A stretch of 31,631 bases of DNA from Acidimicrobiia bacterium (GTDB lineage Bacteria; Actinomycetota; Acidimicrobiia; UBA5794; JAOTWH01). The stretch lies in NCBI GenBank assembly GCA_029863035.1, contig JAOTWH010000003.1, positions 1 to 31,631 of the forward strand, read 5' to 3'. Below the pieces are notes generated by a model. It was not told the origin of the DNA and did not search any database. It was given only the letters and a program-made list of their open reading frames with translations. The first letter of the stretch is position 1. Each line of letters begins with the position of its first letter. Positions 1 to 31,631 of the stretch are shown here, piece by piece. The translations under genes were made by a program, and so were the position numbers.

Positions 1-71
1 TGAGAACCGTCGGGTGCCACCACCCGCACTTCCTGGGCCTTGATTTTGTCGTTGACACGCAGCTCTGCGAT
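1..71 (-). CDS. infC: Translation initiation factor IF-3 (5' end only, AUC start)
   Basis: Only the first 23 codons lie in the window; the gene runs off the left edge. The reading frame gives (start)AELRVNDKIKAQEVRVV followed by APDGS, which is the N-terminal IF-3 pattern (L-R-V-N-x-x-I-x-x-x-E-V-R-V-V). No ATG, GTG or TTG fits. The frame opens after an in-frame TAG, and the only codon well placed behind an AGGAG ribosome site (7-nt spacing) is ATC at 71-69. IF-3 genes are known for rare AUU/AUC/AUA starts that IF-3 itself discriminates against, giving autoregulation, so an AUC start fits the family. It is preceded by its own promoter (202-229) and a leader hairpin (102-128). IF-3 binds the 30S subunit and checks start-codon pairing. 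Confidence 0.88.
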   Translation of the reverse strand, partial: MAELRVNDKIKAQEVRVVAPDGS

Positions 72-101
72 AAATGGACTCCTGATCTTTGCGAACTAGA
101 A

Positions 102-128
102 AAGCAGCAAGAGAAAACCTTGCTGCTT
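102..128 (-). terminator. Leader hairpin before infC (attenuator-like)
   Basis: This is a perfect 10-bp inverted repeat (AAGCAGCAAG / CTTGCTGCTT) with a 7-nt loop. On the minus strand it is followed by TTTTCTAG. It sits in the roughly 125-nt leader between the promoter and the infC ribosome site. The stem plus short U run resembles an intrinsic terminator used as an attenuator. infC-rpmI-rplT leaders in other bacteria are controlled by ribosomal protein L20 or by attenuation. Which mechanism acts here cannot be told from sequence. Confidence 0.55.
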
Positions 129-201
129 ACAACTTGACCTCAGCGCATCTGCGATGGCCGGGTGGGAACAGCCGCTTCCACTTGGCTCGATTGTGGACAG
201 A

Positions 202-229
202 AGTATAAGGATGCAAGGTGGGGTGTCAA
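202..229 (-). promoter_or_regulatory. Sigma70-type promoter of infC
   Basis: On the minus strand there is a consensus -35 TTGACA (229-224), a 16-bp spacer and -10 TATACT (207-202). Transcription would start near 195, giving a leader of about 125 nt before infC. The -35 box overlaps the stop codon of the upstream acetyltransferase gene. It is the best consensus promoter seen in the window. Confidence 0.75.
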
Positions 230-669
230 CGCGTGAGATCAAGTCTCATCACAACCTCACCATTGTGCACTTGGCCAGTTGGCTCGAAGCCGTACTTTTC
301 GTAGAAGTGCTGAGGTCCGCCTTCCACCGGGACGTAGCTCACCGTGAGCTCCGAAGCGTTCGGGCGGGCCCGTACGTAGTCGACCAATAGATCGAGCGCC
401 TTTCGGCCGTAGCCCTTTCTCTGGTGTGGGGCGGAGATCATCATCCTCCACAGGTAATAGAGAGGCTTGTCGGTCCCGTCGAACAGCATGATGAAACCGA
501 CCAACTGGTCATCTGCGTAGATAGCTCGAAACCAAGCTTTGGGCTCGAAGTGCGCCTCGGCGATCGACACCGCGTTGGGTGCCACCATGTCCTCCTGGCC
601 TGGCCCAAGCTCCAGATCGCACACCTGCCGGACATTGTCGGCAGTCACCTGGCGCAGAGTGACCTGCAC
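226..669 (-). CDS. GNAT-family N-acetyltransferase
   Basis: This 147-residue single-domain GNAT protein transfers an acetyl group from acetyl-CoA to an unidentified amine. The acetyl-CoA binding signature is clear at about residues 80-95 (MMISAPHQRKGYGRKAL, the R/Q-x-x-G-x-G/A loop). A C-terminal HFYEKYGFEPTG segment is the usual GNAT strand-7 region. Its architecture resembles small diamine/spermidine acetyltransferases of the PaiA/BltD type, but the substrate is not readable. It starts with GTG, overlapping the ribH stop by one base (TAGTG), so it is the last gene of the riboflavin operon and probably translationally coupled. A functional link with riboflavin synthesis is not evident. Confidence 0.85.
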   Translation of the reverse strand: MQVTLRQVTADNVRQVCDLELGPGQEDMVAPNAVSIAEAHFEPKAWFRAIYADDQLVGFIMLFDGTDKPLYYLWRMMISAPHQRKGYGRKALDLLVDYVRARPNASELTVSYVPVEGGPQHFYEKYGFEPTGQVHNGEVVMRLDLTR

Positions 670-1130
670 TACCCGAGCTGTCGTAGAGCTAGCGCCGCAG
701 TGATAGCCGCTTCGGCCGCCTCCGCTCCCTTGTTCCCAGGCCCAGAGGCTGATCGGGCTTTGGCATGCTCAGGGTCGCTCACCGTCAACACCCCGAACCC
801 GACGGGCACACCGCCCTCCAGAGAGACTCGCATCAAGCCAGCCGCGGTCTGGGTGGCGATATGGGTGTAGTGGTCGGTCTCGCCCTCGATGACGGCACCG
901 AGCGCCACTACGGCATCGTGATCTTGCACCAGTCGTTGGCACAGCAGCGGCAACTCGAACGCCCCCGGTGCTCGAACCACCAGCGGATCGTTGACACCGA
1001 CTGACGCAAGAGCCTCCAGTGCGCCACTCAGCAATCCTTCGGTGATCGCCGAGTTGAAGTCGGACACCGCGATCGCCACCCGCATGCCCTGCGCATCCCC
1101 GACGGGCCTCGAGCTAGGACTCTTGTTCAC
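669..1130 (-). CDS. ribH: 6,7-dimethyl-8-ribityllumazine synthase
   Basis: This enzyme condenses 5-amino-6-ribitylamino-uracil with 3,4-dihydroxy-2-butanone 4-phosphate to give lumazine, the penultimate step of riboflavin synthesis. The 153 residues match the family length. Visible motifs are GAFELP (about 56-61), GAVIEGET (78-85) and the following DHY with the likely catalytic histidine at 87. The C-terminal GNKGAEAAEAA segment is also typical. The GTG start lies inside the last codons of ribBA (17-nt overlap). An alternative ATG at 1085 would remove 15 residues, but family members usually carry such a short N-terminal tail. It is the fourth gene of the FMN-riboswitch operon. Confidence 0.95.
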   Translation of the reverse strand: MNKSPSSRPVGDAQGMRVAIAVSDFNSAITEGLLSGALEALASVGVNDPLVVRAPGAFELPLLCQRLVQDHDAVVALGAVIEGETDHYTHIATQTAAGLMRVSLEGGVPVGFGVLTVSDPEHAKARSASGPGNKGAEAAEAAITAALALRQLG

Positions 1131-2355
1131 GGTCTAGATCCAGCAAGTGACCCATCTTGTCGACCTTGGCCCTCAGGTAATCGTGATTGGTGTCGTTGAG
1201 TGAGGTCCGAAGCGGGACCCGCTCCTTAACAGGAACGCCGTGATTCTCGAGGTTGGCCTGCTTCTCGGGGTTGTTGGTCAGGAGCCGAACCGATCGCACT
1301 CCCAGGTCTGCCAACACCGCGGCCGCGGCTCCGTAGTCGCGACTGTCGGCCGGCAGGCCCAATTCCTCGTTGGCCTCTACGGTGTCGAACCCGCTGTCCT
1401 GCAATGCGTAGGCAGCAAGCTTCGGCAGGAGCCCGATGCCTCGGCCTTCGTGCCCTCTCATGTAAAGCACCACACCGCTTCCTTCAGCCTCAACAACTTT
1501 CATCGACTGTTCGAGCTGGTCGCGACAATCGCACCGCATGCTTCCCAAGGCGTCCCCCGTGACACATTCGGAGTGGACCCGCACCAACACCCCATCGGCC
1601 TCAACGTTGCCTTTGATCAAGGCCACGATCTCCGTGTCGTCGCCGGTCCTGTAACCGGCGATTTGGAACTCGCCGTTCTTAGTCGGGAACACGGCCACTG
1701 CGGCCGCCTCCACGGTCATGCGGCGCACCGCCGGCGGGGCCAAATCGTTGGTGGCCACTCGATGGTCGATGAGATCGGAGATCGAAACCATCAGGATGTT
1801 GTGCTCGGCGGCGAAGTTAGAGAGCTCATCGGCGAGAGCCATGTTCCCATGATCGGACACCACCTCACATACCGCCCCGGTGGGATGCAGGCCGGCCAAG
1901 CGGGCTAGGTCCACCGCCGCTTCTGTGTGGCCCGGCCGCTGCAGTACGCCACCCGGCATGGCCCGTAGCGGAAAAATGTGACCGGGCCTGGCGAAGTCGT
2001 CTGCCGCCACGTTCGGATCCGCCAGCGCCCTGATGGTGGCTGCGCGATCTGCCGCCGAAATGCCCGTGGTTGTTCCGTGGCGATAATCCACCGAGATGGT
2101 GAATGCGGTGTCGTGGTTATCGGTGGCTACGGTGACCATCTGGGGGATGCTCAGATCCCTCAACCGCTCTGCGGTGGTGGGGACGCAGATGAGGCCACTG
2201 GTGTAACGCACCATGAAGGCGATCTTGTCGGCGGTCACTTTCTCGGCAGCGATCACAAGGTCGCCCTCGTTCTCGCGGTCGGCATCGTCTACCACGATCA
2301 AGAACTCGCCGCGCGAGAACGCCTCGATCGCCTCCGGTATGGATCCCGAACTCAT
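1114..2355 (-). CDS. ribBA: Bifunctional DHBP synthase / GTP cyclohydrolase II
   Basis: This two-domain cytosolic enzyme of 413 residues feeds both branches of riboflavin synthesis. The N-terminal RibB half (about 1-200) makes 3,4-dihydroxy-2-butanone 4-phosphate from ribulose 5-phosphate. It shows DDADRENEGDL (23-33), ARPGHIFPLRA and RPGHTEAAVDLARLAG. The C-terminal RibA half (about 210-400) opens GTP. Its zinc site is C-x10-C-x-C (C264, C275, C277) and it has RGHEGRGIGLL (300-310). Both active sites appear intact. The ATG overlaps the ribE stop (TAATG), and GGGAG lies 7 nt upstream. Confidence 0.97.
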   Translation of the reverse strand: MSSGSIPEAIEAFSRGEFLIVVDDADRENEGDLVIAAEKVTADKIAFMVRYTSGLICVPTTAERLRDLSIPQMVTVATDNHDTAFTISVDYRHGTTTGISAADRAATIRALADPNVAADDFARPGHIFPLRAMPGGVLQRPGHTEAAVDLARLAGLHPTGAVCEVVSDHGNMALADELSNFAAEHNILMVSISDLIDHRVATNDLAPPAVRRMTVEAAAVAVFPTKNGEFQIAGYRTGDDTEIVALIKGNVEADGVLVRVHSECVTGDALGSMRCDCRDQLEQSMKVVEAEGSGVVLYMRGHEGRGIGLLPKLAAYALQDSGFDTVEANEELGLPADSRDYGAAAAVLADLGVRSVRLLTNNPEKQANLENHGVPVKERVPLRTSLNDTNHDYLRAKVDKMGHLLDLDREQES

Positions 2356-2945
2356 TAGCGATCTCCCAACATCTTCTCTACGTACTTCGCTATCAGGTCC
2401 AACTCCACGTTCACCTGGTCCCCTACTTGACGCCGGCCCAGACCCGTCACCTCAAGGGTGTGAGGAATGAGAACCACCTCGAAGCTGGAGCTGTCTACCG
2501 CAGTGATGGTGAGGCTCACTCCATCAAGCGTCACCGAGCCCTTCTCGACGATGTAGCGCAACAGGTCGGCGCTGGCCGCCAAGCGCATTCGAAGCGAGTC
2601 GCCCTCCTCGGCCAGTGCGGACACCTGTGCTGTGCCATCCACGTGGCCTTGCACCATGTGACCGTCGAAGCGGCTGCTAGCTGCCATGGCACGTTCCAGG
2701 TTGACCATGGAACCCTCCAGGACTGCCCCGAGCGCGGTGCGCGCCAGGGTCTCGGCCACAACCTCCACTCTGAACGATCCCGCCCCGCAACTGGTCACGG
2801 TGAGGCAGGCCCCGTCGATCGCTACCGAGTCGCCGACGCCGATGTCGTCGGCAGTTGAGGGGGCGTGGATCGTGAGCCTGGTGCCCCCAGCGGTCGGCTC
2901 GGCGCCAACCACCTTTCCTATCTCGGTGACTATCCCGGTGAACAT
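2355..2945 (-). CDS. ribE: Riboflavin synthase alpha subunit
   Basis: This enzyme dismutates two lumazine molecules into riboflavin and the RibH substrate. The protein is 196 residues and shows the internal duplication typical of the family. The first barrel begins MFTGIVTEIG and contains VNLERAM. The second begins near GHMVQGHVDGTA, contains DGVSLTI, and ends with the C-terminal helix VNVELDLIAKYVEKML. Its ATG overlaps the ribD stop (TGATG), with GAGG 7 nt upstream, so it is coupled to ribD. It may also be called ribC in other naming schemes. Confidence 0.96.
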   Translation of the reverse strand: MFTGIVTEIGKVVGAEPTAGGTRLTIHAPSTADDIGVGDSVAIDGACLTVTSCGAGSFRVEVVAETLARTALGAVLEGSMVNLERAMAASSRFDGHMVQGHVDGTAQVSALAEEGDSLRMRLAASADLLRYIVEKGSVTLDGVSLTITAVDSSSFEVVLIPHTLEVTGLGRRQVGDQVNVELDLIAKYVEKMLGDR

Positions 2946-3976
2946 CAGATGACCTCGAACTCGACGCGAACGTCCCCACCCGACAACGCAACTCCGGTGA
3001 CGTCCACGACCGTCGCCGCCGGGAGGGACTCGAATGCCTTATCGAACATCCCTTTACCCACTCCCCCAGCCACCTTGGCCCCCAGGTAGAACACTCCCCT
3101 GTCCACCAGGCCGAGCTCCCAGAGACCTCCCGCCAGACCCGCTCCCCCTTCGACCAGGACGTCCAGCATCCCACGCGCCCCCAGGTCCACCAGCACGGCG
3201 CCCAGATCGACGCCATCGTCGTCGCCCATGACGACGACCTCGACCGGAAGCTCAAGAGACCGCGGTGAATAGACAAGACTCTTGCGCTGGAACACCATGG
3301 CGTCTGGCGGAATGGGTCGGTGGCCGGCGATAACAACAGCCTGAGGTTGAGGACCTTCGTATCCGTCGAGGCGAACGTCGAGGCGGGGATCGTCTCGGAT
3401 CACTGTGCCGGCACCAACCATCACCGCATCACTTGCAGCCCGCAGGCGGTGGGCATCGGCACGCGATTCGGGTCCGGTCAGCCATTGCGATGTGCCGTCT
3501 ACAGCCGCCGTCTGGCCGTCGAGTGTTGACGCCATCTTCAGGGTGACTCGCGCTCTTCCGGTACGGCGATGATGGAAGTAGCCAGGGTCAAGCGCCTTCG
3601 CCTCTTCTGCGAGAACGTTGACGACTTCGACACCTGCGTCGCGCAGGGCAGCCAAGCCGCTACCAGCCACCTTCGTGTCTGGATCGATCGCCCCAACCAC
3701 CACCTTGGCCACTCCGGCATTGATGAGGGCGTCGGTACACGGCGGAGTTCGACCCTGGTGGGAGCAAGGCTCGAGTGTGGTGACAACCGTTGCGCCGCGG
3801 GCGTCGCCTGCGTCTTCCAGAGCAAGGACCTCGGCATGAGGCAACCCGGGTCCCTGGTGCGCACCTTGTCCCACGATGATGCCTTCGGAATCCACGACCA
3901 ACGCGCCTACCCGAGGATTGGGATGGGGGCGCGTGCCGGTAGCCAGGTCAATGGCTTTCCGCATCAGATCTTGCAC
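2945..3976 (-). CDS. ribD: Riboflavin deaminase/reductase RibD
   Basis: This bifunctional enzyme deaminates the pyrimidine ring and reduces the ribose side chain of the GTP cyclohydrolase II product. The N-terminal deaminase domain (about 1-125) has the zinc motifs HAE (in LPHAEVLAL) and PCSHQGRTPPC. The C-terminal reductase (about 140-340) has KMASTLDGQTA, SDAVMVGAGTVIRDDPRL and LVEGGAGLAG. The frame is open to 4045, but that GTG lies inside the FMN aptamer. The better start is the GTG at 3976-3974, with AGGAG 5 nt upstream at 3986-3982, giving 343 residues. It is the first gene of the rib operon. An ATG four codons further in is the other option. Confidence 0.94.
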   Translation of the reverse strand: MQDLMRKAIDLATGTRPHPNPRVGALVVDSEGIIVGQGAHQGPGLPHAEVLALEDAGDARGATVVTTLEPCSHQGRTPPCTDALINAGVAKVVVGAIDPDTKVAGSGLAALRDAGVEVVNVLAEEAKALDPGYFHHRRTGRARVTLKMASTLDGQTAAVDGTSQWLTGPESRADAHRLRAASDAVMVGAGTVIRDDPRLDVRLDGYEGPQPQAVVIAGHRPIPPDAMVFQRKSLVYSPRSLELPVEVVVMGDDDGVDLGAVLVDLGARGMLDVLVEGGAGLAGGLWELGLVDRGVFYLGAKVAGGVGKGMFDKAFESLPAATVVDVTGVALSGGDVRVEFEVI

Positions 3977-4020
3977 AGCCTCTCCTTGCGGGAGGGCCGG
4001 CGCGCGCGGGCGCACAGGCC
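3977..4020 (-). promoter_or_regulatory. Expression platform of the FMN riboswitch
   Basis: Between aptamer and ribD start are two mutually exclusive pairings. A GGGAGGCC strand (4024-4017, overlapping the aptamer closing stem) can pair with GGCCCTCCC (3998-3990). Alternatively GCCCTCC can pair with GGAG(A)GGC (3985-3979), which hides the ribD ribosome site. FMN binding would free the C-rich strand to cover the ribosome site. This predicts translational rather than termination control; no U tract is present. It rests on manual pairing only. Confidence 0.6.
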
Positions 4021-4136
4021 TCCCTTCTCTCATCCGGACTTTCACCGTCGGCCTCGGAATCTCACCGGGTCAACCTCTAAAGAGGTTCGCGGGCTTTCAC
4101 CGCCGGTCGGGAATTGCACCCTGCCCCGAAGGGGGG
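4021..4136 (-). ncRNA. FMN riboswitch (RFN element)
   Basis: The minus strand carries the conserved RFN blocks in order: GGGCAGGGTGCAATTCCC, GACCGGCGGTGAAAGCCC, GACCCGGTGAGATTCCG, and GCCGACGGTGAAAGTCC followed by GGATGAGAGAAGGG. The closing stem pairs CCCCCTTC (near 4136) with GAAGGG (4027-4022). A variable hairpin (AACCTCT / AGAGGTT) sits between the two halves. The element binds FMN and lowers expression of riboflavin genes. It lies directly upstream of ribD, as expected. Confidence 0.97.
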
Positions 4137-4192
4137 CCACCGCTGAGTTTAGCTCCGGTGCAAGGGTTGGCGGCCGGGGTAGCTTCCCGACG

Positions 4193-4708
4193 ATGCCCAT
4201 ACCCCCTTTCGAAACCGATCGTTTGGTGTTGCGACCGTTCGCCCTCGGCGATCTTGAGGCCTTCCACCTGGTGTGGGGTGATCCTGAGGTGATCTGGTGG
4301 GGGCACACCGAAACTCTCGAGGAAAGCAAGGAGAGACTGGCAGCTTTTGTCGAGCTGTGCGATGGATTGTCCGAAGGCCTCGGGTGGTCGTGGCTAATCG
4401 ATAAGGCGACGGGCGCGGTCTACGGAGACGTGGCGCTGCAGCCGGCGCCCGACCCACCTGGCGGAGTGGAGATCGGCTGGCACCTGGCCCGCCGCGCGTG
4501 GGGTAACGGCTATGCCACCGAAGGAGCAGCGCCTCTGCTCCCCCACGGCTGGACCCTCGGGTTGGCAGAGGTGATAGCCACCATCGTTCCCACCAATAGG
4601 CCGTCGGTTCGAGTGGCCGAGAGGTTGGGGATGGAGAGACGCGCCGGCGACTTCGAGCGAACTGGACTCATCCATGGGGTCTGGGTAGCGCGACCTCCGC
4701 TGCACTAA
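4193..4708 (+). CDS. GNAT acetyltransferase, RimJ/RimL-like
   Basis: This 171-residue protein of the Acetyltransf_3 type starts with TDRLVLRPFALGDLEAF, the standard RimJ/RimL-like opening. It then has the acetyl-CoA loop region IGWHLARRAWGNGYATEG and the closing NRPSVRVAERLGMERR. Such enzymes acetylate N-terminal amines of ribosomal proteins or small molecules; the substrate is unknown here. The frame is open further upstream to 3569, but that part is antisense to ribD and the riboswitch, so the ATG at 4193 is chosen. No clear Shine-Dalgarno precedes it. It diverges from the rib operon, and its stop overlaps the stop of the convergent response regulator by 3 bases. Confidence 0.85.
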   Translation: MPIPPFETDRLVLRPFALGDLEAFHLVWGDPEVIWWGHTETLEESKERLAAFVELCDGLSEGLGWSWLIDKATGAVYGDVALQPAPDPPGGVEIGWHLARRAWGNGYATEGAAPLLPHGWTLGLAEVIATIVPTNRPSVRVAERLGMERRAGDFERTGLIHGVWVARPPLH

Positions 4709-5640
4709 GGAGTAGGAGCGCGACGGTCGATCTCGTAAGAAGAACCTTCCTGACGCTTGGCGTGCTCCTTCATCTCCGATGCAACAGAGGAGGCTTCCCA
4801 CTCGCTCGTAAAGGCGCGCTGCGTGGTGGTGGCGACCCCAAGCGAGATGGACGAGATCGGGAAAGCATGGCGCTCGCCGCGGCGATCCTTCACCTCGATG
4901 TACCCCTGGAGTGCTTCTGCGGTGTCGTAGAAATCGAGGATGCCGTCGTCGTAGAGGCTGACAACCGCCTTGCAGAATTCCTCAACGTGATCCGGGTTGA
5001 TCACCGCGATGAAGTCGTCACCGCCAACGTGGCCGACGAACGCGTCTTGGTCGCCGCACTGGGCGGCAGCCTCGAGCAAGGCATGGGCGCTGAACTTGAT
5101 AACGCTGTCGCCCCGCATGAACCCGTAGTGGTCGTTGAAGGACTTGAAGTTGTCCAGGTCTGCGTGAACCACTGCGAATGGCTCTCCCGACGCCACCCTT
5201 CCCTCCAGTTCCTGTGAGATCCGAAAGTTGCCTGGCAGGCCGGTAAGGGGCGAGAGGTCGCGCATGGCCTGGGCACGACGCAGCACAGATTTGGTACGCG
5301 CGATCAGCTCTTCAACATCGAATGGCTTCGTCACGTAGTCATCAGCGCCGAGCTCTAGGCCCTTGACTCGGTCTTCCGCCAGGGCCTTGGCGGTCAGCAG
5401 CAGCACTGGCACGCTCATCGTGGCCGGCATCGCGCGCAATCGACGAAGCACGGTGAGCCCATCCATGCCAGGCATCATCACATCGAGCAACACCAGATCG
5501 GGTGGCGTCTGCTTGGCTTCCACCAGCGCACTGGGACCGTCGGAGGCGGTGGCCACGTTGAACCCCTCCAGTTCGAGATTCATTCGTACGAACTGCAGGA
5601 TGTCAGCGTCGTCGTCGATTAGGAGGATCTTCGGTTTCAA
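4705..5640 (-). CDS. Response regulator with REC and GGDEF-type (GGDDF) domains
   Basis: The protein has 311 residues. An N-terminal receiver domain (about 3-120) has acidic residues 9-11, phospho-acceptor D53, T83 and K105. A GGDEF-type domain follows (about 128-300), with LTGLPGN, an intact-looking DLDNFKSFNDHYGF motif and the signature GGDDF at 206-210. The canonical fourth residue is E, so diguanylate cyclase activity may be altered or absent. No RxxD inhibitory site is seen before the signature. It starts with TTG, overlapping the rpe stop (TTGA); no other start fits the receiver domain. No histidine kinase gene is nearby. It could make c-di-GMP or act as a degenerate sensor; either is inference. 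Confidence 0.88.
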   Translation of the reverse strand: MKPKILLIDDDADILQFVRMNLELEGFNVATASDGPSALVEAKQTPPDLVLLDVMMPGMDGLTVLRRLRAMPATMSVPVLLLTAKALAEDRVKGLELGADDYVTKPFDVEELIARTKSVLRRAQAMRDLSPLTGLPGNFRISQELEGRVASGEPFAVVHADLDNFKSFNDHYGFMRGDSVIKFSAHALLEAAAQCGDQDAFVGHVGGDDFIAVINPDHVEEFCKAVVSLYDDGILDFYDTAEALQGYIEVKDRRGERHAFPISSISLGVATTTQRAFTSEWEASSVASEMKEHAKRQEGSSYEIDRRAPTP

Positions 5641-6296
5641 CTCACTGCCACTCTGAGAGCTTCTATAGCGGCGACAGGGTCGGCGGAACCGAATACGGCG
5701 GTCCCGGCGACGAACACGTTGGCACCAGCGGCTCGGGCCCGCTTGGCGCTTTCGGCGTTGATGCCACCGTCCACTTCTATATCGGCCGAAAGACCATGAG
5801 AGTCAAGGAAGATTCTGGCCTGTTCCACCGTGATCAGCGCCTCATCTGAGAATTCCTGGCCCCCGAAACCGGGTTCAACGGCCATCACCACCACCATTTC
5901 GCATAGTTCCAAGAAGGGCTCCACAGCGCTGAATGGGGTGCCAGGGCTGAGCACCAGCCCGAATCCAAGCCCCAGATCGCGGGCCCGAGCCTCTGGTCCG
6001 GTTGGGTCCGGCACAGCCTCGATATGCATGGTGACGGTGGTGGCACCTGCCGACTTGAAGCTCTCGAGGTGAGCCGCCGGGTTGGTGGTCATCAGGTGAC
6101 AGTCGAAATCGAGCTCGGTTACCGACCGCAGCGAGGTGATGGTGGGAATGCCTATGGCAAGGTTGGGCACGAAATGACCATCCATCACATCGATATGCAG
6201 CAGATCGGCGTGGTCCTCGATGGTCGCGACCTGTTCCGCCAGCCGGGAGAAATCAGCGGCCAGCAGCGATGGGGCGATCTTGACAGGTGTGGTCAC
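5637..6296 (-). CDS. rpe: Ribulose-phosphate 3-epimerase
   Basis: This enzyme interconverts ribulose 5-phosphate and xylulose 5-phosphate in the pentose phosphate pathway. It is a 219-residue TIM barrel with [13 protein letters not shown] at the start, [13 protein letters not shown] (metal and catalytic Asp), [21 protein letters not shown] and EVDGGI with the second catalytic Asp. The frame is open upstream, but homology begins at [10 protein letters not shown], so the GTG at 6296 is chosen. No good ribosome site is present. A TAGACT box lies 8 nt upstream (6310-6305), so the mRNA could be leaderless. It sits between the divergent ppk2 gene and the response regulator, which overlaps its stop. 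Confidence 0.94.
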
Positions 6297-6304
6297 GACC
6301 GAGA

Positions 6305-6310
6305 AGTCTA
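6305..6310 (-). promoter_or_regulatory. Possible -10 box for a leaderless rpe mRNA
   Basis: TAGACT on the minus strand ends 8 nt before the rpe GTG. That spacing would put the transcript start at or next to the start codon. rpe has no Shine-Dalgarno sequence. No convincing -35 box is seen, so this is only a candidate. Confidence 0.3.
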
Positions 6311-6347
6311 CGCGTCGGCCAATGCCGGCTTCTAACCTTGCTGCGGC

Positions 6348-7139
<792 letters not shown>

Positions 7140-7153
<14 letters not shown>

Positions 7154-8357
7154 TCATCGTCACGAACATGCCGTCCGTCCCGGTTACGTGCGGCGAAAGC
7201 AACACCCCGCCCCCATGGCGCTCGCCTGGCAGGGCGGGCGGCGACGCATCGTGGCCCGCCACTACCTCGGTCGTCTCTTGTGGGAAAACGGTGCACACCG
7301 AGTAGACGAGCGTCCCACCTGGTGCTACCAGCTCGAGGGCGGCTTCGAGCATCCTCTTCTGCAGCTTTCCCAACTGAGCGGGAGCACCAGGATCGAGACG
7401 GTGGCGAATCTCCGGTCGGCGCCGCAGAGTCCCCAGGCCGCTGCATGGGGCGTCCAGCAGAACGCGATCGAACGCCCGGCGCGCCAGCGGCGGCATCGTG
7501 GAATCGCCCACCACCCATTGGATCGTCTCCGCCGAGGCGCGGTTGGCAGCCCTCCTCAAACGCTTCTCGTTGAGATCGACCGCTATCAGTCGACTGCCGG
7601 CACCGAGACGTAAGGCGGCGGCTCGGGTCTTGCCGCCGGGGGCTGCAGCCAGATCTACCACTCGCTGGCCGGGTTGCAGATCCATCGCCTGTACCACCGC
7701 GGCCGATGCCGGATCCATGACGACGGTCGTGTCGTTCTCTAGGTCTGCACCGCTCCCCGTCATGTATCCCGCTCCGTTTACCCCTTGCACGGCATCGACG
7801 CCGTCTAACGCCTCCAAACTGAACACGCCCAGTCGGGCGGGGGTGTCGCTGGCCTCCAAGAACGCCTGAGCCCAATCCGGCCCATACCCATCGCTGAGCT
7901 CGTCGACGATCCATCGCGGAAACGCACCCACGTCTGGCACGGGTTGGAAAGCCCTTAGAACGGCGTTGGCGAAGCCCGCCGCCCCCTTGCCCGCTCTGGT
8001 CCGGGCGGCGTCGACCGCGGTGGACACCGCGGCGTGTGGCGCATCACCGGCCAACAATTCGAACCCGGCCACCCTCAACACGTCAAGCACCTCGGGCTGC
8101 ACCTTGTCGAGGGAACGCGAAGAAGCGTTGGCCAGCGCCGCATCGATCGGCCTCAGCTGGCGCAAGGCGCCGAACAAGAGCCGCTGCATGAAGGCGCGGT
8201 CCGGCCCTCGCAGACCTTGCGCCTCCGACTCAACCACGATGTTGGCATAGGCGCCGTCTCGCATCACGCGACCGAGAGCGTGGGAGGCGGCCAAGCGGAC
8301 GGCTACCCCCGGTTTCAACTCAGCAGCGATGGCTCTCCCCTTCGCCCGTTCATCCAC
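7140..8357 (-). CDS. rsmB: 16S rRNA (cytosine-967-C5) methyltransferase
   Basis: This protein of 405 residues has an N-terminal NusB-like RNA-binding domain (about 15-140) and a C-terminal Rossmann methyltransferase. It shows the SAM-binding motif [12 protein letters not shown], motif [17 protein letters not shown] and motif [13 protein letters not shown]. Both cysteines used by m5C methyltransferases are present. The frame is open further upstream, but the start is set at the GTG at 8357, which has GGAGG 7 nt upstream and fits where homology begins. It overlaps the end of fmt by 43 nt. The def-fmt-rsmB order is common in bacteria. Confidence 0.93.
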
Positions 8358-9214
8358 GCCGCCCCCTCCATTGCGGCTTTGCCTGCGGGCTGCACCTCCA
8401 CCAGCTCGAGTGGGTGGGTCCCTGTTCCCAACATCGGAACGCCGTCTACCTCTTCGATCCGCCCAGCGCCGAGTTCGCCCTCGGCGGCTCTCACAGTGAG
8501 GACCTTGAAGCGATCGCCCTCGACCTCGCCCCACGCGCCGGGGCGTGGGTTGAAAGCCCTCACCTGCCGCGCCAGATCGTCGGCCGGAGCAGTGGGATCT
8601 ATGCGGGCCTCACTGGGATCGATCTTGGGGGCCTCGGTTGGTACGCCGTCTTGGGGAGAGGCCTCCAGATCGCCGGCCACGAAGTCGGGCAATCGTCCGC
8701 CGAGAAGATCTGCACCCAGTCGAGCCAGGCGATCGGTCAGTTCGCCCGCGGACTCCGAGTGGCCTATCGGAGTACGAGCGGTTTCCAGCACCGGGCCGGT
8801 GTCGAGACCTTCATCCATGACCATCAGGGTGACTCCGGTTTCGTCGTCGCCTGCGAGAATCGCTCGCTCGACCGGCGCAGCACCCCTCCAGCGCGGCAAG
8901 AGCGAGAAGTGAACATTGACAAAGCCGAGGTTGGGCACGGCTAGCAACTCGGGTGAGATCAACTGCCCATAAGCGACCAGGACGGCTACGTCGATCCCCT
9001 CCAGCTGGTCGCTCATCTCGCCTGCCCGATCCGGTTGAACAACACGCAGGCCGAGCTCGGTGGCAGCCACCTTGACCGGCGGCGGCAGCGGCTCACCAGA
9101 GCGACCTCGCGGCCTGTCGATCCTGGTGACCACCAACTTGATATCGGATATCGAATTCAGCACCCCGAGCGAAGCGACCGCTGCTTCCGGTGTCCCGAAG
9201 AATGCTGTATTCAT
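8315..9214 (-). CDS. fmt: Methionyl-tRNA formyltransferase
   Basis: This enzyme formylates Met-tRNAfMet using 10-formyl-tetrahydrofolate. It is 299 residues, slightly shorter than typical (about 310). The N-terminal formyltransferase domain has the catalytic triad residues N100, H102 and D138, in FVNVHFSLLPRWRG and MDEGLDTGP. The FFGTPEAAV opening is also typical. The C-terminal tRNA-binding OB-like domain follows from about residue 205 (VRAFNPRPGAWGEVEG). Its ATG overlaps the def stop as ATGA, so the formylating and deformylating enzymes are co-translated. Confidence 0.96.
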   Translation of the reverse strand: MNTAFFGTPEAAVASLGVLNSISDIKLVVTRIDRPRGRSGEPLPPPVKVAATELGLRVVQPDRAGEMSDQLEGIDVAVLVAYGQLISPELLAVPNLGFVNVHFSLLPRWRGAAPVERAILAGDDETGVTLMVMDEGLDTGPVLETARTPIGHSESAGELTDRLARLGADLLGGRLPDFVAGDLEASPQDGVPTEAPKIDPSEARIDPTAPADDLARQVRAFNPRPGAWGEVEGDRFKVLTVRAAEGELGAGRIEEVDGVPMLGTGTHPLELVEVQPAGKAAMEGAAWMNGRRGEPSLLS

Positions 9215-9711
9215 TCGCTTGGCAGGCCCATGGCTTCCTCGCGCAATGCCCGCAAAGCCTCCTTGCGCACTGACCGGCCCAGCCGTTTCAACAGGAGCAT
9301 CCCATCCAGGTGATCTATCTCGTGCTGGAGAACCCGGCCCAATAGCTCATCTCCCTCATGCACCACCTCGTTACCGTCGCCATCGAGGCCGCTCACCTTG
9401 GCGTAGTTCGGTCGGACGATGGGCCAATAGCGGCCGGGAACCGAGAGGCATCCCTCGTCGAACTCCCACTCCCCCGACGTCTCTACCAGTTCGGGATTGA
9501 TCACCGCGTTGGGACCCTCCCCCACGTCGAACACGAACACGCGCCGCGGCACTCCTATCTGAGGTGCTGCCAGGCCCACGCCTGGGGCGTCGTACATCGT
9601 GTCGAGCATGTCTTCGATGAGCCTGTCCAGCGACTCGTCGATGGTGTCGACTGGCTCGGCAACACTGGTAAGCACCAGGTCGCCCCATGTTCTTATGGGA
9701 AACACAGCCAT
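9211..9711 (-). CDS. def: Peptide deformylase
   Basis: This iron or zinc hydrolase removes the N-formyl group from nascent proteins. All three family motifs are present: GVGLAAPQIG (44-53), EGCLSVPG with metal ligand C88, and QHEIDHLDG with H130, catalytic E131 and H134. Its 166 residues match the usual length. It lies 19 bp downstream of the MFS transporter gene. In many bacteria priA is directly upstream of def. Here two genes intervene, one of them on the other strand. Confidence 0.97.
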   Translation of the reverse strand: MAVFPIRTWGDLVLTSVAEPVDTIDESLDRLIEDMLDTMYDAPGVGLAAPQIGVPRRVFVFDVGEGPNAVINPELVETSGEWEFDEGCLSVPGRYWPIVRPNYAKVSGLDGDGNEVVHEGDELLGRVLQHEIDHLDGMLLLKRLGRSVRKEALRALREEAMGLPSE

Positions 9712-9730
9712 AACGCGGCGAGGATAGGTC

Positions 9731-10930
9731 CTAGGTGTGGTGGGCAGGGACGGGTCGTTCTAGCGGCGACGCCGCCCTCCTCATTGCTCCGCGGTCCCAC
9801 CACGCGAACACCGCTGCCCCCGCGGCCAAGATTGCCCCTGCCGACAGGAACATCGCCCGGTAGCTGCTGGCGGAGATAATCAATCCGAGAATGGGCCCGG
9901 CCATCAGCGTGCCGACATCGAACAACGACGTGAATATGGCTACGGCGGTGCCGCGATCCTTCACTCCGGCACGTCTCACCACGAAGGCATAGAGGATGGG
10001 AAAGCCGAACCCGTGGCCGATGCCGCAAAAGACTCCGGCTATAGCTACCTCGCCGCTTCCCGATGCGAACGCCAACACGGCGAATCCGGCCACGAGCGAC
10101 AACATCGATGGGAACAGCACTCGCTTTGGACCGACGCGGTCCGGTAAACGGGCGAAGAACACCCGTACCGCTATGGCCATGCTCACATAGGCGGTGAAGA
10201 AGAGGCCAACGGAACCGATCGATGTCTCGGTGACGAAGGTCTTGAGGAATGTGAAGTAGGCAGTCAGGACGAAGGCGAATACCGCCGTCATCCACCACAG
10301 AGGTGCCAGGTCGCGCTGGCGCAATGCCGCCACGAATCCCGTGCGCTCGGGATGCTCTCCCGGGTCAACCGGCGGCTCCGTTAGTGGGATGCTGGCCAGC
10401 AGTGAAGCGACAGAGAAGCCAAGCGCTGTCAGGAACAGATGGTCGAATTCACCGATTCTGAGAACCAGATCGCCGACCAAACCGCCCAACGCGATGGGCA
10501 ATAGTCCCGAAGTCCCGAACAGCGCCAGCCCCTCGGTGAGCCGTGATTTGGGAACGATGTCGGCCCCGTAGGTGAACAACGCGGTAAAGAGAACCGCTTC
10601 CGACAGGCCGTGGATGATGCGGACCACGTACACCCACGGCCCGATCGAGCTGACCGTCAGGTAGAGGAGCACCGCTATCACGTTCACGATGTTTCCGGCG
10701 ATGATCACTGGGCGCCTTCCCCTCACATCCATCGCGGCACCTATTGCCGGCCTGATGGCGATGGCGGCCACCGCTGCCGAACCCACGATGAGTCCTATCT
10801 GAACTTCGGCGGCCCCGAGGTCCTGTAGGAAGCCAGGGAAGTGCAGGAAGAGGTTGAACGAAAGTCCGTTGAAAACATTCGCCAATGAAGCCAGCACGAA
10901 CGGTTTCGTCAGTAGACGGTCGTCGGACAT
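9731..10930 (-). CDS. MFS transporter, 12 transmembrane segments
   Basis: This integral membrane protein of 399 residues has about twelve hydrophobic segments in two halves joined by a charged loop near residues 190-210. The loop between segments 2 and 3 carries AAMDVRGRRPVIIAG, matching the MFS signature G-x-x-x-D-R-x-G-R-R in relaxed form. A second, weaker version is seen in the second half (ARLPDRVGPKRVL). The substrate cannot be deduced; drug/sugar efflux-type MFS proteins look like this. It sits 19 bp upstream of def with no obvious functional link. Its upstream region (10931-11035) holds a heptamer repeat and separates it from a divergent gene. Confidence 0.88.
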   Translation of the reverse strand: MSDDRLLTKPFVLASLANVFNGLSFNLFLHFPGFLQDLGAAEVQIGLIVGSAAVAAIAIRPAIGAAMDVRGRRPVIIAGNIVNVIAVLLYLTVSSIGPWVYVVRIIHGLSEAVLFTALFTYGADIVPKSRLTEGLALFGTSGLLPIALGGLVGDLVLRIGEFDHLFLTALGFSVASLLASIPLTEPPVDPGEHPERTGFVAALRQRDLAPLWWMTAVFAFVLTAYFTFLKTFVTETSIGSVGLFFTAYVSMAIAVRVFFARLPDRVGPKRVLFPSMLSLVAGFAVLAFASGSGEVAIAGVFCGIGHGFGFPILYAFVVRRAGVKDRGTAVAIFTSLFDVGTLMAGPILGLIISASSYRAMFLSAGAILAAGAAVFAWWDRGAMRRAASPLERPVPAHHT

Positions 10931-10951
10931 CGAGGCAACTTAGGGGCCCGA

Positions 10952-10979
10952 TTCTCGTTCCTCGTTTCTAGTTTCTCGT
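10952..10979. repeat. Four tandem heptamers, TTCTCGT-like
   Basis: TTCTCGT, TCCTCGT, TTCTAGT and TTCTCGT follow each other without a gap (28 nt). They lie in the divergent intergenic region between the MFS gene and the VPI-repeat protein. A second array with the same period and length lies at 25493-25520. No function is known to me. Confidence 0.7.
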
Positions 10980-11035
10980 GCTCCCCCAACTCGCGCCCTC
11001 GTATCGTGCCGAAGTTCACCGATCTGGAGGCTGGA

Positions 11036-11614
11036 ATGAAGAAGTATTACGTACCCATCGCGATCGCTGTTGCTGGAGTGGCCGTGCTCGCAGCGCTGTT
11101 GGTCTCCTTCAACGCCCGGAACAGGGTGTCGCGTTTGGAGGACACGGTTTCCGAGCTGGCGCTGCAGGCAGCCCTCATTCAGGGGGTGTTCCAAGGACCG
11201 CTCGCCTCAGAGCTAAATGGCGTCGTCGAGGAACTGGATTCCTTCCAGACATCAACGATCTCGTTCGAGGTCGACATCGACGAGACGATCTCGGTGGACA
11301 CCGACTTCACGCTGCAACGGACCGTTCAGGTCCCGATCGTGGCAACGGTGCCGATTCGCGAGGAGCTCGATACCACGATCACCATCGCCGGTCCGCTGGG
11401 TGTCGACATTCCGCTCAACGTGACGGTGCCGGTAAATGTCGACGTTCCCATCGACCTCGTGGTCGACATCCCCATCGACGAGACGGTGCCGATATCGACC
11501 AACATCCCGGTGCGCTTGACGGTGCCGATCGACGTGGCCGTCGCAGGCTCTCCTTTGGCGGACTTGGCAGCGGCGTTGTCCGAAGCGCTAGGCGGTTTGG
11601 CGAACGCGTTGTAA
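11036..11614 (+). CDS. Membrane-anchored protein with VPI/VPV repeats
   Basis: I do not recognise this 192-residue protein. It has a charged N-terminus, one transmembrane helix (about 5-25), a short heptad-like segment (30-60), and a region of about 75-170 with recurring short beta-type units (VPI, IPL, VPV, VPID, IPV) alternating with acidic or polar residues every 6-10 positions. A small alanine-rich helix ends the protein. The pattern suggests a regular beta structure outside the membrane. The ATG at 11036 has GGAGG 5 nt upstream; the frame is open to a GTG at 11006. It is transcribed opposite to its neighbours, and a hairpin follows its stop. Confidence 0.75.
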   Translation: MKKYYVPIAIAVAGVAVLAALLVSFNARNRVSRLEDTVSELALQAALIQGVFQGPLASELNGVVEELDSFQTSTISFEVDIDETISVDTDFTLQRTVQVPIVATVPIREELDTTITIAGPLGVDIPLNVTVPVNVDVPIDLVVDIPIDETVPISTNIPVRLTVPIDVAVAGSPLADLAAALSEALGGLANAL

Positions 11615-11625
11615 CACCTTTGCTC

Positions 11626-11647
11626 CCTCCCCCGCTTGCGGGGGAGG
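11626..11647. terminator. GC-rich perfect hairpin between convergent genes
   Basis: Ten-base arms (CCTCCCCCGC and its complement) are separated by TT. It lies 11 bp after the stop of the plus-strand VPI-repeat gene and 90 bp after the end of convergent priA. There is no U tract on either side, so it may be a Rho-independent-like stop for both directions or a REP-like element. The flanking GGTCAGGTGGGGGT also occurs next to similar palindromes in other genomes, as far as I recall. Confidence 0.5.
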
Positions 11648-11697
11648 TCAGGTGGGGGTGGCGACCGCTACCGCGAACTTGCAGCGCGTCTTCATCT

Positions 11698-11732
11698 TCT
11701 GACGGGTTGACGAGCCCGAGCAGCGACAAATG
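11698..11732. repeat. Single short relative of the pilC-pilA structured repeat
   Basis: TCTG, a hairpin (CGGG at 11703-11706, CCCG at 11715-11718) and CAGCGACAAATG. The final 16 bases (11717-11732, CGAGCAGCGACAAATG) are identical to the end of repeat units B and B' near 26 kb. It lies 5 bp beyond the priA stop codon, in the same orientation relative to the gene as the unit abutting the pilC stop. Confidence 0.65.
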
Positions 11733-11737
11733 GATAG

Positions 11738-13489
11738 CTAGATGTCCGTCGGGTCGGCGTCCACTCTCACCCTTGCTCCCCCATCGCGCCAAGAGTGAAC
11801 CAGGGGGCGCAGCGCAACTTTCAGCTTCAACAGGTCGGGGCCCTGGATCAACCATCGCTGGCGATCGTTGATGTCAATGGGTCCCAGCACTTGAACTCCG
11901 CTTCCGGCTGCTGCCTTCAGTTCGGCGTCCATGGCGGGTGGGCCTTCGGCCGACTCCACCACCATCAACTGACCAGCCGGTGGAAATCCAGCGTCAGAAC
12001 GTTCCCGGAGGTGGTCTTCGAGGAACCTCATTGGGTCGCCGCGCTTGAGAGCTTCTATGGCGGGATGGGAAGGCTGGTTGGTCTGGACGATGCAGCGACG
12101 TCCCCGGCCCGGCTCAACGGCGCTGGCGACTCTCGCCATAAGTCGCAGCGCCTCCTCGCCGGCTCTGTAGGAGGGAGCCAGGAGAAGGCCGTCGGCGTCT
12201 GCGACGACAGCCAAGCGCACCGGATCCAACCGGGGCAGGTCTTGCTCGGTTCCGACCACCACGTGCGCTCCCGACCCGACCACTCCCACGGAATCTGTGA
12301 CACGCTTGAGCTCCTCCATCGTCCGTCCAATTCCAGAACCGAGTGCTTCGAAACGGTCTTGGCCGCAGTTGGCGCAGGGCCGGAACGGGGTGCTGCAGCG
12401 CCTACACGCCTCAGCTGTGTCGGAACCTGCCCCGCACACTGCGCAGGTTCGAAGCTCCCGACAGTTGACGCACCGAAAGGCTGCAGCGAATCCTCGCCTT
12501 CTGGTGAAGACGAAGACCGTCTCGCTCTCCTTTCCGACCGCCGAGATAGCCCGCTTCACCGACATGGCGAAGTAGCCAGAACCGGGAGGGTCGGCCGAGC
12601 GGTCGGCTACCTCGATGAGACCCCACGGCCTGGCGCTGGCCGGCTGAATCCGGGTGCCCGTTGCCAGCGCCTCGCCACTCGGCACAGATCCTGTCATCAT
12701 CAACCGGAAGCCTTCCAACTGCGCTCGCTTGGCGAGGATGTCTCTGGCATGAGTGGTGGGCATTCTCTTGTCCTTGTGCCCGCGACGGGCCTCATCGACC
12801 ACGACCGCATTCGCCAGGTTGTGGACCGGCCAGAACGCTCCCTCTCTGGTGGTGACAAGAGTTGTGGGAGCTGAGGTCGATGCCACCCAAGCGTCGGTGA
12901 CCGTCTTCGCCCCCAGCGAGCTCGTCGCCAATTGCACGCCTCGACCCAACTTGCGCCCCAGCTCCGTCTCTAGCGCAACCGCCTCGACGACTGTTGGCAT
13001 TACGAACACCGTGCTCTGGCCTCGTTCGGAGTCGGCGGCGGCTACCTCAATGAGCTCAGGGGGGCCGGCACCCAGCAAGAATCTGATGGAAGAGGAGGTC
13101 CCTGCACCTGAGGCCGATGTCTGCCCGACTTCGCTCTTCGGCACATTGGGGGGCGCGGTCTTGGCCAATAGAGCCGAAAGGGGTGCCACGTAGTGAAAGG
13201 CTGCCCACCGCAACGCCTCCAGGCCGGCGGGAGTGAAGACGTTGAAGTCGCCGGAGCGACCGACGATCTGGCGCAGCCGCGGTCGCTCGCGATCGTGCAG
13301 GGCCGTGACAAAGCCACGCACCCTTCTCCCTCCCAACGGAATGCGAACCAAGGAACCAACCGAGATAGCAAGGTCGTCCGGGATGCGGTAGGTGAACCCA
13401 TCGTCGACGGCGAATGAAGCGACGTCTGGTACGACCTGCGCTAGCGGCGAGGTCAGCTCTTGGCCCGGAGTTCGACGATCCGGCCCCAC
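11738..13489 (-). CDS. priA: PriA-like primosomal protein without helicase motifs
   Basis: This 583-residue protein is related to the replication-restart factor PriA. The N-terminal 3'-DNA-binding domain (about 15-105) and the eight zinc cysteines are kept (C340, C343, C349, C352, C362, C365, C372, C375). The P-loop GxGKT is missing: the expected site reads MPTVVEAVALETELG. The DEAH box is replaced by VDEARRGHKD (about 231-240). ATP-driven unwinding is therefore unlikely, as known for actinobacterial PriA. It follows coaBC with a 37-bp overlap. The GTG start at 13489 lacks a good ribosome site, and homology really begins near residue 13, so the start is uncertain. Confidence 0.9.
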   Translation of the reverse strand: MGPDRRTPGQELTSPLAQVVPDVASFAVDDGFTYRIPDDLAISVGSLVRIPLGGRRVRGFVTALHDRERPRLRQIVGRSGDFNVFTPAGLEALRWAAFHYVAPLSALLAKTAPPNVPKSEVGQTSASGAGTSSSIRFLLGAGPPELIEVAAADSERGQSTVFVMPTVVEAVALETELGRKLGRGVQLATSSLGAKTVTDAWVASTSAPTTLVTTREGAFWPVHNLANAVVVDEARRGHKDKRMPTTHARDILAKRAQLEGFRLMMTGSVPSGEALATGTRIQPASARPWGLIEVADRSADPPGSGYFAMSVKRAISAVGKESETVFVFTRRRGFAAAFRCVNCRELRTCAVCGAGSDTAEACRRCSTPFRPCANCGQDRFEALGSGIGRTMEELKRVTDSVGVVGSGAHVVVGTEQDLPRLDPVRLAVVADADGLLLAPSYRAGEEALRLMARVASAVEPGRGRRCIVQTNQPSHPAIEALKRGDPMRFLEDHLRERSDAGFPPAGQLMVVESAEGPPAMDAELKAAAGSGVQVLGPIDINDRQRWLIQGPDLLKLKVALRPLVHSWRDGGARVRVDADPTDI

Positions 13490-14634
13490 AACCGGCGGGC
13501 CACCTCGCGTTTGGGGAGCACGTCCCAGGCATCGACGCTGCCATCTGGCGTGATGAGCGTTACCCGGTTGTCGTCCGAACCGAAACCGACACCAACTTCG
13601 GTGATGTCGTTGGCCACAAGTAGATCCACCCCTTTGGATTTCGCCTTTGCGATGGCTCCATCGGCCGGACCTGCCTCAGCGGCGAAACCAACCAGGAACG
13701 GACGCGGCTCGGCATTGGCGACACCCTCGAGGATGTCTGGGGTGGGCTCGAGGACCATGTCCGGTGGGCCGTCGGCTCTGCGCAGTTTCGGTTCCGATAC
13801 GGCTTTCGGACGGAAGTCGGCCACGGCAGCCGCCAGCACGGCCACGTCGGTGGCCGAGGCCAGTGACCAAACCGCGGTCGCCATCTCCTCGGCGCTTTCC
13901 ACCAGCACCAGCTCCGCGTCGATTCCAGCCGCGGGGACGGTCGTGACAAGTGTCACCGAAGCTCCTCTGGCTGCCGCTTCGGCCGCGAGTGCCGCACCCA
14001 TCTTGCCCGACGAGCGATTGCCCAAGTATCGCACCGGATCGATGGCCTCCCTGGTTCCCCCCGACGTGACCAGCACCTTCAGCCCTTCAAGATCGCCAGG
14101 ACTCAACATGGCCTGCAAAGCTTCCACGATGGCTTCCGGTTCCGCCATCCGTCCCATTCCGCTGTCACCGCCCGCCAGTGGACCGTCCACCGGTCCCGCC
14201 AGGTGGTAGCCATCGCCAGCGAGGGTGGTGATGTTGCGTTGGGTGGCAGGGTGCTCCCACATCTCGGTGTGCATGGCTGGAGCTATAAGGACGGGCGCCT
14301 GGGAGGCAACCACCGTGGCGCTAACCGCGTCGTCGCTCTGGCCCGTTGCTAGACGTGCCATGAACCCGGCGGTGGCCGGCGCCACAACAACCGCGTCGGC
14401 CCATCTGGCCAACTCGGTATGGGGGCTCACTGCGGTGGCGCCGAAGAGGTCTGAGACCGGAGGATGACCTGTTATCGCTGCCATGGTTTGCAAGCCGATG
14501 AATTTGGAGGCCGAAAAGGTCATGACCACCTTGACCTCAGCCCCGTCTTCGATAAGCAAGCGAGTGAGTGGGGCCGCCTTGTAGGCCGCAACCCCCCCGG
14601 TGATCCCAAGCACTATGCGACGCCCTGAAAGCAT
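13453..14634 (-). CDS. coaBC: Phosphopantothenoylcysteine synthetase/decarboxylase
   Basis: This bifunctional coenzyme A enzyme has 393 residues. The N-terminal flavin-dependent CoaC domain has GITGGVAAYK (10-19), the active-site histidine in SPHTELARWAD, and PAMHTEMW. The usual motif is PAMNxxMW, so asparagine is replaced by histidine; I recall the same in mycobacterial CoaBC. The C-terminal CoaB domain has VTSGGTREAIDPVRYLGNRS and the lid lysine region EPKLRR. The ATG start lies 2 bp after the rpoZ stop. It forms a tight block with gmk, rpoZ and priA. Confidence 0.95.
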   Translation of the reverse strand: MLSGRRIVLGITGGVAAYKAAPLTRLLIEDGAEVKVVMTFSASKFIGLQTMAAITGHPPVSDLFGATAVSPHTELARWADAVVVAPATAGFMARLATGQSDDAVSATVVASQAPVLIAPAMHTEMWEHPATQRNITTLAGDGYHLAGPVDGPLAGGDSGMGRMAEPEAIVEALQAMLSPGDLEGLKVLVTSGGTREAIDPVRYLGNRSSGKMGAALAAEAAARGASVTLVTTVPAAGIDAELVLVESAEEMATAVWSLASATDVAVLAAAVADFRPKAVSEPKLRRADGPPDMVLEPTPDILEGVANAEPRPFLVGFAAEAGPADGAIAKAKSKGVDLLVANDITEVGVGFGSDDNRVTLITPDGSVDAWDVLPKREVARRLWGRIVELRAKS

Positions 14635-14636
14635 CG

Positions 14637-14864
14637 TTAGCTCTCTTCTGCGATGACGACCTTGTTCTCGGCTATCTCTTCGAGGGCTATCGAAAGCGGT
14701 TTGGCCGAGAGAGAGTGCACCTGGGGTGGTACGTAGCTACCAAGGCCCTCTCCGAGCTGGTTGAAGTATGCGTTGATTTGGCGGGCACGGCGCGCCGCTA
14801 GGACCACCAGCCTGAAGCGGCTCTGGGTCTTGTCCAATACGCGCTCGATGGGCGGTTCGATCAT
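14637..14864 (-). CDS. rpoZ: RNA polymerase omega subunit
   Basis: This small subunit of 75 residues aids assembly of the beta' subunit. The sequence has the omega pattern [15 protein letters not shown] in its first half and [15 protein letters not shown] in the second. It starts with ATG overlapping the gmk stop (ATGA). The gmk-rpoZ-coaBC order is conserved widely. Confidence 0.95.
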
Positions 14865-15505
14865 TGAAGGGGACCTTTCGACTGTTTCAGTATACCTGCC
14901 ACTTCGGACACCACCCGCTCCAGATCGTCATTGATCACGACATGGTCGGCAAGCGCTGATCCGACTTCCATCTCGGTGCGAGCGATCTCGAGCCTGCGCT
15001 CGAAGTCGTGAGTGTCGCCCCTACCCCGCAGGCGCTCTTCTAGCTCCGCCAGCGACGGTGGAACCACGAAGATCATCAGCGACTCGGGCATGGCTGCCTT
15101 GACCTGGCCCGCCCCTTGAACCTCGATCTCCAAAACGACATCGGAGCCCGACGCCAGCCGCTCCTCGATCGAGCCGCGCAGGGTTCCGTAGCGGCGATCG
15201 CTGTAATGGGCCCATTCCAAGAAGTCGCCGTTGTCGACGCGCTGGCTGAAGTCATCATCCGACACGAATTCATAGTCCTCACCATCCACCTCGCCTGGAC
15301 GGGCGTCTCGTGTAGTCAGAGAGACCGAGAGGTGGAATGGATGGACTTGGGCGAGGCGCTCGACAACCGTCGTCTTCCCCACGCCGGAGGGCCCTGAGAT
15401 CACAACGAGCATGCCCCGCCGGGGCTCGTCAGGAGAGGGCTTCGATGAGTGACTGGCGCTGTCGGGCTCCGAGCCCCCTGATGCGCCGGTTCTCAGCGAT
15501 GCCAT
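14861..15505 (-). CDS. gmk: Guanylate kinase
   Basis: This enzyme phosphorylates GMP to GDP. The P-loop [11 protein letters not shown] begins near residue 36 of the longest form. It is followed by [19 protein letters not shown] (GMP-binding), [14 protein letters not shown] and [11 protein letters not shown]. The 214-residue form starts with ATG at 15505 behind GGAGG, although spacing is only 3 nt, and overlaps mihF by 77 bases. An ATG at 15412 would give 183 residues, 16 nt after the mihF stop. Family proteins often begin only a few residues before the P-loop strand, so the shorter form is quite possible. Actinobacterial members commonly do have N-terminal tails. Confidence 0.93.
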
Positions 15506-15743
15506 GCTCCTCCATCAGCCGGTTCGCCTTCACTTTGCCGAGGCCCGGCATGGCCGCCAGAGCAGCGAAGACCTTCATCCCCGCTAGAACTTCGTCGGCG
15601 TCGGCACGCCTGAACAACTCGTGTACATCGACACTTCCGGTGCGCAATAGTTCCTTGAGCTCCGCCCTGGCGCGCCGGGCTTGGGCAGCCTTGGCCAATG
15701 CTGCGGTGCGTTGTTCCGGCGTCAGCTTGGGGGGTTGCGGCAT
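15429..15743 (-). CDS. mihF: Actinobacterial integration host factor mIHF
   Basis: This DNA-binding nucleoid protein has 104 residues. The opening LTPEQRTAALAKAAQARRAR and the helix-turn-helix-like end with [29 protein letters not shown] (shown here in part by its helix-hairpin-helix core PGLGKVKA) are the mIHF hallmarks. It is not related to proteobacterial IHF. The frame is open to 15779, but the ATG at 15743 with AAAGG 5 nt upstream gives the family length. Its position between nusB and gmk is typical for actinobacteria and is one of the best taxonomic clues in the window. Confidence 0.93.
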   Translation of the reverse strand: MPQPPKLTPEQRTAALAKAAQARRARAELKELLRTGSVDVHELFRRADADEVLAGMKVFAALAAMPGLGKVKANRLMEEHGIAENRRIRGLGARQRQSLIEALS

Positions 15744-15775
15744 CGAGGCCTTTCGGGTCGGTCGGGCGCAGCCTA

Positions 15776-16159
15776 TCAAGCGCCGTTGGCGCTTCGTTCC
15801 TCACTGGCCAGCCGCCCCAAGACGCCGTTGATAAATCCGCCACTTCGTTCGGTCGAGTAGGTCTTGGCGTGTTTGACAGCTTCCGAGATGATGACGGCGT
15901 GAGGCGTGTTGATCTCGTTACGCAGTTCGTAAAGAGCCAGCCGCAAGATGTTGCGATCAACTGCCGGCATCCGATCGACTCGCCACTTGTCCGACACGGC
16001 TTCCAGGGCAGCGTCGAGTGAGTCCATCTCACTTACGACCCCTTCGTACAAGCGTTTGGCCCTTCCGGTTAGGTTTTCGCCCGACTCCGAACCGCCCTCA
16101 CCCTGGTCGGTGGCGTAGAGAGCACGCAGGGCGCGCTCCCTAGCGTCGCCATCGCTCAT
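15776..16159 (-). CDS. nusB: Transcription antitermination factor NusB
   Basis: NusB, with NusE (ribosomal S10), binds boxA RNA and promotes antitermination, notably in rRNA operons. The 127-residue all-helical protein shows ARERALRALYATDQ at the start and the family core MPAVDRNILRLALYELRNE, followed by VIISEAVKHAKTYSTERSG and FINGVLGRLA. It starts with ATG overlapping the efp stop (ATGA). It ends 32 bp before mihF. Confidence 0.95.
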   Translation of the reverse strand: MSDGDARERALRALYATDQGEGGSESGENLTGRAKRLYEGVVSEMDSLDAALEAVSDKWRVDRMPAVDRNILRLALYELRNEINTPHAVIISEAVKHAKTYSTERSGGFINGVLGRLASEERSANGA

Positions 16160-16716
16160 TGCACCCGCGTGATGTAGTCGCCCGTGCGAGTGTCCACTCG
16201 AATGGTCTCACCCTGCTCAACGAACAGAGGCGCTTGCACCACGAGTCCGGTGACGAGAGTGACCGGTTTGGTGGCTCCCGACACTCGATCACCCTTGACT
16301 CCAGGTTCGGTGTGGGTGACCTCCAGCTCCACGGCCGCCGGCAGCTCGACGCCCATCGGCTTGCCCTGGTAGGTGGGAAGAATGACGGTCATGCCGTCGG
16401 TGAGGTAGTTGGCGCTGTCGAGCACCAGGGCCTCGTCGAGGCGCACCTGGTCGTAGGTCTCGAGGTCCATGAAATGGAATCCTTGGTCGTCCTTATAGAG
16501 GAACTGGAACTCCCTGCGGTCTATGACCGCAACGCCAACCTGCTCGCCAGCGCGGAACGTGCGGTCGACCACAGCGCCGCTGTCGAGGTTCCTCAGCTTC
16601 ATCCGGACGAAGGCTTTGCCCTTGCCCGGTTTGACGTGTTGATAGTCGATGATCTGGAAGACTCCGTCGTCGAGGTCGAGCGATTGGCCGGGGCGGACAT
16701 CGTTGGTGGTAGCCAT
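16156..16716 (-). CDS. efp: Translation elongation factor P
   Basis: EF-P relieves ribosome stalling at consecutive prolines. The 186-residue protein has three beta domains. The tip loop HVKPGKGKAFVR (about 29-40) carries lysines where post-translational modification occurs in some bacteria. The C-terminal domain ends GDRVSGATKPVTLVTGLVVQ, PLFVEQGETIRVDTRTGDY. The frame extends to 16881, but the ATG at 16716 overlaps the pepQ stop (TGATG) and matches the family N-terminus. No modification enzyme is encoded nearby. Confidence 0.96.
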   Translation of the reverse strand: MATTNDVRPGQSLDLDDGVFQIIDYQHVKPGKGKAFVRMKLRNLDSGAVVDRTFRAGEQVGVAVIDRREFQFLYKDDQGFHFMDLETYDQVRLDEALVLDSANYLTDGMTVILPTYQGKPMGVELPAAVELEVTHTEPGVKGDRVSGATKPVTLVTGLVVQAPLFVEQGETIRVDTRTGDYITRVQ

Positions 16717-17771
16717 CAGACCAGATCTCTGCTCGAGGTAGTGAGGATCTCGTAGCCCGAGTCGGTAACTAGAACCATGTCTTCGATGCGGACCCCGCCC
16801 TGGCCGGCCAGATATATGCCTGGCTCGACTGTGAGGACATGGCCGGGCTCCAACAGCTCGGTCTGGCCTTTGGCAGCCCACGGCGCTTCGTGGATCTCGA
16901 GGCCAACACCGTGACCGGTGCTGTGGACGAAAGCCTCTCCGTAACCAAGGCCTTCGAGCACCTGGCGGGCCGCAAGATCAACATCGCCGACCGCTACCCC
17001 CGGCGCAACGGCGTCGATCCCCGCCTGTTGAGCCTCGGCAACCGCGTCGCGGATCTTCACTGTTTCGGCGTCTGGGGCGTCGGCGCCCAGCCACACTGTG
17101 CGACTCATATCCGAGTGGTACCCATCCACGGTGCAGCCGTAGTCGAGCAAGAGTGGTCCGTCGACGATGGGGTCGCCGCCTGTCTGGTGATGCGGACGTG
17201 ATCCGTTGGCCCCGGCCGCGACTATCGGATCCCAGCCGGCAACCTCGGCCCCTAGCGAGCGCATCGAATTCAACAGGGCCCACCCCAGGTCGCTCTCGTT
17301 TCGGGCGCCCTCCACCAGTTTCTCCAACCGACCGAAGGTTGCATCGCCGGCGGCTGCGGCTGATCGCAGCGCCGCCACCTCTTCAGCGTCCTTTACCTTG
17401 CGCAACTCTTCCACGATGCCGGTGGAGGGCTCGAGGTCGCCGGAGAACTCCTCGGCCAGGTTCTTCATGAAATCCCAACTGGCATCGTCGGCCTCCAGCT
17501 GGAAGGTTCCAGATCCCATGAGGCCTACCAGCGACGGGACCGACTTGCCCTGATACACCTCGAGAGCCGTCGATTCCAGCGCGTCTATCAATGGCTCCGA
17601 TAGCTCGGCATAGCGACCGTCTGTGACAAAGGTCGCCCGGTCTGGCCAAACCAAGAGAAAGGCGTTGCTTCCGGAGAAGCCCGTCAGGTACCGAATATTT
17701 GGCAGCTTGGTAACCAACAGCGGGTTCTTCAGTTCGGATTGCAGTCGCTTGAGACGGTCTCGGTGGTTCAC
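16716..17771 (-). CDS. pepQ: Xaa-Pro aminopeptidase (M24 family)
   Basis: This metallopeptidase of 351 residues cleaves peptides next to proline. The N-terminal creatinase-like domain covers about 1-120. The C-terminal pita-bread fold has five metal ligands in place: D210 (LLLDYG), D221 (YHSDMSRT), H287 ([13 protein letters not shown]), E316 (TVEPGIYL) and E330 (GVRIEDMV). The ATG overlaps the aroB stop (ATGA). The aroB-pepQ-efp-nusB order is common in Gram-positive lineages. Whether it is PepP- or PepQ-like (aminopeptidase or dipeptidase) cannot be settled by eye. Confidence 0.93.
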
Positions 17772-18790
17772 TTCATCTCCGTTACGGCATCCAGGGCGGC
17801 GCTAACCGTAGCGTCATCGACCGCCACGATCTGGGGGTTGGCGATGGAGGAAAGCAACACCATCGTGGTGCCCGCCGTTGTCCTCTTCTTGTCGAGGTCG
17901 ATCAATCGAAGCACCTCGCGTGTGTCGAACGGCGCCGACACCGGCAAGCCAAGGCCGGCCAACAGATCGGTTTGTCGCTGTCGGTCTTGGAAACCGCTGA
18001 GTGCGGCCGAGGCCGCCGCGGCCGCCTCCATGCCAACCGACACGGCTTTTCCGTGGGCGATGCCGGTTGCAGTCTCGACTGCATGACCAATGGTGTGGCC
18101 GTAGTTGAGAACGGCTCGCCCCCCCTTTTCCTGGAAATCAGCAATGACGATGGCTGATTTCGCAGCTACGCACCGGCTCACCATCGTCTGGACGTCGAGA
18201 CCTGGGCCGTGGGATTCAAGCGCCTCTACGAGGCTCTCATCGGCTATGAGAGCAGTCTTGGCCACCTCCGCAAGCCCGTCTGTAGCCAACGCGGCGGGTA
18301 CGGCGTCAATCGTGTCCAGATCGATCGCTACCAACGTCGGTAGTCGGAACGTCCCGATGAGGTTCTTGGCGCCGAAGTCGACGGCGGTCTTGCCTCCTAT
18401 GGCGGCGTCGACCGCCGCCAACAGCGTGGTTGGCACGTAGATCACATCTACCCCGCGCAGATAGGTAGATGCCACGAAGCCAGCCAGGTCTGTGACTGCC
18501 CCACCTCCTACCGCCACGACCAGATCGTGTCTCGTGATGCGGAGTTGGCGGAGCCATTCGTAGACGCGTTCCACCGTGGGCAAGTCCTTGCTCGTGTCCG
18601 GCAGGACCATGAGATGGCACTCCAGGCCACCCCTCTTCAGCTCGGCGGTCACCGCCTCGGCCACGTGCTTGGCACCGGGTTGAGTGACGACCGCCGCTAC
18701 GGCGCGCTCGGGGCGAGGAGCCACCAGATCGGACAGCGCCAACCCCCGTCCGATAACAATGGGGCTATCCCCGATCAGGATTCGTTCCAC
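17768..18790 (-). CDS. aroB: 3-dehydroquinate synthase
   Basis: This NAD- and zinc-dependent enzyme carries out the second step of the shikimate pathway. Its 340 residues show GGGAVTDLAGFVASTYLRG (NAD loop), PTTLLAAVDAAIGGKTAVD, GLAEVAKTALI with a zinc glutamate, NYGHTIGHAVE with a zinc histidine, and HGKAVSVGM. The frame is open to 18994, but the GTG at 18790 with GAGG 4 nt upstream fits the family start (ERILIGDSPIVIG). It overlaps the end of aroK by 16 bases. Confidence 0.95.
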   Translation of the reverse strand: MERILIGDSPIVIGRGLALSDLVAPRPERAVAAVVTQPGAKHVAEAVTAELKRGGLECHLMVLPDTSKDLPTVERVYEWLRQLRITRHDLVVAVGGGAVTDLAGFVASTYLRGVDVIYVPTTLLAAVDAAIGGKTAVDFGAKNLIGTFRLPTLVAIDLDTIDAVPAALATDGLAEVAKTALIADESLVEALESHGPGLDVQTMVSRCVAAKSAIVIADFQEKGGRAVLNYGHTIGHAVETATGIAHGKAVSVGMEAAAAASAALSGFQDRQRQTDLLAGLGLPVSAPFDTREVLRLIDLDKKRTTAGTTMVLLSSIANPQIVAVDDATVSAALDAVTEMK

Positions 18791-19287
18791 AATGCCTCTA
18801 CTTCTTTGGCGACGGCTACCACGTCGCGATCGGTCGTGTCGACTTCGAAGTGAGCGGCCGCCCGATAGCTGGGCTCTCGCTCCTCGAGAAGTCCTGCCAG
18901 GGTGAGATCGGAATCGGAACCAGCGAGGAGTGGTCGGTGCTCGGCGCCTGCCCCTATTCGTGCAGCCAATACCGGCGATGGTGCGTTCAGCCACACAACT
19001 ACCCCGGATGCTCGCATGGTCGCCACGTTGTCTTTCCTGAGGACGGCTCCGCCCCCGGTTGCGATAACCGCTGAGGCTTTTGTCGCTGCGTCAGCGATCT
19101 GCGCCGCCTCCATATCGCGGAACGCCGATTCGCCTCGCGTACCCCATAGCTCGGCGATGGAGCACCCCATGCGGCCCGCCACCTCAGCGTCGATATCTGT
19201 GAAGGTTGAGTCTCTCAGGTCGGCTACGGCCTTGCCCACGACGCTCTTACCTGCGCCCATCATCCCGATCAGCCAGAGATGGCCCAT
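18775..19287 (-). CDS. aroK: Shikimate kinase
   Basis: This enzyme phosphorylates shikimate with ATP. The 170-residue protein has Walker A GMMGAGKS (8-15), the shikimate-binding DID (31-33), R57, GGG (78-80) and the lid HRPLL with R118. The frame is open to 19434, but the ATG at 19287 overlaps the aroC stop (TGATG) and starts exactly where the family begins. It is co-translated with aroC and aroB. Confidence 0.95.
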   Translation of the reverse strand: MGHLWLIGMMGAGKSVVGKAVADLRDSTFTDIDAEVAGRMGCSIAELWGTRGESAFRDMEAAQIADAATKASAVIATGGGAVLRKDNVATMRASGVVVWLNAPSPVLAARIGAGAEHRPLLAGSDSDLTLAGLLEEREPSYRAAAHFEVDTTDRDVVAVAKEVEALWNES

Positions 19288-20435
19288 CAGAACTGAGCGA
19301 TCCTCTTGCGGTATGCGTCGATAGATGACACCAGATCCGAGAGGGTGTCGCCGCCGAACTTCCGCTGCAGCTCTTGCGCGACCACGATGGCCACCATTGC
19401 TTCGGCGACCACCCCAGCGGCTGGAACGGCGCACACATCACTGCGCTCCCGGAATGCCTTCTCTGGCTCTTTGCTCACCACATCCACCGTGGCCAACGGC
19501 CGCATCAGCGTCGACAGGGGTTTCATAGCGGCCCTGACCCGAAGGACGCTTCCGTTGCTTATGCCTCCCTCGATGCCACCGGCTCGCAACGTCGCTCTGG
19601 CGAACTCGCCATCGATGTAATCGATCTCGTCGTGCGCTTGAGAGCCCGGACCAGCCGCCACCGCGTAACCGTCGCCGACCTCCACTCCCTTTATGGCCGG
19701 TATCGACATGAGGGCCTCGGCCAAGCGGCCATCGAGGCGACGGTCATAGTGAACATGACTTCCAATGCCGGGAGGCACGCCGTAGGCCAATACCTCTACA
19801 ACTCCCCCGAGCGTGTCACGGGCCTCCTTAGCGGCATCGATCTCGGCGATCATGGCGGCCGCTGCCTCGGCGTCGAACGCCCGCACCTCGTTGTCATCGA
19901 TGGTCGCCTGATCTTCGGGGCCCGGAGCGGCGCCGTTCGAGGCGGCCTGGCCGATGGCAACGACATGACTTATCACCGACACCCCCGTCCCCGCCAACAG
20001 CTGCTTGGCCAGGTAACCGACCACGCTGCGAGCCGCCGTCTCGCGTGCTGATGCCCGCTCCAGAATGTCGCGAGCATCGTGTGTGTCGAACTTCAGCATC
20101 CCGGCGAGATCGGCATGACCTGGCCGCGGTGCCGTCAACGGCCTCTTGGCATCTCCGGCCTCGATAGCCATCTCCTCTTGCCACTTGGGCCACTCCGTGT
20201 TGCGAACAACGACCGCCACCGGGCTCCCCAGAGTCTCCCCGAAGCGAACTCCACCCAGGATCTCGAGATCATCGCGTTCGATCTGCATCCTGCGCCCCCT
20301 GCCGAACCCGAGGCGGCGTCGAGCCAGCTCTGCCGCGATGCCATCGGACGACACCTTGATTCCCTTCGGGAGGCCCTCGACGATCGCCACAACACCTGGG
20401 CCATGGCTCTCGCCGGCTGTAAGGAAACGAAGCAT
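19287..20435 (-). CDS. aroC: Chorismate synthase
   Basis: This flavin-dependent enzyme makes chorismate from EPSP. Its 382 residues match the family. It shows LRFLTAGESHGPG at the start, RRRLGFGRGRRMQIERD, RPGHADLAGMLKFD, and a run near the end containing SNGSVLRVRAAMKP. The FMN-site ASARETAARS motif is intact. The frame is open to 20531, but homology begins at the ATG at 20435. No Shine-Dalgarno is present; TAGCAT lies 7 nt before the ATG (20448-20443), so a leaderless mRNA is possible. It starts a new transcription unit after the pil hairpin at 20473-20508. Confidence 0.95.
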   Translation of the reverse strand: MLRFLTAGESHGPGVVAIVEGLPKGIKVSSDGIAAELARRRLGFGRGRRMQIERDDLEILGGVRFGETLGSPVAVVVRNTEWPKWQEEMAIEAGDAKRPLTAPRPGHADLAGMLKFDTHDARDILERASARETAARSVVGYLAKQLLAGTGVSVISHVVAIGQAASNGAAPGPEDQATIDDNEVRAFDAEAAAAMIAEIDAAKEARDTLGGVVEVLAYGVPPGIGSHVHYDRRLDGRLAEALMSIPAIKGVEVGDGYAVAAGPGSQAHDEIDYIDGEFARATLRAGGIEGGISNGSVLRVRAAMKPLSTLMRPLATVDVVSKEPEKAFRERSDVCAVPAAGVVAEAMVAIVVAQELQRKFGGDTLSDLVSSIDAYRKRIAQF

Positions 20436-20442
20436 GGCCCGA

Positions 20443-20448
20443 ATGCTA
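20443..20448 (-). promoter_or_regulatory. Possible -10 box for aroC
   Basis: TAGCAT on the minus strand ends 7 nt before the aroC ATG, where a -10 box of a leaderless transcript would lie. aroC has no Shine-Dalgarno. No good -35 box is visible, so support is weak. Confidence 0.3.
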
Positions 20449-20472
20449 CGAGAACTTTCGCGACCTGAACGC

Positions 20473-20508
20473 GGAAGAGGACCCCGGTTGGCCTGAGGGT
20501 CCTCTTCC
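20473..20508 (-). terminator. Hairpin terminator at the end of the pil operon
   Basis: Perfect 12-bp arms (GGAAGAGGACCC and complement) flank a 12-nt loop. The hairpin lies about 30 bp after the stop of the PilP-like gene and before aroC. No U run follows the stem on the minus strand, so it may need other factors, or simply protect the transcript's 3' end. Confidence 0.6.
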
Positions 20509-20537
20509 AGGCGGTTACGCGCGAAGCGCACCGCGAT

Positions 20538-21089
20538 CTATTTGAGGATCTGTTGTCCCACGTTCAATTGGAACGCGTTGTCCCCAAACATGAAAACCCC
20601 ACTTTCTTCGGAAAGACTCACAACCTTGTAAACGTCGGCGAAGGTATCGCCCACACCGACATCGAAGCTGGTCCCGTTGACGGTGACGGTTGCTCGCAGC
20701 ACGCCGCCAACGTCTCGGATATCGACGAGGGCCACCACTACACCACTCGGCGTGAAACCATCGCCGTTGCCGTTGCCGTCGTCGTCGCCGTTGCCATCGC
20801 CGTTGCCGTCACCGGTGCCGGGCTGACCGATCACAGGCGAATCCGGCGTGATCAAGGGACGGAACGGATCTCTCGGCTGACTGATCTGGAACTCTCCGCT
20901 GATGCGAATGCCCTCCGCCGATTCCAGTTGGGCGATATCGGCGGGCGCAGCTGCGGCCAAGGGGCCAGAGAGGTTCGTGCCATCGGTGCCCAACAGGCCA
21001 CTGGTGACGAGCACCCATGCCGACAGCACCGAAGAACCAACCAACATGATGGCGACGATCGCCGCGAACAGGCCGTTACGAAGGCTCAT
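20538..21089 (-). CDS. PilP/GspC-like pilus assembly protein
   Basis: This 183-residue protein has one N-terminal transmembrane helix (about 8-30), an RDPFRPL motif (about 73-79) as in PilP and GspC-type proteins, and an acidic linker made of Gly, Asp and Asn (about 92-111). A C-terminal beta domain resembles the homology region of PilP/GspC (VGVGDTFADVYKVVSL, DNAFQLNVGQQ). In diderms PilP links the inner-membrane PilNO complex to the secretin; no secretin gene is in this cluster. The linker DNA (about 20756-20816) is a short imperfect repeat of GCCGTT-type hexamers, so its length could vary in frame. The ATG overlaps the pilO stop (TAATG). Confidence 0.75.
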   Translation of the reverse strand: MSLRNGLFAAIVAIMLVGSSVLSAWVLVTSGLLGTDGTNLSGPLAAAAPADIAQLESAEGIRISGEFQISQPRDPFRPLITPDSPVIGQPGTGDGNGDGNGDDDGNGNGDGFTPSGVVVALVDIRDVGGVLRATVTVNGTSFDVGVGDTFADVYKVVSLSEESGVFMFGDNAFQLNVGQQILK

Positions 21090-21790
21090 TAGCCACCCTC
21101 CCCTGTTGTGGTGGTCGTTGTCTCACCCTCGGCCGGCACTGTTGTCTCCACTGGCGTCACCGAGATCAGCAACGGAGTGCGAGTGAACAGGGTCGAGCTG
21201 ATGGAGGCCGACAGCAACCCCTCCTGTTGAGGAAGAGTGGTCGTAGTGGTGCTCGATGTAGTAGTGCTGTCGTCCGCTGCTGGCTCCTCCGGTACCGGCT
21301 CTTCCTCGATGTCAACCGATGTGGGGGTGAGTGATATCGAGTCGACCCGAACCAGCCGCTCCATATCAGACAGCCCGAAGAGAAACCCCAGGATCTCGAA
21401 GTACTGACCCTCGACCGCCATGCTGAGGTTTATCTCGAAATACTGCGCACCCTCGACAGGCGAAGGCTGGGCTGGTGAGATGGAGTTGAGGCCTACACCG
21501 GACTCGATGGCCAACAGGTTCAACGCCTCGATGAAGTCCGCTATGTCGGGATTCTCGGGGATCGCCGACTCCAATTCGCCAAGGGCCGTTCGGAACGTGA
21601 GCTCAGAATCTGCAATGGCCTGAAGCTGGCTGAGCTGAGCCCGCAGTCCCAGCTCGGCGTCTTGGGCGCTCTGCGTCTGCGCCTCGAGATCGGAGACGTC
21701 CGAGTTCTTCGGCGAAATGAAGAACACCCACCACACGGCGGCAACCAGGATGGCCACTAGGCCCGCCAACAGAAGGTTTCGCCGGGTCAC
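21089..21790 (-). CDS. pilO: Type IV pilus inner-membrane protein PilO
   Basis: This 233-residue bitopic protein starts with a transmembrane helix (about 6-26), then a coiled coil (about 32-70), then a small ferredoxin-like domain with VEGQYFEILGFLFGLSDMERLVRV, a PilO hallmark. PilO pairs with PilN to align the motor and pilin-loading complex. The C-terminal part is unusual: it contains two threonine-rich tracts (about residues 174-187 and the last dozen residues). The GTG start overlaps the pilN stop (GTGA); the frame is open to 21916, but that portion is antisense to nothing but within pilN and unlike PilO. Confidence 0.88.
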   Translation of the reverse strand: MTRRNLLLAGLVAILVAAVWWVFFISPKNSDVSDLEAQTQSAQDAELGLRAQLSQLQAIADSELTFRTALGELESAIPENPDIADFIEALNLLAIESGVGLNSISPAQPSPVEGAQYFEINLSMAVEGQYFEILGFLFGLSDMERLVRVDSISLTPTSVDIEEEPVPEEPAADDSTTTSSTTTTTLPQQEGLLSASISSTLFTRTPLLISVTPVETTVPAEGETTTTTTGEGG

Positions 21791-22404
21791 GGATTCACCA
21801 CCGGGATTCGCTCCAGTAGACGGCTCGACAGGGCCTCGGCCGTCAATGCGACGGACGAGGAGAACGTGATGGTTCTGGCTTCGCCGATAGTGCCCTCCGC
21901 TGCCGATGGCACCCATGCGGCTGTGAGGCCCGGGAAACGAGACTCGTCAACGGCTCTCAACCACGAAGCAACGTCCGGATAATCGAATGCCACTCCGCTG
22001 ACCTGCGCCGAACCGAACGTGAACGTCTCCGGATCAACACTCGCCGCGGCGGAGAAACTCGTGAGCCACACCCGATCTGGGATGAGCCGACCCAGGTCGT
22101 TGAGGAAGCGGCCCCAATTTATGTCGGTCTGCAACGCCTGAGTCAACGACACCACGCTGGCATCGAACTGCGCCTGGAGATCTGTCGCTCCGGCAAAAGT
22201 CGCCATCTCTGCCTGGACCGCTTGATTGACCTGCTCCTGCTGAGCCAGATCCTCTCGAGCACTGTCGACCCTTCCCTGCCACCAGATCGTGAGAACAGCC
22301 AACAACGCGATATAGGCAAGACCTGCGAGGATCCAAACAACACGGCGACGCCGTGCCTTGACACGAAGCGCCGCCTCCGGGGGAAGCAGGTTGATGGCAC
22401 GCAT
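21787..22404 (-). CDS. pilN: Type IV pilus assembly protein PilN
   Basis: This 205-residue bitopic membrane protein opens with MRAINLLPPE, the PilN motif whose N-terminus inserts into a groove of PilM. It has a transmembrane helix (about 22-42), a coiled coil (about 45-95) and a periplasmic-type domain with VWLTSFSA. The ATG at 22404 overlaps the pilM stop (TGATG) and has GGGGA 8 nt upstream. A GTG five codons earlier (22419) is in frame but would extend the conserved start. Confidence 0.9.
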   Translation of the reverse strand: MRAINLLPPEAALRVKARRRRVVWILAGLAYIALLAVLTIWWQGRVDSAREDLAQQEQVNQAVQAEMATFAGATDLQAQFDASVVSLTQALQTDINWGRFLNDLGRLIPDRVWLTSFSAAASVDPETFTFGSAQVSGVAFDYPDVASWLRAVDESRFPGLTAAWVPSAAEGTIGEARTITFSSSVALTAEALSSRLLERIPVVNP

Positions 22405-23468
22405 CACACGGATCCCCACAGAGCCAGGCCGACCGATGTGGGTAGAACAGCCTGGGCATCTAGCAGCTCGGCTTCAGATAGTTGCACCCGCCCCACATCA
22501 ACGCGCTCCAGTACCTTCGCCGGCTCGATTGGGATGTCGAGTGTCCGGCCGAGCCGATTCGCCAGGTGGGGCAACCGGGCACCGTTACCGGCGACAACGA
22601 TCCGAGACATGGAATCATCTCCCGACTGACCGAGGTAGAACGTGACGGATCCGCGGATCTCCTCTATCAGGGAATCGGCCTCCTGGGTGAGCACTCGCCT
22701 CACGTCTGCCTCATCCATGGTGTCGGAAGGCGGTCCTTCTGGCTCGACGCCCACCACCTTCTTTATCTCCTCGGCCTCGTCGGCGTCCATGTCCAGCGAG
22801 CTGACCAGGGCCTGTGTGAAGTTGTCTCCACCGCGGGGCAGGATCCGCACGAAGCGCGCAACGCCATTGCGCACGAAGATCACTTGGGTGATGGTGGCGC
22901 CGATATCGATGATGCCCTGCGGCGAGGTCTCGGTGAGGGTGATATCGCTGCCGAAAGCGGCCCGCACCAATGCGAACGGTTGCAGGTCGACAGCCTCGAC
23001 CGTTAGACCAGCCGACTCTGTTACCCGCAAGATCGATTCGATCATCTCACGGTGAGCCGCCACCACGAGGATGGAGAGCATCGCCTCGCCCTCAGGGGTG
23101 GCGAACTCCTCGAGCGGCACGTAGTCCAGCATCGCTTCGTCAACAGGAATGGGCAAGGAGTCTTGAACCTGGAACGGGAGGGCCTCGGTCAGCTCGGATT
23201 CTTCCATCTGGGGAACATCAACCTGGCGCACGATGACGCGCTGGTTGGCGGTACCAACGATGACGCGCTTCTTAGGGAGCTTGTGACGCTTCCACAGGGC
23301 GGCCACGGCCTCGCTCACAGCGTCTTCGTCGAGTATCTCGCCCGCTACGACTACCCCTGGGGGTAGCGGCATTTCGCCGAAACGGCGCAGCACCAGTTTC
23401 CTACCGATGTCTATCGCCGCAGCACGAACTGCCACAGTTCCGATGTCTAGGCCAACCAGTACCGGCAT
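22404..23468 (-). CDS. pilM: Type IV pilus assembly protein PilM (actin-like)
   Basis: This cytoplasmic actin-fold protein of 354 residues connects the PilB motor to PilN. It shows VGLDIGTVAVRAAAID (phosphate 1 loop), VDVPQMEESELTEALPFQVQ, AVDLQPFALVRA, IIDIGATITQVIFVRNG (phosphate 2) and VAGNGARLPHLANRL (adenosine). All are standard PilM features. The ATG is preceded by GGAG at 5 nt. A candidate promoter and two hairpins lie in the 127-bp gap after pilD, so pilMNO may be expressed separately from the pilins. Confidence 0.94.
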   Translation of the reverse strand: MPVLVGLDIGTVAVRAAAIDIGRKLVLRRFGEMPLPPGVVVAGEILDEDAVSEAVAALWKRHKLPKKRVIVGTANQRVIVRQVDVPQMEESELTEALPFQVQDSLPIPVDEAMLDYVPLEEFATPEGEAMLSILVVAAHREMIESILRVTESAGLTVEAVDLQPFALVRAAFGSDITLTETSPQGIIDIGATITQVIFVRNGVARFVRILPRGGDNFTQALVSSLDMDADEAEEIKKVVGVEPEGPPSDTMDEADVRRVLTQEADSLIEEIRGSVTFYLGQSGDDSMSRIVVAGNGARLPHLANRLGRTLDIPIEPAKVLERVDVGRVQLSEAELLDAQAVLPTSVGLALWGSV

Positions 23469-23480
23469 CTCCGCTCCGCC

Positions 23481-23537
23481 TAACTGCTGTTAGGTACCAG
23501 GTAGTTCGAGCGCTTTCAGCGCGGCGCCGCGAACTAC
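23481..23537 (-). promoter_or_regulatory. Two inverted repeats upstream of pilM
   Basis: GTAGTTCG / CGAACTAC arms (23501-23508, 23530-23537) enclose a smaller GCGC / GCGC hairpin. A second hairpin (CCTAAC / GTTAGG) lies around 23479-23494, close to the pilM ribosome site. They lie between the candidate promoter and pilM, so they would be in its mRNA leader. Confidence 0.4.
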
Positions 23538-23552
23538 ATCAATGTGATTTCG

Positions 23553-23580
23553 AAGATAGCATGATGCACCCCGGGGGCAA
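23553..23580 (-). promoter_or_regulatory. Candidate promoter for pilMNO
   Basis: TTGCCC (23580-23575), a 16-bp spacer and TATCTT (23558-23553) on the minus strand resemble a weak sigma70 promoter. It lies just after the pilD stop and about 85 bp before pilM. Confidence 0.4.
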
Positions 23581-23595
23581 GGACCTTTTCGCGCT

Positions 23596-24369
23596 CTAGG
23601 CGCCAACGTACCAATCGACGATGCGTTGGCCAACGACCAGAGCAGTGAAAGCGCCTGCGACCATTGATGGCCCGAATGGGATGGCGTCCTTGCGAGAAAC
23701 CCTGCGAGCGATCATCAACACGACTGCGACCGCCCCTCCGATCAGAATCGCCAGCATCGAGCCGGCCGCCAGTATCCCCCACGACTGATAGGCCAGGAAC
23801 TCACCCAGCAGAAAGCCCAATTTGACGTCCCCGTAGCCGAAACCACCCCTGGCGACGAGAGCGATCAACAACAACCCCCCGAAATATGCGGCACCGCCTC
23901 CAAGAGCCCGCCCCATCGACCACAGGTCGCCGTCGACGGCGGAGCCAACGCCAAGCAGGACCGTACCGACGACTATCCCGGGAAAGAGGATGCGGTTTGG
24001 GATGCGTTTGTGATCGAAATCGGTGACAACCAGCACGACGGACACGCCAACGAACCACCAGTACGCCGGAATGGTCCAACTGGCCCCGATGACGAAGGGC
24101 ACCGCCACGAACAGGCCAGCCGTGGCTGCCTCGACCAGCGGATATCGAACAGAGAAACGCGCCCCGCATTGTCGGCAACGACCCCGCAGTAGCAGCCATG
24201 AGACGACGGGGATGTTGTCACGGGGGGTGATCTCGGTATCGCAACTTGTGCACGCGGAACGTGGCCGCACCACCGAGCGCCCCAGAGGCACTCGATATGC
24301 GACCACATTCATGAACGAGCCTGCTATCAGTCCCAGCAGCCCACCGAAGGACGCCGCCAGAGCTACCAC
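23596..24369 (-). CDS. pilD: Prepilin peptidase (leader peptidase/N-methyltransferase)
   Basis: This aspartic membrane protease cleaves type IV prepilin leaders and may methylate the new N-terminus. The 257-residue protein has several transmembrane segments. A cytoplasmic zinc loop carries four cysteines (CTSCD and CRQCG). The catalytic aspartates are in VTDFDHKRIPN and GYGDVKLG. The chosen GTG at 24369 has GGAG 4 nt upstream and overlaps the last codons of the upstream pilin; the frame is open to 24477. Its substrates are probably the two pilins directly upstream. Confidence 0.92.
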   Translation of the reverse strand: MVALAASFGGLLGLIAGSFMNVVAYRVPLGRSVVRPRSACTSCDTEITPRDNIPVVSWLLLRGRCRQCGARFSVRYPLVEAATAGLFVAVPFVIGASWTIPAYWWFVGVSVVLVVTDFDHKRIPNRILFPGIVVGTVLLGVGSAVDGDLWSMGRALGGGAAYFGGLLLIALVARGGFGYGDVKLGFLLGEFLAYQSWGILAAGSMLAILIGGAVAVVLMIARRVSRKDAIPFGPSMVAGAFTALVVGQRIVDWYVGA

Positions 24370-24818
24370 GAAACTCCCGAACAATCTGCCATGTCGTCCA
24401 CGTTCGCCTCGGCGTTTCCTATGCAAGTGTGTCTTCCGGCTGCGGGCCCTGCTTGGACGAGTCGAAGCCCGTGCCAAGCGCCGCTATCGGAACGAGAGTA
24501 CAAGAGCACTTGCCCGTTGTCCCCTGGCGATACTGCGTCCGCAACGACGACATGAACAGAGTCGTCGGCTCCGCCACTGAAGTCGATGGAAGGCTCGAGT
24601 AGCGCCAAAGCAGCAGCGTCCGTCGTGAAGCCTGTCGCGTTGGCCGCGAAGCCTGATTCGATCTTGGCAGCCGAGGCGAGTAACTGGCGGGTGTCGGTGT
24701 CCATGGCGTTCTCGCGCCAGCCCATGAACACCGGGATGGCTATGGCGAGCAGAACGGCGATGATCAGGAGCACAACCATCAGCTCGATCAGGCTGAAGCC
24801 TTCTTCTCTCCGTTGCAC
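24363..24818 (-). CDS. Second type IV pilin (minor pilin-like)
   Basis: This 151-residue prepilin has a very short leader (MQRREEG), cleaved after G7, then FSLIE with Glu at +5. The hydrophobic helix (about 8-32) is typical of type IVa pilins. Two C-terminal cysteines (C132, C146) could form the D-region disulphide. The GTG start has AGGAGG 4 nt upstream. It follows the major pilin gene, with a hairpin between the two that would favour the first. Whether it is a minor pilin or an alternative major pilin is unclear. Confidence 0.88.
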   Translation of the reverse strand: MQRREEGFSLIELMVVLLIIAVLLAIAIPVFMGWRENAMDTDTRQLLASAAKIESGFAANATGFTTDAAALALLEPSIDFSGGADDSVHVVVADAVSPGDNGQVLLYSRSDSGAWHGLRLVQAGPAAGRHTCIGNAEANVDDMADCSGVSW

Positions 24819-24835
24819 TTTTCCTCCTCAGATTT

Positions 24836-24877
24836 GAAAGAGGGGCGGGACCCTGTCGGGCACCCGCCCCTGCTTTC
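24836..24877 (-). terminator. Hairpin between the two pilin genes
   Basis: GGGGCGGG (24842-24849) pairs with CCCGCCCC (24863-24870), and outer GAAAG / CTTTC arms extend the stem. On the minus strand TCTTTC follows. It resembles a leaky terminator or mRNA-stabilising structure, as often found after strongly expressed pilin genes. Confidence 0.6.
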
Positions 24878-24897
24878 AGATAGTCGTTAGTGCCGAG

Positions 24898-25356
24898 TTA
24901 CCAGCCGGAACCCCAGGTGCCAGCAGCTGTTCCCGGGTTGGTGGCGTCCCGACAAGGGAGCGTCGAGGCGGTGCCGCCGTTGCCGTACTCAGTACCCTGC
25001 GCCGACTCCTTCACTGCGAAGACGGTGCCGGACTCGCTCGTCACCTCCATGCAGACGGCGGTGTCCACGCCAGCACCCGCAATTTCCATGTCCATAGTCG
25101 TCAGATTCGGCTCGAACGTTCTCAGGGCAGTCATGTCGGCTGTATACACCTGGCTGTTCTCGGTCCAGTAACCCTTCTGGGCCAGCAAGCCGCTGCGGAG
25201 ATCGGACTGAGCCGACCGATCCTGAGCGTTCTTGCGGAAACCGATGAAGGACGGGATGGCGATGGCAATCAGGATTGCAATGATCAAAACGACCACCATC
25301 AACTCGATAAGCGTAAAGCCCTCGTCGGACGAGAGCCGCTCGCGTATCCTTTTCAT
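24898..25356 (-). CDS. pilA: Type IVa pilin (probable major pilin)
   Basis: This 152-residue prepilin has a 13-residue leader ending in G13, then FTLIELMVV with Glu at +5 and a long hydrophobic helix (14-36). The C-terminal domain has cysteines C102 and C135, which could form a disulphide loop, and ends in a Gly/Trp-rich tail. The ATG has an ideal AGGAGG 6 nt upstream. It is placed after 0.7 kb of non-coding DNA with repeats, and its own leader contains a terminator-like hairpin and a possible ribosome-site lock. Separate strong and regulated expression from pilBTC is likely. Confidence 0.92.
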   Translation of the reverse strand: MKRIRERLSSDEGFTLIELMVVVLIIAILIAIAIPSFIGFRKNAQDRSAQSDLRSGLLAQKGYWTENSQVYTADMTALRTFEPNLTTMDMEIAGAGVDTAVCMEVTSESGTVFAVKESAQGTEYGNGGTASTLPCRDATNPGTAAGTWGSGW

Positions 25357-25362
25357 ATGAGA

Positions 25363-25433
25363 CCTCCTGGGGTCTAAGCAAAACGGACCGGCGCTCGGTC
25401 CGCAGTGATGGTTATCGGCCTTTCAGCCCCAGG
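25363..25433 (-). promoter_or_regulatory. Structured leader of pilA that can hide the ribosome site
   Basis: CCTGGGG (25433-25427) is complementary to CCCCAGG (25372-25366). The latter overlaps the AGGAGG of pilA (25368-25363). The pairing would enclose about 54 nt, including the hairpin at 25384-25402. This could switch translation of the pilin. I do not recognise it as a known riboswitch; it lacks the c-di-GMP-I core that one might expect before a pilin. Confidence 0.45.
25384..25402 (-). terminator. Terminator-like hairpin upstream of pilA
   Basis: CGGACCG and CGGTCCG arms (7 bp) with a 5-nt loop are followed by TTTT on the minus strand (25383-25380). It ends 24 bp before the pilA start codon. 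It may stop read-through from pilC or act as an attenuator inside the pilA leader. Confidence 0.55.
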
Positions 25434-25468
25434 GTTGAGCGGAATGTGGTGCTAAAAACGCTCTTTGT

Positions 25469-25482
25469 GGTGACTAGTCACC
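25469..25482. promoter_or_regulatory. 14-bp perfect palindrome upstream of pilA
   Basis: GGTGACTAGTCACC reads the same on both strands and lies about 115 bp before pilA. The size and symmetry fit a dimeric regulator site. No clear promoter boxes are next to it, so its role is open. Confidence 0.45.
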
Positions 25483-25492
25483 TGAATAACGC

Positions 25493-25520
25493 TGCTCGTT
25501 TCTCGCTACTCGTTGCTCGT
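25493..25520. repeat. Four tandem heptamers, TNCTCGT-like (second locus)
   Basis: TGCTCGT, TTCTCGC, TACTCGT and TGCTCGT in direct succession (28 nt). Period, length and consensus match the array at 10952-10979. It borders the structured repeat array on the pilA side. Confidence 0.7.
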
Positions 25521-25557
25521 TCAAGGCCGGAGAACCCGCCGTTACAGGCCGTTCCCA

Positions 25558-25644
25558 AGGCGAGCCCATCGGGCGAGCCACGACTCAGATCTGGCGATCG
25601 CGGCAGCTGGAGTCTGGGCGGGCCCTGCCCGACCAGCGACCAAT
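25558..25644. repeat. Repeat unit A
   Basis: It begins GGCGAGCCCATCGGGCGAGC with a GCCC/GGGC hairpin, then the shared core. The second hairpin has arms CTGGGCGGGC / GCCCGACCAG with one mismatch and a 3-nt loop. It ends CGACCAAT. Confidence 0.8.
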
Positions 25645-25645
25645 C

Positions 25646-25773
25646 CACGACCCGCAAACCAAAGCGAGGGCTTCGCCCGAGCTACGACAGGGGTCTGGCG
25701 ATCGCGGCAGCTGGAGTCTGCTCGTGCCCTAGGTCGATTCAGCGTGTTGTGCTGCACGAGCAGCGACAAATGT
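25646..25773. repeat. Repeat unit B (128 bp)
   Basis: It begins CACGACCCGC and has a GGGC/GCCC hairpin, then the core, then a perfect 10-bp inverted repeat CTGCTCGTGC / GCACGAGCAG around 26 nt, and ends CGACAAATGT. It is identical to unit B' at 25956-26083. Confidence 0.85.
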
Positions 25774-25790
25774 GAAGGCAACTGCTCACC

Positions 25791-25876
25791 AGGCGAGCCC
25801 ATCGGGCGAGCCACGACTCAGATCTGGCGATCGCGGCAGCGGGAGTCTGGGCGGGCCCTGCCCGATCAACGACAAT
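25791..25876. repeat. Repeat unit A'
   Basis: It is nearly identical to unit A (about six differences, mostly at the end: CGATCAACGACAAT in place of CGACCAGCGACCAAT). The second hairpin is partly weakened by these changes. Confidence 0.8.
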
Positions 25877-25885
25877 GTCTAGGGC

Positions 25886-25953
25886 GCGGCAGCTGGAGTC
25901 TGCTCGTGCCCTAGGTCGATTCAGCGTGTTGTGCTGCACGAGCAGCGACAAAT
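25886..25953. repeat. Partial repeat unit C (3' part of unit B)
   Basis: It matches the last 68 bases of unit B (from GCGGCAGCTGG to CGACAAAT) without a difference. The first hairpin is missing, so it is a truncated copy. Confidence 0.8.
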
Positions 25954-25955
25954 TA

Positions 25956-26083
25956 CACGACCCGCAAACCAAAGCGAGGGCTTCGCCCGAGCTACGACAG
26001 GGGTCTGGCGATCGCGGCAGCTGGAGTCTGCTCGTGCCCTAGGTCGATTCAGCGTGTTGTGCTGCACGAGCAGCGACAAATGT
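25956..26083. repeat. Repeat unit B' (128 bp), abutting the pilC stop
   Basis: It is identical to unit B at 25646-25773. Its last base is directly next to the pilC stop codon at 26084-26086. Confidence 0.85.
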
Positions 26084-27307
26084 CTACTGAATCAGGCTGG
26101 CGATGTTGAACATCGGCAGGTATAGCGCTATGAGGATGCCACCTACCGTTACGCCCATCACGATGATGAGCAAAGGCTCAATCAGGCTGGTCAGGGCTTC
26201 TACTGTTGAGTCGATCTCACGGTCGTAGAAGTCGGCAACTTTGCCGAGCATCGTGTCGAGCGCACCGGTCTCTTCGCCAACGGCCATCATCTGCACAACC
26301 ATTGGTGGGAAGACGTCATGGTTCTTGAGAGGCACCGAAAGCGACTCACCGGCCTTCACAGAAGCCGAGACGTCATCTAGCGCCACCGTAACCACCTTGT
26401 TGCCGGCGGTGTCTCCGACGATGTCGATGGCCTGCAGGATGGGAACGCCGGTCCTGCTCAGAACGCCGAGGGTCCTGCTGAACCGGCTGATCGCCGTCTT
26501 CTGAGTGAGCTTGCCGAACACAGGCAACTTCAACATGAGTGTGTCCCAGGCCAGCAATCCGCTGTCCGTCTTCTTCCAGCGCTTGATGGCCACGACTAGC
26601 CCGATGGTGCCCGCCAAGGCCATATACCAATAAGTCTGAAGCTTCTCGGAAATGCCTATGAGGAGCTTGGTGGTAAGAGGCAGGTCGCCGCCAAGATCGG
26701 CGTACATGTTTTCGAACATCGGCACCACGAACATCAGCATGGCGAACACGATCACCACCACAAGACCCATGACGACAGCCGGATACGCCATAGCCGACTT
26801 GACTTTCGAGCGCAGGGCTGCGGCAGACTCCATCATCTCGGCGAGCCGGATGAGCGTCTCATCCAGGACTCCACCCACCTCACCAGCCTTCACCATCGCG
26901 ACATAGAGGGTCCCGAACACCTTGGGGTGTTTCTCGAGGGCTACAGAGAGACTCAAGCCCTTCTCAACGTCGGCCCTCACCTCGCCTACCACCTCTGTCA
27001 ATTTGGCGTTCTCGGTTTGCTGCTCGAGGATCGTCAACGTCCTGATCAGGGAGAGCCCCGAGTTGACCATGGTTGCGAACTGACGGCTGAAGACCGCAAC
27101 CTCTCTTGGCTTAACGCGGTCCGTCAGCCCAGGGATCTTGATTTCCATCTGCAGGTTGGCGCCGGTTTTTGTCTCCTCGATCTTGAGGGGAATGAGACCT
27201 TTCTCGCGCAGGGTTTTCACGACTGCCCCCTGCGAGGCACCCTCCATGGACCCCGTCACCACCTTGCCAGAAGAGTCTCGAACCTTGTAGGCGAATGTGG
27301 CTGCCAT
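26084..27307 (-). CDS. pilC: Type IV pilus inner-membrane platform protein PilC
   Basis: This polytopic membrane protein of 407 residues forms the platform on which PilB and PilT act. It begins with FAYKVRDSSGKVVTGSMEGA, typical for PilC/GspF, followed by two copies of the T2SF domain (about 70-195 and 275-395). The first has FSRQFATMVNSGLSLIRTL; the second has FSRTLGVLSRTGVPILQAID and GEETGALDTMLGKVADFYD. Three hydrophobic segments are visible. It starts 5 nt after the pilT stop with a weak ribosome site, suggesting coupling. Confidence 0.95.
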   Translation of the reverse strand: MAATFAYKVRDSSGKVVTGSMEGASQGAVVKTLREKGLIPLKIEETKTGANLQMEIKIPGLTDRVKPREVAVFSRQFATMVNSGLSLIRTLTILEQQTENAKLTEVVGEVRADVEKGLSLSVALEKHPKVFGTLYVAMVKAGEVGGVLDETLIRLAEMMESAAALRSKVKSAMAYPAVVMGLVVVIVFAMLMFVVPMFENMYADLGGDLPLTTKLLIGISEKLQTYWYMALAGTIGLVVAIKRWKKTDSGLLAWDTLMLKLPVFGKLTQKTAISRFSRTLGVLSRTGVPILQAIDIVGDTAGNKVVTVALDDVSASVKAGESLSVPLKNHDVFPPMVVQMMAVGEETGALDTMLGKVADFYDREIDSTVEALTSLIEPLLIIVMGVTVGGILIALYLPMFNIASLIQ

Positions 27308-27312
27308 CTAAC

Positions 27313-28878
27313 TCACGAGCCCTTCGCCAAAGTGGCAAATTCGTCTGGGTCCTGCGCTCTCTCCAGAGCTGTTTCGTAGGAGATCTTTCCGGTCTTGACG
27401 TGATCAGCGAGCGACTTATCCATGGTCTGCATTCCATGCTTGGCGCCGGCTTGCATGGCCGAAGCGATCTGGTGCACCTTGCCCTCGCGAATCATGTTCC
27501 TTATCGCTGGCGTGGCGACCATGACCTCGATGGCCGCGATCCGGCCCTTGCCGTCCACCGTTGGGACAAGCTGCTGGGAGACGACGGCCTGGATGGAGCT
27601 GCCGAGCTGCACCCGAACTTGTTGCTGCTGGTGAGATGGGAAGACGTCGATCATTCGCTCGATCGACTTCGGGGCATCTTGAGTATGAAGCGTGGCGAAC
27701 ACGAGGTGACCCGTCTCCGATGCAGTAATGGCAGTAGACATGGTCTCGAGGTCTCGCATCTCACCCACCAGGATCACGTCTGGATCTTGGCGAAGTGCAT
27801 GCTTGAGGGCGTTTGAGAACCCGAGGGTGTCGCTCCCGACCTCCCGTTGGTTCACGATCGATTTCTTGTGCTTGTGCATGAACTCGATCGGGTCCTCGAC
27901 CGTCATGATGTGGGCCGTTCGGGTCGAGTTGACAAGGTCGATCAACGACGCCAGAGAGGTCGACTTGCCAGACCCCGTCGGGCCGGTTACGAGAACAAGA
28001 CCGCGAGGCAGCTTGGCGAAGTCGGAGACGATTGGCGGCATGCCGAGCGCATCCAACGTCATGATGTCGTTGGGGATGGCCCTCATAACCGAACCGACGG
28101 AATCACGCTGGAAGAAGACGTTCACGCGGAAACGCCCCTTCCCGGGCAGCGGATGGGAAGCATCCAGCTCCCGCTCCTCTTCGAGCGTCTCACGTTGGCG
28201 ACCGGTAAGAATCTCATAGAGCATCGACCGAAGCATCGCGGGAACCATCATCGGGAATTCCGTTAGTTCGACCAGTTCGCCATAGACGCGAATCTGAGGA
28301 CGGGAGCCGGCCGTGAGGTGCAGGTCGGAGCCTTCGCGATCTATCAGGATCTCCAGCAGGTCGTTGACATGGGGGTGATCGCGGTTGGAGAAGAGCGCCT
28401 CGGCAGCCACTGCTGATGGTTCGCTAGCAGCTGCGTCGACGTAGGCGATATCGATCTCTGCGGCCAACGCCGCCTTCGGCGCAAGTGCCAGTACAACGTC
28501 AGTATTGACGATCTTGGTAAGAAGCTCCGCCTTTTCCTGGTTGAACGGGTCCGCCACCGCGACAACCACGCGACCTTGCTCGTCGGTCCTTACTGCCAGC
28601 GCCTGGAACTTGGTAGCCACCTCGTGGTCGAACAACGAGGTCAAGGTGGGATCGCGATGGTTGACCCCTTCGGGATCGAAGTCGTAGAACTCAAGGCTCA
28701 TCTCGCCGGCGACGACAGCCAGGATGTCCTCACTTCTCACGAAACCGGCATCCATTAGCCGCTTGGCGAAAGATGTACCTTCTTCCTCTTCTTCGGCCAG
28801 CTCATGCTCGACCACGTCTTTTGCCAACAGTCGATGATCGACCAGCAACTGCCCGAGCTGACGCGACACCTTGCTCAT
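27313..28878 (-). CDS. pilT: Pilus retraction ATPase PilT with an extra N-terminal GspE-type domain
   Basis: The C-terminal part (about 168-520) is a normal PilT: Walker A GPTGSGKST (299-307), Asp box IMTVEDPIEF, Walker B ILVGEMRDLETM, His box HLVFATLHTQDA and the PilT-specific AIRNMIREGK (458-467). The N-terminal 150 residues form a T2SSE_N/MshEN-like domain (RQLGQLLVDHRLL, VAVADPFNQEKAELL). PilT proteins normally have about 350 residues and lack it. The known c-di-GMP motif of MshEN looks eroded here compared with PilB. The ATG has AGGAG 6 nt upstream, which overlaps the pilB stop. Confidence 0.93.
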   Translation of the reverse strand: MSKVSRQLGQLLVDHRLLAKDVVEHELAEEEEEGTSFAKRLMDAGFVRSEDILAVVAGEMSLEFYDFDPEGVNHRDPTLTSLFDHEVATKFQALAVRTDEQGRVVVAVADPFNQEKAELLTKIVNTDVVLALAPKAALAAEIDIAYVDAAASEPSAVAAEALFSNRDHPHVNDLLEILIDREGSDLHLTAGSRPQIRVYGELVELTEFPMMVPAMLRSMLYEILTGRQRETLEEERELDASHPLPGKGRFRVNVFFQRDSVGSVMRAIPNDIMTLDALGMPPIVSDFAKLPRGLVLVTGPTGSGKSTSLASLIDLVNSTRTAHIMTVEDPIEFMHKHKKSIVNQREVGSDTLGFSNALKHALRQDPDVILVGEMRDLETMSTAITASETGHLVFATLHTQDAPKSIERMIDVFPSHQQQQVRVQLGSSIQAVVSQQLVPTVDGKGRIAAIEVMVATPAIRNMIREGKVHQIASAMQAGAKHGMQTMDKSLADHVKTGKISYETALERAQDPDEFATLAKGS

Positions 28879-28887
28879 TCCATACTC

Positions 28888-30558
28888 CTAAGCGACCACA
28901 CGAAGGACCTCGGCAAGCGAGGTCATTCCGAGCCGCACTTTCTCCATGCCGTCGTGGCGCAACGTCATCATTCCCTGTTCGATCGCAACGGCCTTAAGTT
29001 CGTCCGAAGGCCTGCGGTCGACCGACATACGTTGGATCTCCTCGCTCATCAGCATCACTTCGTTGATGGCGAGACGTCCGATGTATCCAGTGTTCGAGCA
29101 CGTACCGCACCCTTTGGGCAGGTACAGCTCATCTATTCCATCGGCGTATTCGCCCATAGCCTTGAATTGGATGGCGTCTGGCTCGGCCGAGGTTTTACAT
29201 TTGTCGCACAGTCGCCTAGCGAGGCGCTGGGCGAGGACGCAGTCGACGGACGAGCTGACGAGGTACGGCTCTACTCCCATTTCGATGAGTCGGCTAATAC
29301 TCGAGGCGGCGTCATTGGTGTGAAGCGTTGACAGCACAAGGTGACCGGTGAGGGCAGCTTCCACGCCGATCTTGGCTGTCTCGGCATCGCGGATCTCACC
29401 CACGAGAACAACGTCGGGGTCGGAACGAAGAATCGACTTCAGGGCGGAGGCGAAAGTAAGACCCGCCGCACGATTGACCTGAACCTGGGTGAGGCCGGCG
29501 AGGCGATACTCAACCGGGTCCTCAACGGTGATGATGTTGACGTCTGGCTGATTCAGAATGGCCAGGGTCGAGTAGAGCGTCGTCGTCTTACCGGAGCCGG
29601 TGGGGCCCGTCACCAAGATGGCGCCGTATGGCTTGGAGTAGGCCGACTCATAGCGATCCATGCTGCCCGGAAGGAATCCCAGCTCCTCGAGCGTCGAGAC
29701 GCCTCCGGTGTTATCCAGGATTCGAATGACGACCTTCTCTCCGTACATAGACGGGAGGGTTGCTACCCGCAAGTCGATGGGGCGCCCGGCCACTCGCAGG
29801 CTGACACGACCGTCCTGTGGCACCCTGCGCTCGGCGATGTCGATGTCGGCCATGATCTTGAGACGACTGACGACTGCGTTGGCGATGCCGCGCGGGGTGG
29901 TCATGACCTCTTGGAGTACGCCATCGATGCGGAACCGAATGCGGAGGTCGGCCTCTCCCGGCTCGATGTGAATATCCGAGGCACGCTCGTTCACGGCCCG
30001 CGTGATGAGCGTGTTCATCAACTTGACGACTGGCGCTTCTTCGACTGCGGCTTCGAGGCCAGCCAAATCGTCGAGGTCCTCGCCATCACCAGCGGCGAGT
30101 TCGGCGAGGTCCGTTACCGAATCGGACAGCGAAGCCATCTTGATGACCGCAGCCTCGACACCAGATCTGGTGGCAACTCGCGGCGCTATGTCGTACCCGC
30201 TAACGGCTCGCATGTCGTCGATGGCGAGCACATTGGCCGGATCGGCCATCGCCACCATGAGCTTGCCGTCTTCATCGAAACCAACCGGGACGGCGCCATA
30301 ACGCGCCGCCAGGAAGTCGGGTACCAGTGCGGCAGCCGCCGGGTCGATCGTTATCTCGGCGAGGTCGACATATTCGAGACCGATCTGACGAGCCAGCGCC
30401 TTGACAAGCTCGGCCTCATCGATCAAGCCCTCGTCGACGAGCACCCGTCCCAGCGGCGACCCCGATTCAGCTTGGACCGAAACCGCCTGGTCGAGTTGCT
30501 CGCGGGTAAGCAGACCCTCTTCCAGCAGCATCGTCCCCAGGTGTGGGGCATCACTCAC
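28888..30558 (-). CDS. pilB: Pilus extension ATPase PilB
   Basis: This 556-residue hexameric ATPase powers pilus assembly. The N-terminal MshEN domain (about 6-63) has two clear LGxxLxxxGLL-type repeats (HLGTMLLEEGLLTREQL, PLGRVLVDEGLIDEAEL), as in c-di-GMP binding MshE/PilB. The ATPase has Walker A GPTGSGKTT (318-326), IITVEDPVEYR, VLVGEIRDAETA and HLVLSTLHTNDA. A four-cysteine zinc site (CDKC, CGTC) follows. An ATG at 30579 is in frame, but GGAGG lies inside that stretch, 7 nt before the GTG at 30558, so the GTG is chosen. It is the first gene of the pil block, 90 bp after aroE. Confidence 0.94.
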   Translation of the reverse strand: MSDAPHLGTMLLEEGLLTREQLDQAVSVQAESGSPLGRVLVDEGLIDEAELVKALARQIGLEYVDLAEITIDPAAAALVPDFLAARYGAVPVGFDEDGKLMVAMADPANVLAIDDMRAVSGYDIAPRVATRSGVEAAVIKMASLSDSVTDLAELAAGDGEDLDDLAGLEAAVEEAPVVKLMNTLITRAVNERASDIHIEPGEADLRIRFRIDGVLQEVMTTPRGIANAVVSRLKIMADIDIAERRVPQDGRVSLRVAGRPIDLRVATLPSMYGEKVVIRILDNTGGVSTLEELGFLPGSMDRYESAYSKPYGAILVTGPTGSGKTTTLYSTLAILNQPDVNIITVEDPVEYRLAGLTQVQVNRAAGLTFASALKSILRSDPDVVLVGEIRDAETAKIGVEAALTGHLVLSTLHTNDAASSISRLIEMGVEPYLVSSSVDCVLAQRLARRLCDKCKTSAEPDAIQFKAMGEYADGIDELYLPKGCGTCSNTGYIGRLAINEVMLMSEEIQRMSVDRRPSDELKAVAIEQGMMTLRHDGMEKVRLGMTSLAEVLRVVA

Positions 30559-30648
30559 TATGCGTCCTCCTCTGGACATGGGACCATTGACGCGGTCAGG
30601 AGAATTGTCGGCACAGAAAGTGGCGACCTTGAGAGCTTCGGGGTGGCG

Positions 30649-31419
30649 CTACTGACCTCTCGCCACCGACTCCATTAGCTCGATCGGGGCCTCGAGGCCG
30701 GTCCACAGCTCGAGCGATTTGGCCCCCTGATGGGCCAGAACCGACAAGCCGTCAGCGGTCGGGATGTCCAGGGAACGGGCTAACTCGACCGCAGGAGTGG
30801 GCGAGGCGCCGTAGGTCAGGTCGATGAAACCGCTGGCCGCCTCCACCACCCCGTCCGGCAGGCTCTCGCCATTCATGCCCAGCGGCGTGGCGTTAACCAC
30901 CACCGCTCCCAGCCACGGGATGCCCCAAGGAGCGATCTCCCCGGGGGCGTCGAGGCGTTCCAATAACTCACCGCCATGTTGTGGGTGGCGCGCCGCCACC
31001 CGAACTGGACGGCCTCTCATAGCCAGCAACGCCGCCGCGGCGGCACCGCCCGATCCCAAGATCAGCACGGGCTGGTCGGTGTCGACGCCGGCCGCCGCGC
31101 CGGCCGCGACGATCCCATGAACATCTGTGAGGGCACCCACCACTCGGACTCCTCCGATCAGGGTGTTGGCAACGCCTGTCAGGGCGGACTCCTCGGCGAG
31201 CTCGTCACACAATCTGGCGGCTGCCATCTTGTGAGGCATGGTGACATTGGCTCCGTCCAGGGCGCCCGACCTAAGGTCTTCGAACGCCTTCTCGAGACCT
31301 TGGCGGTCGACGGCCCGAGCCTCATAGGTGCCTTCGATACCCAACTCGGTCATTGCCGCTTGGTGCATCGCAGGGGATCTGGAGTGATCTACGGGATCCC
31401 CCAGTAGAGCCAGCTTCAC
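30649..31419 (-). CDS. aroE: Shikimate dehydrogenase
   Basis: This NADP-dependent enzyme of 256 residues reduces 3-dehydroshikimate. It shows SRSP (shikimate binding), NVTMPHK with the catalytic lysine, TDVHG (usually NTDGxG, so slightly divergent), the GSGGAAAA nucleotide loop, NATPLGM and HQGAKSLELWTG with the conserved glutamine. The ATG overlaps the mltG stop (ATGA). The rest of the shikimate genes resume at aroC after the pil cluster. Confidence 0.93.
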   Translation of the reverse strand: MKLALLGDPVDHSRSPAMHQAAMTELGIEGTYEARAVDRQGLEKAFEDLRSGALDGANVTMPHKMAAARLCDELAEESALTGVANTLIGGVRVVGALTDVHGIVAAGAAAGVDTDQPVLILGSGGAAAAALLAMRGRPVRVAARHPQHGGELLERLDAPGEIAPWGIPWLGAVVVNATPLGMNGESLPDGVVEAASGFIDLTYGASPTPAVELARSLDIPTADGLSVLAHQGAKSLELWTGLEAPIELMESVARGQ

Positions 31420-31631
31420 GGGATGAGCCCGTTCTCCTTGGCCTGTGCCTTGAGGATCTCGAACTCCTCGGCCGTTTCGGCGAAAGCGTGGCCCCCTTCC
31501 TCTGTGGCCAGCACGTAGAAGAAGAAAGGGGTCTCCGCCGGTGAGGCCGCCGCAGCTAGCGACGTAAGGCGAACCCCTGAGATGGGCGTTGGTGGCAAGC
31601 CCACGTTCTGATAGGTGTTGTAGGGCGAATC
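31416..31631 (-). CDS. mltG: Endolytic transglycosylase MltG (C-terminal end only)
   Basis: The last 71 codons of a YceG/MltG protein lie in the window. SPYNTYQNVGLPPTPIS is the family's typical C-terminal motif, followed by AAASPAETPFFFYVLATEEG and GHAFAETAEEFEI. MltG cleaves nascent peptidoglycan and sets glycan strand length. The gene continues beyond the right edge. It overlaps aroE, as in many Gram-positive-type genomes. Confidence 0.92.
   Translation of the reverse strand, partial: DSPYNTYQNVGLPPTPISGVRLTSLAAAASPAETPFFFYVLATEEGGHAFAETAEEFEILKAQAKENGLIP

What the first reader, a model, noticed from the sequence alone, without database searches (positions are those of the whole stretch)
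25558..26083. Structured repeat family between pilC and pilA with compensatory base changes
Five related units fill the pilC-pilA gap. Units A and B share a conserved core but differ elsewhere, and the differences keep two stems paired. First stem, aligned over 25 positions without gaps: A has G-CC-C/G-GG-C, B has G-GG-C/G-CC-C, that is two C-G pairs replaced by G-C pairs. Second stem, 10 bp: B is perfect (CTGCTCGTGC / GCACGAGCAG), A keeps 9 of 10 pairs with two pairs exchanged (C-G to G-C, T-A to G-C) and a loop of 3 instead of 26 nt. Paired changes in an otherwise conserved sequence point to selection on a folded RNA or single-stranded DNA, not on protein. It could be a non-autonomous mobile element of REP or MITE type, or a pil-linked RNA.
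Basis: seen in the sequence. Interest (0 to 1): 0.8.

Follow-up and report, generated by a model that had tools for sequence, protein, structure and literature searches.

The report
Dispersed folding DNA repeat family
Five copies of a small folding DNA repeat sit behind a pilus gene; related copies lie scattered through seven related genomes, often just behind a gene's end and beside 7-letter tandem repeats, and what moves them is not known.

Summary
Observation confirmed, and wider than the pil locus. The array (25553-26083) holds five head-to-tail units; B and C are identical over 128 nt. A covariance model of window units found the element in genome G629; enlarged models found it in 7 of 395 genomes of the class with 59 matches. 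Neighbours are mostly unrelated housekeeping genes. The right hairpin (HP2) stays paired through two-sided changes: in 38 copies aligned in one register 33 pair perfectly, 7 of 11 columns change on both sides, and 34 keep one bulged base near the foot. G-T and A-C mismatches are equal (3 and 3), so nothing points to RNA; template switching could also make paired changes. Placement is polar: the right end lies within 40 nt of an opposite-strand stop codon in 24 of 36 cases, and heptamer tracts lie on the left (43 of 44). The window shows both. IS200/RAYT transposase was found in 0 of 34 genomes, integron integrase over cut-off in 0 of 34. Some sites are shared between genomes. Best reading: a non-autonomous REP/MITE-like hairpin repeat, mobiliser unknown; new variant of a known kind.

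The parts
25495..25521 (+). heptamer tandem tract (CTCGTTT CTCGCTA CTCGTTG CTCGTT) left of the array; a neighbour feature, since such tracts also occur without the element
   Evidence: lag-7 run; same side as 43 of 44 tracts around copies in relatives
25553..25645 (+). unit A
   Evidence: R1 108.6 bits
25559..25579 (+). HP1 of unit A: 3 + 4 bp around tandem G-A mismatches, 3-nt loop
25614..25636 (+). HP2 of unit A, 9 of 10 bp, 3-nt loop
25646..25773 (+). unit B (identical to C)
   Evidence: 132.5 bits
25663..25683 (+). HP1 of unit B
25718..25763 (+). HP2 of unit B, 10 bp, 26-nt loop
25786..25878 (+). unit A', HP2 partly decayed
   Evidence: 99.7 bits
25879..25955 (+). unit B', HP1 lost; extra stem CTAGGGC/GCCCTAG at the truncation
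   Evidence: 57.1 bits
25956..26083 (+). unit C, ends at the base before the stop codon of pilC
11622..11732 (+). copy D: right end clear, left half unlike the others; 5 nt from the priA stop codon
   Evidence: 32.5 bits
26084..27307 (-). pilC, whose stop codon the array abuts (neighbour, not part)
   Evidence: T2SSF domain
24898..25356 (-). pilA-like pilin gene downstream (neighbour, not part)
   Evidence: N_methyl motif

Best explanation
The array is a cluster of a dispersed, non-autonomous structured DNA repeat of about 115-145 bp: a left end, a first hairpin (HP1), a conserved core around GCGGCAGC and a right hairpin (HP2) with one bulged base near its foot. Shown: many copies in 7 related genomes, HP2 pairing kept through two-sided changes, polar placement (right end close to gene 3' ends, heptamer tracts on the left), neighbouring copies always in the same orientation. 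Inferred: the element spreads as a folded single strand recognised by the bulged HP2 through an unidentified ssDNA-processing enzyme and settles just downstream of genes; head-to-tail duplication then made the five-unit array between pilC and pilA. Any effect on pilA expression would be a by-product.
For: R1, built from window units only, hit G629 at 40.9 and 27.5 bits; all other listed hits in 138 genomes were 24.0 bits or less. R3 rang in 7 of 395 genomes (at most 9 candidates per genome scored) and gave 59 matches at E<=0.1 in 9 genomes searched more deeply. HP2: 39 of 62 copies have an 11/11 stem, 60 of 62 at least 8/11, stems chosen for best pairing; in the 38 copies in one register 33 are perfect, 7 of 11 columns change on both sides, 4 never vary, and 34 have a paired foot with a 1-nt bulge. 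Covariation score on 17 picked arms 0.492 against 0.151 in shuffles, 0 of 500. Of 86 neighbouring proteins none matches a transposase, recombinase or reverse-transcriptase family by name; 21 have no Pfam family. Right end within 40 nt of an opposite-strand stop in 24 of 36; left end within 65 nt of a stop in 2 of 28. One further copy (L145) ends 4 nt from the 3' end of an opposite-strand tRNA-Leu gene. Neighbouring units within 300 nt: 20 pairs same orientation, 0 opposite. pilC-pilA gap 112-304 nt in seven relatives against 727.
Against: No mobiliser: Y1_Tnp in 0 of 34 genomes, integron integrase over cut-off in 0 of 34, no copy with a gene inside among the 12 stretches read. No target-site duplication and no empty/occupied pair of one copy was shown. 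No copies in plasmids, phages or viral contigs. The window's own HP2 stems are not among the 39 perfect ones (B 10, A 9, A' 7 of 11).
Confidence: 0.55

Rival explanations
1. A 3' element that works as RNA on the strand of the upstream gene: the hairpin directly behind the gene protects or processes the transcript, and selection, not insertion preference, explains its place.
For: The right end abuts stop codons in 24 of 36 opposite-strand cases and a tRNA 3' end in one; REPs are reported within 20 bp of gene 3' ends and thought to be transcribed (PMC3733652, section 15); some sites are shared between genomes.
Against: G-T and A-C mismatches in HP2 are equal, 3 and 3 in register, 4 and 4, 15 and 20 in the looser count, where RNA on either strand should favour one; the numbers are small. 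19 of 55 copies face the start of a same-strand gene. No Rfam match.
Confidence: 0.2
2. The paired changes come from template switching inside palindromes during replication; the repeat is passive and nothing recognises the fold.
For: Perfect stems with few wobble pairs; B' has a fresh extra palindrome at its truncation point; the mechanism is described in PMC8794818 (abstract and start of introduction).
Against: It does not explain dispersal to dozens of places, the conserved core, or the bulge kept in 34 of 38 copies in register, which arm-to-arm copying should erase.
Confidence: 0.14
3. A classic MITE of a DDE transposon, with terminal inverted repeats and target duplications.
For: Length, copy number and intergenic place.
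Against: The two ends are no more alike as inverted repeats than shuffled ends (mean score 11.4 against 11.6, 60 copies); no inverted-repeat pair found around the array.
Confidence: 0.05
4. A pil-specific regulatory RNA.
For: Place between pilC and pilA in the window; two of 86 neighbours elsewhere are Tad-pilus parts.
Against: The other neighbours with a Pfam family are of many kinds; R3 finds no copy above 18.2 bits in 38 PilC loci of relatives.
Confidence: 0.02

Closest known systems
GTAG-tagged REP sequences with RAYT / TnpA-REP (IS200/IS605-like Y1 transposase)
   Same: Dispersed intergenic palindromes close to gene 3' ends; an irregularity in the stem, which E. coli TnpA-REP needs (PMC8266576, passages).
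   Different: Longer (about 115-145 against 20-40 bp), two different hairpins with a conserved core, GTAG/CTAC within the right 50 nt in only 9 of 63 copies, neighbouring units always head to tail, no Y1_Tnp in 34 genomes.
CGTC-tagged REPs (Di Nocera et al. 2013)
   Same: Reported to lack a dedicated transposase and to lie near gene ends (PMC3733652: abstract, passages, sections 7 and 15).
   Different: CGTC REPs have 8-9 bp stems, 4-5 nt loops, a CCA tail and mostly head-to-head dimers; here 11 + 3 bp, loops mostly 22-32 nt, head to tail.
Integron attC sites
   Same: Folded single strand with bulged bases, variable sequence, kept structure, arrays (recalled; PMC8266576 passages draw the parallel to IntI).
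   Different: RYYYAAC on the left in 2 and GTTRRRY on the right in 0 of 63 copies (motif recalled); no integron integrase over cut-off in 34 genomes.
Heptameric simple repeats of bacteria (Xanthomonas, Nostoc)
   Same: 7-bp period tandem tracts between genes (PMC4692102, passages).
   Different: Here the heptamer differs from tract to tract and lies on one side of a structured repeat (43 of 44); 14 tracts also occur in 184 kb of control loci, so they are a neighbour, not part of the element.

Membership tests
REP / RAYT (GTAG) | GTAG tetranucleotide at the foot of the hairpin | tested here: not met
   GTAG or CTAC in the right 50 nt in 9 and the left 50 nt in 7 of 63 copies, below what chance gives for two 4-mers (chance by my arithmetic). 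B and C have CTAC behind HP1.
REP / RAYT (GTAG) | Y1 transposase (PF01797) in the genome | tested here: not met
   0 of 34 genomes, including all 7 with the element; control rang in 5 of 14. Completeness of these genomes is not told, and the window's genome is not held.
REP / RAYT (GTAG) | many dispersed intergenic palindromic copies near gene 3' ends | tested here: met
CGTC REP | 8-9 bp stem, 4-5 nt loop, CCA tail, CGTC tag | tested here: not met
   Stem and loop; features from PMC3733652. Tag and tail were looked at by eye only.
MITE | terminal inverted repeats | tested here: not met
   End-to-end inverted similarity equals shuffles, 60 copies; boundaries known only to a few bases.
MITE | target-site duplication | tested here: inconclusive
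   No empty/occupied pair of one copy available.
Integron attC / CALIN | integron integrase | tested here: not met
   TIGR02249 over cut-off in 0 of 34 genomes; weaker matches in all 34 and in all 14 controls. CALINs need none.
Integron attC / CALIN | RYYYAAC and GTTRRRY boxes at the ends | tested here: not met
   Both together in 0 of 63 copies (motif recalled).
Known RNA family | match to an Rfam model | tested here: not met
   Window: only an FMN riboswitch elsewhere; array and two relatives at lax threshold: only matches far below gathering scores.

The most novel reading that the evidence does not exclude
A single-strand hairpin element with one-way targeting: it settles directly behind gene 3' ends (protein genes and at least one tRNA gene), in one orientation relative to the gene, with heptamer tracts on its far side, moved by an enzyme outside the two hairpin-processing families tested (Y1 transposase, integron integrase).
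Probability: 0.2. Interest if true: 0.85.

Novelty: new variant of a known kind. Interest (0 to 1): 0.6.

Why it matters
REP-like repeats without a known transposase are an open question (PMC3733652 says so of CGTC REPs). Here is a larger family in a lineage where no Y1 transposase was detected, with a polar placement against gene 3' ends and heptamer tracts and a kept bulge. That gives two handles for finding the enzyme: the bulged HP2 as bait and the stop-side end as the insertion site. The G-T versus A-C count is also a simple way to ask whether covariation in a DNA repeat speaks for RNA.

Tried and rejected
An exact core pattern over viral contigs (1 hit, read as chance), the array against plasmids (none), a longer core pattern over genome contigs: 6 single hits in unrelated organisms, one of them (Cryobacterium) in the same phylum, taken as chance from the listing (this exact pattern did not bring in the relatives' copies). 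BLAST of the array against the 14 genomes of the family of G583: short matches, the best one 48 nt, five contexts read, taken as chance. R1-R2 hits of 25.4 bits or less in G513 and G611 were not used: broken pairs, and open frames of 175-545 aa span them. tRNA origin, because two copies contain GGTTCGA: 58 loci scanned, two tRNA genes found, none overlapping a copy, one abutting. Copies with a gene inside: 20 stretches fetched, 12 read, none found. Copies of the relatives' form in viral contigs, plasmids and phages: none. The relatives' right-end pattern does not occur in the window, so the link rests on the models and on the intermediate copies of G629.

Weak points: R1-R3 were built stepwise, each with hits of the one before; E-values are from a short calibration. 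HP2 arms were chosen for best pairing, and 22 of 60 fall outside the main register; column counts are therefore given from the 38 in register (13 distinct arm pairs). One search used 17 arms that I picked, two or three out of register. Gene calls are from my own codon-usage script; it missed rpsO beside L102 and tRNA genes; copies in one cluster are not independent. For the left end I allowed 65 nt because the model starts about 25 nt inside the element. One search's control loci overlap in part. Of 91 neighbour frames 86 were scanned; five short ones were left out. One search's 24 same-orientation pairs include 4 that are pieces of one copy; 20 remain.

Full report
Setting. The window is a chromosomal stretch with, on the minus strand, aroE-pilB-pilT-pilC-pilA-second pilin-pilD-pilM-pilN-pilO-aroC-aroK-aroB-pepQ-efp-nusB (names from the translations and recall; pilB, pilT, pilC, pilA and priA also by Pfam; several by tblastn to relatives). 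Its EF-P protein matches genomes of the phylum of a Cryobacterium contig, up to 69%, so the phylum is taken as Actinomycetota. The class is not named by the tool; Acidimicrobiia is my recall. No genome is held for the window. The nearest genome found is G583 (PilC 74% over the 156 residues held, AroC 70%).

Observation. Five related units lie head to tail at 25553-26083. HP1 in two window units and three G629 copies pairs in 94.1% of cells with 4 pairs changed on both sides; 0 of 500 shuffles reach the covariation score, 65 of 500 the number of such pairs; tandem G-A mismatches are kept in all five.

Insertion. In seven relatives the gap between pilC and pilA is 112-304 nt between the tblastn ends, stop codon included (an eighth contig ends before pilA); in the window it is 727 nt, of which the array takes 531. 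R3 finds nothing above 18.2 bits in 38 PilC loci of relatives, some of which end soon after pilC. In G583 the gap holds heptamer tracts but no array; in the window such a tract lies at 25495-25521, just left of the array. So the array seems to have entered between the pilC stop codon and a heptamer tract. This is the nearest thing to an empty site that I have.

Family. Model R1, made from window units only, was run over 138 genomes of the order of G583: two hits in G629 (40.9 and 27.5 bits) stood above all other listed ones (24.0 bits or less). One of them (L085) has the window's right end CTGCTCGG...CCGAGCAGCGACAAA and the tail AAGGTATTG of other relatives. R2 added two more copies in G629 and copies in G593 and G500. 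R3 over 395 genomes of the class, drawn evenly from a larger group and with at most 9 candidates scored in each genome, rang in 7 at E<=0.02. A deeper search of 9 genomes gave 15, 20, 3, 8, 1, 6 and 6 matches at E<=0.1 in G593, G361, G500, G574, G597, G625 and G629, and none in G611 and G583. BLAST with one G361 copy gave 100 places, whole and partial, 50 of them in G361. In the 14 genomes of the family nearest to the window no convincing copy was seen (BLAST; R2 over the order gave only G513 at 25.4 bits there), so the distribution is patchy.

Structure. In 62 distinct copies I chose the best 11-bp HP2 stem: 39 pair 11 of 11, 60 at least 8; none of the 39 is a window unit. Of these 60, 38 lie in one register (13 distinct arm pairs): 33 are perfect, 7 of 11 columns show two or more Watson-Crick types, 4 never vary, and of 418 cells 7 are not Watson-Crick, 3 G-T, 3 A-C and 1 T-T. 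Over all 60 the count is 4 and 4 of 660; a looser one gave 15 G-T and 20 A-C. A foot of three further pairs, mostly GTC/GAC or TCG/CGA, is paired in 36 of 38, with one unpaired base between foot and stem in 34. On 17 picked arms the covariation score is 0.492 against 0.151 in shuffles, none of 500 reaching it; slid controls give 0.03-0.09. RNA stems are commonly held to pass through G-U pairs (PMC8794818, introduction); equal G-T and A-C counts give no sign of selection on one RNA strand, though the numbers are small. Template switching makes paired changes in one step (same paper, abstract), so covariation alone does not prove selection. The kept bulge and core argue that something recognises the fold.

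Placement. With my own gene caller, 59 copies outside the window were placed. The gene on the right is on the opposite strand in 36 and on the same strand in 19 (p 0.03, copies in clusters not independent). Its stop codon lies within 40 nt of the right end in 24 of 36 (median 20, two overlapping), against 3 of 19 for same-strand starts; a stop codon lies within 65 nt of the left end in 2 of 28 (Fisher p 1.6e-6). In L145 the right end lies 4 nt from the 3' end of an opposite-strand tRNA-Leu gene, so the neighbour need not be a protein gene. In the window C ends at the base before the pilC stop and D ends 5 nt from the priA stop. Of 44 heptamer tracts around the copies outside the window 43 lie on the left, 30 of them within 150 nt, and 1 on the right. 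In the 160 nt upstream 30 of 58 copies have a period-7 run and none of 62 downstream; other periods give at most 1, apart from the harmonic 14 (24) (window units included, one of them an inside-array run). Heptamer tracts also occur without the element, 14 in 184 kb of control loci. Neighbouring units within 300 nt are in the same orientation in 20 of 20 pairs. Of 86 neighbouring proteins 65 have a Pfam family (such as rpsO, rplM, glmS, hpt, ribH, tsaD, pfk and proteasome types, two Tad-pilus parts, one PD-(D/E)XK nuclease); no transposase, recombinase or reverse transcriptase is among them, and 21 have no family. Three kinds of site recur: before rpsO (G574, G625, G629), beside an FtsH type (G593, G625), beside FAD_binding_5 (G500, G574) (rpsO beside L102 read from the sequence). 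Such copies are old or the sites are reused.

Mobiliser. Y1_Tnp was found in 0 of 34 genomes (control positive in 5 of 14). The integron integrase model is over its cut-off in 0 of 34; weaker matches occur in all 34 and in all 14 controls and are taken as ordinary tyrosine recombinases. No copies in viral contigs, phages or plasmids by the queries used (one search gave one hit read as chance).

Literature. REPs near gene ends and CGTC REPs without a transposase: PMC3733652 (abstract, passages, sections 7 and 15). Bulge needed by TnpA-REP of E. coli: PMC8266576 (passages). Heptameric repeats: PMC4692102 (passages). A table row for Acidimicrobium ferrooxidans in a survey of predicted REPs: PMC12306157 (one passage); whether it overlaps this family is unknown. 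Searches showed no description of this family in their listings; the library lacks most subscription journals.

Verdict. A real, structured, dispersed repeat family, REP/MITE-like in habit, failing those defining features of REP/RAYT, CGTC REP, MITE and attC that I could test. Shown: copies, pairing, polarity. Inferred: movement as a single strand and its enzyme.

Noticed in passing
window 4018-4137 (-): FMN riboswitch (115.4 bits) upstream of the riboflavin genes.
   Followed up: no
window 11620-11668: A different REP-like hairpin (TCCCTCCCCCGCTTGCGGGGGAGGTCAGGTGGGGG) directly left of copy D.
   Followed up: no
window 10954-10979: A second heptamer tract (CTCGTTCCTCGTTTCTAGTTTCTCGT) without a copy of the element beside it.
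   Followed up: no
window 25879-25914: At the truncation of B' a perfect palindrome CTAGGGC/GCCCTAG joins the older stem, as a template switch would leave it.
   Followed up: partly
L173, L175, L176, L177, L178, L179, L180, L181, L182, L183: Several G361, G574 and G625 copies carry nested hairpin modules of the type CAGTTGCTTCGCAACTGC in place of or inside HP1 or HP2.
   Followed up: partly
L121, L152, L168: The right end (3' arm plus tail) is repeated in tandem behind some copies.
   Followed up: no
L145:597-680: A tRNA-Leu gene whose 3' end lies 4 nt from the right end of a copy on the other strand.
   Followed up: partly
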